From Aureimonas phyllosphaerae (GTDB lineage Bacteria; Pseudomonadota; Alphaproteobacteria; Rhizobiales; Rhizobiaceae), in the NCBI RefSeq assembly GCF_900113065.1, contig NZ_FOOA01000001.1, positions 124,001-188,000 on the forward strand: 64,000 nucleotides of DNA, given 5' to 3'. Below the pieces are notes generated by a model. It was not told the DNA's origin and made no database searches. It saw nothing but the letters and a program-made list of their open reading frames with translations. The position numbers and the translations under genes were made by a program. Shown here piece after piece: positions 1 through 64,000 of the stretch (positions are counted from its first letter, which is position 1; every line of letters starts with the position of its first letter).

Positions 1-1
1 G

Positions 2-949
2 AAGATCGACGAGACGGGCTACAGGCTGAAGATCGGCGGCAAGGTGGAGACGCCCGTCGAACTGTCGCTTTCGGATCTCAAGTCACGCTTCCCCGAGCGG
101 AATGTCATGGCCGTCATGCAGTGCGCCGGCAACCGCCGGGCAGACATGGTCGATGTCGGGTATGTCGAGGGTGACCTCTGGGGCCCCGGCGCGATCGGCA
201 ATGCGGAATGGACCGGCGTCTCGCTAGCTGACGTCCTCAGCGCCGCAGGCGCCGAAGACGGCACAGGGCTCCATGTGGCGTTCTTCGCGCATGACGAGGT
301 CGTCATGAAGGATGATCGTTTCGACTACGGCGTCTCGATCCCGCTCGAGAAGGCGATGACCCCGGATGTTCTCCTCGCCTGGGCCATGAACGGCGAGCCC
401 TTGATGGCCGAGCACGGCTTTCCCCTACGCGTCGTGGTGCCCGGCTACGCCGGAACTCGCAGCCCCAAATGGTTGGCCTCGATCATGGTGCAGGACGAAG
501 AGGCCGATACCCCGATCCAGCGAAAGGAGTATCGGCTCTTTCCTTCGACGACGACGAAGGAGTCGGCCGACAAGGATCCGAACGTCGTCATCAACGACAT
601 GCCCTCGAACGCTGCGATCTGCATTCCGGCTGCCGGGGCGACGTTGAAGCCGGGAACGACGAAGATTGAGGGCTACGCGATCGGGACGCAAAATGGCGTC
701 GCCAAGGTCGAGGTCTCCTACGATGGTGGCGAGATTTGGCACGAGGCTACTATCGACAAGCAGGCTGATACCCAGTGGGCGTGGATCTTCTGGTCTGTCG
801 TCCTCGACCTACCGACCGGACAGCACCAGCTCGCCGTCCGTTCCTTCGACGGTGTCGGCGGTTCGCAACCCGACGACATCGCGAAGATCTGGAATTGGAA
901 GGGTTATCTCGCCTATTCGTGGCATCGCGTCTCGATCAGAGTCGGCTGA
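2..949 (+). CDS. Sulfite oxidase-family molybdopterin oxidoreductase (5' end outside window)
   Basis: Partial gene, open in frame from the first bases of the window, so the N-terminus is missing; an internal GTG at 44 is not the start. The visible 315 residues hold the end of the Mo-cofactor domain and the dimerisation domain. The motif MQCAGNRR carries the Cys (codon 122-124) that ligates Mo in the SUOX/SorT family. PGYAGTRSPKWL and VEVSYDGGEIWHEA are also typical of the family. Such enzymes oxidise sulfite to sulfate in the periplasm and pass electrons to a cytochrome. The TDT exporter, ECF sigma factor and YeiE-like regulator nearby fit a sulfite-handling locus. A sulfoxide-reductase-like role is less likely because the Mo-co dimerisation domain is present. 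Confidence 0.85.
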   Translation, partial: KIDETGYRLKIGGKVETPVELSLSDLKSRFPERNVMAVMQCAGNRRADMVDVGYVEGDLWGPGAIGNAEWTGVSLADVLSAAGAEDGTGLHVAFFAHDEVVMKDDRFDYGVSIPLEKAMTPDVLLAWAMNGEPLMAEHGFPLRVVVPGYAGTRSPKWLASIMVQDEEADTPIQRKEYRLFPSTTTKESADKDPNVVINDMPSNAAICIPAAGATLKPGTTKIEGYAIGTQNGVAKVEVSYDGGEIWHEATIDKQADTQWAWIFWSVVLDLPTGQHQLAVRSFDGVGGSQPDDIAKIWNWKGYLAYSWHRVSIRVG

Positions 950-1061
950 GGCTTCGCAAAGGGACGAAGGCCGCGAACGCGTCCGATCGGCTAGCGCACC
1001 AACACGTCCGATCGTTTCTGCGGTTGGTCGATGATGCGAGCAGATGAAAGGCGGGATTGCC

Positions 1062-1244
1062 ATGAGCAAGCAGCATGGACCGGAAGATACAGACGAGCTG
1101 GAGATGGAAGAGCTGGCCCAAATCGAAGATGGGCCATCGAGCGCCAGAGATGTGTCGAAGGCTCGCGACTCAGGTCTTTCATGGGTTCTCATCGCAGGTG
1201 CGTTGCTGGCCGTCTGCGTCGTCCTGTGGAGCACGCTTGGCTAG
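1062..1244 (+). CDS. Small single-pass membrane protein
   Basis: Sixty residues. The N-terminal half is very acidic (EDTDELEMEELAQIEDG) and is followed by one hydrophobic segment (about residues 41-58, WVLIAGALLAVCVVLW). The ATG at 1062 is chosen because AAAGGCGGG lies 6-8 bases upstream; an in-frame ATG at 1044 would add six residues but lacks as good a site. It follows the sulfite oxidase by about 110 bases on the same strand and may be co-transcribed, perhaps as a membrane anchor or electron-transfer accessory. I do not recognise a family. Confidence 0.55.
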   Translation: MSKQHGPEDTDELEMEELAQIEDGPSSARDVSKARDSGLSWVLIAGALLAVCVVLWSTLG

Positions 1245-1270
1245 CAACGCAACTCTGGACCCAGCCGTCT

Positions 1271-2653
1271 CTAGCGGCTGGTGAGGACCGGGCTGGCCGT
1301 ACCCTTCAGACCCTCGACCACGACCAGCCGCGGCTCCTTGCCCGCCGCCGGCTCCCCCGGGGCGCCGATCGTGCGCACCGGGCCGATGCTGGAGGCCATG
1401 CCGGCGCCCTTGTCGTTGGTCTTCAGCACCACGACGGGCTCGTCCTGCCCTTCGAAGAACACGCCGTATTCGGTCACCGGCTTCAGCTTGGCGAGGCTGA
1501 CGTCGATCGCGTCAACGAGGCCGAGATTGCGCGAGACGACCATGCCGGAACCGTCCGCGCCCTCGGGCGCCTTCAGCGATAGCGTCAGGTTCTCTGGACC
1601 CGCCTTCAACGGCACAAGGTTTTCGGTGCCCGCGCCCACGGGAACCGCGCCTGGCACGAAGACGAGGGCCTGCGGGGCCTGTCCGGTCGGGATCTCGGCC
1701 ACGACCTTCTGCTCGGCCGTGTCGATCACGTCGACCTTGTCGCCGTTCTCGAGCCCGACGAAGATCCGGCTGCCGTCCTCCGAACCCCAGATGCCGTGTG
1801 GCAGCGCCCCGACCGAAATCGTTGCAACGAGCTGCGTCTTCTCGCCGGGCTTGTAGACCTTCACGACGTTCTCGCCGCCGATCGTGACGTAGACCAGCGT
1901 CTCGCCGTCCACCGTTCCGAAGCCGAGATGGTTGGAGATCGGCCCGCTGTCGATCACCTCCTTCACCTCGAGCGTCTTGGCATCGACGCGCGTGACCTTG
2001 CCGACGTCCTTGTGCGTCAGCCAGACGTTGCTGCCGTCAGGGCTCACCTGTACGAAGGGCACGAAGGGCGAGATGACCGGGATCCGCTTCACCAGCGCAT
2101 GGCTCGCGACGTCGAAGACCTCGAGCACCGGGTTGAACGAGTTGGCGACGAAGGCGAGCTTGCCGTCGCGCGAGAACTTGGTCATGCCGGGGCCGCTTGT
2201 CGTCGGGATGCGGCCCGTCTCCTTGAAGGTCGTGGCATCGATCACCGAGAGGTAGTCCTCTCCGCGCACCGTCGCCCAGACTTCCCTCCCGTCCGGCGTG
2301 AAGAAGGCCTCGTGCGGGTTGCGCCCGACATAGGTCGTGCCCTTCACGGCATTGGTCGCCGTGTCGATGAAGGTGACGGAGTTCGTCACCGTCGAGACGA
2401 CGACGAGCGTCTTGTGGTCCGGCGAAAATCCTAGGCCGTGGACGTTGACCTCGCCCTTGTAGAGGGGGCTCAGAACGTCCGGCCGCGGATTGCCGAGCCG
2501 GATCTGGCCCAGCAGCTTGTTGGCGACGGGGTCGATGACCGAGACCGTGTTGGAGTTCTGGTCGGCGGTGTAGACGCGGTCTGAGGCGGCGGGCAGCGCG
2601 AAGGCCGACGTCGAGACGAGGAGCGCGGCGGCGAGAATGGCGGTGCGGGTCAT
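1271..2653 (-). CDS. YVTN/YncE-type beta-propeller protein, exported
   Basis: 460 residues with a signal peptide (residues 1-20, ending ALPAASD) and repeated propeller strands such as DQNSNTVSVIDPVANKLLGQI, NSVTFIDTATNAVKG and DYLSVIDATTFKETG, the pattern of seven-bladed YVTN/YncE propellers. These are periplasmic or surface proteins of mostly unknown ligand. The last 100 residues are outside the propeller and look like a small beta domain. Its ATG overlaps the stop of the DUF305 gene by four bases (ATGA at 2650-2653), so the two are translationally coupled and share the ECF-type promoter at 3093-3118. Exact function is unknown. Confidence 0.8.
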   Translation of the reverse strand: MTRTAILAAALLVSTSAFALPAASDRVYTADQNSNTVSVIDPVANKLLGQIRLGNPRPDVLSPLYKGEVNVHGLGFSPDHKTLVVVSTVTNSVTFIDTATNAVKGTTYVGRNPHEAFFTPDGREVWATVRGEDYLSVIDATTFKETGRIPTTSGPGMTKFSRDGKLAFVANSFNPVLEVFDVASHALVKRIPVISPFVPFVQVSPDGSNVWLTHKDVGKVTRVDAKTLEVKEVIDSGPISNHLGFGTVDGETLVYVTIGGENVVKVYKPGEKTQLVATISVGALPHGIWGSEDGSRIFVGLENGDKVDVIDTAEQKVVAEIPTGQAPQALVFVPGAVPVGAGTENLVPLKAGPENLTLSLKAPEGADGSGMVVSRNLGLVDAIDVSLAKLKPVTEYGVFFEGQDEPVVVLKTNDKGAGMASSIGPVRTIGAPGEPAAGKEPRLVVVEGLKGTASPVLTSR

Positions 2654-3054
2654 GGGGTTGTCTCCGGAACGGGCTTTGGTTTGTCGGCAGATGCGGCGAG
2701 CATCGAGCGCATCAGCGTAATCTCGTAGGTCTGTTCGGTGATGATGGACTGCGCGAGGTTGCGGATCGCCGGGTCCTCGGTCGAGCCGAGGACGGCCTTG
2801 GCCATGTCGATCGCGCCCTGGTGATGCGGGATCATCTGGGACAGGAAGTCGTGCTCGGGATCGCCGGTCACCGGGGCCGACATCATACCGGCGTGCATCC
2901 TCTCCATCGCCTCGGCGGTCGCTTCGGCATAGTGTGAGCCGTCGGGTGTGGCCGGCACCATCGCCGAGTGCTGATGAGCGGGCGCGTCCTGCGCCTCTGC
3001 CGAGGAGAGTGACGCCCCGGCGAAGGCCAAGGTCAGGAAAAGCGTCTTCAGCAT
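2650..3054 (-). CDS. DUF305 exported protein
   Basis: 134 residues starting MLKTLF at 3054, with a signal peptide cleaved near AEAQDA. The motif HDFLSQMIPHHQGAIDMA is the hallmark of DUF305, whose His/Met-rich helices bind metal (copper in some cyanobacterial members) in the periplasm. The much longer open frame running to 4530 is an antisense shadow of the transporter gene, so the short start is used; it carries the signal peptide. First gene of a two-gene operon with the YVTN propeller and preceded by an ECF-type promoter. A metal- or stress-related periplasmic role is inferred. Confidence 0.8.
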   Translation of the reverse strand: MLKTLFLTLAFAGASLSSAEAQDAPAHQHSAMVPATPDGSHYAEATAEAMERMHAGMMSAPVTGDPEHDFLSQMIPHHQGAIDMAKAVLGSTEDPAIRNLAQSIITEQTYEITLMRSMLAASADKPKPVPETTP

Positions 3055-3092
3055 GGAATCACAGGGTCCTCGAAGTACGGGTTCGACAAGAA

Positions 3093-3118
3093 GACGCGTG
3101 CGGATGCCTTTCATTCCC
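3093..3118 (-). promoter_or_regulatory. ECF-type promoter of the DUF305-YVTN operon
   Basis: Read on the minus strand: GGGAATGA (3118-3111), 14 bases, CGTC (3096-3093), about 40 bases before the DUF305 start. The same two boxes with identical spacing occur before the sigma factor operon (7762-7787). A -35 GGAAT and a -10 CGTC are typical of group-IV sigma factors, so this is probably a target of the ECF factor at 6785-7300. Confidence 0.55.
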
Positions 3119-3249
3119 GTGGCAGCAACATTTATTCGGGGCGAGGCGCCTGAAGCATCCATCGCCCCCATCGATCGGAATGACCAAAACAACGCGTTGG
3201 ATCGAACGATTGCAGTGGCGCATGGTTCGGACAGGATAAGGACCCGCCA

Positions 3250-4401
3250 ATGACCTTCGAACAGATGCGTGCCGTCACCCTTGGCCTCCAACCGCTGTCG
3301 CGCCTCGACAGCCCTCGCGAGGTCGTGCGCCAGTTCACCCCGAACTGGTTCGCCGCCACGATGGGTACCGGGATCCTCGCGATTGCGCTGTCGCAGTTCC
3401 AGGCTGACGTGCCGATGCTGCATCCGGTGGCCGAGGGCCTCTGGATGTTCAACATCGCGCTCTTCGCGCTCTTCGCTGGGCTCTACGCTGCCCGCTGGAT
3501 CTTCTTCTTCGACGGGGCCAAGCGCATCTTCGGCCATTCCGTCGTGTCGATGTTCTTCGGCTGCATCCCGATGGGCCTCGCCACCATCGTCAACGGCTTC
3601 CTGATCTTTGGCCTGCCGCGCTACGGCGAAGTGGCGGTCGGGATCGCAGAGACGCTCTGGTGGATCGACGTCGCGATGGCGGCGGCCTGCGGGGTCGCCA
3701 TTCCCTTCATGATGTTCACGCGCCAGAGCCACACGATCGACCAGATGACCGCGGTCTGGCTCCTGCCGGTGGTCGCGGCCGAAGTCGCCGCCGTCTCCGG
3801 GGGACTGCTCGCGCCGCATCTCGTCGACCCGCATTCCCAGCTCGTGGTGTTGACCCTCTCCTATGCGCTCTGGGCGCTGTCGGTGCCGATCGCGCTCAGC
3901 ATCCTCGTCGTGCTCCTCCTGCGCATGGCCGTCCACAAGCTGCCGCACGCCAACATGGCGGCGTCGAGCTGGCTGGCGCTCGGGCCGATCGGCACTGGCG
4001 CGCTCGGGCTCATGACGCTGGGCGGCGCGGCGCCCGCGATCCTTTCCGCCAACGGGCTGGAGCGCTTCGGCGCCTTCGCGGAAGGGCTCGGCCTCTTCGG
4101 CGGGCTGCTGCTCTGGGGCTACGGGCTCTGGTGGCTGGCGATGGCCGTGCTCGTGACGCTGCGCTACCTGCGCGACGGCCTTCCCTTCAACATCGGCTGG
4201 TGGGGCTACACGTTCCCCCTTGGTGTCTATGCCGTGGCCACGCTGAAGCTCGGCACCCTCCTGCCGCTCGCTGCCATCCACGTCTTCGGCGCGGTGCTCG
4301 TTGCGGTGCTGGCGGTGCTTTGGGTGATCGTCGGAACGAGGACGGTGCGCGGTGCCTGGAGGGGCGATCTCTTCGTCTCGCCCTGCCTCAAGGCCGATTG
4401 A
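3250..4401 (+). CDS. TDT-family transporter (TehA/Mae1/Ssu1-like)
   Basis: 383 residues with about ten hydrophobic helices. The N-terminal FTPNWFAATMGTGILAIAL is the signature of the tellurite-resistance/dicarboxylate (TDT, SLAC1-like) family of anion channels and exporters. Members move malate, C4-dicarboxylates or sulfite (yeast Ssu1). With a sulfite oxidase upstream and a YeiE-like regulator nearby, sulfite export is the most attractive guess, but the substrate cannot be read from sequence. The region upstream holds no copy of the GGGAATRA-N14-CGTC promoter in this direction. Convergent with the UDG-like gene. Confidence 0.85.
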   Translation: MTFEQMRAVTLGLQPLSRLDSPREVVRQFTPNWFAATMGTGILAIALSQFQADVPMLHPVAEGLWMFNIALFALFAGLYAARWIFFFDGAKRIFGHSVVSMFFGCIPMGLATIVNGFLIFGLPRYGEVAVGIAETLWWIDVAMAAACGVAIPFMMFTRQSHTIDQMTAVWLLPVVAAEVAAVSGGLLAPHLVDPHSQLVVLTLSYALWALSVPIALSILVVLLLRMAVHKLPHANMAASSWLALGPIGTGALGLMTLGGAAPAILSANGLERFGAFAEGLGLFGGLLLWGYGLWWLAMAVLVTLRYLRDGLPFNIGWWGYTFPLGVYAVATLKLGTLLPLAAIHVFGAVLVAVLAVLWVIVGTRTVRGAWRGDLFVSPCLKAD

Positions 4402-4426
4402 GAGAAGTAGGGGCAACCACTGGCGG

Positions 4427-5092
4427 TCAGTCGTCGAGGAAGGCGGTGACGCCGGCCCGGAACCGGATGGCGCCGCCCTGGGCGGGGTGGCGCACGTAGG
4501 TGGCGGGGATACCGAGCCCGTCCGCCGCACGCTGCGCCATCCGGCCGATGCAGAGGATTCGGCGCGGCGCGAAGATCGCGACGATCATCTCCAGCACCTT
4601 CCGATGTTCGGCGATCTCGGTCCGCGTCGGCGTCCGGTTGCGCAAGGGCAGAACGCCGCGATGGGGATGGAAGAGCACCGCGTTCCAGAACAACGGCAGC
4701 GGGTCGGGCACCGCGTTCCAGATCTCCCGGGAGGTTCCAGACTCCAGTGTCGGCAGGGTCCCGCGGGTCGCCCGCGCTAGCGGCGGATCGAGGCCGAGCC
4801 GCTGCGACAGGTCGGCGAGACGCCCGTCACCCGTGAACGGCACGCCTGTCCGACGCGCTCCAAAGCGCGAGGGTGCTTCGCCGAGCCAGAGGTCACGGAC
4901 GTCGCGATTCGCCATAGCGGCGAGATAGCGCCCGAGATTGCGACGGCGAGTTACCGGCGCGTCCGCGCCCTCGATCTCCGCGTCGAACCCGGCATACGGG
5001 TTGAACAGGTTGGCCTTGCCGGGCAGCGCCGAGAGACGCTCGACGATCGCGTCGACTGAATGTCGTCTGGACGTGGTCGATCCATCGATCAC
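4427..5092 (-). CDS. Uracil-DNA glycosylase superfamily protein
   Basis: 221 residues. WLGEAPSRFGARRTGVPFTGD, FWNAVLFHPHRG and ILCIGRMAQRAADGLGIPATYVRHPAQGG correspond to the three core motifs of the UDG fold (water-activating loop, Asn pocket, DNA-intercalation HP motif). It resembles the less studied UDG-like proteins rather than UNG. Enzymes of the superfamily remove uracil or damaged bases from DNA. Its ATG overlaps the LysR stop by four bases (5089-5092), making it the last gene of the ECF operon. This suggests DNA repair linked to the same stress, for example deamination of cytosine by bisulfite. Confidence 0.75.
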   Translation of the reverse strand: MIDGSTTSRRHSVDAIVERLSALPGKANLFNPYAGFDAEIEGADAPVTRRRNLGRYLAAMANRDVRDLWLGEAPSRFGARRTGVPFTGDGRLADLSQRLGLDPPLARATRGTLPTLESGTSREIWNAVPDPLPLFWNAVLFHPHRGVLPLRNRTPTRTEIAEHRKVLEMIVAIFAPRRILCIGRMAQRAADGLGIPATYVRHPAQGGAIRFRAGVTAFLDD

Positions 5093-5982
5093 GCCCGCGG
5101 AACCTCGATCGTCGGCAGCTCGGCCAGAAAGGCGGCGACGGCGCGGCTCGGGTGACGGTCCCTTGCCAGCACCGAATGGAACCCGCGCGACGGCAGGTCG
5201 AAGGGCAGCGCCACCAGCTTCCCCGTGCGAAGGCCGGCATCCGCAACCACTGCGGGGAGGATCCCGACGCCGGCGCCCGCCTCGATCGCCGCGCGCACGG
5301 CCTCGTTCGAGGGCAGTTCGAGTTCGACCGAAAACGCGGTGGGATCGACACCGAAGGCTTCGAGCGCGCTTTCAAGGATCGCGCGGGTGCCCGAGCCCCG
5401 TTCGCGAAGCACCCAGCGCGCCGACACGAGATCTCCGGTTGCGACGGGAAAGCCGGAGCCCACGCGCATGGATGCCGCGACCAGAATCAGCCGGTCGTCG
5501 GCGACGCGTTGCGTTCCCAGCCTGGCATCGCCGAGTTCGTCCTCCACGAAGCCGAGATCGGCCGTGCCATCCAGCACCGCCTCGGCCGTGCGCGCCGTGT
5601 TGGCGATGCTCAGCCGAAGTTCGATGCCGGGATGGCGGGCCTTGAAGCCCGCGAGCACCGGCGGCAGCCAGTGGTTCGCCACCGTCTGGCTTGCGACGAT
5701 GCGGAGACGACCCCGCTTCAGTCCGGCAAGTTCGGAAAGCATGAGGCCGGCATCCTCGGCCCGCGCAAGCACCGCGCGGGCCTCGGGCAAAAACAGGCGA
5801 CCCGCCTCGGTGAGTTCGATCCTCCGCCCCACGCGGTCGAACAGCCGGACGTCGTGGCGCTCCTCCAGTGCGGCTATGGCGGCGCTCGTCGCCGACTGCG
5901 TTAGGTTCAGCGACTTCGCCGCCTCCGTCACGTGCTCGCGTTCGGCAACGGCAACGAAGATGCGAAGCTGATCGAGCGTCAC
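5089..5982 (-). CDS. LysR-family regulator, YeiE-like
   Basis: 297 residues from a GTG start at 5982 that overlaps the anti-sigma stop (GTGA). N-terminal winged HTH (LDQLRIFVAVAEREHVTEAA) and a LysR substrate domain. The phrases ADLGFVEDELGD and WVLRERGSGTRAILE are characteristic of the YeiE/CysB-like branch. YeiE has been reported as a sulfite-sensing activator of sulfite reduction genes in enterobacteria; that knowledge fits the sulfite oxidase and TDT transporter here. It lies in the same overlapping operon as the sigma factor, so the locus has two layers of regulation. Target genes are inferred, not seen. Confidence 0.85.
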   Translation of the reverse strand: MTLDQLRIFVAVAEREHVTEAAKSLNLTQSATSAAIAALEERHDVRLFDRVGRRIELTEAGRLFLPEARAVLARAEDAGLMLSELAGLKRGRLRIVASQTVANHWLPPVLAGFKARHPGIELRLSIANTARTAEAVLDGTADLGFVEDELGDARLGTQRVADDRLILVAASMRVGSGFPVATGDLVSARWVLRERGSGTRAILESALEAFGVDPTAFSVELELPSNEAVRAAIEAGAGVGILPAVVADAGLRTGKLVALPFDLPSRGFHSVLARDRHPSRAVAAFLAELPTIEVPRA

Positions 5983-6788
5983 AGCGTACCGCCTGAGAGG
6001 CCCGGGGCGGGGCGGTTCAGGCTGTCGTAGACGGCCGTCGCCACCTGCATCAGCCGTTCGCGCGGCGCCTCGGCCGACACGACGTAGCCAAGGCCGGCGT
6101 CGCGCCAGAAGAAGGCTGAGATGCCGTTCTCCTCGACGAACTGGAACGACGTCTCGTCCTTCTCGTCGGTCTTGATGAACAGCGTCAGCCGCGTGCCCTG
6201 GTCGTCGTCGTACATCAGCATCGCAGCGGGACCCGCGCCCGCAGGCAGGAGGCGCCCGCCCATTAGCCGATAGCCGAGCCCCGTCAGGTCCGGAGCCGAC
6301 AGCCGCGTTCCCAGCCGCTTCGATAGCCATTGCAGGAGATGCGCCTCCTCGTCGGCCCGCACTTCGACGGGATGGACCACCTCGACCACGAAGGTGCGAT
6401 GCGCCGCGATCGCCTCGTCGGCCATGACCGCCACACGAGCCATCTGCGGCGGCACGCGCAGGACGTCGTTCGCCAGCCACCCGCCGGCGCTACCGAGGAT
6501 CAGCCAGCCCATGACGGCCGCGATGCGCAGACGTGTGGCCGCGAAGCGACCGCGACGGGCCTCGCGGATGTTTGCCATGCGCAACCGCGCGGGAATCGGC
6601 TCCTCGGCCTTGAAGGCAAGCCGTTCGCGCAGTGCCCGGGCGATCTCGCGGTCGCGAGCGAGGGCCGCGGCGATCTCCGGTCGCTCCGTGAGATAGGCTT
6701 CGACTACGGGCAGCCGCTCGGCCTCGAGCCGTCCGTCCACATAGGCTTGCAGGTCGTCCTCGCCGACGGGCGTGTCCCTGCGCCTCAT
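5979..6788 (-). CDS. Membrane anti-sigma factor
   Basis: 269 residues. The cytoplasmic N-terminus has the anti-sigma signature EDDLQAYVDGRLEAERLPVVEAYL and lacks the HxxxCxxC zinc motif. One transmembrane helix (about residues 88-105, IAAVMGWLILGSAGGWLA) is followed by a periplasmic domain of about 160 residues. Gene order sigma then anti-sigma with a four-base ATGA overlap (6785-6788) is the usual arrangement. It should sequester the ECF factor until a periplasmic signal releases it. The 3' end overlaps the LysR GTG. Confidence 0.85.
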   Translation of the reverse strand: MRRRDTPVGEDDLQAYVDGRLEAERLPVVEAYLTERPEIAAALARDREIARALRERLAFKAEEPIPARLRMANIREARRGRFAATRLRIAAVMGWLILGSAGGWLANDVLRVPPQMARVAVMADEAIAAHRTFVVEVVHPVEVRADEEAHLLQWLSKRLGTRLSAPDLTGLGYRLMGGRLLPAGAGPAAMLMYDDDQGTRLTLFIKTDEKDETSFQFVEENGISAFFWRDAGLGYVVSAEAPRERLMQVATAVYDSLNRPAPGLSGGTL

Positions 6789-7300
6789 TTGACTCTCCTC
6801 AAGGGCGCGCGGATCCCGGTCTCCAGGATGGCGCGCAGCTTCTCGCGCGCCCGCGACAGGCGCGACATGACCGTGCCGACCGGCAGCCCGATCACCCGCG
6901 CCGCCTCGTCGTAGCTCATGTCTTCGACGCCGACGAGAAGGAGGACGGTGCGGTGCTCTTCACTCAGCGCATCGAGCCCCGCGAGAACGTCGCGGAGCCC
7001 GGCGCGACCGTCCTGGTCGCCATCCACCGCCGGCGGCGAGGCCATCTCGTCGAGCGCCACGTGGGGCCCACGCCGCTTGTGCTGGCGCAGGCCCGAGAGG
7101 TGGAGGTTGCGCAGGATGGCGAACAGCCAGGCGCGCAGGTCGCCGTCGGGCCGGCGTAGGTGCCAGCGCCCGACGGCACGCTCCAGGCAGTCCTGGACGA
7201 GATCGTCGGCGGCGTCGCCATCGCGCACCAGCGCATAGGCATAGCGCCTCAGGCCCGGAATGAGCGGTTCGATCCGCGCCGCGATCTCGTCGGTCGACAT
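6785..7300 (-). CDS. ECF-type RNA polymerase sigma factor
   Basis: 171 residues containing only regions 2 and 4. Region 2 shows GDAADDLVQDCLERAV and DLRAWLFAILRNLHLS; region 4 shows LSEEHRTVLLLVGVEDMSYDEAARVIGLPVGTVMSRLSRAREKLR. The gene follows the NTF2-like gene by three bases and overlaps the anti-sigma gene. The promoter at 7762-7787 makes autoregulation likely. Rhizobial ECF factors next to sulfite oxidase genes (the RpoE1/RpoE4 type of Sinorhizobium meliloti) respond to sulfite, and I infer a similar signal here. Confidence 0.92.
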   Translation of the reverse strand: MSTDEIAARIEPLIPGLRRYAYALVRDGDAADDLVQDCLERAVGRWHLRRPDGDLRAWLFAILRNLHLSGLRQHKRRGPHVALDEMASPPAVDGDQDGRAGLRDVLAGLDALSEEHRTVLLLVGVEDMSYDEAARVIGLPVGTVMSRLSRAREKLRAILETGIRAPLRRVK

Positions 7301-7303
7301 GCT

Positions 7304-7720
7304 TTACTTCGCCAGCGTTGGGTCGATCTGCCAGATCTCGTCGGTGAGCTTGCCGTCCCGGAACATCATGACGTAGCGCACCGGGATCTTGTTGTCGTTG
7401 GCGAAGACGACATCGGCGACGACGGTGGCGCCCTTCGGGTTCATGCTCTCGCGCATCTCGACGACGGTGGCCTTGAGGCCGGTCTGCGCCTTGGCGAACT
7501 TTGCCCAGGTCGCGGCGATCTCGGGGCCCGTGTAGGTGCCATCGAGCGGACCGCCGACCCAGTGAAGCGTTGCGGACGGGGCATAGGCGGCGGTGACCGC
7601 GGCGCTATCGCCCTTGGTGATCGCTTCGATATGCGCCTTCGCCATGTCGCCGGCGGGACCCGCAAGCGCGGTCGAAGCCCCGGCGGAAAGAATGGCGATG
7701 GCTGCAAGGAGGGTCTTCAT
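7304..7720 (-). CDS. Exported NTF2/SnoaL-like protein
   Basis: 138 residues from ATG 7720. The signal peptide is MKTLLAAIAILSAGASTALA. The mature part has the cone-shaped NTF2-like fold pattern (AKAHIEAITKGDSAAVTAAYAPSA, then beta strands ending MFRDGKLTDEIWQID). Members bind small ligands or act as isomerases, and many are of unknown role. It is the first gene of the sigma operon, directly after the ECF-type promoter. A periplasmic ligand-binding or sensory role for the sigma/anti-sigma pair is possible but not shown. Confidence 0.75.
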   Translation of the reverse strand: MKTLLAAIAILSAGASTALAGPAGDMAKAHIEAITKGDSAAVTAAYAPSATLHWVGGPLDGTYTGPEIAATWAKFAKAQTGLKATVVEMRESMNPKGATVVADVVFANDNKIPVRYVMMFRDGKLTDEIWQIDPTLAK

Positions 7721-8070
7721 GGCTCGGTGTCCTTCGGTTCGGCCGCGATTGGCCAACGGAAGACGTCCGGGAACGGCGCTTATTCCCAAAGGATTGAAAA
7801 TTAGAGACGAGCAGGTTCAGTTCGGCGTCCAGACGGAACGTCCGCTAACGGCGCAAGCTGAAAAGGCACCAAAGGGCTTCGTTGGGTCGATAGCGGAAGC
7901 GCCGCTTCACTCAATCGCGCGGACAGGATGCACAGCCTACACAGACGTAATCACGGATCGGCGTCCTCACCAAGCTCCCGGCCGGCCGGGCGCGTTGAGC
8001 CACGTTTCCCAACCCGGGACGGTCGCATGCCGCGCAGTCCGATCACTGGCTTCAGCGCCCAGTTGGTGCC
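7721..8070. other. Intergenic region at left edge of accessory island
   Basis: About 350 bases without a supported gene. The first 70 bases hold the sigma-operon promoter (7762-7787). The remainder lies between the sulfite locus and the stop of the gajB-like gene and probably contains the left boundary of the island. A 14-base stretch at 7964-7977 matches 13 of 14 bases with the sequence at the right boundary (17242-17255). No tRNA or integrase gene was seen. Confidence 0.5.
7762..7787 (-). promoter_or_regulatory. ECF-type promoter of the sigma factor operon
   Basis: On the minus strand GGGAATAA (7787-7780), 14 bases, CGTC (7765-7762), followed by TTCC, about 40 bases before the NTF2-like start codon. 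Same boxes and spacing as at 3093-3118. It is a candidate autoregulated promoter for the ECF factor encoded one gene downstream. Confidence 0.6.
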
Positions 8071-9471
8071 TTATCCGCCTGACCGCCGGCCCGGCTCCGC
8101 ATGCCGCGAACACACGACGAGACGTCGGGCACCACGGGTGAAGGCCACGTATAGGTTCTTGGGCGACAGCTCGTCGGCATCGAGCACCACAGCGACGTCG
8201 GCCTCCAGCCCCTTCAGCAGCAGAGTGCTTCCGACCGCGCGCCGGGGAAGTTCGCGGCCGAGGTGGCGGTTCGCCTCGCGCACGCGGACGACGGACGCGC
8301 GGAAGTCACCGTCCGGGCAGTGCCGTAGGGCCTGAAGGCAAGCTTGATGGATCGTCGGACGGTATACCCTGACGTCAGGTTGCCCCGCGATCCGCATGAG
8401 GAGTTCCGCCGCCGCCTGCGGATGCCTGTCCCTCTCGAAGGTCAGCGCCGCCGCCTCGGCATCGGACGGTGCGCTGCGCTGGCGGCCGCTGCGCAACGTG
8501 CCAAGCCGTTTGAGGAAGGCGCCCTGCCCGACCCCCGTCATCACGCTCGCGGCGAATGCGAGGATGGTGTCCGTGGCGTCGGGCGATCCGAAGTCGAGAC
8601 AGGCCGCGAAGCGCATCAGGTCCCTCAGCTCCACCCCCTCGACGGTGACGGCCCTGTGCGCCCGGCTGGCGAACCCATGGCGGACCGACGCCTTCTGGCC
8701 ATGGCCGATGATCAGCACACGGCCGTTCTCGGGCGCGCGCGTGTTGCATGCCCCCAGCCGCTTCCGATGGTCCTCCGCGCCGCCGTCGAGACGGACCCAT
8801 TCGACGCCCCTCACCCCGCGGAGGTCAGGCCGGAGTCCCGTAGCGAGCCGTTCCCGCGCGTCGAGCAACCAGTGCCCGAGCGGCTCGGCGCCCGCATTGA
8901 TCCAGCGCCATGGCTTTCGGAGGGTGTGCGCCTCCGGAAAGGCCCGCAAGGCCTGGCCGTCCCAGTCCACGATCGGGTCGTCGTCGGCGAAGTCGAAGAT
9001 CGCCTGCATCGGGTCGCCGAGGACGGCGGTCGGCAGGACGTCGGCGAGCCCGACCGCCAGTGAATGCTGGAGCCGCGAGCAATCCTGGTACTCGTCGATC
9101 ACAACCCTTTCGTAGGTGGACGCGAGGATGTCGCAGAGATGTCCGCTGCGGATCAGCGCGTCCGCTGCGGCGCGGATCAGCGGGTAGTCCGGCTTGGCGC
9201 CGAGGACGAGAGGGTCATGGCCGCTTCGAGCTGGAAACGTCGAGATCAGGCGCATGGCCCAGCCGTCGATCGTCGACACCCGGAACGCACGGGGAGACAC
9301 GCCGTCGCGGGCCGTGCGCGCCCGCAGGGCAGCCGCGCCGGCGTTGGTGTGCGTCAGGACGAGTATGGGCAGGCGGCCGCGGTGCTGCTTGAGGGCAGCG
9401 GCGATCAGCTCCGTCTTCCCGCATCCCGCCGGCGCAACGACGGAGCCCCTTTCGATCGAGAGCAGGTCCAT
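8071..9471 (-). CDS. GajB-like UvrD/Rep-type helicase (Gabija-like)
   Basis: 466 residues. Superfamily-1 helicase motifs in order: Walker A APAGCGKTEL (about residues 13-22), TLTH-like VLTHTNAGAAAL, Walker B VVIDEYQDCS, motif III-like AVLGDPMQAIFDFA, and motif VI-like LYVAFTRGARRLVVC near the C-terminus. It is shorter than UvrD/PcrA, as GajB is. The start lies six bases after the stop of the OLD-nuclease gene, the fixed arrangement of Gabija and of class 2 OLD/helicase pairs. In Gabija GajB senses DNA ends and NTP depletion and supports GajA. This assignment rests on domains and pairing, not on a similarity search. Confidence 0.82.
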   Translation of the reverse strand: MDLLSIERGSVVAPAGCGKTELIAAALKQHRGRLPILVLTHTNAGAAALRARTARDGVSPRAFRVSTIDGWAMRLISTFPARSGHDPLVLGAKPDYPLIRAAADALIRSGHLCDILASTYERVVIDEYQDCSRLQHSLAVGLADVLPTAVLGDPMQAIFDFADDDPIVDWDGQALRAFPEAHTLRKPWRWINAGAEPLGHWLLDARERLATGLRPDLRGVRGVEWVRLDGGAEDHRKRLGACNTRAPENGRVLIIGHGQKASVRHGFASRAHRAVTVEGVELRDLMRFAACLDFGSPDATDTILAFAASVMTGVGQGAFLKRLGTLRSGRQRSAPSDAEAAALTFERDRHPQAAAELLMRIAGQPDVRVYRPTIHQACLQALRHCPDGDFRASVVRVREANRHLGRELPRRAVGSTLLLKGLEADVAVVLDADELSPKNLYVAFTRGARRLVVCSRHAEPGRRSGG

Positions 9472-9477
9472 GCCGCC

Positions 9478-11193
9478 CTAAGCCCCCGCGAGCCACCCGA
9501 AAACGTCATTCACGACTTTCACGAACTCGGGGTCGGCGGACGACAGGTCCGGTCCCACGACGTCCGACGCGACGTCCTGCATGTCGGTGATCGTCTTGAA
9601 CCACTTGCCTTTGTTGGCCGCCTTGCCGAGGAAGGCACGCGTTTCCCGATCAAGGGCGCCGCAAACGATGTCGAGTTCCACGTTGTCCAGCGTCGTCTTG
9701 CCGTTCGACAGCGAGCGGATGTTGCTGTCGACGTGTTCCCGGGTCCGGCAAGATGCGGCAGCGTCCAGCATGCTGCCGACCGCGCCGTCGGTCAGTGCGG
9801 CGAAAAGTTCGTCCTCGGTCGCGTTTCCCTGGCGCCATGCAAAAGTCACGCCGCCGCTTCGCGCGAAGGCGGCTGCTTCGGTAGGGTCGGGTTCCTTGTC
9901 CCGATCACGCAGGATCGCGGTCCGGTAACCCAAGGCCTGGAATGCTAATGCGCGGCGATACGTGTTCTGCCCATTGCCGTCCACGAAGGCGACGCCGAGC
10001 GCGCCGGCCGGCGCCGAACCTCCGGCAGTGCGGAAACGGTCCAATCCCCGGACGAGGCCGATCTCGGTCGGCCCCTCGCACACCAGCACGGTTCGCGAAA
10101 GGAGGGCCTCGGAACAGGCGCGCACTGCCTTCTGCATCTCCTCTGTCGCCGCGACGCGCCGCAAGCTGGCGATCCCCTCGCGCGACCGACGCGCGACATG
10201 CAACTGTCCGACCGACAACTCCTTGACCACGACAGGCGAATGGGTTGTCGCGAAAACCTGTAGCGGCTCCCTCCTGTCCGCGGCGCCGAGTTCGGACAAC
10301 AGGCTGTGGATGCGGTGCGGCTCGAGGCCATGCTCGAGTTCGTCGACGAGGACGATGGAGGAACCGGATCCCGCCTCGCGCTGCATCCCGGCGACGAGGA
10401 GCCGGGACGAGCCGAGTCCCAACCCCTGGAGCGGAACGCCACCCTCGTCGTGAAGGGAGATGGTGCCGTTGCCGAACGCCATCGACCGGGCGTCGAGCAT
10501 CGCGGTGACCCCGTCGCCGACAGGGACGCCCAGCCGTACGGAGAGCGCGTGGACAGATGCCAGTGCCTTGGCGAGGTCGCTGCCCGCCTCGGTTCCCAGC
10601 GACGACCTCGTCTGGCGCGCGGCGCGCGACACGGCGGCCGAGACGTCCGCCCGCTCGTCGGAGAGCCTGTTCAGGATCGAGCCGCGCGACCAGCCCAGGT
10701 GGTGCCCCCCCGCGCCGGAGAGGCGCGTCGGGGCAAGCTTGAGCCTGTCCCGCCAAGAGAGCGACCTCTCGACGCCCGCACGCGTCGCGCGGTCGGACAC
10801 GAGGCACCAACGCGGCTCGAGGTCGTCGCCCACGCGCAGCTCGACGGTGAGCACCGTATCGAGGCCGTTGCCGGGCTCGTCCTCGACCGATCCCAGCAAC
10901 GGGTCGTAGCCCCGCAGATGGTGTCCGTGCGCCTCGAAGGACTGCAAGTCGGGAGGCAGATCCCCCACGGTCGCCCGGATCGCGACGGATCGGTCGCAGT
11001 CCAGGCCGTGGAAGTCGGAGTCCGTGAACTGGGGATTGCGCCGTGCCCCGAGGCACAGGTCGATGGCGTCCAGCACCGTCGACTTCCCTGCGTCCCCAGG
11101 CCCTACCAGGCAGTTGAATCCCGGCGACGGATGCCACTCAAGGCCGCGGATCCCGCGGAAGTTCTCGATCTCCAGTTTCCGTATCCTGGCCAT
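9478..11193 (-). CDS. GajA-like OLD-family ATPase/Toprim nuclease (Gabija-like)
   Basis: 571 residues from ATG 11193 (MARIRKLEIENFRGI). The N-terminal ABC-type ATPase has Walker A VGPGDAGKST (about residue 31-40), signature GLGLGSSRLLVAGM, Walker B IVLVDELEHGLEP and the H-loop TTHSP. The C-terminal Toprim nuclease has the acidic Glu in LVCEGPTEIGLV and the DxD in AILRDRDKEP. This domain order defines OLD nucleases; adjacency to the UvrD-like gene makes it class 2, the GajA type, which cuts DNA to block phage. The upstream extension of the reading frame to 11388 has no domain content and is not used. Confidence 0.85.
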   Translation of the reverse strand: MARIRKLEIENFRGIRGLEWHPSPGFNCLVGPGDAGKSTVLDAIDLCLGARRNPQFTDSDFHGLDCDRSVAIRATVGDLPPDLQSFEAHGHHLRGYDPLLGSVEDEPGNGLDTVLTVELRVGDDLEPRWCLVSDRATRAGVERSLSWRDRLKLAPTRLSGAGGHHLGWSRGSILNRLSDERADVSAAVSRAARQTRSSLGTEAGSDLAKALASVHALSVRLGVPVGDGVTAMLDARSMAFGNGTISLHDEGGVPLQGLGLGSSRLLVAGMQREAGSGSSIVLVDELEHGLEPHRIHSLLSELGAADRREPLQVFATTHSPVVVKELSVGQLHVARRSREGIASLRRVAATEEMQKAVRACSEALLSRTVLVCEGPTEIGLVRGLDRFRTAGGSAPAGALGVAFVDGNGQNTYRRALAFQALGYRTAILRDRDKEPDPTEAAAFARSGGVTFAWRQGNATEDELFAALTDGAVGSMLDAAASCRTREHVDSNIRSLSNGKTTLDNVELDIVCGALDRETRAFLGKAANKGKWFKTITDMQDVASDVVGPDLSSADPEFVKVVNDVFGWLAGA

Positions 11194-11538
11194 GCCACTG
11201 ATTCGCCCCGTTCCGAAGGGCGAGCTTACGGGCTGGGCGCGAAAACGTAAGGCGGGCGGTTCAGGCCTGCGTCGTACGGGGTTCGGGCCGGCTGTCCGTC
11301 CCCTTCGCGGTGCGAACGCACCCTGCGCCAGCGTGTTTGAGGATTGGAGGCCTTGGTGCTGCGCCCCCCGCATAGCGAGACGCAACATCCCTCTCGGGAA
11401 GGTCGCCGTCCGCGTCCGTCAGGTGGTGGAAGTTCGTGTGGAGGGCCGTCTCCCCGGAGATGGCCTCAATGCGGCAGCACCCCATCGAGAACTGCCAAAC
11501 CGTCACTGTCGCAGTTGCAAGAAGACGATTCGTCAGGC
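11194..11538. other. Spacer between gajA-like gene and protease operon
   Basis: About 345 bases with no confidently supported gene. A minus-strand frame of 81 codons (11261-11506, GTG start, or ATG at 11485) is open and not the shadow of another gene. It has no good ribosome site and no family I recognise. The stretch probably carries the promoter for gajA-like/gajB-like. Confidence 0.4.
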
Positions 11539-11694
11539 CTACAACTCGACACGCTCGGCCTCGAGCTTTCCCGGTGCGGTTCCCCTGTTCACAACGAGCG
11601 CCTCAAACTGCTGATTGGTGATCACGACCCACGCTCGCCGACAGGGACGGTCAAACTCGTTGGCGCAACGATCGCGAGCCAGCCGGTACGTCAT
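11539..11694 (-). CDS. Small hypothetical protein coupled to the FtsH-like gene
   Basis: A 51-codon frame (MTYRLARDRCANEFDRP... ending EAERVEL) whose ATG overlaps the stop of the AAA+/M41 gene by four bases (ATGA at 11691-11694). The overlap is the main argument that it is translated. The product is basic at the start and acidic at the end, with two cysteines and no membrane segment. It could be a small regulator, substrate or antitoxin-like partner of the protease. I do not recognise a family. Confidence 0.4.
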   Translation of the reverse strand: MTYRLARDRCANEFDRPCRRAWVVITNQQFEALVVNRGTAPGKLEAERVEL

Positions 11695-13661
11695 GGCGCC
11701 GCTGAGGAGCTGAGAGGTGACGCAACGTCGACCCCCAGGGCGAACTCCTGCGCCTCGACGAGCCGCGCGGCCACACGTTCGACATCCGGCCTTCGCCGCT
11801 CGACGATCAGCTTCGCCTCTGTCAGGCACCTCGTCAGCATGTCTTCGACCCGTCTCGACAGGTCGAGGTCGTCCAAGGCAGCGACCCCGTCCTTCGGCAT
11901 CGACGACAGTCGCTCGCCAAGGCCAAGCGAGCGCTGCGCCGACCGCGCAAGCTTCGTCGCCCTGACAAGGTCCGCATCCGCGCTGCCTCCCGAGAGGGCG
12001 CCCCTTGAGCCGAGGACGACCTCCTCCGCCGCGAGGCCTGCCATGAAAACCATGAGTGTCGCCTCCAGGCTTTCCCGCGTACTGTCAAACCCCTCGTCGA
12101 CCCTGAAGTCGGTCTTGTTCTCCTTGCCGTTCCGAACGCGGCGCCGGACCGACGCGCCGGTTGGGACGAGGCCCGAAACGGCGGCCAGTTCCAACCCGAC
12201 GACAAGGTGCCCAGCTTCATGGACACATGCCCGCCGGAACGACGCCTCGGAGAGTTCGGTGCCCTTCGGCAGGGCAGTCCAGAGATCGGCCTCAAGCAGG
12301 GACCTGGTGTCCTGCCGGGCAGCGGCTCGAGCCTCGCGCACGAGTTGCGCCAGCACTGCACCTGAAGCCTCGCCGATTTCGTCGGCGAGGCTTTGGAGGT
12401 CGACGTCGGCCAGGTCCCCCCGAAGGTGGTGTCGGAGAATTGCGACCCGCCCTGCGACGTCGGGAAGGGTGATCTCGACGATGCGACCCAGCCGACCCGG
12501 CCGGAGCACCGCCCGGTCGATGGCGGCGATGTGGTTGGTTGCCGCGACGACCACGACGCCGCCGCGGCCGACGGTGCCGTCGAGGGATTCCAGGAGACCG
12601 TTGACGACTTGGCGCTGGTAGGAGGCGTGGTCTCCTAACGGCTCTTCGCGGTTCCCCACGGAGTCGAGCTCGTCGATGAACAGAACGCACGGGGCAGCCT
12701 TCCGAGCCTCGTCGAAGGCGGCGCGAAGCGCCTTGAGCAGGTCTCCCAGATGGCCCTTGGCCTGCCACGAGGCGAAGGAATGCGAAAACAGCGGGACGCC
12801 GCAGGACCCCGCCAGCGCGCGCGCGAACAGCGTTTTTCCCGTTCCCGGCGGCCCGTGGAGGACGGCACCGTTCTCCACGTCGCTCCACGGCAGTGAGCCA
12901 TCGCGGTAGCGGGCTAGGTCGGCAGCCAGGGACAGGCCCCATCGCTGGGCTTCGCCCATGCCCGGCATGTCTTCGAGACGCTCGGGATGCCTTTCGTTGG
13001 TCGATCGGGTTGGCCGGGTAGCTCCCGCCTTCTTGGTCCGCTTGTCGTCCTGCGGACTTGGCTTCCTGTCCCCGTTCGACTTGACGGTTCGCCGCAGGCG
13101 CCCGGCGACGGTCCACATGCGCTCGCGGGACGCCCCCGGCCTCAAGACGAGGTTGAGGTACGTGAGCGGCAAGGCCGACAACCGCGCCACGAGCGCCGTG
13201 TCGGGCAGGAACTTGCCGATCTCCTCCACGAACGCCTCGACAGTCCCTTTGCGGTCGGCGAGCGGCAGGACGGCGTCGGCGACCGCTTCGACGACGGTGG
13301 GCACGTCCGCTCGGCGCCGGCAAAGGACGATAACGGTACGCGTGGCGACGCTGGCCTCGTTCAGAAGGCGCTGGACATAATCCGGACGCTGGGCATCCAA
13401 GTCCGTCCAGTCCCGCACCCTGGCTTCCACGCTCCAGGCATCATCCTCGGTTCCGCCGATCAGGTCCTGCGCGGCGAGGTTGAGGATGGCCGCGTCGTCG
13501 GGACGAACCCCGTAGACGACGACCAAGCTCGCCTCCCGCGACAGCGCCTTCGGAAACCCACCTTGGGTGAACGTCGCACGTAGGAGTTCGTCCGCGATCC
13601 TCGTCGCTGGCATCAGGCGTCCGGCGATCGAGTTGGGTTCGATGTCGAGGCGCCTAGACAT
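11691..13661 (-). CDS. Soluble FtsH-like AAA+ ATPase / M41 zinc protease
   Basis: 656 residues. An N-terminal region of about 230 residues has no membrane helix, unlike housekeeping FtsH. It is followed by an AAA+ domain with Walker A GPPGTGKT (about residue 268), Walker B CVLFIDELDSV and second region of homology ATNHIAAIDRAVLRPGRLGRI. The C-terminal peptidase M41 domain has the zinc motif HEAGH (about residue 480), with a likely third ligand Asp in GGSADADLVRATKLA. All catalytic residues look intact. Its start overlaps the preceding 111-residue gene by eight bases. In this defence-type island it may degrade a regulator or phage target in the cytoplasm; that role is inference. Confidence 0.85.
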   Translation of the reverse strand: MSRRLDIEPNSIAGRLMPATRIADELLRATFTQGGFPKALSREASLVVVYGVRPDDAAILNLAAQDLIGGTEDDAWSVEARVRDWTDLDAQRPDYVQRLLNEASVATRTVIVLCRRRADVPTVVEAVADAVLPLADRKGTVEAFVEEIGKFLPDTALVARLSALPLTYLNLVLRPGASRERMWTVAGRLRRTVKSNGDRKPSPQDDKRTKKAGATRPTRSTNERHPERLEDMPGMGEAQRWGLSLAADLARYRDGSLPWSDVENGAVLHGPPGTGKTLFARALAGSCGVPLFSHSFASWQAKGHLGDLLKALRAAFDEARKAAPCVLFIDELDSVGNREEPLGDHASYQRQVVNGLLESLDGTVGRGGVVVVAATNHIAAIDRAVLRPGRLGRIVEITLPDVAGRVAILRHHLRGDLADVDLQSLADEIGEASGAVLAQLVREARAAARQDTRSLLEADLWTALPKGTELSEASFRRACVHEAGHLVVGLELAAVSGLVPTGASVRRRVRNGKENKTDFRVDEGFDSTRESLEATLMVFMAGLAAEEVVLGSRGALSGGSADADLVRATKLARSAQRSLGLGERLSSMPKDGVAALDDLDLSRRVEDMLTRCLTEAKLIVERRRPDVERVAARLVEAQEFALGVDVASPLSSSAAP

Positions 13662-13989
13662 CGGACACCCCCGCCGCGGCGTTGCCCAAGCGCCAGAAGC
13701 GGCTGGCGGTTCGGGCGAAACCTTGTTCGAGGGACAGAAGGCACAGCGGGGACGTCACGGCAGCCTTTCGTCCGGAGACGTGTGGATGGCCGTGGGGGCG
13801 TCCCACGAGACAAGGGACCTTGCGCGCCGCCGGGGACCAGTCGTCGAGAAGGGGCGCGGCGGCAAGGATGTGACCCGGGGGCAAGCCGTGATCGCGAAGG
13901 TGGCAAAGGTCGCGCAGGAGGTCGGAAATTTGCTCGATCTCGGTGTCGAGCTGGTCCCGCCACCCATGGGCGGTCAGAAGGATGGTCAT
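13654..13989 (-). CDS. Small conserved protein, possibly DUF6634-like
   Basis: 111 residues from ATG 13989. An open frame extends upstream to 14430, but that part is low-complexity Pro/Arg/Ser shadow sequence. Features: an N-terminal helix (DTEIEQISDLLRDLCHL), LAAAPLLDDW, then PCLVGRPHGHP, TSPLCLLSLEQGFARTASRFWRLG. This pattern reminds me of small rhizobial proteins annotated as DUF6634, but I cannot confirm it. The 3' end overlaps the AAA+/M41 protease start by eight bases (13654-13661), so the two are translationally coupled and probably act together, for example as adaptor and protease. Confidence 0.65.
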   Translation of the reverse strand: MTILLTAHGWRDQLDTEIEQISDLLRDLCHLRDHGLPPGHILAAAPLLDDWSPAARKVPCLVGRPHGHPHVSGRKAAVTSPLCLLSLEQGFARTASRFWRLGNAAAGVSDV

Positions 13990-14191
13990 GGGGTGTGCTC
14001 TCGCTTTGGCCGCTCGCGGCGGCGCGGTACCGACGGGGGTGGGCGTCAGTTGGCGAGGCATATCCGTGCCGTGGGGTTGGCTAGACCCGGCGTCGCTCGG
14101 TGCCGCAGGACCCGGCCAGGTGTCGGTCCCCTGTGCGGCGCCTGCGGGGCGCTTGCCTCCGCCAAGCCTGCCTTCGGAACGAACCGCACGG

Positions 14192-14848
14192 TCAGTCCAC
14201 CTCGGCCGCCAGGCGGCCAACCCTGAGGCGGAACTCGTCGGCGAACGCGTCCACGCGCTCCCTGGCCGACGGCATCTCGGTGATTGCGTAGGGCAGCCGC
14301 CTGAAGACGCCGACCTGGGTCGCGGCATAGGCGGACCATGCCGCGGCCTGCCAGACGAGCACGCTGCCGTCGCCCTCGAGGTGCCAGTCCTGTACGTAGG
14401 CTGCAAGCGCGGCTTCCGCGGCAACGGCATGCGCGGCGTCGATGTCGCCCAGCAGTGCGGCGTAGATCACGCAGCGGAGGCGAATGCTACCGTCGGCGTC
14501 CGCTTCGGACGACAGGCGGCATGCCCGCAGCGCACTCAGGATGGCGGCGTCGTCCGCCTCACCGTCCTGCTTGCCGACGCGAGATGCCTCCGCAAGCCGG
14601 CGCAGCGAAGCTGCGGCCTCCTCGTCCGTCAGCTCTACAAAGGCGCTATCCACGAATCCTACGATGTCGCGCCTGATGTCGTTCCCGAGGAGCGGATGGC
14701 CGCGCAGGAGCTCGTCGGCGGACGGAAGGCGTGCCCCGAGCGAAGTCTCCCGACGGTTCGCCTCGTCCGCATGGCGCGCGGACCTCCGGTCGCGGCGTGC
14801 CTGGGCCATTCCAAGGATCTCTTCGTGAATGGATGGGACTGGGGGCAC
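14192..14848 (-). CDS. Hypothetical protein, first gene of protease operon
   Basis: 218 residues from a GTG at 14848 preceded by GGAGGT seven bases away, a strong ribosome site. The N-terminal 45 residues are Arg-rich (GMAQARRDRRSARHADEANRR). The rest is mostly alpha-helical, alanine- and acid-rich, without membrane segments or catalytic motifs that I can name. It is separated by about 200 bases from the 111-residue gene but on the same strand. It diverges from the Xre-type regulator across the repeat operator at 14953-15000. I do not recognise the family. Confidence 0.7.
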   Translation of the reverse strand: MPPVPSIHEEILGMAQARRDRRSARHADEANRRETSLGARLPSADELLRGHPLLGNDIRRDIVGFVDSAFVELTDEEAAASLRRLAEASRVGKQDGEADDAAILSALRACRLSSEADADGSIRLRCVIYAALLGDIDAAHAVAAEAALAAYVQDWHLEGDGSVLVWQAAAWSAYAATQVGVFRRLPYAITEMPSARERVDAFADEFRLRVGRLAAEVD

Positions 14849-14952
14849 GTCACCGACCTCCGCTCGCGCGCCCCGCCGCGGACGGGGTCGTCCCCCGCGA
14901 ATCGGCGACGCCGTCGTTCGATGGCGATTCCTTACGATGTGGAGGCGAGAAA

Positions 14953-15000
14953 TGCAACGGACTGCACTCTCACGCTAATGGACTGCACCTCAAGTGCAAC
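14953..15000. promoter_or_regulatory. Phased repeat operator between protease operon and xre-type gene
   Basis: GGACTGCAC occurs twice as a direct repeat at 14959-14967 and 14980-14988, exactly 21 bases apart (two helical turns). The second copy forms an inverted repeat TGCAC-N5-GTGCA (14984-14998). TGCAAC also occurs at 14953 and 14995, 42 bases apart. Four TGCA half-sites in the divergent promoter region are what an HTH dimer operator looks like. The Xre-type protein at 15040 is the obvious candidate binder. Confidence 0.5.
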
Positions 15001-15039
15001 CGAGCGCAGGACCGCCCTAATTGTTGACAAGGACGACAC

Positions 15040-15369
15040 ATGGGCGATGCTCAGGCGCAGATGCCCTTCGATCCGAACCTTCTCCAAGCCGCTCGGCTGC
15101 TGGCCAAACTCTCCCTCGACGAGTTGGCGGAACGGTCCCAGGTGTCGCGCCGCTCGCTCCTGAACTTGGAGGCGGGCAATCCCGACTGCCTGCTCTCCAC
15201 GTTGGAGATCTTGAAGGAGGTCTTGGAGGAGGAGGGCGTGATCTTCTTGGGGGAGACGGAGTCGCACGGTCCCGGCGTTCGCGTCTCTCGCGAAACCGGT
15301 ATGGATTGGACGCGGAAACGAGCTGACCAGCGCCGCAGCCGGATGAACCAAGCCGAACCCGAAACCTGA
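15040..15369 (+). CDS. Xre/Cro-type HTH regulator
   Basis: 109 residues from ATG 15040, with AAGGA six bases upstream. The HTH covers about residues 12-60: LLQAARLLAKLSLDELAERSQVSRRSLLNLEAG, then STLEILKEVLEEEGVIFLGE, the usual Cro/C1 fold with a short beta wing. The C-terminal 40 residues are charged and unstructured. It is divergent from the hypothetical/DUF/FtsH-like operon across a repeat operator, so it most likely represses that operon and itself. Such single HTH regulators are common control genes of defence modules. Confidence 0.82.
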   Translation: MGDAQAQMPFDPNLLQAARLLAKLSLDELAERSQVSRRSLLNLEAGNPDCLLSTLEILKEVLEEEGVIFLGETESHGPGVRVSRETGMDWTRKRADQRRSRMNQAEPET

Positions 15370-15825
15370 TAGCGGTCCGCCCGCCACCTCCGTTCGAGAG
15401 CAGCCTGATCCAACTGGACTCCATGTTCGGCGCGCGGCACGTCCTGCGTCCGGTCGTGACGACTGCGGATGGGACGGGAGGTCAGCACCTTGGCTTCACG
15501 ATGATGGCAGGGGCATGCCGGCCACGCTCGGGGCCGCAAGGAGGACTGAGCCTGAATCCTCGACCGCGGCTAGCGTCCGGAGGCCGGGGCCGGCGCGGGA
15601 GGAACGGGCAGGCATCCGCCATGCTCCGTTCGGATGCCCGCACTGCCCACTGGCGGGCACGCGGGCGTTGGTCAGGGGCGCCCGATGGGACAACAACCGG
15701 GCGAAGCGCATACCGGTCGCCGCCCGAGCCGAACGTGCACCGCCGCCGATGGCGCGCATGTCGCACGTTACGGGTCGTAAGCGGAGGTGACCGGGATCCT
15801 CGCGCCGGCGCCTGGTTCGGCTTTC
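15370..15825. other. Intergenic region without a supported gene
   Basis: About 455 bases between the Xre-type gene and the stop of the intact dinB. Several open frames exist on both strands (up to 154 codons). All have biased Arg/Pro/Ala composition, no ribosome sites that stand out and no motif I recognise. It may be decayed sequence of the island. Confidence 0.4.
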
Positions 15826-16971
15826 CTAGAGCCCCAGCGAGAGCTGCGGGCCATCATCCGTCACGGCCTCGTCGGCCTCGGTGTTGAGACCCGAAAGGGA
15901 CACGCCGAGGAGACGGACGGGCCTCGGCATGGGGAAAAGACCCGCGAGCAGCTCTCCGCTGATCCGGGCGATGCCGTCCCTACCCTGGACCTCGTCCTGC
16001 ACCGACCGGCTTCGCGTGATCTGCTGGAAGTCCTGGTACTTGACCTTCAGGGTGACGGTACGACCGCGTATCCCGGTCCTCGCGCAATGGTTCCATACCT
16101 TGTCGATGATTGGAGCCAGGACTTCCGTCATCTCCTCGTAGGAGGAGAGGTCACGCTCGAAGGTGTTCTCGGCGCCGACGGACTTCCTGATGCGATCCGG
16201 GCGGACCGGCCGATCATCGATGCCTCGGGCGATCCAATAGTAGTGGCTCCCCGACTTGCCGAAGTTTTGTCGAAGGGCTTCAATTGACATGGCCCGTAGA
16301 TCTAAGCCAGTGAAGATTCCGAGGCGATTCATCTTCTCCTCGGTCTTCTGTCCGATGCCATGAAACTTCCCGACCCGGAGACCCGCAACGAAAGACGGAG
16401 CCATATCTGGCGTGATCACGAACTGGCCATTCGGCTTGTTCTGATCGGATGCCATCTTGCTCAAGAATTTATTCACGCTGATACCAGCGGATGCTGTCAG
16501 GCTGGTTTCCTCCCAGATGCGAGTCCGTATCTCCCTCGCGATCTGGGTGGCGTACTCTACACCCTTCAGGTTTTCGGTGACGTCGAGGTACGCTTCGTCA
16601 AGCGACAACGGCTCGATCAAGGACGTGTACTCGGAGAAGATCGCCCTGATCTGGAGCGAGACCTCCTTGTACACGTCGAAGCGCGGCTTCACGAACACGA
16701 GCTCGGGGCACGAGCGCTTTGCGGAGACTGACGGCATGGCAGAGTGAACCCCGAAGCGCCTCGCCTCGTAGCTTGCCGCCGCGACCACGCCTCGTTCCCG
16801 CGATCCGCCGACAGCGACGGGTCGGCCGCGCAGCTCGGGGTTGTCCCTTTGCTCCACGCTTGCATAGAAAGCGTCCATGTCGACATGGATGACTTTGCGC
16901 TGACGCGTCGGCTTAAGGGGCGCATCCGACGAGAGTGCGGCCTGCGTATGGTCCGGGTCGGTGGCAGGCAT
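15826..16971 (-). CDS. dinB: DNA polymerase IV, island copy
   Basis: 381 residues from ATG 16971, chosen because GAGG stands seven bases upstream; GTG 17025 or ATG 17019 would extend it but lack a ribosome site. Y-family motifs are intact: VIHVDMDAFYASVEQ (metal-binding Asp), PLSLDEAYLDVT (catalytic Asp-Glu), the little-finger region KSVGAENTFERDL and TLKVKYQDFQQITRS. The C-terminus LSLGL could be a beta-clamp binding motif. Error-prone lesion-bypass polymerase. Its codon choice (for example AATAAATTC for Asn-Lys-Phe) is more AT-rich than the chromosomal dinB fragment next to it, consistent with arrival on the island. A LexA-like box lies upstream. Confidence 0.9.
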   Translation of the reverse strand: MPATDPDHTQAALSSDAPLKPTRQRKVIHVDMDAFYASVEQRDNPELRGRPVAVGGSRERGVVAAASYEARRFGVHSAMPSVSAKRSCPELVFVKPRFDVYKEVSLQIRAIFSEYTSLIEPLSLDEAYLDVTENLKGVEYATQIAREIRTRIWEETSLTASAGISVNKFLSKMASDQNKPNGQFVITPDMAPSFVAGLRVGKFHGIGQKTEEKMNRLGIFTGLDLRAMSIEALRQNFGKSGSHYYWIARGIDDRPVRPDRIRKSVGAENTFERDLSSYEEMTEVLAPIIDKVWNHCARTGIRGRTVTLKVKYQDFQQITRSRSVQDEVQGRDGIARISGELLAGLFPMPRPVRLLGVSLSGLNTEADEAVTDDGPQLSLGL

Positions 16972-17019
16972 TGCTGGACCTCGCGTCCCCCCAGGTTTGG
17001 GCTTCCCCACGTGCTCCAT

Positions 17020-17034
17020 GTTCACGAAATGTAC
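17020..17034 (-). promoter_or_regulatory. Possible LexA box upstream of dinB
   Basis: Plus-strand GTTC-ACGAAAT-GTAC, seven of eight conserved positions of the alphaproteobacterial SOS box GTTC-N7-GTTC. It lies about 50 bases before the preferred dinB start at 16971. SOS control of dinB is expected, but the single mismatch leaves this tentative. Confidence 0.35.
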
Positions 17035-17152
17035 TCTACGGACGAACGTGGCTCAATCGGGGCCAGTCACGCGATCCACAACTGATTGGGTGTTGGTCGA
17101 AGGCTCCCCCATCGGTGCGTACTCCCAGATTACGCCGTGGCCCGCTGAATTT

Positions 17153-17174
17153 AGTTTACGTTTTTTCGTAAACT
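17153..17174. repeat. Perfect inverted repeat near island right edge
   Basis: AGTTTACG (17153-17160), six T, CGTAAACT (17167-17174): an 8-base perfect stem in an AT-rich patch that differs from the GC-rich surroundings. It lies between the intact dinB and the truncated dinB, about 65 bases inside the presumed island boundary. It could be an operator, a bidirectional terminator or a remnant of a mobile-element end. Confidence 0.45.
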
Positions 17175-17237
17175 GTCCGAAAAACCCGAACGATCTCAAT
17201 GGTCTCTCTCTCAGTTGACAGCCGAACCTACTTATAA

Positions 17238-17876
17238 AAGTTCCTCGCCAAGCTCGCCTCCGACCATCGCAAGCCCGACGGGCTCTTCGTGGTGACGCCC
17301 GCGATGGGCGCGGCCTTCGTGGAAACGCTGCCCGTCGGCCGCTTCCACGGCGTCGGCCCGGCGACCGTCGCCAAGATGGAGCGGCTCGGCATCCACACGG
17401 GCGCCGACCTCAAGGCGCAGTCCCTCGCCTTCCTGCAGGAGCGCTTCGGCAAGATCGGCCCCTACTATTACGGCATCTCGCGCGGCATCGACGAGCGTCC
17501 GGTGCGCGCCAACCGCATCCGAAAGTCGGTCGGGGCCGAGAACACGTTCTCCGCCGATCTTCATACGCCGGACGCGATGCGCGAGGCGCTGGGGCCAATC
17601 ATCGACAAGGTCTGGCGGCATTGCGAGGGGGCAGGAACGCGGGGGCGGACCGTGACGCTGAAGGTCAAGTATGCCGACTTCCGCCAGATCACCCGCGCCC
17701 TGTCGTCCGCCGCGCCCGTTGGCTCGCGTGCCGAGATCGAGCGGGCGGCCTTTCGCCTGATCGACGATCTGCCGGCCGATCCACGCGGTGTCCGCCTTCT
17801 CGGCGTGACGCTTTCGGCGCTGACCAACGAAACCATGTCGGCCCCACCGCCCGTCCAGTTCGCGCTGCCGCTGTGA
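17238..17876 (+). pseudogene. dinB: Truncated chromosomal dinB (C-terminal half)
   Basis: In-frame DinB sequence starts at codon AAG 17238 (KFLAKLASDHRKPDG) and runs to the normal end (PPPVQFALPL). The N-terminal roughly 150 residues, including the catalytic Asp and Asp-Glu motifs, are missing. The codon before is TAA. The nearest start is GTG 17289, which could express only the thumb and little-finger part. The remaining region keeps GRFHGVGPATVAKMERLGI and RKSVGAENTFSADL. The break marks the right boundary of the island, which carries its own intact dinB in opposite orientation. Confidence 0.85.
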
Positions 17877-17937
17877 CCGGCGGCTGACGGTCGCAGGTCC
17901 TGATCTATCTTTCGAAGGCCAATCAGGGAGCGCGGGC

Positions 17938-18660
17938 ATGGATACGTTCGACACGATCGGTTTTCTCGGCTTCGACGTCTTCGGCACCGTGGTCGACTGG
18001 CGCACGAGCGTCGCGCGCAGGGCCGAACCGTTTCTCCGGCGTCATGGGATCGACGTCGATCCCTCACGCTTCGCCGACGAATGGCGGGCGGAGTACCAGC
18101 CTTCCATGGAACGGGTGCGGTCAGGCGAGCGCGCGTTCGTGCGGCTCGACATCCTGAACCGCGAGAACTTAGGACGCGTCCTCCTGCGCCATGGCGTCGA
18201 ACCCGCAGCCCTGCCCGACAGCGAACTGGCCGACCTCAACCGCGCGTGGGAGCGGCTCGATCCATGGCCGGACAGCGTCGAAGGGCTGGCACGCCTCAAG
18301 CGTCGTTTCGCGATCGGCCCGATCTCCAACAGCCATATCGCAGGCATGATGAACCTCGCGCGTTTCGGCGGCCTGCCGTGGGACGTGATCGTCGGGGCCG
18401 AGATCGCGCAGACCTACAAGCCGCGGCCGGAAACCTACCTGCGCTCCATCGAAGCCGTCGGCCTGCCGCCCGAACGCGCCGCCATGGTCGCCGCCCACAA
18501 CGACGACCTCGCAGCCGCCAGCGCCCTCGGCCTTCGCACCGTCTTCATCTGCCGACCGCGCGAGCACGGCTCCGAACAAGCGACCGATCTCGAGCCCGCG
18601 CGAGACTGGGACGTGGTGGCGGAGGATCTCGTGGATGCCGCAAGGCAACTGGGATGCTAG
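17938..18660 (+). CDS. Haloacid dehalogenase, type II (HAD superfamily)
   Basis: 240 residues. Motif I LGFDVFGTVVDWR carries the nucleophile Asp; motif II is PISNSH; motif III has YKPRPETYL with the conserved Lys; motif IV is VAAHNDDLAAASALGLRTVF. This set is typical of (S)-2-haloacid dehalogenases and related HAD hydrolases, cytoplasmic enzymes that release halide or phosphate. Physiological substrate is uncertain. It starts 60 bases after the dinB remnant on the same strand and is followed at once by arsC. Confidence 0.85.
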   Translation: MDTFDTIGFLGFDVFGTVVDWRTSVARRAEPFLRRHGIDVDPSRFADEWRAEYQPSMERVRSGERAFVRLDILNRENLGRVLLRHGVEPAALPDSELADLNRAWERLDPWPDSVEGLARLKRRFAIGPISNSHIAGMMNLARFGGLPWDVIVGAEIAQTYKPRPETYLRSIEAVGLPPERAAMVAAHNDDLAAASALGLRTVFICRPREHGSEQATDLEPARDWDVVAEDLVDAARQLGC

Positions 18661-18701
18661 ACCGCCCCGCCGCGCCTCTTTCTTCCGACCCGGACCCCAC
18701 G

Positions 18702-19106
18702 ATGAGCGTCACGATCTACCACAACCCCGCCTGCGGCACGTCCCGCAACGTTCTGGAGATGATCCGCCAATCGGGTGAGGATCCGACGGTGATCGAGTAC
18801 CTGAAGACGCCGCCGAGCCGCGAGCGTCTCGTCGAACTGATCGGCGCGATGGGTCTGGGCCCACGTGAGCTCCTGCGCGAGAAGGGCACGCCCTATGCCG
18901 AACTCGGCCTCGACGATCCCGCGCTCTCCGACGATGCGATCCTCGACGCCATGATGGCGCACCCGATCCTGATCAACCGTCCGATCGTCGTGACGGCCAA
19001 GGGCACGGCCCTATGCCGCCCGTCGGAACGTGTGCTGGAGCTCCTGGAGCGTCCTGTGGCGTGCTTCCGCAAGGAGGACGGCGAAATGGTCGGCCCAACC
19101 GCCTGA
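18702..19106 (+). CDS. arsC: Arsenate reductase-like protein (glutaredoxin-coupled ArsC type)
   Basis: 134 residues from ATG 18702; an in-frame ATG at 18654 overlapping the preceding gene would add sixteen unconserved residues. The thioredoxin-like motif IYHNPACGTSRNVLEMI holds the single active-site Cys, and HPILINRPIVVT carries the conserved Pro/Arg region. ArsC of this type reduces arsenate using glutathione and glutaredoxin; ArsC/Spx-like relatives also exist. No arsB, acr3 or arsR neighbour is visible, so a role in arsenic resistance is not supported by context. Confidence 0.82.
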   Translation: MSVTIYHNPACGTSRNVLEMIRQSGEDPTVIEYLKTPPSRERLVELIGAMGLGPRELLREKGTPYAELGLDDPALSDDAILDAMMAHPILINRPIVVTAKGTALCRPSERVLELLERPVACFRKEDGEMVGPTA

Positions 19107-19117
19107 AACGTTCGGCT

Positions 19118-20197
19118 TCAAGGCACGATGTTGGAGCCGCGGATCGCTTCGCACACGGCGTCCGTCACCTCCTTCGTCGTGGCCGTGCCGCCGACGTCCG
19201 GCGTCATCACGCCACCGCCCGTCACCGTCTCGACGGCATGCATCAGGCGCCGGGCGGCCTGCGGCTGTCCGAGATGCTCCAGCATCTGCGCCGCCGTCCA
19301 GAAGGTCGCGACGGGATTGGCGATGCCCTTGCCGGTGATGTCGAAGGCCGAACCGTGGATCGGCTCGAACATGGAGGGGAAGCGCCGCTCCGGGTCGATG
19401 TTGGCCGTCGGCGCGACCCCGAGACTTCCGGCCAGCGCACCGGCGAGGTCCGAGAGGATGTCGGCATGGAGGTTGGTTGCGACGATCGTGTCGAGGCTTT
19501 GCGGCTTGAGCGTCATCCGCACCGTCATCGCGTCGACCAGCATCTTGTCCCAGGTCACATCGGGAAATTCGACCGACACCTCCGCCGCGATCTCGTCCCA
19601 CATCACCAGGCCGAAGCGCTGGGCGTTGGACTTCGTCACGACAGTCAGGAGTTTGCGCGGGCGCGACTGCGCGAGGCGGAAGGCATAGCGCATGATCCGG
19701 GTGACGCCGACGCGCGTGAAGATCGCGACCTCGGTCGCGACCTCCTCCGGCAGGCCGCGATGGGCACGCCCGCCGTGGCCGGAATATTCGCCTTCCGAGT
19801 TCTCCCGCACGATCACCCAGTCGAGGTCGCCGGGCTTCACGCCGGCGAGCGGCGAGACGATGCCGGGCAGGAGCTTGGTCGGGCGCACGTTGGCGTACTG
19901 GTCGAAGCCTTGGCAGATCGGCAGACGCAGCCCCCACAGCGTGACGTGATCGGGCACATCGGGCGCGCCCACGGCGCCGAAGAAGATGGCGTCGAAACCC
20001 TTCAGCTGCTCGGTGCCGTCCGCCGGCATCATGACGCTGTGCTTCCGGTAGTAGTCCGACCCCCAGTCGAACTGCGTCACGTCCAGCCTGAAGCCACCGC
20101 CGCGCCGCTCTAGCGCCTCCAGCGCCTGAAGGCCAGCGGCGATGACCTCCGGCCCGATGCCGTCGGCGGGAATGGCGGCGATCCTGTAGGTCTGCAT
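19118..20197 (-). CDS. Tartrate/D-malate dehydrogenase-like beta-decarboxylating enzyme
   Basis: 359 residues. IAAIPADGIGPEV begins the isocitrate/isopropylmalate dehydrogenase fold. VRENSEGEYSGHGGR is typical of the TtuC/DmlA branch. DAMTVRMTLKPQSLDTIVATNLHADILSDLAG holds the metal-binding Asp residues and FEPIHGSAFDITGKGIANP the NAD-binding loop. Members oxidatively decarboxylate tartrate or D-malate with NAD and Mn or Mg. Which acid is used cannot be told. Monocistronic by appearance, convergent with arsC and divergent from the CDF gene. Confidence 0.85.
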   Translation of the reverse strand: MQTYRIAAIPADGIGPEVIAAGLQALEALERRGGGFRLDVTQFDWGSDYYRKHSVMMPADGTEQLKGFDAIFFGAVGAPDVPDHVTLWGLRLPICQGFDQYANVRPTKLLPGIVSPLAGVKPGDLDWVIVRENSEGEYSGHGGRAHRGLPEEVATEVAIFTRVGVTRIMRYAFRLAQSRPRKLLTVVTKSNAQRFGLVMWDEIAAEVSVEFPDVTWDKMLVDAMTVRMTLKPQSLDTIVATNLHADILSDLAGALAGSLGVAPTANIDPERRFPSMFEPIHGSAFDITGKGIANPVATFWTAAQMLEHLGQPQAARRLMHAVETVTGGGVMTPDVGGTATTKEVTDAVCEAIRGSNIVP

Positions 20198-20345
20198 GGC
20201 GGCGTCATCCTCCTGGCGTCGCGAACCGGCTTACGGGGTTTCGGCCGCCGGATGAAGTCGCACGCGCTGCGCAGCTCCCGCCCCGCCCTCGACCTTTTCC
20301 CCACCCGCGCCAATTTCGGCAGCGATCAACTATGGGTGATGGCGC

Positions 20346-21281
20346 GTGGCAGACGGTTCGAAGACGGTGGTCTACGCGGCATTGGCGGGCAACGCGCTCA
20401 TCGCCGCGACGAAGTTCGCCGCCGCCTTCTTCACCGGTTCGTCGGCGATGCTCAGCGAGGGTGTGCATTCCCTTGTCGACACCGGCAACGAGGTGCTCCT
20501 CCTTTATGGCATGCGTCGCGCGGGCCGCCCGCCGGACCGCACGCATCCGCTCGGCCACGGACGCGAGCTCTATTTCTGGAGCTTCATCGTCGCCCTTCTC
20601 GTCTTCGCGCTCGGCGCCGGCGTGTCGATCTACCAGGGCATCCACCACATCATGGAGCCCGAGCCGATCGACAATGTCGGCTGGAACTACGGGGTGCTCG
20701 CGGCGTCGTTCCTCTTCGAAGGCTTCTCCTGGGTCGTAGCGCTCCGCGAATTCCGAGAGCAGAAGGGATCGGCCGGCTATGTCGAGGCGATCACGCGCAG
20801 CAAGGACCCGACGACCTTCACGGTGCTTCTCGAGGACAGCGCGGCGCTGATCGGCCTTGCTATCGCGTTTGTCGGTATCTTTCTCGCGCAAGCGCTCGGA
20901 CGACCGGAGCTCGATGGCGTGGCCTCGGTCGGCATCGGCATCGTGCTGGCGGGCGTCGCGATCTTCCTCGCCCGCGAGAGCAAGGGCCTGCTGATCGGCG
21001 AGCCGGCGCTACCGGCCGTGCAGGCCGCGATCCTCAAGACGGCGGAGGCGGACCCGGCGATCCAGAAGGCGAACGGCGTGATCACCACCCAGCTCGGGCC
21101 GCGCCAGATCGTGGTCGCGCTCAGCGTCGAGTTCGAGGATCACATGACCGCGCCCGAGATCGAAACCTGCGTCCAGCGGTTGGAGGCGCGCGTGAAGGCC
21201 GAACTGCCCGACGTGACCACCGTCTTCGTCAAGCCGCAGACGGCCGGCACCTGGGCGAAGCGCGCCAGCGCGATCCGGTGA
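20346..21281 (+). CDS. Cation diffusion facilitator transporter
   Basis: 311 residues from GTG 20346. About six transmembrane helices and the CDF signature SSAMLSEGVHSLVDTGNEVLLLYG, with the metal-site Asp/His pattern continued at HPLGHGRELYFWSF. The C-terminal cytoplasmic domain of about 90 residues is present. CDF proteins export Zn, Fe, Mn or Co in exchange for protons. The HSLVDTGNE helix, with DxxxN rather than HxxxD, is the kind seen in the iron/zinc group (FieF-like or ZnT9-like); the metal is not certain. Confidence 0.85.
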   Translation: MADGSKTVVYAALAGNALIAATKFAAAFFTGSSAMLSEGVHSLVDTGNEVLLLYGMRRAGRPPDRTHPLGHGRELYFWSFIVALLVFALGAGVSIYQGIHHIMEPEPIDNVGWNYGVLAASFLFEGFSWVVALREFREQKGSAGYVEAITRSKDPTTFTVLLEDSAALIGLAIAFVGIFLAQALGRPELDGVASVGIGIVLAGVAIFLARESKGLLIGEPALPAVQAAILKTAEADPAIQKANGVITTQLGPRQIVVALSVEFEDHMTAPEIETCVQRLEARVKAELPDVTTVFVKPQTAGTWAKRASAIR

Positions 21282-21296
21282 CGCGGACGCGCCCCG

Positions 21297-23309
21297 TCAT
21301 TCGAATTCGAGGATGACGAAGTCGGCGGGCAGGCTGTCGCCGACCGCCGCGTGCACCGCGCCGATCGTCGCGGCCTTCGGCGCCCTGAGGTTGTTCTCCA
21401 TCTTCATCGCCTCGATGGTGCCCAGCACCTGCCCCGCTTCCACACGATCTCCCCGCTTCACACCGAGCCGCGTCAGGAGGCCCGGCATCGGGCAGATCAA
21501 AAGGCGCGACAGGTCCGGCGGCTCCTTGTGGAGCATGTGGCGAGACAGTTCGAACACCCGCGGCAGGGAAACGCGAACCTCGTGGGTCGCGCCGCGCGTC
21601 GTCATGCGCGCGCCCGTCAGGGTCGGCCGGATGCGCAGCGACAGGTCCTCGCCCTCGAACCGCAATCGCGCCATCGCCTCGCCGAACCGCCAGTCGAGGG
21701 CGACCGGCACGGGTCCGGATCCATCGATCGAGACACGACGCTCGCCGCCTTCGCCGGAGACGACGACCTCGAAACGTTGGTCGCCGAGTTGCGCGATGCG
21801 CGCGGCATTCGGCCGGATCGGCGGCCCGAGCTGACCGTCGATCCGGGCATCGCGATCGGCCCGGAGAACCGAGACGAGAACGCCGGCCACCGCAAGCTTT
21901 CGCGCCAGCGCCGCGTCCGGTTCGGTGCCGGTGAAGCCTTCAGGATACTCCTCCGCGATGAAGCCGGTGGTAAGGTGCCCGTCGCGAAATCGCGGGTGCT
22001 GCATGATTGCGGAGAGGAAATCGATGTTGTTGCCGAGGCCGCTCAGCTCGAAGCGGTCGAGCGCCTCGACCTGACGGTTGATGGCTTCGCCCCGCGTCGA
22101 ACCGTGGGTCACGAGCTTGGCGATCATCGGGTCGTAGAACATCGAGACCTCGCTGCCCTCGGCGACGCCGTCGTCGACGCGAACGCCGTCGCGGGACGCC
22201 GGCGGGCGATAGCGGGTCAGGCGGCCGGTCGACGGCAGGAAACCGCGATACGGGTCTTCCGCATAGATGCGGGTCTCGATCGACCAGCCATCGAGGCGAA
22301 CGTCGTCCTGACCGATCCGCAGCGGCTCGCCCGCCGCGACCCGGATCATTTCCTCGACGAGATCGAGCTCGGTGACCATCTCGGTCACCGGATGCTCCAC
22401 CTGAAGACGCGTGTTCATCTCCAGGAAATAGAAACTCTTTCCCGTCGGATCGGCGCCGGAGACGATGAGCTCGACCGTACCCGCCGAATGGTAGCCGACG
22501 GCCTTGGCGAGCGCGACGGCCTGTTCGCCCATCGCCTGCCGCATCTCGGGCGTGACGAAGGGCGACGGCGCTTCCTCGACCACCTTCTGGTGCCGCCGCT
22601 GGATCGAGCACTCGCGCTCGCCGAGGTAGAGGACGGTACCATGCTTGTCGCCGAGCACCTGGATCTCGATGTGGCGGGGACTCTCGATGAACTTCTCGAT
22701 GAAGACGCGGTCGTCGCCGAAGCTCGCCAGCCCCTCACGCCTGACCGCCTCGAAGCCCTCGCGCACGTCGCCCTCGCCCCAAGCGAGCCGCATACCCTTG
22801 CCGCCGCCGCCGGCAGAAGCCTTCATCATCACGGGAAAGCCGATCTCGGACGCGATCCGCACGGCATCGTCCGTGCTCTCGATCTCGCCGAGAAAGCCGG
22901 GAACGACGTTGACGCCGGCCGCCTTCGCCAGCTTCTTGGACTGGATCTTGTCGCCCATCGCCGCGATGGCGCCGGGCGGCGGGCCGACGAAGGCGATGCC
23001 GGCGTCCTCGCAGGCGCGCGCGAAGCTCTCGCGCTCCGAGAGGAAGCCGTAGCCGGGGTGAATGCAGTCGGCGCCGGTCGCCTTCGCGGCCTCGAGAATG
23101 AGGTCGGCGCGCAGGTAGCTTTCCGCCGCGGGCGCCGGCCCGAGGCGCACGGCCTCGTCCGCCATACGAACATGCGGGCTCAGCGCGTCGGCATCGGAAT
23201 AGACGGCGACGGTCGCGATGCCCATCCGCTTGGCGGTGCGTATGATGCGGCAGGCGATCTCGCCTCGATTGGCGATCAGGATCTTACGGAACACGGGGGA
23301 CGCTTTCAT
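21297..23309 (-). CDS. pccA: Propionyl-CoA (acetyl-CoA) carboxylase alpha subunit
   Basis: 670 residues from ATG 23309, which overlaps the mutase stop by four bases. The biotin carboxylase domain starts [24 protein letters not shown], with the ATP-grasp glycine loop [11 protein letters not shown] and [16 protein letters not shown] middle BT-like domain follows. The C-terminal biotinyl domain has the acceptor lysine in EAMKMENN. The subunit carboxylates biotin with bicarbonate and ATP for the PccB partner. The reading frame extends upstream to 23915 only as a shadow of the mutase gene. Last gene of the propionate operon. Confidence 0.93.
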
Positions 23310-25468
23310 TCTGCGGCGCTGCGATCGCCGGTGTCGCCGACCGGCGGCATGTTGTGGCCGAGGAGGCGCAGCACTTCGGCCGCCGCCTCCACGAGATTGG
23401 TGCCGGGCCCGAAGATCGCATGGACACCGGCGCGGCGAAGCGCGTCGTAGTCCTGCGCCGGGATGACGCCGCCGGCCACGATCTTGATGTCGGAGCGGCC
23501 GAGTTCGCCGAGGCGCGCGATCAGGTCCGGGATCAGCGTCTTGTGGCCGGCCGCCAGTGACGAGGCGCCGACGATATCGACCTCGCGCTCCACCGCGAGA
23601 GCCGCGGCCTCGTCCGGCGTCTGGAACAGGGGGCCCGGCACGATCTCGAAGCCGAGATCGCCGAACATCGAGGACACGAGGTTGGCGCCGCGATCGTGCC
23701 CGTCCTGCCCCATCTTGGCGACCAGCATGCGCGGCCGACGCCCGAGGCGCCGCTCCGTCGCCGCCACGGCGTCCGTCAGACGCGTCCAGCGGGGATCGTC
23801 GGCGTAGGCTCCGCCATAGACGCCGCTGACCGGCCGAGGCTGCGTATCGAAACGGCCGAAGACGTCTTCCATCGCCGCCGAGATCTCGCCGAGCGTCGCA
23901 CGGGCTCTCGCGCATGCCACGGCCAGCTCGAGGAGGTTGCCGCGGCCGGCAGCTCCTTGGCGCAGGGCATCCAGCGCGGCCCTGACGGCCTCGGCGTCGC
24001 GCTCGGCCTTGACCCTTTCGATCCGCGCGACCTGCGCCTCGCGGACGGCATGGTTGTCGACGTCGAGAATCTCGATCGGCGCCTCGGCCTCCAGCCGGTA
24101 GCGATTGACGCCGACGATCACGTCCTCGCCGCGGTCGACCCGCGCGGCCTTGGCCGCCGCGGCTTCCTCGATCATCGCCTTCGGCCAGCCGGCCGCAACG
24201 GCCTTGGCCATCCCGCCCTCAGCACGGATGCGCTCGATGAGCGCCCAAGCCCCGTCCACCAAGGCCTTGGTCAGGCTCTCGACGTAGTAGGAGCCACCGA
24301 GCGGATCGACCACCCGGGTCATGCCCGTCTCCTCCTGGAGGACGAGCTGCGTGTTGCGCGCGATGCGGGCGGAGAAGTCGGTCGGCAGCGCGATCGCCTC
24401 GTCCAGCGCATTGGTGTGAAGCGACTGCGTGCCGCCGAGCATCGCCGCCATGGCCTCGATCGTGGTGCGCATGACGTTGTTATAGGGGTCCTGCTCGGTC
24501 AGCGAGACGCCGCTCGTCTGGCAGTGGGTGCGCAGCATCTTGGAGCGCTCGTCCTTCGCCCCGAGCTCCGTCATCGCCCGGTGCCAGAGGACGCGCGCGG
24601 CGCGCAGCTTGGCGACCTCCATGAAGAAGTTCATGCCGATGGCGAAGAAGAAGGACAGGCGCCCGGCGAACTTGTCGATGTCGAGGCCGGACGCCACGCC
24701 GTAGCGCACATATTCCATGCCGTCGGCGATGGTGAAGGCGAGCTCCTGGAGCTGCGTCGCCCCCGCCTCCTGCATGTGGTAGCCGGAGATCGAGATCGAG
24801 TTGAACTTCGGCATCTCGGCGCTGGTATAGGCGAAGATGTCCGAGACGATCCGCATCGAGGGCTCGGGCGGATAGATATACGTGTTTCGGACCATGAACT
24901 CCTTGAGGATGTCGTTCTGGATGGTCCCGTCAAGCCGGTTGCGGGGCACCCCCTGCTCCTCGCCGGCGACGATGAAGAAGGCGAGGACCGGGATCACCGC
25001 CCCGTTCATGGTCATCGACACCGACATCTCGCTCAAGGGGATGCCGTCGAAGAGGATCTTCATGTCCTCGACGGTGTCGATCGCGACGCCCGCCTTGCCG
25101 ACGTCGCCGACGACGCGGGGGTGATCCGAATCGTAGCCGCGATGGGTGGCGAGGTCGAAGGCGACCGACAGGCCCTTCTGGCCCGCCGCGAGATTGCGGC
25201 GATAGAAGGCGTTGGACTCTTCGGCGGTCGAAAACCCGGCATATTGCCTGATCGTCCAGGGGCGCCCGGCATACATCGAAGCGCGCACGCCGCGTGTGAA
25301 AGGCGCGAAGCCCGGCAGGCCGGGATCCCAGCTGGCGACGTCCTCGGCGGTGTAGAGAGGCTTGACCGTGATCCCCTCGGGCGTCTCCCAGTCGAGATCG
25401 CGGCCCTTCACCTCGCGCGCCGCCAGCGCGTCCCAGTCCCGCAGCGAAGGCCGCTCAGTGTCCGCCAT
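23306..25468 (-). CDS. Methylmalonyl-CoA mutase, single-chain
   Basis: 720 residues. The catalytic TIM barrel includes [21 protein letters not shown] and [15 protein letters not shown]. The C-terminal cobalamin-binding domain has [14 protein letters not shown] (DxHxxG, the lower-axial His) followed by [10 protein letters not shown] and [11 protein letters not shown]. Converts (R)-methylmalonyl-CoA to succinyl-CoA using adenosylcobalamin. Single-chain length is the usual bacterial alpha-like form. It overlaps the epimerase gene by 14 bases and pccA by four, so all are one transcript. No MeaB/ArgK chaperone gene is adjacent. Confidence 0.95.
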
Positions 25469-25871
25469 CGGGGGCCTCCATGAGTTCGATCAGAACGCCG
25501 CCCATGTCGCGCGGGTGCAGGAAGACGATCCGCGTCCCGTGGGCGCCGATGCGCGGGGGTCCGAGCGCGCGGACGCCTCGGGATGCAAGGTCCGCGATTG
25601 CGGCATCGAGATCGGCGACCTCGAAACAGAGATGGTGCTGCCCGCCGGCCGGATTGCGCTGGAGAAAACCGGCGACCGGCGAGGCGTCGTCCAGCGGTTC
25701 GATGAGTTCGACCTGCGTGTTCCCGGCGTCGACGAAGCAGACCTTCACGCCCTGCTCGGGCAGATCGAAGGGCGTGCCGACCGCCTCCGTGCCGAACAGC
25801 GCAGCGTAGTGCTCGCCCGCGCGCGCGATCGAGGGGGTCGCCACCCCGACATGGTTCAAGCGTCCGAACAT
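25455..25871 (-). CDS. mce: Methylmalonyl-CoA epimerase
   Basis: 138 residues from ATG 25871, chosen for GGGAGG seven bases upstream. An in-frame ATG at 25901, overlapping the pccB stop, would add ten residues. Vicinal-oxygen-chelate fold: [59 protein letters not shown]. The metal ligands His, Gln, His and Glu are all in place. Interconverts (S)- and (R)-methylmalonyl-CoA between the carboxylase and the mutase. Its position between pccB and the mutase fits the pathway order. Confidence 0.92.
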
Positions 25872-25897
25872 CGCGGGGCCTCCCGTCCCTCTGTCGT

Positions 25898-27424
25898 TCA
25901 TAGCGGAATGTTGTCGTGCTTCTTCCAGGGATTTTGCAGCTGCTTGCCCCGCAGCTTGCGCAGGCCCAGCGCCACGCGCCGCCGGGTGGAATGCGGCATG
26001 ATCACCTCGTCGACGAACCCCTTGGACGCCGCGACGAACGGGTTGGCGAAGCGGCTCTCGTATTCCGCCGTACGGGTCGCGATCTCCTCGGCGCTCCGGC
26101 CGCGGAAGATGATCTCGACCGCGCCCTTCGCGCCCATCACCGCGATCTCGGCGGTCGGCCAGGCGTAGTTCAGGTCACCGCGCAGATGCTTGGACGCCAT
26201 CACGTCGTAGGCGCCGCCATAGGCCTTGCGGGTGATGACCGTGATCTTCGGCACCGTCGCCTCGGAATAGGCGAAAAGCAGCTTCGCCCCGTGCTTGATG
26301 ATGCCGTTATGCTCCTGCGCGACGCCCGGCAGGAAGCCCGGCACGTCGACGAAGGTGACGATCGGGATCTCGAAGGCGTCGCAGAAGCGCACGAAGCGCG
26401 CCGCCTTCTTCGAGGCCGCGATGTCGAGGCAGCCCGCGAGGACCATCGGCTGGTTGGCCACGAGCCCGATCGTGCGCCCTTCGATGCGCCCGAACCCGAC
26501 GATGATGTTGCCCGCATGGTTCGGCTGGATTTCGAAGAACTCGCCCTCGTCGACGACTTTTGAGACCAGCTCGTGCATATCGTAGGGCTGGTTGGCGCTC
26601 GGCGGGATCAGTGTGTCGAGGCTCGGCTCCAGACGGTCGAACGGGTCGGGGCTCGGGCGCTCGGGCACCCCCGTCCGGTTCGAGGCGGGCAGGAAACCCA
26701 TGAAGTCGCGCGCGGCGAGCAGCACCTCGATGTCGTTCTCGAAGGCGCAGTCGGCGACCGAGGATTTCGTCGTGTGCGTCACCGCGCCGCCGAGGTCCTC
26801 CTGGCTCACCACCTCGTTGGTCACCGTCTTCACCACGTCCGGGCCGGTGACGAACATGTAGCTGGAATCCTTCACCATGAAGATGAAGTCGGTCATCGCC
26901 GGGGAATAGACCGCGCCGCCCGCGCACGGCCCCATCACGAGGCTGAGCTGCGGCACGACGCCGGACGCCAGCACGTTGCGCTGGAACACCTCGGCATAGC
27001 CGCCGAGCGAGGCGACACCCTCCTGGATGCGGGCGCCGCCCGAATCGTTCAGCCCGATCACCGGCGCGCCGACCTTCAGCGCCATGTCCATGATCTTGCA
27101 AATCTTGGCTGCGTGGCGCTCCGAGAGCGAACCGCCGAACACCGTGAAGTCCTGGCTGAAGACGAAGACGAGCCGGCCGTTGATGGTCCCAGAGCCCGTG
27201 ACCACACCGTCGCCGGGCACGATCTGCGTTTCCATGCCGAAGTCGGTGCAGTTGTGCTCGACGAACATGTCGAGTTCCTCGAACGAACCTTCGTCGAGCA
27301 GCACGTCGAGGCGTTCGCGAGCCGTGAGCTTGCCCTTGCCGTGCTGCGCGGCGACACGCCGTTCGCCGCCGCCTTCGCGCGCGGCTGCGCGGCGGCGTTC
27401 GAGTTCCTCAATCGTCGACGACAT
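25898..27424 (-). CDS. pccB: Propionyl-CoA carboxylase beta subunit
   Basis: 508 residues from ATG 27424, with AGGGAGG upstream; the frame continues to 27595 without support. The carboxyltransferase core shows [22 protein letters not shown] and [16 protein letters not shown] in the N-terminal half and [26 protein letters not shown] and AYGGAYDVM in the C-terminal half, the CoA and carboxybiotin sites. Transfers CO2 from biotin on PccA to propionyl-CoA. It is the first gene of the leftward operon pccB-mce-mutase-pccA. Confidence 0.94.
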
Positions 27425-27919
27425 GCACGGCCTCCCTTTGCCGGTGCAGGATGGAGGAAGGGACAGGCCCGCTGCAACCACCGTCTCACGACGAGCGGAA
27501 GCTTTCGCAGATTCCAGCATCCGAGGCGTCGACCCTGCAACGCGCGACGAAGCGCCACGCTGCTCATGTTCGGTCCGGCTCGGTCGGCATCGCAACGCAG
27601 GGGCAGCGCGAAGGGTGCCGTGTCCCGGTTCATCAGCGTTTGCAGGCGCTTGACCGCGACCTCACGAGCCCCCGAAGGCGGCCGGCCGAGCGCCCCCGTC
27701 TCTCGATGTCGTATGCGGAAGCCGGATGACGTTGCGCACGTTGCCGGTAGCCGGCGGCGCAATCTGGATTAGTTACAAACTACAGCGGCGCCAGCGCATC
27801 ACCGTCCGGGTGGAGCGCGATGGCATCGATCCCTTGCGTTCAGAACCCCGATCCGCCGACCGGCAACGGCGAATCGCGTTGGGTCTCCCGTTGCGCCCCA
27901 CCGAAGAGCCTTGCGAGCC
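27425..27919. other. Divergent intergenic region, pcc operon / pao operon
   Basis: About 495 bases. Only low-complexity frames are open on either strand and none has a convincing start. It must hold the promoters of the leftward propionate operon and the rightward aldehyde oxidoreductase operon. I see no riboswitch-like structure or clear operator. Confidence 0.45.
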
Positions 27920-28570
27920 ATGTCGAGATTTCCCGACCTTGAACTGAACCGGCGGCAGCTGATGTCCGGCGCGACGGCGACTGCCGCACTCGGCGCCCTG
28001 CCCGCCTCCGCGCTGGCGCAGTCGTCCGCGACGGGCGGCACGGCTGCGGACGCCGCAGTCACGGCGCCCGTCGCCTTCACCGTCAATGGCGAACGGCGCG
28101 AACTCGACCTCGATCTGCGCACCACGCTTCTCGATGCGTTGCGCGAGCACATCAAGCTCACCGGCACGAAGAAGGGCTGCGACCACGGTCAGTGCGGCGC
28201 CTGCACGGTGATGGTCAATGGCCGGCGCATCAACGCCTGCCTGACGCTCGCGGTGCTGCACGAGGGCGACGAGATCACGACGATTGAGGGCCTCGGGACC
28301 CCCGACAACCTGCACCCGATGCAGGAGGCCTTCCTGAAGCACGACGGCTACCAGTGCGGCTACTGCACGCCGGGGCAGATCTGCTCTGCGGTCGGCGTCC
28401 TCGAAGAGGTCAAGGCCGGCATCCCGAGCCATGTGACCGCCGACCTCAACGGGGCGATGGAAGCCACGAACGAAGAGATGCGCGAGCGCATGAGCGGCAA
28501 CATCTGCCGCTGCGGCGCCTATTCCAACATCGCCGACGCCATGGCCGAAGTCGCCGGGAGGCCCGCATGA
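27920..28570 (+). CDS. paoA: Aldehyde oxidoreductase [2Fe-2S] subunit, Tat-exported (PaoA-like)
   Basis: 216 residues from ATG 27920. Twin-arginine signal [25 protein letters not shown] (residues 10 onward, Arg-Arg intact). The plant-type [2Fe-2S] domain is [16 protein letters not shown]; the second [2Fe-2S] domain is [15 protein letters not shown] and [12 protein letters not shown]. This subunit passes electrons in a three-subunit periplasmic molybdenum aldehyde oxidoreductase that detoxifies aromatic aldehydes. Overlaps paoB by four bases. Confidence 0.9.
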
Positions 28571-29517
28571 AGTCCTTCACCTTCGAGCGCGCCAACTCGC
28601 CGGCGGAAGCCGCCAAGGCTGCGGCGGCCCGGCCTGACGCGAAGTTCATCGCTGGCGGCACCAATCTCCTCGACCTGATGAAGCTTGAGATCGAGGCGCC
28701 ACGCCATCTCATCGACGTCAACCGGCTCGGCCTCGACACGATCGAGGCGACCGAGGACGGCGGCCTTCGCATCGGCGCGCTCGTGCGCAACACCGACATG
28801 GCCGCCGACCAGCGCATCCGCCGCGACTACGGCGTCCTGACGCGGGCGGTGGTGGCGGGCGCGTCCGGCCAGCTGCGCAACAAGGCGACGACGGCCGGCA
28901 ACCTCCTCCAGCGCACGCGCTGCCCCTACTTCTACGACACCAACATGGCCTGCAACAAACGCCAGCCGGGCGCCGGCTGCGCCGCGATCGAGGGCTATTC
29001 GCGCCTTCTCGGCGTCGTCGGCGTCAGCGACGCCTGCATCGCCACCAACCCGTCCGACATGAACGTCGCGCTCAGCGTCCTCGACGCCTCGGTCGAGACC
29101 GTGAAGCCGGACGGGGCGACGCGCACCATTGCATTCGCCGACTTCCATCGACTGCCAGGCGACACGCCGGAGGTCGAGACCGCGCTGGAGGCGGGCGAGT
29201 TCGTCACTGCCGTCACCCTGCCCGCGCCACTCGGCGGCAAGCACATCTACCGCAAGGTTCGCGACCGCGCGTCCTATGCCTTCGCCGTCGTCTCGGTCGC
29301 GGCGGTGATCCAGCCGGACGGCACGGGCCGCGTGGCGATCGGCGGTGTCGCGCCGCGGCCCTGGCGCGTCGCGGAAGCCGACGCGCAGTTGCGCGAGGGC
29401 GCCAAGCCAGCCGCCGCGCGGCTCTTCGCCGATGCCAGGACCACCGAGCACAACGCCTTCAAGATTCCGCTGACCGAGCGAACTCTCGGCGCCGTGCTGA
29501 CCGAAGCGAGGAGCTGA
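28567..29517 (+). CDS. paoB: Aldehyde oxidoreductase FAD subunit (PaoB-like)
   Basis: 316 residues from ATG 28567 (ATGA overlap with paoA). The CO-dehydrogenase flavoprotein fold shows [18 protein letters not shown] and [13 protein letters not shown]. The insertion [20 protein letters not shown] provides the cysteines of the extra [4Fe-4S] cluster characteristic of PaoB and absent from plain xanthine dehydrogenase FAD subunits. It carries electrons from the Fe-S subunit to an external acceptor. Exported as a complex with PaoA. Followed by paoC after four bases. Confidence 0.9.
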
Positions 29518-29521
29518 TCCG

Positions 29522-31732
29522 ATGAAGTTCGACACCCCCGCCGGCACCAACCCGATCGACCGGGAACGCGTCGTCGGCCAGCCGCACGAGCGCATCGATG
29601 GGCGCCTGAAGGTGACGGGCACCGCGCCCTACGCCTACGAGCACCACGACGTCGCCGAGAACGTCGCCTACGGTTACGTCGTGGGCTCCGCCATCGCCAA
29701 GGGACGCATCACGCGACTCGACTCGACGGCCGCCCGGCGCGCGCCGGGCGTAGTCGCGATCGTCACCCACGAGAACGCCGGAGAACTCGGCAAGGGCGAC
29801 AAGAACACCGCAAAGCTCCTCGGCGGGCCCGAGGTGCAGCACTACCACCAGGCCGTCGCGGTCGTCGTCGCCGACACGTTCGAGCAGGCGCGCGCCGCGG
29901 CCATGATGCTCGATATCGCCTATGAGAGCGCCGACGGCGCCTTCGACCTCGCGGCCGCCAAGGACACCGCGCCCGACGCGCCGTCGACCGAAGAGTCGCC
30001 GACCCAGACCGGCGTGGGCGATTTCGCGAGCGCCTTCGCCTCAGCGCCCGTCAAGTTCGAACAGAGCTACACGACGCCCGACCAGAGTCACGCGATGATG
30101 GAGCCGCACGCTTCGCTGGCCGAGTGGAACGGCGACAGCGTCACCGTCTGGACCTCCAACCAGATGATCGCTTGGGGCTCGGCCGATCTTGCCAAGACGC
30201 TGAAGATCGCGCCGGAGAAGGTGCGCATCGTCTCGCCCTTCATCGGCGGCGGCTTCGGCGGCAAGCTGTTCCTGCGGGCGGATGCCGTGATGGCGGCGCT
30301 CGGCGCGAAGGCGGCGGGGCGGCCGGTGAAGGTCGCGCTATCCCGGCCGATGATGGCCAACAACACGACGCACCGCCCCGCCACGATCCAGCGCGTGCGC
30401 ATCGGCGCGGAGCGCGACGGCAAGATCACCGCGATCGCGCATGAGAGCTGGTCGGGCGATCTGGAGGGCGGCCAGCCCGAGGTCGCCACGCAGCAGACGC
30501 GGCTTCTCTATGCCGGCGCCAACCGGATGACGTCGCTGAAACTCGCCGTCCTCGACCTGCCGGAGGGCAACGCCATGCGCGCGCCCGGCGAAGCGCCGGG
30601 CCTGATGGCGCTGGAGGTTGCGATGGACGAGCTCGCCGAGCAGCTCGGCCAGGATCCCGTCCAGTTCCGCATCCTGAACGACACGCAGGTCGACCCCGAG
30701 GATCCCTCGCGCCCCTTCTCGCAGCGCCGTCTCGCGGACTGCTTTCGGCAGGGCGCCGAGAAGTTCGGTTGGAGCGCGCGCAATGCCCGGCCCGCGCAGG
30801 TGCGCGACGGTCGCTGGATGGTCGGCATGGGCGTCGCCTCGGCCTTCCGCAACAACATGAACATGGACTCCGGTGCCCGCGCCCGCCTCGGCCGCGACGG
30901 CGTGGTGACGGTCGAGACCGACATGACCGACATCGGCACCGGCTCCTACACGATCATCGCCCAGACGGCAGCCGAGATGCTGGGCCTGCCGCTCGACAAG
31001 GTGCAGGTCACGCTCGGCGACTCGATGTTCCCGGTTTCCGCCGGGTCCGGCGGCCAGTGGGGTGCCAACTCCTCGACCGCCGGCGTCTACGCTGCCTGCG
31101 TCAAGCTGCGCGAGGCGATCGCGGACAAGCTCGGTCTCGACCCGGCTTCGGCCGAGTTCGTGGACGGCATGGTGCGCGCGGGCGATAGGCAGGTGCCGCT
31201 CGCCGAGGCGGCTGCCGGCGGCGAGATCGTTGCCGAGGACAAGATCGAGTTCTCGAAGGAGATGATGAAGGAGAAGCAGCAGTCGACCTTCGGCGCTCAT
31301 TTCGTGGAAGTCGGAGTCGACATGGCGACGGCCGAGGTCCGCGTGCGCCGCATGCTTGCGGTCTGCGCGGCCGGGCGCATCCTCAATCCTCTCACCGCCC
31401 GCAGCCAGGTCATCGGCGGCATGACAATGGGCGTCGGCGGCGCGCTGATGGAGGATCTCGTCGTCGACAAGCGGCACGGTCTCTTCATCAACCACGATCT
31501 CGCCGGCTACGAGGTGCCGGTTCATGCCGACATTCCGCATCAAGAGGTCGTGTTCCTCGACGAGACCGACCCCGACGTCTCGCCGATGAAGGCGAAGGGT
31601 GTCGGCGAACTCGGGCTCTGCGGCGTCTCGGCGGCGATCGCCAACGCCATTCACAACGCCACCGGCGTGCGGGTTCGCGACTACCCGATCACTCTGGACA
31701 AGCTGATCGAGGATCTGCCGGACGTCGCCTGA
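29522..31732 (+). CDS. paoC: Aldehyde oxidoreductase molybdenum subunit (PaoC-like)
   Basis: 736 residues. Xanthine-oxidase-type Mo-cofactor domains with FIGGGFGGKLFLRADAV, RAPGEAPGLMALEVAMDELA and SGGQWGANSSTAGV. The catalytic base Glu is in KAKGVGELGLCGVSAAIANAI near the C-terminus. It binds molybdopterin cytosine dinucleotide and oxidises aldehydes to acids. An XdhC/PaoD-type maturation chaperone, usually next to these genes, is not in this window. Confidence 0.92.
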   Translation: MKFDTPAGTNPIDRERVVGQPHERIDGRLKVTGTAPYAYEHHDVAENVAYGYVVGSAIAKGRITRLDSTAARRAPGVVAIVTHENAGELGKGDKNTAKLLGGPEVQHYHQAVAVVVADTFEQARAAAMMLDIAYESADGAFDLAAAKDTAPDAPSTEESPTQTGVGDFASAFASAPVKFEQSYTTPDQSHAMMEPHASLAEWNGDSVTVWTSNQMIAWGSADLAKTLKIAPEKVRIVSPFIGGGFGGKLFLRADAVMAALGAKAAGRPVKVALSRPMMANNTTHRPATIQRVRIGAERDGKITAIAHESWSGDLEGGQPEVATQQTRLLYAGANRMTSLKLAVLDLPEGNAMRAPGEAPGLMALEVAMDELAEQLGQDPVQFRILNDTQVDPEDPSRPFSQRRLADCFRQGAEKFGWSARNARPAQVRDGRWMVGMGVASAFRNNMNMDSGARARLGRDGVVTVETDMTDIGTGSYTIIAQTAAEMLGLPLDKVQVTLGDSMFPVSAGSGGQWGANSSTAGVYAACVKLREAIADKLGLDPASAEFVDGMVRAGDRQVPLAEAAAGGEIVAEDKIEFSKEMMKEKQQSTFGAHFVEVGVDMATAEVRVRRMLAVCAAGRILNPLTARSQVIGGMTMGVGGALMEDLVVDKRHGLFINHDLAGYEVPVHADIPHQEVVFLDETDPDVSPMKAKGVGELGLCGVSAAIANAIHNATGVRVRDYPITLDKLIEDLPDVA

Positions 31733-31886
31733 TCGAAAACCGATGGCGGACGCCAAGACCTCACGGTCCCGCTTCCGCCGTCGCAATGTTTGATCCCGCC
31801 GACGCTTTCGGGCGGGACGCGGCGGGCGGAGCGCCCTACAACCGGAAGGGTCCCAGACGATCCCGATTCCTTCCCGTTCCGCTTCC

Positions 31887-33515
31887 TTGTCCGATACCGC
31901 TCCGCTCCTTCGCCCGTTCCGCAGCGCCGACTTCCGCCTCCTCTGGTCCGCGGTTCTCGCCTCCAACCTCGGCGGGCTGATTCAGGCGGTCGGCGCCGGG
32001 TGGATGATGGCGAGCATCGCGACGTCGGACGACATGGTCGCGCTGGTGCAGACCGCGACCACGCTGCCGATCATGATCTTCTCGCTGGCGGCTGGGGCTC
32101 TCGCCGACAGCTACGACCGGCGACGGGTGATGCTGGTCGCGCAGAGCCTGATGATGGGGGCGTCGGTCGCACTGGCCGCGCTCACCATCCAAGGCTGGAT
32201 GACGCCTTGGCTGCTCCTCTTCTTCACCTTCCTGATCGGCTGCGGCACGGCGCTCCACAACCCGTCCTGGCAGGCCTCCATCGGCGATCTCGTCAGCCGA
32301 TCCGACATCCCGTCGGCCGTGACGCTGAACAGCATGGCCTTCAACCTGATGCGCAGCATCGGTCCGGCCATCGGCGGCCTGATCGTCGCATCGGTCGGCG
32401 CAGCGGGCGCCTTCGCCTTGAACGCGGTCAGCTACGTTCCCCTGATCGCGGCGCTCGGCCGGTGGGGCTACCGGCGCCAGCCCTCGACGCTGCCGCGCGA
32501 GACATTTCGTCATGCGATGTCGGCGGGCCTTCGCTTCGTCGCGATGTCGCCGAACCTTCTCACCGTGATCGGCCGGGCCTTCCTGTTCGGTGTCGGCGCG
32601 GTGTCCGTTCTGGCGCTGCTGCCGCTCGTCGCGCGCGACCTCGTCGCCGGCAATGCGGCGACCTTCGGCCTCCTCCTCGGCTGCTTCGGTGTGGGCGCGA
32701 TCGGTGGCGCGCTGCTCTCGACGCGGCTGCGCAGCGCATTGTCGAGCGAGATGATCGCGCGGATCGGCTTCCTCACATTCGCGCTGAGCGCCGTGGTGGT
32801 GGCATGGAGCCGCCAGACTTGGCTGACGGGCCTCGCGCTGATGCCCGCCGGCGCCGCCTGGGTGCTTACGCTCTCCCTCTTCAACGTGACGGTCCAGTTG
32901 TCGACGCCGCGCTGGGTGGTCGGCCGCGCGCTGTCGATCTATCAGACAGCGACCTTCGGCGGCATGGCGCTCGGCAGCTGGATCTGGGGCCTCATCGCGG
33001 ATGCCTACGACCCCTCGTCCGCGCTCCTCGCATCAAGCGCGGTTCTCGCGACGGGCGCCGCGGTCGGCCTGCGCTTCGGCATCCCCGCGCTCGTCGCGCT
33101 CGACCTCGACCCGCTGGACCGGTTCAAGGAGCCGGAACTGCGCCTGGACCTTCGCTCGCGCAGCGGCCCGATCATGGTGCTGGTCGACTACGAGATCGCG
33201 GCCGAAGACGTGCAGGCCTTTCTCGCCGTCATGGCGGAGCGACGGCGCGTGCGCATCCGTGACGGCGCCCGGCAATGGTCGCTGCTGCGCGATCTTGAGA
33301 ACCCGGAAATCTGGACCGAGACGTACCATGTGCCGACCTGGGTCGAGTACGTCCGACACAACACGCGGCGCACCAAGGCCGACGCCGACGTTTACGATCG
33401 CCTGCTGGCTCTCCACCGGGGCGCGAGCCGGCCGCGCGTCCACCGCATGATCGAGCGGCAGACGGTTCCAGTGATGGACGACACGCCGCTGAAGCCGCAC
33501 CCCGAGGTGCCCTGA
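31887..33515 (+). CDS. MFS exporter with fused C-terminal monooxygenase-like domain
   Basis: 542 residues from TTG 31887. The first 405 residues form a major-facilitator domain of the EntS/MFS_3 type (LRPFRSADFRLLWSAVLASNLGG; SYDRRRVMLVAQSLMM between helices 2 and 3). The last 110 residues are soluble: MVLVDYEIAAEDVQAFLAVMAE, WTETYHVPTWVEYVRHNTRRT. This resembles the alpha-beta barrel of antibiotic-biosynthesis monooxygenase proteins. The fusion recurs in this MFS subgroup. Substrate unknown; efflux of a small secreted compound is likely. A start further downstream is possible because the initiator is TTG. Confidence 0.8.
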   Translation: MSDTAPLLRPFRSADFRLLWSAVLASNLGGLIQAVGAGWMMASIATSDDMVALVQTATTLPIMIFSLAAGALADSYDRRRVMLVAQSLMMGASVALAALTIQGWMTPWLLLFFTFLIGCGTALHNPSWQASIGDLVSRSDIPSAVTLNSMAFNLMRSIGPAIGGLIVASVGAAGAFALNAVSYVPLIAALGRWGYRRQPSTLPRETFRHAMSAGLRFVAMSPNLLTVIGRAFLFGVGAVSVLALLPLVARDLVAGNAATFGLLLGCFGVGAIGGALLSTRLRSALSSEMIARIGFLTFALSAVVVAWSRQTWLTGLALMPAGAAWVLTLSLFNVTVQLSTPRWVVGRALSIYQTATFGGMALGSWIWGLIADAYDPSSALLASSAVLATGAAVGLRFGIPALVALDLDPLDRFKEPELRLDLRSRSGPIMVLVDYEIAAEDVQAFLAVMAERRRVRIRDGARQWSLLRDLENPEIWTETYHVPTWVEYVRHNTRRTKADADVYDRLLALHRGASRPRVHRMIERQTVPVMDDTPLKPHPEVP

Positions 33516-33534
33516 GACGTCGTCCGCCGCCGGA

Positions 33535-33705
33535 CTAGCGCGGCGCCTTGCCCGGTGCCGGCCCCGCCAGCACTTTCCGGCGCGCGGCGGCCTTGCGGGT
33601 GTCGCGCTCGATCCGGGCGTCGCGGTCTCGCTCGGCTTGAAGGCGCGCGGCTTTCAGGCGCTGCGTCTTCTCCTGCGTCGTCTCGGTCTTGTCGTCCGCA
33701 CTCAT
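33535..33705 (-). CDS. Small highly charged protein
   Basis: 56 residues, MSADDKTETTQEKTQRLKAA..., ending in a Gly/Pro/Lys-rich tail. The start ATG 33705 has AGGTGA five bases upstream and the stop is TAG at 33535. Lys/Arg/Glu-rich, predicted as one long helix or coiled coil, without a hydrophobic segment. It lies between two rightward genes on the opposite strand, and no other gene overlaps it. Similar tiny charged proteins are common in Hyphomicrobiales genomes; function unknown. Confidence 0.6.
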   Translation of the reverse strand: MSADDKTETTQEKTQRLKAARLQAERDRDARIERDTRKAAARRKVLAGPAPGKAPR

Positions 33706-33785
33706 CGTTCACCTCGCTTCGCCGAACCGCCCGCGGCTTTAGCACGGGCAATGGAGCGGACGGAGCGTGACGACGTTGATCGACC

Positions 33786-34646
33786 ATGGAAGATGATTTC
33801 GCGCCGACCCATCGCACCATCCATTGCAACGGTCTGCGCCTTCACGTGGTGCAGGCAGGGCCGGCGAGCGGACCGCCGGTCGTTCTCCTGCACGGCTTTC
33901 CCGATTTCTGGATCGGCTGGCGTCCGCAGATGAAGGCGCTGGCGGAAGCCGGCTTTCGCGTCATCGTGCCCGACCAGCGTGGGTATAATCTCAGCGACAA
34001 GCCGAAGGGCGTCGGCGCCTATGCGTTGCCGAAGCTTGTCGGCGACGTCCTCGCCCTCTCGGACGCGCTGGGCCACGAACGCTTCGACCTCGTCGGCCAT
34101 GATTGGGGCGGCATCGTCGCCTGGACACTCGCCGCCAAGGCGCCGCATCGGCTCCGGCGGCTGGCGATCCTCAACGCCCCGCATCCGGAAGCGCTGTTTC
34201 CCCATGCCCTGCGATCCCCGACGCAGTTCCTGCGCAGTGGATATGCCGCATTCTTCCAGTTTCCGCTTCTGCCCGAGGCGGTGCTCGGCGCGCGCCGTTT
34301 CGCCGTGATGGTGCGCGCCCTTCGCCAAACCGGTCGGCCCGACGCCTTTACGTCCGCCGACCTCGATCTTTATCGAGAGGCCTGGAGCCGCCCTGGCGCG
34401 CTGACCGGAATGCTGAACTGGTATCGTGCGCTCCGCCTGCGACCGCGCGTGCAGGAACGCATCACCGTTCCGACGCTGATTCTTTGGGGTCTGCAGGATA
34501 CCGCTCTGGAGCGTGGGCTCGCCGACCGGAGCCTGCGCTTCTGCGACAATAGGCGACTTGAGACCTTTCGGGACGCAACGCACTGGCTGCATCGCGAGGA
34601 GCCCGGACGCGTCAACGCGGCGCTTCTGTCGTTCCTGAAGTCCTGA
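33786..34646 (+). CDS. Alpha/beta hydrolase, epoxide-hydrolase-like
   Basis: 286 residues. HGFPDFWIGWRPQ supplies the oxyanion-hole HGFP motif. VGHDWGGIVAW carries the nucleophile Asp within the GHDWG context typical of epoxide hydrolases and haloalkane dehalogenases. FRDATHWLHREEP holds the catalytic His, and LILWGLQDTALE the likely acid region. A cap domain lies between. Cytoplasmic hydrolase acting on an epoxide or haloalkane-like substrate; the precise one is not predictable. Convergent with the response regulator gene. Confidence 0.85.
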   Translation: MEDDFAPTHRTIHCNGLRLHVVQAGPASGPPVVLLHGFPDFWIGWRPQMKALAEAGFRVIVPDQRGYNLSDKPKGVGAYALPKLVGDVLALSDALGHERFDLVGHDWGGIVAWTLAAKAPHRLRRLAILNAPHPEALFPHALRSPTQFLRSGYAAFFQFPLLPEAVLGARRFAVMVRALRQTGRPDAFTSADLDLYREAWSRPGALTGMLNWYRALRLRPRVQERITVPTLILWGLQDTALERGLADRSLRFCDNRRLETFRDATHWLHREEPGRVNAALLSFLKS

Positions 34647-34650
34647 AACC

Positions 34651-35040
34651 CTATCCCGCGATCCGCTGCGCCATCGCCTCGACCGTTCGGATGAGGGAAG
34701 CGGGAGGGTAGGGTTTGGCGAAGAACAGACCGTCCCGCGGAAGCTCCTCCGGCGAAACCTTGACGTGCCCGGATGCCACAATGATCGACATCGGCGGCCA
34801 GCGGTTGCGAACGGCGTGGGCGAGCTTCAGCCCGTCCATGGACCCCGGCATGTCGACGTCGGTGAAGAGGATGCGGATATCGTCGTGGCGCTCAAGCAGG
34901 CGGATCGCCTCGTCCGCGCTGGTCGCCCCGTAGGCCTTGAAACCGGCGTCCTCCACCATGTCCATCGCATCGAGGAGGAGAAGCGGCTCGTCCTCGACCA
35001 CGAGGATGCCGATGCGGGATCTGTCGAACGGAATGGTCAT
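34651..35040 (-). CDS. Single-domain response regulator
   Basis: 129 residues forming a lone CheY-like receiver. ILVVEDEPLLLLDAMDMV gives the acidic pocket, ILFTDVDMPGSMDGLKLA the phospho-acceptor Asp, IIVASGH the switch Ser, and FFAKPYPPASL the conserved Lys-Pro. No output domain. It lies 12 bases downstream of the HWE histidine kinase on the same strand, so the two are very likely a pair. Such stand-alone receivers in Alphaproteobacteria act as phosphate sinks or relay to the general stress system. Confidence 0.88.
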   Translation of the reverse strand: MTIPFDRSRIGILVVEDEPLLLLDAMDMVEDAGFKAYGATSADEAIRLLERHDDIRILFTDVDMPGSMDGLKLAHAVRNRWPPMSIIVASGHVKVSPEELPRDGLFFAKPYPPASLIRTVEAMAQRIAG

Positions 35041-35052
35041 GCGACGTCGTGC

Positions 35053-36084
35053 TCAGGAATGGTCGTGACGGTCCGCCGCCAGCGATCCGTCGAGTTGGTA
35101 CACAAGCCCACGGGGGGCGAACTCGGTCTGCGCATGCCCTTGGAAATAGCCGGGAACGACCCTTTCCGTCAGGCGTGAACCAAAGCCGCGTCGATTCGGT
35201 TCCGAAACGGACGGACCGCCTTCCTCACGCCACTCGAAGGAAAAGCGCTCCCCCTCGCCCACGTCCCAGGAAACGGCGATGTGGCCGCCGTCGGCCGAAA
35301 GGGCTCCGTACTTCGTGGCGTTGGTCGCCAGTTCATGGATCGCGAGCGCGAGGCCGAGCGCGTGCCGGGCGTCGAGATCGACGCGTGGGCCCGCGAGGCG
35401 CAGGCGCGCAGGGTCGTCGACATGAGGCGCGATCGACGCCTCGACGATCGCCTTCACGTCGGACGCGGCCCAGTCCGTCGCTGTCAGCATGTCCTGCGCG
35501 CGCGCCAGCGCCTGGATCCGCGCCGACGCCATCGTAGCGGCTTCCTTCGGGTCGGTCGCGTTGCGCAGGCTTTGCGACACCACGGCCTGCACCATCGCAA
35601 GCGTGTTCTTCATGCGATGCGACAGCTCACGCTGCAGCACCCGCTGCTGGCGCTGCTGCGCCTGGCTTTCCTCCAGATGCAGCTTCTGCTGCGCGAGGAG
35701 TTGCTGGTTGATCGCACGCTCCGCCTCGAGCCGCCTGACCGCGCCATGCATCGCCTCGATCAACGCGATGTCGACACCGACGACGAACACATAGAAGGCC
35801 AGCGCGATAAGAACGGGCGTGCCGAGAGTGAAGCTGCCGAACGGGGGAATGAACCAGAACCAGGCCGATAGGCCGCAAGCGATGGCACAGACGAGACCCG
35901 GCCGCGGTCCCGCAAAGAACGCAGTGAGGATGACTGCCGGAAAGAACGTCAGGTACGGGAAGCCGGCCGGAAGGATATGGTCGAAGCCGAACCGCAGCCC
36001 CAAAGCCAGTCCGAACGCGACGCATGCAAGGCTCCAGGCGCTCAACGGGCTCGAGCGCACGCGCTTTGCCGCTTCGGATACCAT
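35053..36084 (-). CDS. Membrane sensor histidine kinase, HWE family
   Basis: 343 residues from ATG 36084 (MVSEAAKRVRSS). Four transmembrane helices form a DUF4118-like (KdpD-type) sensor region, residues about 15-110. A coiled coil rich in Gln follows. The phospho-acceptor region is LSHRMKNTLAMVQAVVSQSL. The HWE-type ATPase has HELATNATKYGALS (N-box) and FEWREEGGPSV, with FGSRLTERVV near the end. HWE kinases are typical of Alphaproteobacteria. No periplasmic domain is evident, so the signal is probably sensed in the membrane. The long upstream reading frame to 36345 is not supported. Confidence 0.87.
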   Translation of the reverse strand: MVSEAAKRVRSSPLSAWSLACVAFGLALGLRFGFDHILPAGFPYLTFFPAVILTAFFAGPRPGLVCAIACGLSAWFWFIPPFGSFTLGTPVLIALAFYVFVVGVDIALIEAMHGAVRRLEAERAINQQLLAQQKLHLEESQAQQRQQRVLQRELSHRMKNTLAMVQAVVSQSLRNATDPKEAATMASARIQALARAQDMLTATDWAASDVKAIVEASIAPHVDDPARLRLAGPRVDLDARHALGLALAIHELATNATKYGALSADGGHIAVSWDVGEGERFSFEWREEGGPSVSEPNRRGFGSRLTERVVPGYFQGHAQTEFAPRGLVYQLDGSLAADRHDHS

Positions 36085-36419
36085 GCGATGCCGGTCTCCC
36101 GCCTCTTCGTCGGGGCCCACTACCCGGTTCCGTGCCGAACTTCCACAACAACCCGCATAGCCGACGTCTTGTGTCCGGCGTTCGGCGGTCGGCGACACCG
36201 CTGGACGCCTCATTTTTCTACCAATATGATGGATTGAGGAACGCCATTCGTCGTCGAAGCGCGTTTCCTTGCCTAGCCTGATGCTCAGACCGACCGCTCG
36301 CCTCGTTTGGAGGCCTCCGGCAGTTGAAGGATCATGATGCCTCAAACGCCTGGATCGGAAATCGAGCTTTCCACCGAACTGCCTGGCCGAGGAGACGCTG
36401 CAAGGACGAGGGTATCCGG
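36085..36419. other. Divergent intergenic region, kinase / FAD protein
   Basis: About 335 bases. It holds the promoters of the leftward kinase-regulator pair and the rightward FAD-binding protein. A GGAAC...CGTT pair at 36238-36265 resembles the EcfG general-stress promoter, but its spacing (19) is two bases too long. No small gene is supported. Confidence 0.4.
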
Positions 36420-37748
36420 ATGACGCATCATGTGATCATCGTCGGCGGCGGTGCGAGCGGCGTCCTGCTGGCCGCGCATTTCCTGCGACAGGCCAATCGG
36501 ACCGACGTCACGATCGTCGAGCCGCGCTCGGGCATCGGCGAGGGTCTCGCCTATTCGACGAAGGATCCCTGTCATCTCCTCAACACGCGCGCGGCGAACA
36601 TGAGCGCCTTCGACGACGACCCCCAGCACTTCTGGCGCTGGCTGGTCGAGAGCGGGGCGGCGACGGCCTGCGAACTCGAGGGAGCGTTCAGCTTCGCGCC
36701 GCGAAGTCGGTATCGCGATTATCTCGTCGACCTCGTCCGTCATTGGCTGCCCGGCAGCGGCGACGGGCGCCTGCGGGTGCTGCGCGACACCTGCATCGCG
36801 CTGGCGCAGACGCATCGCGGCGTGAGTGCCACGCTGGCGAGCGGCCTCAGCCTCACCGCCGATCGCGCGGTTCTGGCGATCGGTCACGCCGTCCCTGTCG
36901 GCCCCTCCCCCTACGATCCCGCCTGGTCTTCGCCGGAAGATCTGCGGATCGGGCCGGACGAGGACATCCTGGTCCTTGGCGCTGGCCTGTCGATGATCGA
37001 CAAGCTCGCCTCGCTCCATGCGCGCGGCCATCGCGGCCGGATCACCGCCCTGTCGCGTCGGGCGCTCCTGCCGCGCGTCCATGCCGTCACCGCGCCGTTC
37101 CACCTCGATCCCGCTGATATCCCGCTCGGCACCGGGCCCGGCTACTTCCTTCGCTGGCTGAGGCGGACCGTGCGCTGGGCCGAGAGCGAGGGGCGTGACT
37201 GGCGCGAGGTCATGGATGCGGTGCGCCCGCATGCCAGTGCCATCTGGTCCGCCATGCCCGCCTCGGGCCGCGCTCGCTTCCTGCGCCACGGCCGGACGAT
37301 GTGGGACGTCCATCGCCACCGGATGCCGCCCGCTCTCGCCGACCTGACGCATGAAGCGCTGTCGAGCGGCCTCCTCCGGCTTGTCGCCGGTCGGCTGGTG
37401 GACGAGCACGTGGACGGGGACCGCCACCACGTGCGCATTCGTCATCGCCGCGGCGACCATCGAACGCTGGTCGTCGACCGGATCATCGACTGCACCGGTA
37501 TTAGGCGGCGACCGGACGCCGATGGAACCGGCCTCGTCGCACAGCTGATCGATAGCGGCATCGCGAGAACGGACCCCCTCGGCCTCGGGCTCGACGTCGC
37601 GGCCAACTGTGGGCTGGTCGATCGCTCCGGTACGGCATCCGGCCGGATTTTTGCGCTCGGTCCCGTCACAAAAGCACGTTTCTGGGAGATCACGGCGATA
37701 CCGGACATTCGGGCACAGGCACGTCGCCTGGCGGCCGAGCTCGCCTAG
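36420..37748 (+). CDS. FAD/NAD(P)-binding protein (FAD_NAD_binding_9 type)
   Basis: 442 residues from ATG 36420. The N-terminal Rossmann motif is HVIIVGGGASGVLLAAHFLR. ANMSAFDDDPQHFWRWL is typical of the FAD/NAD(P)-binding family that includes hydroxyacylglutathione-like and lysine N-hydroxylase-like members. A second nucleotide motif, ILVLGAGLSMIDKLASL, follows at about residue 180. VDRIIDCTGIRRRPD closes the FAD domain. Members are predicted oxidoreductases of unknown substrate. The longer frame from 36324 adds residues before the Rossmann fold and is not preferred. Confidence 0.78.
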   Translation: MTHHVIIVGGGASGVLLAAHFLRQANRTDVTIVEPRSGIGEGLAYSTKDPCHLLNTRAANMSAFDDDPQHFWRWLVESGAATACELEGAFSFAPRSRYRDYLVDLVRHWLPGSGDGRLRVLRDTCIALAQTHRGVSATLASGLSLTADRAVLAIGHAVPVGPSPYDPAWSSPEDLRIGPDEDILVLGAGLSMIDKLASLHARGHRGRITALSRRALLPRVHAVTAPFHLDPADIPLGTGPGYFLRWLRRTVRWAESEGRDWREVMDAVRPHASAIWSAMPASGRARFLRHGRTMWDVHRHRMPPALADLTHEALSSGLLRLVAGRLVDEHVDGDRHHVRIRHRRGDHRTLVVDRIIDCTGIRRRPDADGTGLVAQLIDSGIARTDPLGLGLDVAANCGLVDRSGTASGRIFALGPVTKARFWEITAIPDIRAQARRLAAELA

Positions 37749-37781
37749 CGCCCGCGCATCCGTCCGACGCGTCAAACGTCC

Positions 37782-38549
37782 TCAGACACTCTCGTCGATC
37801 AGACGAGGATCCACCGAGCGGATATCCTGGAAGGCAAGACCGACGAGGTTTTCCATCGCCTGACGGGCCGCCTCGGGATTCCCGGCAGCGATCGCCGCAA
37901 GGACCTTGGCGTGCTCGGGGACCGGATCACGCGGCATCCGCCCGTCGCGCGCCTTGAATAGGGTGGTCCAGCGCACCGCGGCGGCGATGCCGCTTGCCAA
38001 CGTGCCAAGAGCCTCGTTGCGCGTCGCCCGCAGGATAGTCTCGTGGAACAGGCGGTCCGCATTGCGCCCTTCCTCGACGCCAAGGCCGTGCCGTCCCATG
38101 AGTTCCAGCGCTGCCCGCAGTTCCGCGATGTCGGCGCGCGTGTGGCGCTGCGCCGCCAACGCGGCGGCGGACGGCTCGACGATCTGCCGCAGTTCAAAGA
38201 GCTCGCGCACGAAGGCGGGCGTCGGCGGCCCGTTCTCGAAGATCCAGCGCAGGATGTCGGGGTCGAGGAAATTCCAGTTGCTGCGGGCGTTGACGCGCGT
38301 TCCGGCTTTCGGCCGGCTGCTGACGAGCCCTTTCGCCGCCAGAATGCGCACCGCCTCGCGATAGGCCGTGCGCGACACGCTAAGCCGTTCGCTGAAGTCG
38401 ACCTCGTTGGCGAGAAGGTCGCCCGGCGCATAGGCGCCCGTCAGGATCGCGGTGCCGATCTCCTGCGCGATCGAGCCATGCAATCGCTGCGAGCGCCCCC
38501 TCGGCACTGCGCGTTCCGCTCGTTCGGTCTCGCTCACCGGCACTCGCAC
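37782..38549 (-). CDS. GntR-family (FadR/FCD) transcriptional regulator
   Basis: 255 residues. The winged-HTH domain is SIAQEIGTAILTGAYAPGDLLANEVDFSERLSVSRTAYREAVRILAAKGLV. The FCD effector domain shows ELFELRQIVEPSAAALAA, the metal-binding DRLFHETILRATRN and EHAKVLAAIAAGN. FCD regulators bind small organic acids, often sugar acids. No obvious metabolic target is adjacent. A short palindrome 15 bases upstream of its start could be its own operator. Confidence 0.88.
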   Translation of the reverse strand: MRVPVSETERAERAVPRGRSQRLHGSIAQEIGTAILTGAYAPGDLLANEVDFSERLSVSRTAYREAVRILAAKGLVSSRPKAGTRVNARSNWNFLDPDILRWIFENGPPTPAFVRELFELRQIVEPSAAALAAQRHTRADIAELRAALELMGRHGLGVEEGRNADRLFHETILRATRNEALGTLASGIAAAVRWTTLFKARDGRMPRDPVPEHAKVLAAIAAGNPEAARQAMENLVGLAFQDIRSVDPRLIDESV

Positions 38550-38563
38550 TCAGCTCCACAACG

Positions 38564-38576
38564 GGACGAATCGTCC
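38564..38576. promoter_or_regulatory. Candidate operator of the GntR regulator
   Basis: GGACGA-A-TCGTCC, a perfect 6+6 palindrome just upstream of the GntR gene start (38549). Position and symmetry suit autorepression, but the sequence does not match the FadR consensus TGGT-N3-ACCA, so this is weak. Confidence 0.25.
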
Positions 38577-38758
38577 GCCCAGCGATATGATCCATCCCCA
38601 AACCGCGAGTGGACCGCGAGTTGAACGACTTGGCAAGCCGGAGGACAGCTGCACAACCGATCCAGCGTAGCGTATTTCGAAACCTGTTGCCTTGACGGTG
38701 CGGGGGGGCCAAAGAAACGAAGCCGCGCTGCGATCGCCGGCCGCGACCAGGAACGAGA

Positions 38759-41700
38759 ATGATCGAAGACAACCAGGCAGCTGCCGGAATTCATGCTTCG
38801 GACGAAATACGGCTCGACGCGTCCCGCGGTCTTGCGATCCTGATCGTCGGAATGCACCGCAGCGGCACCTCGGCGCTCGCCGGCATGATGATGCGGCTCG
38901 GCATCGACGTTCCCGGCGACCTGATCCCACCAGCCTTCGACAATCCGAAGGGTTTCTTCGAGAACCGCCGCTTCGTCGAATTCGATGATCGGCTGCTCGG
39001 GGAACTCGGCTATCTCTATGACGACGCCGTCAGCATTCCGCACGCCGCATTTGCGGTCGCCAGAGATGCTGGCGCGGTGGAGCGTCTGCGCCGGCTGGCG
39101 ACGCTCGAGCTCGGTGAGGCCGAGTCCGTCCTCGTCAAGGATCCACGCATCTGCCGGCTTCTGCCGCTCTGGATCCCGGCGGTCGAGGCGACGGGCCGGG
39201 TGGTCGCGACCATTCACCCGCTGCGCCACCCGATGGAAGTCGCGCAGTCGCTGCAGAAGCGCAACGAGTTTCCGCTGGAGCAAGGCCTTCTTCTCTGGCT
39301 TTCGCATGTGCTGGCAGCCGAGCGCGACTCGCGCGGGCGCCCCCGCTCCTTCCTGATGTACGATGCCGTGATGCAGGACTGGCGTTCGGCCGCAAGCCGG
39401 ATCGCCTCCGACATCGGCATCGAATGGCCCCGGTTCTTCGACGAGGCCGCCGACGACATCGACGATTTCCTGTCCGGCGACATGCGCCATCACACAGCGC
39501 CCGAACGCATCGAGGCCGCTCCGGGCTCGCTGGAACGGCTGGTCGGGGACGTCTGGGACGCGCTCGCCGCCTTGATTGAGGAGCCCGCCTCGCCCCAGGC
39601 GATCGCCCGCCTCGACGCGGCTTCGGAGACGCTGGCCGCGGCCGAAAACCTGTTCCGCGGCTATGTGAAGGGTACCAATCGGCTCCTTGAGGCGCGCTAC
39701 GATCGGATCGATTCGCTCGAGCAGCACGCCGCCCACATGGATCATGTGGTCGAGAGCCAGGCGAACGAGGCCGCACACCGGCTCGACGTCGAACGGGCCG
39801 AGACGGAACGCTGGCGCATCCATGCCGGCTTCCTGACCGAAGAGCGGGATGCGCTCGAACGGATGGGCCAGCAGCTTCGCGACGAGCGCGACCAGTTGTA
39901 CTCCGCATGGCAGGCGACCCAGCAGAGCCTGCAGGCCGTCCTCGTTTCGTTCAGCTGGCGCGCCGGCGCGCCGCTGCGCCGCATGGCCGATCGGGTTTCG
40001 CCCGCCGCGCGCGCGCGCATCCGCTCTTCCGTCCGTCCAGCCGTACGGCTCCTGCGCGGCATCGCCAGTCCGCGCCGGCCGGCCCCACCCGCGATCGAGC
40101 GCGGCTCGGTCCTGCCGGAGGCCGCCGAGACGGGGGCGATCGAGGGTCCGATCCGCTCCTACTCCGAGGACGATCTGCGCACCGCCGAGGCGATCCTGCG
40201 CAGTCCCTATTTCGATGTGGCCTATTATGCCCGCGAGGCGGGCATCGGCCTCACCGGCCTCGACGCGGCGCTGCACTACGTGACGGTCGGCGAAGCCGCG
40301 CGTCGACGGCCGTCCTCCCGTTTCGACCCCCGCTTCTATGCACTGCGCTATCCTGACCTCGCGGAAGCGGTTCCGAACCTTCTGGCGCACTACGTGCTGC
40401 ATGGCGCAACCGAGGGCCGCGCGGGCAGCTCGGCCGCCGCGTCGATGACCTTCCCCGAGGCGCATTTCGATCCAGCGCGCCGCACGGTCCTCGTCATTGC
40501 TCACGAGGCCTCGCGCACCGGCGCGCCGATCCTCGCCTGGAACATCGCCGACCGTTTTCACCGCACGCACAACGTCGTGACGCTGCTGATGGCGGGGGGC
40601 GAGTTCGAGGAAACCTTCGCGCGCGCGGCCGACATGGCACTCGGCCCGGTCGGACGGCCCGCCTGCTTCGATCCGTTCGAAGCCGAGGCGGTGGTCGAAG
40701 AGATCGTCCGGCATTACCGGATCGACTTTGCGATCGCCAACAGCGTCGAGACCCGCCACTTCGCCGTGGCGCTCGAGCGCGCTGGCGTCCCCGTGATCGC
40801 CCTCGTCCACGAATTCTCGACCTACTATCGCCCGCCCGGCATGCTGCACGATCTCTACGAGACGGTGTCGCGGCTCGTCTTCCCGGCGCGCGTCGTCCAC
40901 GAGGTCTCGCGGCTGGAATACGAGGCCGTGCGCAAGCGCGCCTGCGACATCGTTCCGCAGGGGCCCTCCGAGGTGCCCAAGGTCGCGAGCGCGAAGGCCA
41001 AGAACGCCGTCAACGATGCAAAGCTTCCCGGCATCCTCCGCCCGCCCGGCTTCGAGGACGCCTTCCTCGTGCTCGGCATGGGAACCGTGCAGCAGCGCAA
41101 GGGCGTCGATCTCTTCGTCGCCGCCGCGCTGGCCGCCCGCAACGCCGCCCCGGACCGCAAATTCCGCTTCCTCTGGATCGGCCACGGCTACAAGCCCGCC
41201 GAGGACTTAAACTTCTCGGTCTACGTTCAGGCGCAAATCGAGCTGTCCGGTCTCGAGGACTGCCTCGACATCATCGACAACGTGGCGGACCTCGAGCCGG
41301 TCTACGAGCGGATGGACGCGCTGCTCCTGCCCTCGCGTCTCGATCCTCTGCCCAATGTCTCGATCGACGCGGCGCTGCGCGGCGTGCCGGTGGTCTGCTT
41401 CGACGGCGCGACCGGCATGTCCGACATCCTGGTCGAAGGCGAGGCCGCCCGCTCGCTCGTCGTGCCTCATCTCGACACGCATCTGGCCGGCGTCGAGATC
41501 GCGAAGCTGGCGACCGACCGCGCGCATTACGAGGCGGTGTCGGCGGATCTGACCGCCATCGCCCGGCGGACCTTCGACATGAACGTCTATGTCCAAAAGC
41601 TCGCCGATCTCGGGGAAGCGGCGATCGCCGGCGCGAGGGACGAGGCGCGCGATCGCGAGGCGATCGCGGCTGAGCCCGACCTCTTCGACCGCGACTTCTT

Positions 41701-42700
41701 CACCGGCGAGGTGCTGACGACGCTCGACCGCGAGGCGGCGATCGCGCACTACGTCGCCGCGTCCGCCCGCCGGACACGCGGCGCGGCGCCCGAATCCTAC
41801 GCCTATTCCCGCCGTCCGCTGCCCGGCTTCAACCCTTTGCGCTTCGAGGCGGACCACCCGGGCCTCCAGCGCGATCCGCTGGCGGAATATGCCGCGCTCG
41901 GACGCCCCGCAGGCCCTTGGTCGCATCCCGTCATCCGCGCGGATGCTCCGGCGGAAGCCGCGCCCACTCGCCTCAAGGTCGCGCTTCACGGCCACTTCCA
42001 CTATCCCGAACTTCTGCCGGAGTTCCTGAAGCGGCTCTCGGCCAACATGCTCGCCTGCGACCTCTTCCTCACCACCGATACGCCCGAAGCGCTCGCGGCC
42101 CTGCGCGGCGCGAGCCACGGCTATCGCAAAGGTCGCGTCGAGCTTCTGGAAGTGCCGAACCGGGGACGCGACATCGCCCCCTTCCTCACCGCCCTCGGCC
42201 GCAGCACGCTCGGGGAATACGATCTCGTCGGGCATCTGCACGGCAAGCGCAGCCTCCACACGCAGGACGTCGACGCGACCTATGGCGAGCGCTGGCGCAC
42301 CTTCCTGTGGGAGCACCTCCTCGGCGGCGCCCACCCGATGGCCGATCGCGTCGCGGCAGCCTTTGCTCGCGACGCGCGGCTGGGTCTCGTCTTCCCGGAA
42401 GACCCCAACCTCGTCGGCTGGGACGGCAGCCGGAAGGCGGCGGAGGATCTCGCATCGCGGATGGGCGTCGCCCTGCCCCTGCCCCATGCGTTCGACTTCC
42501 CGAACGGTACGATGTTCTGGGCCCGGCCGGCCGCGCTGGAGCCGCTCTTCAAGCTCGGCCTGAGCGTCGAGGACTACCCGTCGGAGCCGCTGCCGAAGGA
42601 CGGAACGCTGCTGCACGCGCTGGAGCGCCTCCTGCCCTTCGCGGCGGAAAAGGCGGGCTACACGATCGCGACGACGCTCGTGCCGGGCTCGGTGCGCTAG
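38759..42700 (+). CDS. Sulfotransferase - glycosyltransferase - RgpF fusion protein
   Basis: 1313 residues with at least three modules. Residues about 25-280 form a sulfotransferase-like P-loop domain (ILIVGMHRSGTSALAGMMM; VLVKDPRICRLLPLW). A coiled coil (about 320-400) follows. Next come two short repeats (YFDVAYYAREAGI, RFDPRFYALRYPDL) often seen in exopolysaccharide glycosyltransferases. A GT4-type glycosyltransferase covers about 575-960 (GMGTVQQRKGVDLF; IDAALRGVPVVCFDGATG). Residues about 1070-1313 form a rhamnan-synthesis F (RgpF) domain (VPNRGRDIAPFLTALG; DLVGHLHGKRS; FPNGTMFWARP). Such proteins build or modify surface polysaccharide or glycoprotein glycans. It probably works with the epimerase that follows after 26 bases. 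Confidence 0.85.
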   Translation: MIEDNQAAAGIHASDEIRLDASRGLAILIVGMHRSGTSALAGMMMRLGIDVPGDLIPPAFDNPKGFFENRRFVEFDDRLLGELGYLYDDAVSIPHAAFAVARDAGAVERLRRLATLELGEAESVLVKDPRICRLLPLWIPAVEATGRVVATIHPLRHPMEVAQSLQKRNEFPLEQGLLLWLSHVLAAERDSRGRPRSFLMYDAVMQDWRSAASRIASDIGIEWPRFFDEAADDIDDFLSGDMRHHTAPERIEAAPGSLERLVGDVWDALAALIEEPASPQAIARLDAASETLAAAENLFRGYVKGTNRLLEARYDRIDSLEQHAAHMDHVVESQANEAAHRLDVERAETERWRIHAGFLTEERDALERMGQQLRDERDQLYSAWQATQQSLQAVLVSFSWRAGAPLRRMADRVSPAARARIRSSVRPAVRLLRGIASPRRPAPPAIERGSVLPEAAETGAIEGPIRSYSEDDLRTAEAILRSPYFDVAYYAREAGIGLTGLDAALHYVTVGEAARRRPSSRFDPRFYALRYPDLAEAVPNLLAHYVLHGATEGRAGSSAAASMTFPEAHFDPARRTVLVIAHEASRTGAPILAWNIADRFHRTHNVVTLLMAGGEFEETFARAADMALGPVGRPACFDPFEAEAVVEEIVRHYRIDFAIANSVETRHFAVALERAGVPVIALVHEFSTYYRPPGMLHDLYETVSRLVFPARVVHEVSRLEYEAVRKRACDIVPQGPSEVPKVASAKAKNAVNDAKLPGILRPPGFEDAFLVLGMGTVQQRKGVDLFVAAALAARNAAPDRKFRFLWIGHGYKPAEDLNFSVYVQAQIELSGLEDCLDIIDNVADLEPVYERMDALLLPSRLDPLPNVSIDAALRGVPVVCFDGATGMSDILVEGEAARSLVVPHLDTHLAGVEIAKLATDRAHYEAVSADLTAIARRTFDMNVYVQKLADLGEAAIAGARDEARDREAIAAEPDLFDRDFFTGEVLTTLDREAAIAHYVAASARRTRGAAPESYAYSRRPLPGFNPLRFEADHPGLQRDPLAEYAALGRPAGPWSHPVIRADAPAEAAPTRLKVALHGHFHYPELLPEFLKRLSANMLACDLFLTTDTPEALAALRGASHGYRKGRVELLEVPNRGRDIAPFLTALGRSTLGEYDLVGHLHGKRSLHTQDVDATYGERWRTFLWEHLLGGAHPMADRVAAAFARDARLGLVFPEDPNLVGWDGSRKAAEDLASRMGVALPLPHAFDFPNGTMFWARPAALEPLFKLGLSVEDYPSEPLPKDGTLLHALERLLPFAAEKAGYTIATTLVPGSVR

Positions 42701-42726
42701 GACGATTGGGAGATGAGGGTTCCTCG

Positions 42727-43635
42727 ATGATCGGCATCTTCGGCGCCAACGGCTTCATCGGCCGGCATCTCGTGCGGCGGCTCGCCGGCGGGCCGGAGCG
42801 CGTGCGCGCCGTCTCGCGCCACATCGATCCGGCCTTCGCCGCTTCGCTTCCCACCGATGTCGAGATCGTCCAAGCCGATCTCGGCGATGAACTGGCGATG
42901 GCCTCGGCGCTGACCGACCTGCGCGTCGTGGTGCAGCTCATCTCGACCTCGTCGCCCGGCCTGCAGAACCGCTATGCCGTCAGCGACATCCGCGACAACG
43001 TGCTGCCGCAGGTCGCCTTCCTGGAAGCCTGCCTGGCGGCGAAGATCGAGCGCTACGTGTTCCTGTCGTCGGGCGGCACGGTCTACGGCCAGCCGCAGAC
43101 GTTGCCGATCCCGGAGACGCACGAGGCCCGGCCGCTCTCCTCCCACGGCATGACGAAGCTCGTGGTGGAGCAGTACATCGGCATGTACGGCCGGCTGCAC
43201 GATCTTGATTCGGTGATCCTGCGCGTCGCCAACCCGTTCGGCCCCGGCCAGACCTTCCGCAAGGGACAGGGGCTGATTCCCGCCCTTCTACAGCGCCATG
43301 CGCAGGGGCTACCCGTGCGCATCATCAACGGCGGTCAGGCGATCCGCGACTTCCTCTATATCGACGATCTCGCGGACGCCGTGGCGCTGAGCCTCACCGC
43401 CCCGGGCGCGGCCGGCCGTACGATCAACATCGGCTCGGGCGAAGGCCGGCGAATCGTGGACGTGATCGAGGCGGTGGAAAGCGTGCTCGGCGAACGCTTC
43501 GCCCGCGAGGACGGCGGCACGCGCAATTCGGACGTCGACGCCAACGTCCTCGACATCACGCTTGCGGGTCAGCTCCTCGGCTGGCGGCCGAAGACGCCGT
43601 TCATGGACGGGTTGCGGCTGACGCTGCGAGACTGA
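42727..43635 (+). CDS. NAD-dependent sugar epimerase/dehydratase
   Basis: 302 residues. Extended short-chain dehydrogenase with the NAD motif IGIFGANGFIGRHLVRRL. The catalytic Tyr and Lys differ slightly from textbook: YVFLSSGGTVYGQ gives the Ser/Thr, and the usual YxxxK reads HGMTKLVVEQY, so Tyr is replaced by His while the Lys is retained. RVANPFGPGQTFRKGQGLIPALL and VRIINGGQAIRDFLYIDDLADAV are typical of UDP-glucose 4-epimerase relatives. It supplies an activated sugar for the neighbouring glycosyltransferases. The altered YxxxK could affect activity or indicate a dehydrogenase or reductase variant. Confidence 0.85.
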   Translation: MIGIFGANGFIGRHLVRRLAGGPERVRAVSRHIDPAFAASLPTDVEIVQADLGDELAMASALTDLRVVVQLISTSSPGLQNRYAVSDIRDNVLPQVAFLEACLAAKIERYVFLSSGGTVYGQPQTLPIPETHEARPLSSHGMTKLVVEQYIGMYGRLHDLDSVILRVANPFGPGQTFRKGQGLIPALLQRHAQGLPVRIINGGQAIRDFLYIDDLADAVALSLTAPGAAGRTINIGSGEGRRIVDVIEAVESVLGERFAREDGGTRNSDVDANVLDITLAGQLLGWRPKTPFMDGLRLTLRD

Positions 43636-44667
43636 TCAGCGACCGAACCAGCTCCGGCGCTTCTCCGTCGTGCCGGCGAGTTGGGCCCGCAGTTCCTCGT
43701 TCTCGGCGCGCAGCCGGTCGATCTCGGCCTGGAGATCCCGCTTGACCGGCGGCCCCTCGAAGGCCGTGTCCTCGTGCAGCGCGCCGGAGGCGGACGCGTG
43801 CGAGGCGTCGAACGGCTGGAATGCCAGGTTCGGCCGCGGGGTGCGCTCGCGCAGGACGTCAGCCGAGGCGATCGAGGTCATGCCGCGATAGGCGGCGCCC
43901 CAGTGCGAGACATCGACGCCGCTGAGCTCGGCGAAGGCCTCGATCTCGTACTGGAACAGGCGATACAGGAACTCGCCGTCGCGCTGGTCGAACTCGTAGC
44001 CGTAGTCGTGGGCGAAGGCGGTGTTTTCGCGCAGGGGCTTCGGGGCTGCTGCCGGCGCGTCGAGTTCCAGGAAACTCCAGATGCGGGCAAGCGTCTCCTC
44101 GACGCGCTGTTCCAACGCGCGCGTCTCGAGGACGAGCACCTGCTCACGCGGGAAATGGGCGAACACGCGGCGGAGCTGGTTCGCGTAGAAGCCGCGCTCG
44201 ACATAGGAGAAGACTCGGTGGAAGCCGGGCGCGGTCGGGTCGCTGGCGACGCGCGAGCGGCCGGAGCGGATCGCTTCCGGAAACGACAGCGTCTCGCGTC
44301 CGTGGAAGTACTCCATCTTCCAGTGCGAATAGGCGCGCTCGATCGGGTCGCGATAGATCAGGACGAGGCGCGTCGCGGGATTGTAGGCCGCGAGCCGCTC
44401 GATGGCGTTCGGCCAGTAGCAGTAGACAGGCGTCGCATCCGCGAGATAGCGCGGCAGAACGCCCTCCATCGCGACGAGGTTGGCGAAGCGCCCGGGGTAG
44501 GCGTCGTTCAGGTCGTAGTCGGGATCGGCGAAGCGATCCTTGTCGCTTGCGACGTGCAGTTCCTTCGTATCGCCGAAGGCGATCAGCGGATGGTTGCGCA
44601 GATGTTGCGAGATCGTCGTCGTCCCGCCCTTCTGGACGCCGCCGACGATGAGATTGACCTTGGCCAC
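43636..44667 (-). CDS. Sulfotransferase
   Basis: 343 residues. The 5'-phosphosulfate-binding loop is LIVGGVQKGGTTTISQHLRNHP and the 3'-phosphate motif RLVLIYRDPIERAYSHWKMEY; together they define PAPS-dependent sulfotransferases of the heparan-sulfate type. The C-terminal 60 residues end in a coiled coil (RDLQAEIDRLRAENEELRAQL). It would transfer sulfate to a sugar hydroxyl. It sits between the glycosyltransferase genes and the RTX gene, convergent with the epimerase (zero-base gap), suggesting sulfation of the cell-surface glycan. Confidence 0.85.
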   Translation of the reverse strand: MAKVNLIVGGVQKGGTTTISQHLRNHPLIAFGDTKELHVASDKDRFADPDYDLNDAYPGRFANLVAMEGVLPRYLADATPVYCYWPNAIERLAAYNPATRLVLIYRDPIERAYSHWKMEYFHGRETLSFPEAIRSGRSRVASDPTAPGFHRVFSYVERGFYANQLRRVFAHFPREQVLVLETRALEQRVEETLARIWSFLELDAPAAAPKPLRENTAFAHDYGYEFDQRDGEFLYRLFQYEIEAFAELSGVDVSHWGAAYRGMTSIASADVLRERTPRPNLAFQPFDASHASASGALHEDTAFEGPPVKRDLQAEIDRLRAENEELRAQLAGTTEKRRSWFGR

Positions 44668-44700
44668 GATGAGAACCCGCCGTCCGCCTGCAGAAACGAA

Positions 44701-44723
44701 GAAGGCCGCACGAGGCGGCCTTC
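44701..44723 (-). terminator. Terminator of the RTX gene
   Basis: Perfect 9-base stem GAAGGCCGC with a 5-base loop (ACGAG), 26 bases after the RTX stop codon, followed on the minus strand by a T-rich TTCGTTTC stretch. It separates the RTX gene from the sulfotransferase gene. Confidence 0.6.
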
Positions 44724-44748
44724 CCGATGGTCAGTCGATCGAAGCCGA

Positions 44749-46230
44749 TCAGCCGACGATGTTGGCAGCCGAGAAATCGGCGGTCGTGACGCCGGTCAGG
44801 ACGACCGAGGCGTCAACCGTGCCGTCGCCGTTCGTGTCGGCGAACAGAACGGTCGTGGCGGTGCCGTTGACCGTGACGTTCTCGTACAGAGCGTACGTGA
44901 CCGAACCATTGAACGCGTTGTTAGCCTGCGTCACAGCGGCGTCGAACGAGATCGCCGAACCGAACGACTGCTCGACGTAGTTGATGCCGTTGCCGGCCGT
45001 CGAACCGAAGTCGATCACGTTGTTGGTGCCGGCCGTGAAGTCCACGATCACGTCGCCCGTAGCCGAAACCGGAGCGTCGCCAGCGTTGAACACGAACGTG
45101 TTCGTGCCCGCACCGCCGGTCAGGTTGTCGTTGCCAGCGCCACCGGTGATGGTGTCGTTGCCCGCGCCGCCGATCAGCGTGTCGTTACCGTTGTCGCCGT
45201 TCAGCGTGATGGCAACAGTCGACAGCGAGGCGTCGACGGAGTCGTCACCGCGACCGCCGAAGATCACGTTCTCGCCCGTCGCCGAAGCCGACACGGTGAT
45301 GACGTCCGCACCGACGTTGCCGTTCACAACGTTGTTGCCGGTGCCCGAGATCGTGATCGTGTCGACACCGTCGCCGCCAAGGATCGTGTTGTTGCCCGTG
45401 GCAGCAGCATCGATCGTGAACGTGTCGTCGCCGAGATCGCCCGACAGCGTGTTGTTGCCGGTGCCGGTAACGGTGAACGTGTCGGCATCCTGACCACCGA
45501 ACACGGTGTTGTTGCCGTTACCGCTGATGACGAACACATCAGCGCCCTGATTGCCGCTCAGCAGGTTCGCCGAGTTGCCCGAGACGGTGAACGTATCAAC
45601 ACCCTCGCCGCCGAACACGCTGCTCGTGCCGGACGACGTGGCAATGTTGAAGGTGTCGGTCCCGAGGTCGCCCGACAGGAAGTGCGAACCGGTGCCCGAC
45701 ACGTTGAAGGTGTCGGTGTCCTGACCGCCGTACACGGTGTTGGAACCGGTACCCGTGATCGCGAAGGTGTCGTTGCCGACGTTGCCGTTGGCGAAGGAAC
45801 CAACGTCGCCACCGAGGTTGATGGTGTCGCCGCCCATGCCACCGAAGATGGAGCCAGCACCGTCGGCGTCGACGGTGATGACGTCGGCGCCCATGCCGCC
45901 CGACACGTATGCGCCGGTCGCGCTCACGGTGTAGGTGTCGATGCCATCAAAGCCGAAGGCAGCCGAATTGGCGGCTCCGAGCGTCTCGGTGTTCGCGAGA
46001 TTCGTGCCGACGTAAAGCTGCGAACCGTCAGCGAAGATGTAGTCGTTCACGGTCGTGCCGGTCGTGCCGAGAACGACGGTGCGGCCAGCACCCACCAGCG
46101 TGGTCGTCGAAGCACCGAGCGCAACGGCGATCGCGGACGCGCTGACGTTCGTGAAGAGCAGGTTGTCGGTAGCCGGATTGAACGCCGCCGCTTCAGCTGC
46201 GGTGATCGTTTCGTAATTGTAGACTGCCAC
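44749..46230 (-). CDS. RTX (hemolysin-type calcium-binding repeat) secreted protein
   Basis: 493 residues from GTG 46230, with GGAG eight bases upstream; a TTG at 46248 is the alternative. No signal peptide. Residues about 115-395 are repeats of the GGxGxDxI/F type (SGGMGADVITVDADG, FGGQDTDTFNVSGTG, GGAGNDTITGGAGNDNLTGGAG) that form a calcium-filled beta-roll. The C-terminus, VLFADTNGDGTVDASVVLTGV...FSAANIVG, resembles type I secretion signals. The protein is rich in Thr, Asn, Ser and Gly, acidic and cysteine-free, as are RTX S-layer proteins and adhesins. The divergent ABC/HlyD genes are its likely exporter. Neighbouring glycosyl- and sulfotransferases suggest a decorated surface protein. 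Confidence 0.88.
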   Translation of the reverse strand: MAVYNYETITAAEAAAFNPATDNLLFTNVSASAIAVALGASTTTLVGAGRTVVLGTTGTTVNDYIFADGSQLYVGTNLANTETLGAANSAAFGFDGIDTYTVSATGAYVSGGMGADVITVDADGAGSIFGGMGGDTINLGGDVGSFANGNVGNDTFAITGTGSNTVYGGQDTDTFNVSGTGSHFLSGDLGTDTFNIATSSGTSSVFGGEGVDTFTVSGNSANLLSGNQGADVFVISGNGNNTVFGGQDADTFTVTGTGNNTLSGDLGDDTFTIDAAATGNNTILGGDGVDTITISGTGNNVVNGNVGADVITVSASATGENVIFGGRGDDSVDASLSTVAITLNGDNGNDTLIGGAGNDTITGGAGNDNLTGGAGTNTFVFNAGDAPVSATGDVIVDFTAGTNNVIDFGSTAGNGINYVEQSFGSAISFDAAVTQANNAFNGSVTYALYENVTVNGTATTVLFADTNGDGTVDASVVLTGVTTADFSAANIVG

Positions 46231-46895
46231 GGTGGAATCTCCGTCCAAGCGGTTTGATCAAAGCTCCCAGGTCCCGGTGAGGCCGAGATAGGCCTCTCTC
46301 AGGCCGACCAAGCGATGTCGCCACCGCACAGGCCCAGAACCTTGAAACTGCTTAACCGGGTAGCAGACGGTCTTGGGTAAGGCAACGCGCAATGATTAAA
46401 CTTTAGAGGACCAAACAGCAGGCGGCTCAAAGCGTGTGGCGCGGCCGCCACAACTACGGGCGTCGCAGATTTTTTCTGCTGCGGGTGGAACCATTTAACG
46501 GTTTCTCAATACAGTGCACGATCCGCCCTACAAACGCGATCAAATCGCGAACAAGGACGGCTCCATGGCGCTTCTCACCTGCCAGTCAAGGACGCGCTCG
46601 CGGAGGCGCCCGATCGCGGACGAAGCATTCTCGAAACCAGATCGCTCGCCGCGTGCGGATTTCACGTCGCTCCAGCCATCCGCCTCGCTGATCCAATCAC
46701 GAGCTCCCCGGTTTCGGACCGCAACCGAAACGCATGCGGGACGTAGGAAATGCGCGCGTTTGGTTGTATGGTCCGGGCGCGACGCCGAGCGCCTACCGGG
46801 ACTGCCCTCATGATGCCGTGATTGGCTGATGGGAGCGGGATCCGGCTTGCGGGCGTCGTTCGTGTTCCGCAGCGTTCCGTCCGCAAAGGCGATCC
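46231..46895. other. Divergent intergenic region, RTX gene / type I secretion genes
   Basis: About 665 bases. The part near the RTX gene holds an untranslated leader with a small hairpin (46279-46296, GAGGCC-N6-GGCCTC) and an AT-rich patch near 46390-46520 that suits promoters. Two plus-strand frames (46434-46691 and 46514-46813) are Arg/Ser-rich without ribosome sites and are not accepted as genes. Confidence 0.45.
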
Positions 46896-48665
46896 ATGCA
46901 GCCCAACGTCAACCTCGCGCCCGAAATGCGCGATGCGCTCCGCGCCGGTGCCAAGCCCATGGCCTTCGCCGCGCTGTTCTCCTTCGGATCGAACCTCCTG
47001 TTCCTGGCGATGCCGCTCTACATGACGCAGGTCTACAGCCGCGTCATCACCTCGCATTCGGAAGCGACGCTGATCTACCTGTCGATCGCGGTGATCATGG
47101 CCTTCGTCGTGATGATCGCGCTCGAGGAACTGCGCGGGCGCATCCTCATCGGCATCGGCTCGATGATCGACCGCAAGATGGCGCCGCGCCTGCTCGACGC
47201 CGTCGTGAACGCCGGGCTCCGCGCCGGGCGCCCGGCCCGCGCTTCGGCGCTGCGCGACCTCGACACGTTCCGCCAGGGCATCGCCGGCAACGTCACCAAC
47301 ACGATCCTCGACACGCCCTGGGCGCCGATCTTCCTGATCGTCATCACCATGATCGACTGGCGCCTCGGCATGGCCGCGACGGTCGGCGCGATTCTCCTGT
47401 TCGGGCTCGCGCTCCTCAATGAATACGTGACGAAGCCGGCACTGAAGGAGGCCAACATCGCCGGCCAGCGCTCCTACGCGGCGACCGATTCGGGCCTGCG
47501 CAACGCCGAAGTCATCTACGCGATGGGCATGCTGCCGGGCCTGACCAACCGCTGGAACCGCGACCGCCTCGCCATGCTCGCCTCGCAGGAGGAGGCGTCG
47601 GAGCGCGGCGGGTCGGTGCAGGCGGCGATCCGCTTCCTCAACAACTTCCTGCAGGTCTCGATGCTCGCCGGCGGCGCGCTGCTGGTGATCGAGGGCCTTG
47701 CCGGCCCCGGCATCATGTTCGCGGCCGTGATGCTGGTGTCGAAGGCGCTGGCCCCGGTGCAGCGCGCGGTCGGCTCGTGGAGCACCATCGTCAACACGCG
47801 CCAGAGCTTTGAGCGCCTGAACGCCCTCCTCCTCGAGTTCCCGGCCGCCGAGCGCGGCATGGAACTGCCGCGTCCCGCCGGCAAGCTGTCGGTCGAAGGC
47901 TGCTTCTACGCCTTTCCGGGCACGAACAAGGCACTCCTGAAGAACCTCAACTTCGCGCTGGAGCCGGGCGACTGCCTCGGCCTCATCGGCCCGTCGGGCG
48001 CCGGCAAGAGCTCGCTCGCTCGCCTCCTGATCGGTGTGCAGCGTCCGACCTCCGGCTCGGTCCGCCTCGACGGTGCCGAGATGCACTCCTGGGGCCGCGA
48101 CCATATCGGCCGCCACATCGGCTACCTGCCGCAGGACGTCGAACTCTTCTCGGGCACCGTCCGCGAGAACATCGCGCGTTTCGCGCCGCAGCCGGACGAC
48201 GCCGCCGTGCTCGCCGCCGCCAGAATGGCCGGTTGCCACGACCTGATCCTGCGCCTGCCGGACGGCTACGACACCGAACTCGGCGAAGGCGGTGCGATGC
48301 TCTCGGTCGGCCAGCGCCAGCGCGTCGCGCTCGCACGCGCCGTCTACGGCAACCCGTCCTTCGTGGTGCTGGACGAGCCCAACGCCTCGCTCGATTCGGA
48401 TGGCGAGCAGGCGCTGCTCGCCGCAATCGTCGCGCTCCGCCGTATCGGCTCGACCGTGGTGGTCATCTCGCATCGCATGTCGGCGCTGAACTACTCCAAC
48501 AAGATCCTGCTCCTGCGCGACGGCATGGTGGAGCGCTTCGGCCCGCGCGACGAGGTGCTCGCCCGCGTCGTCGCCCCGGCTCCGGCTCCGGCGACGCAGC
48601 AGCCCCAGCCGCAGCCAGCGGTGGCCGCTGCACCGGAGCCGAAGGCCATCCCGGCCTCGTCCTGA
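46896..48665 (+). CDS. Type I secretion ABC transporter (PrtD-like)
   Basis: 589 residues. The N-terminal membrane domain has five to six helices (LFSFGSNLLFLAMPLYMTQVYSRVI is the type I secretion signature). The ATPase domain has Walker A GPSGAGKSSLA, signature LSVGQRQRVALARA, Walker B SFVVLDEPNASLD and the switch His in VVVISHR. The C-terminal tail of about 30 residues is Pro/Ala/Gln-rich. PrtD-type exporters carry RTX proteins across both membranes together with HlyD and TolC. It is divergent from the RTX gene and followed by the adaptor after 25 bases. Confidence 0.93.
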   Translation: MQPNVNLAPEMRDALRAGAKPMAFAALFSFGSNLLFLAMPLYMTQVYSRVITSHSEATLIYLSIAVIMAFVVMIALEELRGRILIGIGSMIDRKMAPRLLDAVVNAGLRAGRPARASALRDLDTFRQGIAGNVTNTILDTPWAPIFLIVITMIDWRLGMAATVGAILLFGLALLNEYVTKPALKEANIAGQRSYAATDSGLRNAEVIYAMGMLPGLTNRWNRDRLAMLASQEEASERGGSVQAAIRFLNNFLQVSMLAGGALLVIEGLAGPGIMFAAVMLVSKALAPVQRAVGSWSTIVNTRQSFERLNALLLEFPAAERGMELPRPAGKLSVEGCFYAFPGTNKALLKNLNFALEPGDCLGLIGPSGAGKSSLARLLIGVQRPTSGSVRLDGAEMHSWGRDHIGRHIGYLPQDVELFSGTVRENIARFAPQPDDAAVLAAARMAGCHDLILRLPDGYDTELGEGGAMLSVGQRQRVALARAVYGNPSFVVLDEPNASLDSDGEQALLAAIVALRRIGSTVVVISHRMSALNYSNKILLLRDGMVERFGPRDEVLARVVAPAPAPATQQPQPQPAVAAAPEPKAIPASS

Positions 48666-48690
48666 CCCTGAAGCTTCGAGAGATAGACCC

Positions 48691-50076
48691 ATGTCCGTGA
48701 TCGCCTTCAGGAAGAAGCCCGACGACGAGCAGCCCGCGCAGCCGGGCGAGGTGCCCAAGCTCGCCAAGCCCGGCGGGGACGACGGGGCTTACGAGTTCAA
48801 CCTTCGACGCCCGATCCTTCTGGGTTCCGTGATCGTCGGCGTCTTCATCGTCGGCATCGGCACCTGGGCGGCCTTCGCGCCGCTTTCGGGCGCGGTGCTG
48901 GCGGGCGGCGTCGTCAAGGTCGAGGACAGCCGCAAGGTCGTGAAGAACCGCGACGGCGGCATCGTGAAGTCGGTGATGGTGCGCGACGGCCAGCATGTGC
49001 AGGCCGGCGACGTTCTCCTGCGCATGGACGACGTGCAGGCGCGCTCGGCCTACGAGGTCTACGACAACCAGCTCATGAACCTCCTCGCCCGCCGCGCTCG
49101 CTTCACCGCGGAAAGCAAGGGCGACGAGGAGATCACCTTCCCGCCGGAGGTGCTCGAGCGGCGCGACGATCCGGCGATCGAGCAGTTGATCACCGATCAG
49201 ACCACCCTGTTCCAGACCCGCAAGATGGGCCTGGAGACGCAGGTCGAGATCCTGCAGCAGCGCCGCCAGCAGCTCGAAACCCGCATCAGCGGATACCAGA
49301 TCCAGATCAACTCGATCGACCGCCAGCAGGAGCTGATCGAGGAGGAGAAGAAGGGCGTCGCCTCGCTGCTGGCCAAGGGCCTCGCGCCCAAGACGCAGGT
49401 TCTGGCGCTCGAGCGCGCCTCCGTCGATCTCGGCGGCCAGACCGGATCCTTGAAGTCGCAGATCGCCGAGGCCCGGGAGACACAGGGCGAGGCGGAGATG
49501 CAGATGAACCGGCTGAAGCAGGACCGTCTGACGGAAGCCAACGAGGGCATCAGCAACGTCCAGTCCGAGATGGCCAACATTGTGCCGCGCCTCCAGTCGG
49601 CCAAGGCAACGCTGGCGCTGACTGAGGTCCGCGCGCCCGTGACCGGCACCGTGCTCGGTCTCACGCAGTTCACCGACGGCGGCGTGCTTGGCCCCGGCGA
49701 GCGCATCCTCGATCTCGTGCCGGAAAACACGCAGCTCATCATCGAGGCGATGATCCAGCCGCAGGACATCGCCAAGGTCGAGCCCGACATGAACGCGATG
49801 GTGAAGCTCACGGCCTACAATCAGAGCACCACGCCATCGGTCAACGGACGAATCCTGCGCGTGTCGCCGGACCGGCTGACGACCGAGAACGGCACGGCCT
49901 ACTTCAAGGCCGACGTCGAGGTGGCCCCGAGCGCCCTCGCCCACCTGTCGCACGACATCCGCCTTTATCCCGGCATGCCGGCCGAGGTCATCATCCCGAC
50001 GGGCGAGCGCACGGCGCTGGACTACATCCTCGCGCCGATCACGCGCTCGATGGATCGCGCCTTCCGCGAGGAATAG
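48691..50076 (+). CDS. HlyD-family periplasmic adaptor of type I secretion
   Basis: 461 residues. One inner-membrane anchor (about residues 43-65, ILLGSVIVGVFIVGIGTWAAF). A lipoyl-like half motif (GGVVKVEDSRKVVKNRDGGIV) is followed by a long coiled coil (about 150-320) rich in Gln and Glu. The second half motif is LTEVRAPVTGTVLGL, and the beta-barrel C-terminus has LYPGMPAEVIIPTGERTALDYI, diagnostic of HlyD/PrtE. It links the ABC exporter to a TolC-type outer-membrane channel, whose gene is not in this window. Confidence 0.93.
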   Translation: MSVIAFRKKPDDEQPAQPGEVPKLAKPGGDDGAYEFNLRRPILLGSVIVGVFIVGIGTWAAFAPLSGAVLAGGVVKVEDSRKVVKNRDGGIVKSVMVRDGQHVQAGDVLLRMDDVQARSAYEVYDNQLMNLLARRARFTAESKGDEEITFPPEVLERRDDPAIEQLITDQTTLFQTRKMGLETQVEILQQRRQQLETRISGYQIQINSIDRQQELIEEEKKGVASLLAKGLAPKTQVLALERASVDLGGQTGSLKSQIAEARETQGEAEMQMNRLKQDRLTEANEGISNVQSEMANIVPRLQSAKATLALTEVRAPVTGTVLGLTQFTDGGVLGPGERILDLVPENTQLIIEAMIQPQDIAKVEPDMNAMVKLTAYNQSTTPSVNGRILRVSPDRLTTENGTAYFKADVEVAPSALAHLSHDIRLYPGMPAEVIIPTGERTALDYILAPITRSMDRAFREE

Positions 50077-50085
50077 AGCCAATCC

Positions 50086-50109
50086 GGCGGCGCGCTTCGG
50101 TGCGCCGCC
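50086..50109 (+). terminator. UUCG-loop terminator after the hlyD-like gene
   Basis: Ten-pair GC-rich stem GGCGGCGCGC / GTGCGCCGCC (one G-T wobble) closed by a TTCG tetraloop, starting ten bases after the adaptor stop codon. The downstream tract is C/T-rich rather than pure T. Confidence 0.6.
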
Positions 50110-50171
50110 TCTCGCCGTCCCGATCGTCGCCGCGTGACGGGATGCCGTCCCGTTTCCATGCCGCGTAGATC

Positions 50172-51386
50172 ATGATCCAGAACAAGACGCTTCTCTTCAT
50201 CCATCAGAACTTTCCCGGCCAGTTTCTCCACCTGTGCCGGGCCTTGGCCCAGCACAACCGGGTCTTCTTCATCACTAAGCCGACCAAGAACCGCCTCGCA
50301 GGCGTCCGGCTGGTGGAATACACGCCGCACCGCGCGCCGAATCCGCAGATCCACAACTACCTGCGCACCACCGAGGACGCGATCCTCCACGGTCAGGCGG
50401 TGGCGCGGCTTCTCCTGCAGATGCAGAAGGAGAATGTGCGCCCGGACATCATCATCGGGCACAGCGGCTGGGGCGAGACGCAGTTCGTCAAGGACATCTT
50501 TCCCGACGTTCCGCTGCTGAGCTACATCGAGTTCTACTACAGCGCGACGGGCGCCGACGTCGGCTTCGACCCCGAGTTCCCGAGCCAGACCGAACTGAAG
50601 TTCCAATTGCGCTGCCGCAACCAGGTCATTCTGTCCGCTCTCGAATCGACCGATCTCGGCCTGTCGCCGACGCGCTGGCAGCACAGCCGCATCCCGTCCG
50701 TCTTCCAGCCCAAGGTGAAGGTGATCCACGACGGGGTGGATACCGACCAGATCGGGCCCGCCAAGGCGCCGTCCATCACGCTTGAGGGGCGCACCTACGA
50801 CAAGTCGGCGCCTGTCGTCACCTATGTTGCACGCAACATCGAGCCCTATCGCGGCTCGCATATCTTCATGCGCGCGATCAACCGCATCCTCGCCAAGGCG
50901 CCGGACGCGCGGATCGTAATCGTTGGCGGCGACGGCGTGTCCTATGGGGCCCGTTTGCCAGAGGGCGAGACCTACAAGGCACGCTTCCTCAAGGAGAACC
51001 CGGTCGACGAGACGCGCGTGCACTTCGTCGGGCGCGTCGAGTACGAGGACTTCAAGACGCTGCTGCAGGTGTCTGCGGCCCACGTCTATTTGACCTATCC
51101 GTTCGTCCTGTCCTGGTCGATGCTGGAATCGATGGCGAGCGAGTGCCTGCTCATCGGATCGCGCACCGCGCCGGTCGAGGAGGTCGTGCGACACGGCGAG
51201 AACGGGCTGCTCGTCGACTTCTTCGATCCGCAGGAGCTCGCCGACACGGTGGTCGAGGCGCTGCGCCAGCCGGAAAAGTATCGCGAGATGCGCCGCGAGG
51301 CACGCCGGACGATCGTTCGCGACTACGAGCTGAAGCGGGTCTGTCTGCCCGCACAGCTCAACCTGATCGGCCGGATGCTCGGCTGA
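50172..51386 (+). CDS. Glycosyltransferase, GT4-like
   Basis: 404 residues with a two-Rossmann GT-B layout. The N-terminus is LLFIHQNFPGQFLHLCRALAQ; the donor half shows VTYVARNIEPYRGSHIFMRAI, VHFVGRVEYEDFKTLLQVSAAHVYLTYP and the acidic pocket LESMASECLLIGSRTAPVEEV. These mark family GT4-type transferases that use nucleotide-sugars. The FIHQNFPGQF start is shared by transferases near type I secretion and capsule genes. It is placed right after the secretion genes and may glycosylate the RTX protein or surface polymer. The acceptor is unknown. Confidence 0.85.
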   Translation: MIQNKTLLFIHQNFPGQFLHLCRALAQHNRVFFITKPTKNRLAGVRLVEYTPHRAPNPQIHNYLRTTEDAILHGQAVARLLLQMQKENVRPDIIIGHSGWGETQFVKDIFPDVPLLSYIEFYYSATGADVGFDPEFPSQTELKFQLRCRNQVILSALESTDLGLSPTRWQHSRIPSVFQPKVKVIHDGVDTDQIGPAKAPSITLEGRTYDKSAPVVTYVARNIEPYRGSHIFMRAINRILAKAPDARIVIVGGDGVSYGARLPEGETYKARFLKENPVDETRVHFVGRVEYEDFKTLLQVSAAHVYLTYPFVLSWSMLESMASECLLIGSRTAPVEEVVRHGENGLLVDFFDPQELADTVVEALRQPEKYREMRREARRTIVRDYELKRVCLPAQLNLIGRMLG

Positions 51387-51857
51387 TCAGCTCGCCAGCG
51401 GAATCGGCGCGGGCGCTATCGCTTCGCCGAGGCCGAGCCGGTTGCGGATCGCGCCGCTCGACGACACGAGCCCCTCGATCGTGTAGTTGCCGAGCGTCGA
51501 GAGAAAGGCGTCGAGCGCGCTGCGGAGCGCGGCGTTCAGGGCGCAGCTGTCGATCAGCGGGCAATCCACCGCGCCGGTCTCGAAGCATTCGGCCATCGCG
51601 AAGCTTTCTTCCGTCGTCTCCACCACTTCGCGAAGGGTGATCGCGGCGGCAGGACGCGCCAGCCGGATGCCGCCGTTGCGGCCGCGGACGGTCTCGACGA
51701 AGCCCGCCTCCACCAGCGGCTGAAGGATCTTGAAGAGGAAGAGTTCCGACACGTTGTAGGCTGCCGCGACGTCGCCGACGCGGCTCAGCCGCTCGGTGTT
51801 GACCGCGCAGTACATCAGGAGTCGAATGGCGTAGTTCGTCTGGCGCGTGAGCCGCAT
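51387..51857 (-). CDS. rirA: Rrf2-family iron regulator RirA
   Basis: 156 residues from ATG 51857. The winged HTH is MRLTRQTNYAIRLLMYCAVN, then SRVGDVAAAYNVSELFLFKILQPLVEAGFVETVRGRNGG. Three cysteines at ECFETGAVDCPLIDSC match the Fe-S cluster ligands of RirA. RirA is the Fe-S-sensing repressor of iron uptake in Rhizobiaceae and relatives, holding genes off when iron is plentiful. IscR and NsrR have different cysteine spacing. The ICE-like box just upstream (51899-51915) fits known Irr control of rirA. Confidence 0.9.
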   Translation of the reverse strand: MRLTRQTNYAIRLLMYCAVNTERLSRVGDVAAAYNVSELFLFKILQPLVEAGFVETVRGRNGGIRLARPAAAITLREVVETTEESFAMAECFETGAVDCPLIDSCALNAALRSALDAFLSTLGNYTIEGLVSSSGAIRNRLGLGEAIAPAPIPLAS

Positions 51858-51898
51858 CAAGTCCTCCCTCGGGCGGGCTGCCGAGCAGATGATGTTTC

Positions 51899-51915
51899 CT
51901 TAGAACAATTCCAAG
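51899..51915. promoter_or_regulatory. Irr/ICE-like box upstream of rirA
   Basis: CTTAGAA-CAA-TTCCAAG, an interrupted palindrome matching 11 of 14 arm positions of the Irr box (ICE, as I recall it TTTAGAA-N3-TTCTAAA). It lies about 42 bases upstream of the rirA start codon. In Agrobacterium Irr represses rirA when iron is low, so this is where such a site is expected. Confidence 0.5.
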
Positions 51916-52096
51916 CGCATGGGAAATGCGGCGGCATCGTGCATGGTTGTCGCAGAATTGTCGCTTTTCCACGCCCGTGCGCTATGGGCGCGTTGGCGAA
52001 AGCTTTTCGAGTTGCTAAGAAATTCGCCATGCATGAGGGATGTGCGACGGAGCGTTGACGCTCGCCGCCCGAAGCGGCTCGAATCAACGAGGCTCC

Positions 52097-52999
<903 letters not shown>

Positions 53000-53001
53000 T
53001 C

Positions 53002-54459
53002 ATGGCCGGTCCTCAGACCCCGTCCACGACCACGCCCGAGGGCGCGCAGATCGAAGAGGAGATGCGTCGCGACGCCATGCGCGGCGTACCGCCGGCGGCT
53101 GAAGCGCCGCCCTCCGGGCCGAGCTTTGCCGTCGCGCTGCGCGAGGCGCTCGTCACCGCCGCGATCGTCGGCGCGCTGACGTTGTTCTTCCTTCTGATGC
53201 GCACGGACATCGCGCCGGGCGGCCTCGTCCTGTCGGTGCGCTGGGACATCTGGTTCATCGCGATCGCGCTCGCCTTCGGCGTACGCCTCGTCCTCAGCCT
53301 CGTCCTCTTCCAGCGCAAGGAAAAGGGCACGGGCTCGGCCAAGGCCGGCAAGACCGTCTCCACCAAGGGGGCCGGCCTTGGCCGCTTCCTCGGCGTCGGG
53401 CTCCTCGGCCTCGCGCTGGTGCTACCGTTCCTCATCCGGGTCGTGGCGCCGTCGAGCGACCGCTACCTGATCGATCTCGCGATCCTGATCCTGACCTATG
53501 TCATGCTCGGCTGGGGCCTGAACATCGTGGTCGGCCTCGCGGGCCTTCTCGACCTCGGCTATGTCGCGTTCTATGCGGTCGGCGCCTACTCCTTCGCGCT
53601 CCTCGCCATCAACTTCGACCTCGGTTTCTGGGTCTGCCTGCCGATGGCGGGGCTCTTCGCCGCGCTCTGGGGCATCGTGCTCGGCTTCCCGGTGCTGCGC
53701 CTGCGGGGCGACTACCTCGCCATCGTGACGCTCGCCTTCGGCGAGATCATCCGCGTGGTGCTCCTCAACTGGTACCAGGTGACGGGCGGCCCGAACGGTC
53801 TTCTCGGCATTCCGCGTCCGACCCTCTTCGGCCTCGACTTCGGCCGCGGCGAAGGGTCATTCTCGGACTACTTCGGCATCCAGTACGACGGCATCCACCG
53901 CTTCATCTTCCTTTACTACATCATCCTGGCGCTCGCGCTTCTGACCAACTTCGTGACGCTGCGCATGCGCCGCATGCCGGTCGGCCGGGCCTGGGAAGCG
54001 CTGCGCGAGGACGAGATCGCCTGCCGGGCGCTCGGCATCAACACGACCAACGTCAAGCTGACGGCGTTCGCGACGGGCGCCATGTTCGGCGGCTTCGCAG
54101 GCTCGTTCTTCGCCACGCGCCAGGGCTTCATCTCGCCGGAAAGCTTCACGTTCCTCGAATCGGCGATCATCCTCGCCATCGTGGTGCTCGGCGGCCTCGG
54201 CTCGCAGATCGGTGTCGTGATCGCCTCGATCGTGATGATCGGCGGCATCGAACTCCTGCGTAATCTCGGCTTCCTGGAGGTCGTGTTCGGTGCGGGCTTC
54301 GATCCCACGCAGTACCGCATGCTGATCTTCGGCGTCGCCATGGTCGCCATCATGGTCTGGAAGCCGCGCGGGCTCGTGTCCTCCCGCCAGCCGTCGGCCG
54401 TCTACAAGGAACGCAAGGCGATCGGGGCCGACATGGTCGCTCAGGGCGAGGGGCACTGA
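53002..54459 (+). CDS. livM: Branched-chain amino acid ABC transporter permease
   Basis: 485 residues starting two bases after livH. An N-terminal extension of about 130 residues (Pro/Ala-rich tail, then two helices and a Lys/Gly linker) precedes the conserved LivM core. The core shows [33 protein letters not shown] and [34 protein letters not shown], the EAA loop. Second half of the membrane channel. The extended N-terminus is longer than in E. coli LivM but usual for Alphaproteobacteria. Confidence 0.92.
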
Positions 54460-54461
54460 TC

Positions 54462-55444
54462 ATGGCCATGACGACGGAAACGACGGGTCGCTGGATGCGC
54501 GACCCGGTGCTGACGGTCGAGCACCTGACCATGCGGTTCGGCGGGCTCGTCGCGATCAACGACCTGTCCTTCGAGGTCGGTCGCGGCGACATCACGGCCC
54601 TCATCGGCCCGAACGGCGCCGGCAAGACGACCGTGTTCAACTGCGTGACCGGGTTCTACAAGCCGACCGAGGGTCGCATCGCGCTCCGCCGCGGCACCGG
54701 CATCGGCCAGGACGAGGTCGTGGCGCTCACCCGCACCGGCGCCCAGAGCCGCAAGGTGTCGGGTGGCGAGGTGTTCCTGCTCGAGCGCATGAGCGACTTT
54801 CGCATCACGGAAGTCGCTGGCGTCGCGCGCACCTTCCAGAACATCCGCCTGTTCGGCGGCATGACGGTCTTCGAGAACCTTCTCGTCGCCCAGCACAACA
54901 AGCTGATGGCGGCGTCCGGCTTCACGGTCGGCGGCCTTCTCGGCCTGCCGGGCTACCGCCGCGCCAAGGAAGCCGCGCAGGACCGCGCGGTGGACTGGCT
55001 GAAGCGCACCGCCCTCCTCCACCGCGCCGACGATCCGGCGGCCGATCTTTCCTACGGCGACCAGCGCCGGCTGGAGATCGCGCGCGCCATGTGCACCGAC
55101 CCGGTGCTCCTGTGCCTCGACGAGCCGGCCGCCGGCCTCAACCCGCGCGAATCGGCCGAGCTCAACACGCTGCTCCGCTCGCTGCGCGACGACTTCGGCG
55201 TGTCGATCCTTCTGATCGAGCACGACATGGGCGTCGTGATGGAGATTTCCGACCACGTCGTGGTGCTCGACTACGGCACCAAGATCTCGGACGGCACCGC
55301 CCATGCGGTCCGCAACGATCCGCGCGTGATCGCCGCCTATCTCGGCGTCGACGACGAGGAGGTCGAGGCGGTGGAAGCCAAGCTCGACCAGGGCGACATC
55401 GACGGCGCGGTCGCCACGGCCGGACTGCCGGGAGGAGCGGGCGC

Positions 55445-55448
<4 letters not shown>
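54462..55448 (+). CDS. livG: Branched-chain amino acid ABC transporter ATPase
   Basis: 328 residues. Walker A IGPNGAGKTTVFNC; a Q-loop region FQNIRLFGGMTVFENLLVAQH; signature LSYGDQRRLEIARAM; Walker B VLLCLDEPAAGLNPRESAEL; switch LLIEHDMGVVMEISD. The region between Walker A and the signature has an insertion (VALTRTGAQSRKVSGGEVFLLERM), and the C-terminus runs about 40 residues past the usual LivG end with an acidic tail. Starts two bases after livM and overlaps livF by four. Confidence 0.93.
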
Positions 55449-56208
<760 letters not shown>

Positions 56209-56209
<1 letters not shown>

Positions 56210-56553
56210 TGCAGAAGGAAATGGCCCTCCTCTGGGAGGTGACGTTCTTCGAGTTCCTGATCGTCACGGTCGTGATCGGCGGCGCGCTGGCCTATGCGAT
56301 CGGACGCTCCACTGCGCGCTCGTGGAGCGGCTGGGGCCTGATGGTCTTCTACTGCTTGCTCCTCGCGGTCGCGATTCGCTTCCTGCACTTCAGCCTGTTC
56401 CACGGAACGTTCTTCCTGCCCGCGGCGACGTTGCCGACGGCCCTGCACTACGCTGTGATCGACTTTGCCGTGATTCTCGCCGTCGCATCGCTCGGTCGCG
56501 GTCGCACGCGAGCCGGCCAGATGGCGCGGCAGTACCGCTTCGAGAAGGCATAA
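56209..56553 (+). CDS. Small membrane protein of the liv operon (DUF6867-like)
   Basis: 114 residues; ATG overlaps the livF stop (TGATG at 56207-56211). Three hydrophobic segments (about residues 12-29, 43-58, 76-92) and a basic C-terminus (RGRTRAGQMARQYRFEKA). Proteins of this type occur after livF in Hyphomicrobiales genomes, I believe as DUF6867. The position suggests an accessory of the transporter, but no function is known to me. Confidence 0.75.
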
Positions 56554-56722
56554 AACTTGAGCATTCACCCGATTGTTGAAAAAAAGCGGCAGAAATAGGC
56601 GATCGGCTGAAAATGACTATTCCGCTCGGCAAGGGCTTGGTCTTTACTCCCATCGGGGACGAAACGCACGAACCCGCCGGACCGCCCATGACGATCCGGG
56701 AATCAACAGGGAAAACAGAACG

Positions 56723-57835
<1,113 letters not shown>

Positions 57836-57859
57836 GCGACGCTGTCACCTGACAGACGG

Positions 57860-57889
57860 ACGGCCCGGCATGGCGACATGCCGGGCCGT
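57860..57889 (+). terminator. Strong intrinsic terminator after livK
   Basis: Perfect 13-base stem ACGGCCCGGCATG / CATGCCGGGCCGT with a GCGA tetraloop, followed by TCTCGTTT, 24 bases after the livK stop codon. It ends the liv transcript before the convergent DeoR gene. Confidence 0.85.
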
Positions 57890-57939
57890 TCTCGTTTCCG
57901 CGGCCGGGCGCTTTGCTTGCTGCAGCCGACCGTACCCGC

Positions 57940-58695
57940 TCAAGCGACGACGATCTCGGGTCCCGCCTTCCGCAGCGGGGCGAGAAGCAGATCGGGAAGG
58001 TCCCGCTCGACGATGATCGATGAGATCTCGGCCAGCGGGACGATGCCGAAGGGCGACGCGGCGCCGAGCTTGTCGCGGGTCGCAAGGACGATCGTCTCGG
58101 CCGACTGGCGCACGATGAAGCGCTTGAGAGCGGCCTCCTCCGCTTGGCCCGTGCTGGCCCCGGCCTGCGCGTGGACGCCGGTGGCGCCCATGACGAAGAG
58201 GTCAGCGCGGATCCGGCCGAGGGTCTCGATACAGGCCGCGCCCATCGCCACGACCGAATGCTTGAACAGGCGGCCCCCGATCAGCTCGACCTCGATCCGT
58301 GGATGTCGCGCGAGTTCGACCGCAACGCTCGGACTGTGCGTGACGACGGTCGCCTCCAGGTCCGGCGGCAGCTGACGCGCGAGCTGGACATTGGTGGTCC
58401 CGCCATCGAGGAAGACGACCTGACCCGGCCGGACGAGCCGCGCCGCCGCGGCGCCGAGCCGCGCCTTCGCGTCCGTTTCGATCGTCTGCCGCACGCCGTA
58501 TTCGGCCGTGGCCGGCGAGGCCGGCAGGGCGCCGCCGTGGACGCGCTGAAGAAGCCCCTCCCCCGCCATCTCCCGCAGGTCGCGCCGGATCGTGTCCTCC
58601 GACAGACCGAGCTGACGACTGAACTCCTTCGCGACGAGCCGTCCGTCGCGTCGCACGGTTTTCAGGATCAGCGCCTTGCGCTCGCTCGTCAGCAT
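57940..58695 (-). CDS. DeoR-family transcriptional regulator
   Basis: 251 residues. The HTH is RKALILKTVRRDGRLVAKEFSRQLGLSEDTIRRDLREMAGEGLLQRVHGGAL, the DeoR signature. The effector domain has VVFLDGGTTNVQLARQLP, VELIGGRLFKHSVVAMGA and KRFIVRQSAETIVLATRDKLG, the sugar-phosphate isomerase-like fold. DeoR regulators respond to sugar phosphates and usually repress carbohydrate genes. Divergent from the Nudix gene across three GCACGA repeats (58710-58745). The xylulokinase gene two genes away is a possible target. Confidence 0.88.
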   Translation of the reverse strand: MLTSERKALILKTVRRDGRLVAKEFSRQLGLSEDTIRRDLREMAGEGLLQRVHGGALPASPATAEYGVRQTIETDAKARLGAAAARLVRPGQVVFLDGGTTNVQLARQLPPDLEATVVTHSPSVAVELARHPRIEVELIGGRLFKHSVVAMGAACIETLGRIRADLFVMGATGVHAQAGASTGQAEEAALKRFIVRQSAETIVLATRDKLGAASPFGIVPLAEISSIIVERDLPDLLLAPLRKAGPEIVVA

Positions 58696-58709
58696 GGCTC
58701 ACCTTGGTT

Positions 58710-58745
58710 GCACGAAGTATCTTGACTCTGCACGATCATGCACGA
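58710..58745. promoter_or_regulatory. Candidate DeoR operator with phased GCACGA repeats
   Basis: GCACGA occurs at 58710, 58730 and 58740, all on the same strand and in steps of 10 or 20 bases, so on one face of the helix. The array lies between the start of the deoR-type gene (58695) and the Nudix gene (58803). A -35-like TTGACT (58722-58727) lies within it. Direct repeats with ten-base phasing are common for DeoR-family proteins. Confidence 0.45.
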
Positions 58746-58802
58746 ATGTTGGGCGTGTGCCAAGCGGCGTATTTCTCGCGCTGCCATTGAGGAAACGGTT
58801 TC

Positions 58803-59387
58803 ATGAGCATCGCCGAGCGCATTCGCGTCGAAGACGTCACGGTCCTGTCGGACGACTGGTATGTCCTGAAGAAGACCGTCTTCTCCTACCGCCGCAGTGA
58901 CGGGAGTTGGCAGCGACAGTCGCGCGAGACCTACGACCGCGGCAACGGCGCGACGATCCTGCTCTACGATCCGCAACGCCGCACGGTCATCCTGACGCGG
59001 CAGTTCCGCTACCCGGCCTTCGTGAACGGGCACGACGATCTCCTGATCGAAGCGCCGGCCGGCCTTCTCGACGACGCGACGCCGGAAGCACGCATCCGCG
59101 CGGAAACCGCCGAGGAAACCGGCTTTGCGATAGGCGAGGTCCGCCCGATCTTCGACGCCTTCATGAGCCCCGGTTCGGTGACCGAGCGGCTGCACTTCTT
59201 CGTCGCGGAATACGCGCCCCGCGACCGTGCGTCCGCCGGCGGCGGCAATGCCGACGAGGGCGAGGACATCGATGTCCTCGAACTCGGCATCAATGAGGCG
59301 CTCGGCATGATCGCTTCCGGCGCGATCCGCGACGGAAAGACGATCATGCTGCTGCAGTATGCAGCCCTGCACCTCCTGCGCGCCTGA
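58803..59387 (+). CDS. nudK: Nudix hydrolase, NudK-like (GDP-mannose pyrophosphatase type)
   Basis: 194 residues. The Nudix box is GLLDDATPEARIRAETAEETGF, with the metal-binding Glu residues in place. The upstream GNGATILLYDPQRRTVILTRQFRYPAFVNGHDD and downstream MSPGSVTERLHFFVAEY are typical of NudK/ADP-ribose pyrophosphatase proteins. NudK hydrolyses GDP-mannose or related nucleotide-sugars. It could recycle sugar nucleotides of the surface-glycan pathway, but no direct link is shown. The stop codon lies inside a convergent terminator. Confidence 0.87.
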   Translation: MSIAERIRVEDVTVLSDDWYVLKKTVFSYRRSDGSWQRQSRETYDRGNGATILLYDPQRRTVILTRQFRYPAFVNGHDDLLIEAPAGLLDDATPEARIRAETAEETGFAIGEVRPIFDAFMSPGSVTERLHFFVAEYAPRDRASAGGGNADEGEDIDVLELGINEALGMIASGAIRDGKTIMLLQYAALHLLRA

Positions 59388-59404
59388 TCAGCCGCAGGAG
59401 GTGC
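59369..59404. terminator. Bidirectional terminator between nudK and xylB
   Basis: Perfect 12-base inverted repeat GCACCTCCTGCG (59369-59380) / CGCAGGAGGTGC (59393-59404), 12-base loop, at the meeting point of two convergent genes. It overlaps the last codons of nudK. Confidence 0.55.
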
Positions 59405-59408
59405 TTCC

Positions 59409-60866
59409 TCAGGCGCGGCCGGCGGCCATCAGGGCGGGGTAAAGCGAGCGGTAGCGGTCGTGCGCGCGGGCGAAGGATTCGACCAGCGTCTCGTCCGGCT
59501 CGTAGCGCGCTGCGATCGGCGGTTCGGTCATCACCGAGTCCGGGTCCGCGCCGGTGGCCGCGCAGATGCCGAGGCGCGCCGCACCGAAGGCGGCACCGAA
59601 GTCGCCGGCCGCCGGCAGGGCGACGGGCGTCTCGAGGACGCTCGCCATGATCTTCAGCCAGAGTTCCGAGCGCGAGCCGGCGCCGACCGCGATCAGCTGG
59701 CGCACCCACGAGGCATGCGGCGCGGCGTCGAGGCAGTCGCGGATCGAGAAGGCGACGCCCTCCAACACGGCGCGGACCATGTCGGCGCGGCTCGTATCGG
59801 CCTGAAGGCCGATGAAGGCGCCGCGTACGGCAGCGTCGTTGTGGGGCGTGCGCTCGCCCGAGAGATACGGCAGGAACAGGAGCCGCCCTGGCGCGCGCAG
59901 GTCGTCCCCCGCCTGCGCGACGAGCGCGCCCGGCTTCTCGGCAAGAACGCCGGACAGCCATTCCAGCGAGCCCGCCGCCGAGAGCGTCACGCCCATCTGG
60001 TGCCAGAGGCCGGGAAGCGCGTGGCAGAAGGTGTGGAGCGCCGTGTCGGGAACCGGGTCGTAGCCGGCGCTCGCCGTGAACAGGACGCCGGACGTGCCGA
60101 GCGACAGGAAGCCCGTACCCGGGCGCGTGACGCCGACGCCGCAGGCCGAGGCCGCGTTGTCGCCGCCGCCGCCCGCGACCACGACGCCCTGCGGCAGGCC
60201 CCAGCGGCTGGCGAGTTCGGGGCGCAGCGTTCCGCTCGCCTCGGTGCCTTCGACGAGGCGCGGCATCTCGGCCTCGGAGAGCTTCGTCCGGCGCAGCATC
60301 GTCGACGACCAGCGCCGCTCGCCGGTGCGCAGCCAAGCGGTGCCGGCGGCATCCGACATGTCGGACGCGGCCTCGCCCGTCAGCCAGAGACGAAGGTAGT
60401 CCTTCGGCAGGAGCACGCGGCGCACGCGCTCGAAGGTTCGCGGCTCGTTGCGCGACACCCAGAGGAGCTTCGGCGCGGTGAAGCCGGGAAACACGATGTT
60501 GCCGGTGATCGCCCGCGCTTCCTCGTCGTCGAGTTCCTCGGCTTCCTCGTGGGATCGCGTGTCGTTCCAGAGGATGCAGGGACGCAGCACCTCGTCGGCC
60601 CCGTTGAGCAGCGTCGCGCCGTGCATCTGACCGGACAGGCCGATCCCCTTTACGGACGCCATCGCGGCCGGGTGCTTCGCCTGCAGTTCCGCGAGCACCG
60701 CCTCGCAGGCGACGATCCAGTCGGCCGGCGCCTGCTCCGACCAGCCGAAAGCGGGTCTCGTGACGTTCAGCGAGGCGCTGGCCGTTGCGACGGGGTTCTG
60801 ATCCTCGTCGACGATCAGGGCCTTCAGCGACGACGTGCCCAGATCCAGCCCGAGATAATGGCCCAT
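59409..60866 (-). CDS. xylB: Xylulokinase
   Basis: 485 residues from ATG 60866, with GGAGGA upstream; the frame open to 60965 is not used. FGGY kinase: YLGLDLGTSSLKALIVDEDQ is the phosphate-1 motif, GLSGQMHGATLL and CILWNDTRS the sugar region, VVAGGGGDNAASACG and GFLSLGTSGVLF the phosphate-2/adenosine region. The catalytic Asp lies in the GGGGDN motif. GQMHG and WNDTRS point to xylulokinase rather than glycerol kinase. It phosphorylates D-xylulose in pentose or pentitol use. No xylose isomerase or transporter is adjacent. Confidence 0.9.
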   Translation of the reverse strand: MGHYLGLDLGTSSLKALIVDEDQNPVATASASLNVTRPAFGWSEQAPADWIVACEAVLAELQAKHPAAMASVKGIGLSGQMHGATLLNGADEVLRPCILWNDTRSHEEAEELDDEEARAITGNIVFPGFTAPKLLWVSRNEPRTFERVRRVLLPKDYLRLWLTGEAASDMSDAAGTAWLRTGERRWSSTMLRRTKLSEAEMPRLVEGTEASGTLRPELASRWGLPQGVVVAGGGGDNAASACGVGVTRPGTGFLSLGTSGVLFTASAGYDPVPDTALHTFCHALPGLWHQMGVTLSAAGSLEWLSGVLAEKPGALVAQAGDDLRAPGRLLFLPYLSGERTPHNDAAVRGAFIGLQADTSRADMVRAVLEGVAFSIRDCLDAAPHASWVRQLIAVGAGSRSELWLKIMASVLETPVALPAAGDFGAAFGAARLGICAATGADPDSVMTEPPIAARYEPDETLVESFARAHDRYRSLYPALMAAGRA

Positions 60867-61061
60867 TCGCGTCCCGTCCTCCCCCGGTCGGGAAGCCCCG
60901 AGCGGCGATGATTCTTTCCTGAGTTTCACAGGTAACGTCGGATGCCGGTCATCATCAACCGCCAACCGTGCATCGGTGAAGCCGGAGCGGCTCCGACCGC
61001 TTCTGATCCGGCGCCGAACAGGCTAGAAGCGGCTCGAAGCGCATCAGCACCGGACCATTCC

Positions 61062-61919
61062 ATGACCCGCATCGTCTACGTCAACGGCGCGTATCGCCCG
61101 GAAACCGAAGCCAAGGTCTCGGTCTTCGATCGAGGCTTCCTGTTCGCCGATGCGGTCTACGAGGTGACGGCGGTGATCGGTGGCAAGCTGATCGATTTTC
61201 CCGGGCATTGCGCGCGCCTGCGCCGGTCGCTCGCCGAACTCGGCCTGCCCTCGCCGGCGACGGACGACGAGATCCTCGCCATCCACCGCGAGCTCGTCTC
61301 GCGCAACGCGCTGGAGCTCGGGCACGTCTACCTCATGGTCACGCGTGGCGAGGCGGACCGCGACTTCGTCTTTCCGAAAGCCGACACGCCGCCAAGCTTC
61401 GTCCTGTTCACGCAGCGCCGCGACGCGATCGAGACCCGCGAGGCCGAACAGGGCCTCAAGGTCGCCTCCGTGCCCGACCTTCGCTGGGGCCGGCGCGACA
61501 TCAAGACGGTGCAGCTTCTCTATCCGTCGATGGCCAAGATGGAGGCCAAGCGGAAGGGCAAGGACGACGCCTGGTTCGTCGAGAACGGAACCGTCACCGA
61601 GGGCACCAGCAACAACGCCTATATCGTCACCCACGACGGCGCGATCCGCACCCGCGCGCTCGGTCACGACATCCTGCACGGCATCACCCGCGCGGCGCTT
61701 CTGAAGGTCGCCGGCGAACTCGGGCTTCATGTCGAGGAACGGCCGTTCACGATCGAGGAGGCGCAGGGCGCACGCGAGGCCTTCGTCACCTCGGCCGGGG
61801 CGTTCGTGACGCCTGTGGTCGAGATCGACGACGTCGCGGTCGGCGACGGTCGGCCGGGCCCGATCGCACGCCGCCTGCGCGCCGCCTATCTCGACGTCGC
61901 GATCGCAGAGGCCCTTTGA
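61062..61919 (+). CDS. dat: D-amino acid transaminase-like PLP enzyme (fold type IV)
   Basis: 285 residues from ATG 61062; an upstream in-frame start at 60942 adds forty unconserved residues. RIVYVNGAYRPETEAKVSVFDRGFLFADAVYEVTAV is the typical N-terminus. The PLP lysine is in RRDIKTVQLLYPSMAKMEAKR. ENGTVTEGTSNNAYIV and RALGHDILHGITRAALL complete the class IV pattern. This subgroup includes D-alanine transaminase, branched-chain aminotransferase and ADC lyase; the TEGTSNN/ILHGITR pattern favours Dat. It produces D-amino acids for the cell wall or uses them. Confidence 0.85.
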   Translation: MTRIVYVNGAYRPETEAKVSVFDRGFLFADAVYEVTAVIGGKLIDFPGHCARLRRSLAELGLPSPATDDEILAIHRELVSRNALELGHVYLMVTRGEADRDFVFPKADTPPSFVLFTQRRDAIETREAEQGLKVASVPDLRWGRRDIKTVQLLYPSMAKMEAKRKGKDDAWFVENGTVTEGTSNNAYIVTHDGAIRTRALGHDILHGITRAALLKVAGELGLHVEERPFTIEEAQGAREAFVTSAGAFVTPVVEIDDVAVGDGRPGPIARRLRAAYLDVAIAEAL

Positions 61920-62001
61920 ACGCAGCGTCTCGACGGCGACCCGTCCGTTGCGTAAGAGCCTGCCCCATCGTTTTCGCGTCCCCGATCGAAGGGAAAACCG
62001 C

Positions 62002-62565
62002 ATGAGCACTCGCGACATCGTCTTCATCGCCCTATTCGCCGCCCTGATGGCGGTTCTGGGAACCTTCCCGGCGCTGCAGGTGCCGCTGATCAACGTCCCC
62101 ATCACCGCGCAGTCGATGGGCGTGATGCTCGCAGGCGGCATCCTCGGCGCCCGCCGCGGCACGCTCGCGATCCTCCTGTTCATCGTGATCGTGCTCGCCG
62201 GACTGCCGCTCCTGTCGGGCGGGCGCGGCGGCCTTGCGGTCCTTGCCGGGCCGACGGTCGGCTTCTTCCTCGGCTGGCTGCCGGCGGCCTTCGTCACTGG
62301 CCTTCTGACCGAACGGTTCATGCCGAAGCTGAACGTCGTCACCGCCTTCCTCGCAGCGGTGGCCGGCGGTATCGTGGTTCTCTACGCCTGCGGCATTCCC
62401 GGCATCTCGCTGGTCACCGGCACTCCGCTCCTGACGGCCGCCAAGGGCTCGCTCGCCTTCATTCCGGGCGATCTCGTCAAGGCGGGACTGGCCGCCGCCA
62501 TCATCGTGACGGTGTCGAAGGCCTACCCGCTGATCGAGACGCGCACCGCCCGCCGCGCGGGATGA
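62002..62565 (+). CDS. bioY: Biotin transporter substrate-binding subunit
   Basis: 187 residues from ATG 62002, with GAAGGGAAA upstream. Six hydrophobic helices. VPITAQSMGVMLAGGILGARRG and the GRGGLAVLAGPTVGFFLGWL loop are BioY hallmarks; the second corresponds to the biotin-binding loop. S component of an energy-coupling-factor transporter. Its stop overlaps the bioM start by four bases, so bioYMN is one operon. No biotin synthesis genes and no BioR-box-like sequence (TTATMKATAA) are visible nearby. Confidence 0.92.
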   Translation: MSTRDIVFIALFAALMAVLGTFPALQVPLINVPITAQSMGVMLAGGILGARRGTLAILLFIVIVLAGLPLLSGGRGGLAVLAGPTVGFFLGWLPAAFVTGLLTERFMPKLNVVTAFLAAVAGGIVVLYACGIPGISLVTGTPLLTAAKGSLAFIPGDLVKAGLAAAIIVTVSKAYPLIETRTARRAG

Positions 62566-63239
62566 TCGAGCTTTCCGGCGTCGCCCTCGATCGCGCAGGG
62601 CGGCGCGTCCTGTCCGGGCTCGACCTTCGCCTGACAGAGCGCCGGATCGGCGTCGTCGGCGCCAACGGCTCGGGCAAGTCGAGCTTCGTTCGCCTTCTCA
62701 ACGGCTTGCTGAAGCCGAGCGAAGGCACGGCGCGCGTCTTCGGCATCGACACGACCGCCGATCCGAAGGCGGCGCGCCGGGCGGTCGGTTTCCTCTTTCA
62801 GAACCCCGATCATCAGATCGTCTATCCCGGCGTCGCGGAAGACCTCGCCTTCGGGCTGAAGAACCGCGACCTGCCGAAGCGCGAGATCGCCCCCCGCGTC
62901 GACGCCGCGCTCGTCCGCTTCGGCCTCGCCGGCTTCGGCGAGCGTCTGGTGCACGAGTTGTCGGGCGGCGAGCGGCAGCTCGTGGCGCTTGCCGGCATCA
63001 TGGTGCTCGAGCCGCGCCTTCTCGTGCTCGACGAACCGACGACGCTTCTCGACCTGCGTAACACGCGCCGGGTCATGGCTGCGGTGGAAGCCGCCGACAC
63101 ACCGGTCGTCATGGTGACGCACGATCTCGCATTGCTCGAAGGCTTCGACCGGGTGCTGGTGTTCGAGGCCGGCCGCCTCGTCTGCGACGCGCCGCCGCGG
63201 GATGCCCTCGACGCCTACCGGCGGATCGCTGGCGCATGA
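62562..63239 (+). CDS. bioM: Biotin ECF transporter ATPase
   Basis: 225 residues from ATG 62562. Walker A VGANGSGKSSFVRLLNGLL, Q-loop FLFQNPDHQIVYP (the NPxxQ form typical of ECF ATPases), signature LSGGERQLVALAGIM, Walker B LLVLDEPTTLLD, switch VMVTHDLALLEG. Energises biotin uptake with BioN and BioY. Overlaps bioN by four bases. Confidence 0.93.
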   Translation: MIELSGVALDRAGRRVLSGLDLRLTERRIGVVGANGSGKSSFVRLLNGLLKPSEGTARVFGIDTTADPKAARRAVGFLFQNPDHQIVYPGVAEDLAFGLKNRDLPKREIAPRVDAALVRFGLAGFGERLVHELSGGERQLVALAGIMVLEPRLLVLDEPTTLLDLRNTRRVMAAVEAADTPVVMVTHDLALLEGFDRVLVFEAGRLVCDAPPRDALDAYRRIAGA

Positions 63240-63826
63240 TCGCCGATCTCTACCGGCCGGGAGCGTCCGCGCTGCACCGGGCGCCGGCCGGCGCGAAGCT
63301 CGCGGGGCTCGCGGCGATCGGCACGGGCCTTTTCGTCATTCCGAGCCTGCCGTTGTCCTCACTCGCCTTCGTGGCGGCACTCGCAGCGATCGGCGCGTCC
63401 GGCCTCGGCTGGCGCTTTGCGGCGCGTTCCCTGCGCGCCGCCCTGCCCGTCGTACTTCTCGTCGCCGCCGTGCAGGCCTGGTTCGCGGGCTGGCACGAGG
63501 CGGCGCTCTACGGGGTGCGACTTGCGGCCCTCCTGCTCCTCGCCGGGCTCGTCACCGCGACGACCCGCCCCTCCGCCATCGCCGAGACGATCGCGTGGCT
63601 CCTCCGGCCCCTCCGGGCGATCGGCGTCGATCCCGCCCGCGTCGGCCTCGCCTTCGGTCTTGCCGTCCGCTTCGTCCCGGTGCTTGCCAGCGTCGCGGCC
63701 GACATTCGCGAGGCGCAGGCCGCGCGCGGGCTTGATCGCTCTGTCTTCGCTCTGGCCGTGCCGCTGACGCTGCGCACCTTGCGGATGGCCGACGAGATCG
63801 CCGAGGCGATCGACGCGCGCAGCTGA
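63236..63826 (+). CDS. bioN: Biotin ECF transporter transmembrane subunit
   Basis: 196 residues. Four to five hydrophobic segments. The N-terminus YRPGASALHRAPAGAKLAGLA and the C-terminal cytoplasmic EAQAARGLDRSVFALAVPLTLRTLRMADEIAEAIDAR are typical of ECF T-components; the ARG motif (AARG) that contacts the ATPase is present. Last gene of bioYMN. Confidence 0.92.
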   Translation: MIADLYRPGASALHRAPAGAKLAGLAAIGTGLFVIPSLPLSSLAFVAALAAIGASGLGWRFAARSLRAALPVVLLVAAVQAWFAGWHEAALYGVRLAALLLLAGLVTATTRPSAIAETIAWLLRPLRAIGVDPARVGLAFGLAVRFVPVLASVAADIREAQAARGLDRSVFALAVPLTLRTLRMADEIAEAIDARS

Positions 63827-63892
63827 CGCGCTGCAGCAATTTCACCCCTTCGACCGCTTGACCCTGCAACCCGTTCGACCGACCTTGGCCCC

Positions 63893-64000
63893 ATGACTTC
63901 GATTCGATCTCTCTGCGTCTATTGCGGCTCGTCTTCGGGCCGCGATCCCATCTACCGCGAGTCCGCCGAGGCGCTCGGCACTGCCATGGGCCGCGCCGGC
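63893..64000 (+). CDS. LOG-family protein (lysine decarboxylase-like), 3' end outside window
   Basis: Only the first 36 codons are visible: [23 protein letters not shown] then LGTAMGRAG. The CVYCGSS start is typical of the LOG/TIGR00730 family, nucleoside-monophosphate phosphoribohydrolases often mislabelled lysine decarboxylases. They release cytokinin-type bases or cleave nucleotides. The conserved PGGxGTxxE motif lies beyond the window, so the call rests on the N-terminus alone. Confidence 0.75.

Follow-up and report, generated by a model that had tools for sequence, protein, structure and literature searches.

Two described systems stand closest to the locus analysed here: FtsH, as an enzyme, and IetAS, a defence system of an AAA+ ATPase plus a subtilisin-like protease, as an example of protease-based defence. 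FtsH-family enzymes carry an AAA+ domain followed by an M41 domain with an HExxH motif. The same arrangement is present in a protein encoded in the window, by which we mean the whole stretch of 64,000 nucleotides of Aureimonas phyllosphaerae DNA that was analysed (Pfam AAA, 109.9 bits; Peptidase_M41, 36.4 bits against a cut-off of 29.9). Its Walker A and B motifs (GPPGTGKT and VLFIDELD) and HEAGH are intact, as the initial annotation had read them, and are accompanied by SGGSADADLVRAT, whose Asp, downstream of HEAGH, we take to be the third zinc ligand as in FtsH. Unlike FtsH, the protease has no membrane helix. A 19-residue hydropathy scan found no N-terminal anchor, the maximum being 1.58 at residue 532, compared with 2.46 at residue 8 for the genome's own FtsH, and the earlier description of a soluble FtsH-like enzyme holds. 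The FtsH equivalog model (NCBIfam TIGR01241) matches only residues 263-588, with 193.6 bits against a cut-off of 600, and the operon partners are also different from those of FtsH. Likeness to IetAS lies in the protease-based logic and in the AAA domain, which scores 89.5 bits against the IetA models of PADLOC. However, M41 here shares a chain with the AAA domain, the NCBIfam score is 89.7 bits against a cut-off of 510, and no IetS partner was found among the six window proteins scanned. Beyond the AAA domain, no defence-protein model in PADLOC or NCBIfam matches the protease. FtsH and IetAS are the closest working analogues, and membership in either fails on the features tested.

The protease gene belongs to a set of genes on one strand, divergent from an Xre-type regulator as first proposed (table). 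The frames of 218, 111 and 656 residues have the lengths originally given; we refer to the two small proteins as s218 and s111. The end of s111, which is contained in a longer open frame at 13654-14430, overlaps the start of the protease by 8 bases, while a gap of 202 bases separates s218 from s111. The protease stop in turn overlaps the start of a 51-codon frame in ATGA; both overlaps are present as claimed. Because s218, s111, the protease and Xre are conserved elsewhere, they are not chance frames. The 51-codon frame, previously counted as an operon member, has relatives only in identical copies of the window locus (53 loci compared) and is absent from gene-caller predictions. It is probably not a gene, nor part of the operon. 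The neighbouring pair described as Gabija-like is Gabija according to PADLOC. The start of GajA is most likely at 11193, giving 571 aa, because the GajA match begins at residue 66 of a 636-aa frame. In A. jatrophae and A. sp. AU22 the protease is 100% identical to that of the window and has the same neighbours, and a second set, c4-s111-protease, is found elsewhere in the window's own genome (identity 59% for the protease and 52% for s111).

Features of the gene set, its neighbours and the right island junction, in window coordinates
Feature	Position	Strand	Remarks
s218	14192-14848	-	GTG start, 218 codons; predicted all-helical
s111	13654-13989	-	111 codons; DUF6634-like; proposed adaptor of the protease
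Soluble AAA+/M41 (FtsH-like) protease	11691-13661	-	656 codons
51-codon frame	11539-11694	-	coupled to the protease by ATGA; probably not a gene
Xre-type helix-turn-helix regulator	15040-15369	+	divergent; Pfam HTH_3 23.8 bits, cut-off 23
GajA (Gabija), neighbour	9478-11193	-	PADLOC GajA 716.6 bits
GajB (Gabija), neighbour	8071-9471	-	PADLOC GajB 559.2 bits
Full-length dinB of the island, close to the right end	15826-16971	-	Pfam IMS 176.8 bits
3' part of interrupted resident dinB, the right island junction	17181-17837	+	

s111 aligns to the core of the Pfam family DUF6634 (PF20339). Its own score, 24.2 bits, is below the cut-off of 27, but homologous copies in other loci exceed it (38.7 bits in L058 and 49.2 bits in L061) and further ones are annotated as DUF6634. 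The Pfam model is narrow, reaching 6 of 385 genomes of the class at E 0.001. With a profile built from the s111 alignment, relatives were found in 7 of these 385 genomes and in 39 of the 151 genomes of the family sample, in the company of AAA+ machines, although DUF6634 is named in no paper of the literature searched. The phage collection contained no match to s111.

To count the link between s111 and the protease, we used 40 loci chosen from s111 matches, leaving out those already found via protease or s218 searches; known protease neighbours are therefore largely absent from the count. For 27 of the 46 s111 copies, a protease gene lies on the same strand no more than 3 kb away, a figure that may be favoured by a profile built partly from protease-adjacent copies. 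Either the protease or a second AAA+ ATPase, described below, lies within 3 kb of 30 copies. Neither partner does so for the other 16, six of which are at most 1.3 kb from a contig end or on a contig shorter than 7 kb. No module matches were found in 20 control regions. Where a protease or M41 gene comes immediately after s111 (n = 24, all loci), nine pairs overlap by 8 bases and five by 4. s218 and Xre also recur beside protease genes. Since the link of the small proteins to the protease is kept elsewhere, the outcome that the initial annotation had named as fatal, small proteins with no conserved tie to the protease in other genomes, is not what we observe. From these comparisons the link is real, mainly for s111. 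The proposal that s111 and s218 form a sensor/adaptor pair dedicated to this protease is not supported in that form: each occurs without the other, and s218 corresponds to the domain at the N-terminus of another AAA+ ATPase.

s218 has relatives in 10 of the 151 genomes of the family sample and no match in the plasmid collection. The AlphaFold2 model (pLDDT 85.3, pTM 0.83) gave no informative match in a structure search. A profile of free s218, run against 1445 proteins, matches the N-terminal ~150-200 residues of three AAA+ ATPases of ~515 aa (L092, L093 and L095) with E values of 1.2e-23 to 1.1e-22. A weaker match is L094|4 (1.2e-11), and L057|10 contains the domain twice. The ATPases of L088-L091 have a free s218 next to them or nearby and are not among the matches of the profile in these 1445 proteins. 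The domain therefore occurs both on its own and as part of an AAA+ motor protein, and s218 is, judged by this profile, a stand-alone homologue of the domain that opens the second AAA+ ATPase in sister loci. We had considered this ATPase as Lon-like and rejected the idea, as the only Pfam domains in the two copies scanned are AAA domains of a general kind, with none for a protease.

Comparison of the gene maps reveals a modular gene family. The divergent order Xre and s218-s111-protease is found in the window, L011 and L018, and without s111 in L015 and L017. The order c4-s111-protease occurs in L013, L016, L020, L072, L075 and L080. In L088 and L089, Xre is divergent from s218 and the second AAA+ ATPase; L090 has s111 in addition, and L092 both s111 and a metallophosphoesterase. 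L095 combines a divergent Xre with s111, the second ATPase, an AAA/M41 protease in two frames and a metallophosphoesterase. Separate AAA and M41 genes with s111 in between are seen in L137, L145, L150 and L151, and a Cereibacter locus has metallophosphoesterase and DUF6634 fused in one polypeptide. The exchangeable parts are the M41 protease, as a single or split gene, the second ATPase, the metallophosphoesterase and an unnamed protein of ~200 residues, while Xre recurs next to s218 and/or s111 in other loci. Two proteins, L150|8 and L139|1, to which Pfam assigns no family, may be PD-(D/E)XK-like, going by our impression of their motifs. The protease copies in L015, L018 and L091 appear split or truncated in the gene predictions.

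In the family sample, 18 of the 151 genomes have a match to the protease with an E value of 1e-80 or below. The protease also matches 132 phage records, with at most 65% coverage and 30-36% identity among the 15 matches listed. A tree was built from 40 sequences having HExGH and a length of at least 540 residues. Because its deep nodes are weak, only the clade around the window copy, with support of 1.0, was used. Within this clade, the partners alternate between s218/Xre and c4, a family of ~200 residues.

Taken together, our results are best explained by a modular, mobile gene system of alphaproteobacteria with s111 and the soluble AAA+/M41 protease at its core, working as outlined here, a reading that we regard as evenly poised between right and wrong. 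Points against it are the 16 s111 copies with neither AAA+ partner nearby, the protease copies that look split or truncated, the absence of a defence-model match outside the AAA domain of the protease, and the uninformative structure search with s218. The protease would form an FtsH-like ring in the cytosol, its N-terminal region (residues ~1-220) replacing the membrane anchor. s111, made together with the protease via the overlapping genes, may be the adaptor or gate that chooses what the ring receives; we infer this role because s111 stays with the motor, or between the motor halves, and its synthesis is tied to that of the motor. s218 would be a second, exchangeable recognition part, the same domain being fused to the other AAA+ ATPase in some sister loci. 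Xre would hold the operon low until a signal releases it. The active machine may then unfold and degrade either a target that belongs to an invading element or a host protein, the loss of which would halt infection. No description of such a module was found in the titles and abstract openings of the literature on FtsH-like proteases and defence and on islands and dinB.

The mobility of the system is visible in its surroundings. The module is cargo at one end of an island of ~55 kb (contig C43, ~86,000 to ~141,300) that extends in the window up to ~17,300. Between G000, the window's genome, and G541 and G548, the island block has 0-2 differences per 2 kb, except for a tract of ~6 kb in G541, and this near-identity stops sharply at both sides. 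Metabolic genes outside the island (window 21297-25468) have 84% identity in G548 and 82% in G541. The sharing of a nearly identical island by three species shows mobility. Both ends of the island lie inside dinB: the two parts of the resident gene are 55.2 kb apart in these three genomes and 48.7 kb apart in G552. All four genomes have a full-length dinB ~0.2 kb inside the right junction, which is 100% identical among the three and 93% identical in G552. In ten further Aureimonas genomes the dinB match, at 63-67% identity, is uninterrupted, six have only a dinB relative at 37-41%, and one match is at a contig edge. In an account of a Proteus plasmid, xerC, recD, xerD and dinB are placed together in one region (PMC6737455). 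The left end of the island encodes a tyrosine integrase (51.9 bits) and a RecD2-like helicase, together with two matches under the cut-off, a second, weaker integrase (16.9 bits, only the last 347 residues scanned) and a DUF6262-like protein (22.8 bits).

That the module sits in an island, as initially suggested, is thus borne out by a block interrupting dinB and common to three species. Its position is not fixed in relatives: a close relative of the protease (E 1e-150 or better) occurs in 8 of 21 Aureimonas genomes, including the window's, and the copies are in several different surroundings. GajA and GajB are adjacent to each other and directly neighbour the module in the window. In A. ureilytica (L011), however, the module is at the same dinB end and Gabija was not found beside it, and for this reason we do not consider GajAB part of the module. 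Because the module lies at the island end, with Xre as a frequent divergent partner, and because relatives in L095 and L163 are beside genes that by eye resemble integrase or plasmid-replication genes, it could serve the mobile element itself, with s218, s111 and the protease removing the Xre repressor or another regulator for excision or transfer. We find this unlikely, as many s111-protease pairs have no Xre alongside and the surroundings differ among the Aureimonas copies.

The modular system outlined above is probably a conflict or defence system, and its neighbours bear on this. The sample consisted of 337 proteins from 64 module loci, with plasmid records left out and a few protease fragments slipped in; the PADLOC scan covered 300 of them in two batches. 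Those listed for the first (E 1e-20; 25 of 55 families) include pAgo, QatA, PDC-S73, Drt2, a DNA methylase and, from the window itself, GajB. Those listed for the second (E 1e-40; 25 of 39 families) include methyltransferases, matched by three proteins, SduA, a Pycsar-type TIR effector, PycC, TerY, PDC-S15 and SIR2, as well as a UvrD-type helicase, which was not counted. Because the PADLOC output gave families and not protein names, every family with a name of its own was counted once; a single protein could stand behind two names, and families beyond those listed could raise the count. Read from family names in this way, with the window's five proteins left out, defence genes make up ~14 of 295 neighbours compared with 2 of 246 control proteins, an estimate with a Fisher p of 0.009. 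Removal of four methyltransferases leaves 10 of 295 (p 0.074).

The controls came from 20 arbitrary regions in 20 genomes of the same sample. Their matches at 1e-40 or better are a UvrD-type helicase and an RT_UG29. At the looser limit of 1e-20, three of the first 147 control proteins also matched mad3, and three weaker families had a single match each. Since the controls are arbitrary chromosome stretches, the enrichment may mean only that the module lies in accessory DNA. In Pfam, the first 150 neighbours are mostly ordinary regulators, transporters and enzymes, among the 25 of 118 families listed. Defence genes look enriched near the module, modestly; the defence role first proposed gains from this enrichment, yet the effect is small, estimated and weaker once methyltransferases are set aside.

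M41 enzymes are the classic quality-control proteases, and the island has genes that by eye resemble metal transporters, so the module could instead be an accessory protein quality-control or stress-response system, for example for metals, that spreads as a fitness gene. We consider this improbable, given that the genes next to relatives elsewhere are varied and include known defence genes, and that housekeeping proteases do not usually come with a divergent Xre and small partners that swap. A toxin-antitoxin-like addiction module, in which the protease or Xre keeps a toxic small protein under control, would fit the small proteins, the gene overlap and the divergent Xre, but is very improbable, as s111 and s218 also occur apart and in other combinations, and Pfam, PADLOC and NCBIfam gave no toxin-family match for either.

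Returning to defence, we raise only tentatively the idea of a new modular class in alphaproteobacteria, in which a DUF6634 adaptor and s218, as a helical domain for recognition, would work with swappable AAA+ motors and effectors exchanged as cassettes between mobile elements. The motors may, with the same reserve, include the soluble M41 protease, the split AAA/M41 form and the second AAA+ ATPase, with the metallophosphoesterase as effector. If the module does defend cells, a soluble FtsH-type protease would join the known effectors, and recognition domains would be seen to swap between AAA+ motors. Either way, DUF6634 is given a testable role, that of adaptor of an AAA+ protease. Among individual neighbourhoods, a Rhizobium locus has HORMA and CBASS cyclase genes near the protease relative, and in Methylorubrum TIR proteins are beside a DUF6634-AAA-metallophosphoesterase set.

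Relatives of the soluble AAA+/M41 protease do not always keep the AAA and M41 parts in one polypeptide. The AAA and M41 parts are encoded by separate genes in L137, L138, L140, L142, L145, L147, L150 and L151, and in four of these eight loci (L137, L145, L150 and L151) the gene for s111, the 111-residue DUF6634-like protein, lies between them. Upstream of protease relatives in L150 and L139 are genes for two proteins that the Pfam scan placed in no family; each holds a stretch that, by eye, resembles a PD-(D/E)XK nuclease core. Many loci lack s218, the free form of the N-terminal domain of the second AAA+ ATPase, and instead have, upstream of the s111 or protease gene, a member of a family of about 200 residues, c4; the two c4 copies scanned had no Pfam match. 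The s218 domain is also found twice, consecutively, in a 457-residue protein of L057, whose gene adjoins a DUF6634-like gene.

The window's own genome also carries two AAA+ genes in tandem; the second is related, at 40%, to the protease region. Its dinB is interrupted by an island of about 55 kb, whose own full-length dinB adjoins one junction. Among the 21 Aureimonas genomes compared, dinB is split in two by an island in four, with the parts 48.7 kb apart in one (G552), and uninterrupted in ten others.

Coordinates of the genes and regions described
Feature	Locus	Position
Island's own dinB and adjoining part of interrupted dinB	window	15826-17837
Interrupted dinB, with island	G000:C43	85490-141876
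Tandem AAA+ genes	G000:C15	48157-51229
Nuclease core-like protein	L150	9840-10865
Nuclease core-like protein	L139	2886-3905
c4 family member	L097	975-1592
c4 family member	L075	7215-7838
Tandem s218-domain protein (L057|10)	L057	6498-7871
Phosphoesterase-DUF6634 fusion	L061	4513-6330
DUF6634-like gene row	L163	7272-9857
DUF6634-like gene row	L166	

One Cereibacter plasmid protein fuses a calcineurin-like phosphoesterase to a DUF6634 domain. Two gene rows combine two or three consecutive DUF6634-like genes with a protein of about 117 residues and a phosphoesterase, and an AAA+ partner is absent from both; the L163 row adjoins genes resembling, by eye, replication and integrase genes. Seven DUF6634-like copies are present in another sampled genome of 3.4 Mb (G078; contigs C3, C19, C42, C47, C50 and C60), some of them on contigs of 5-6 kb.
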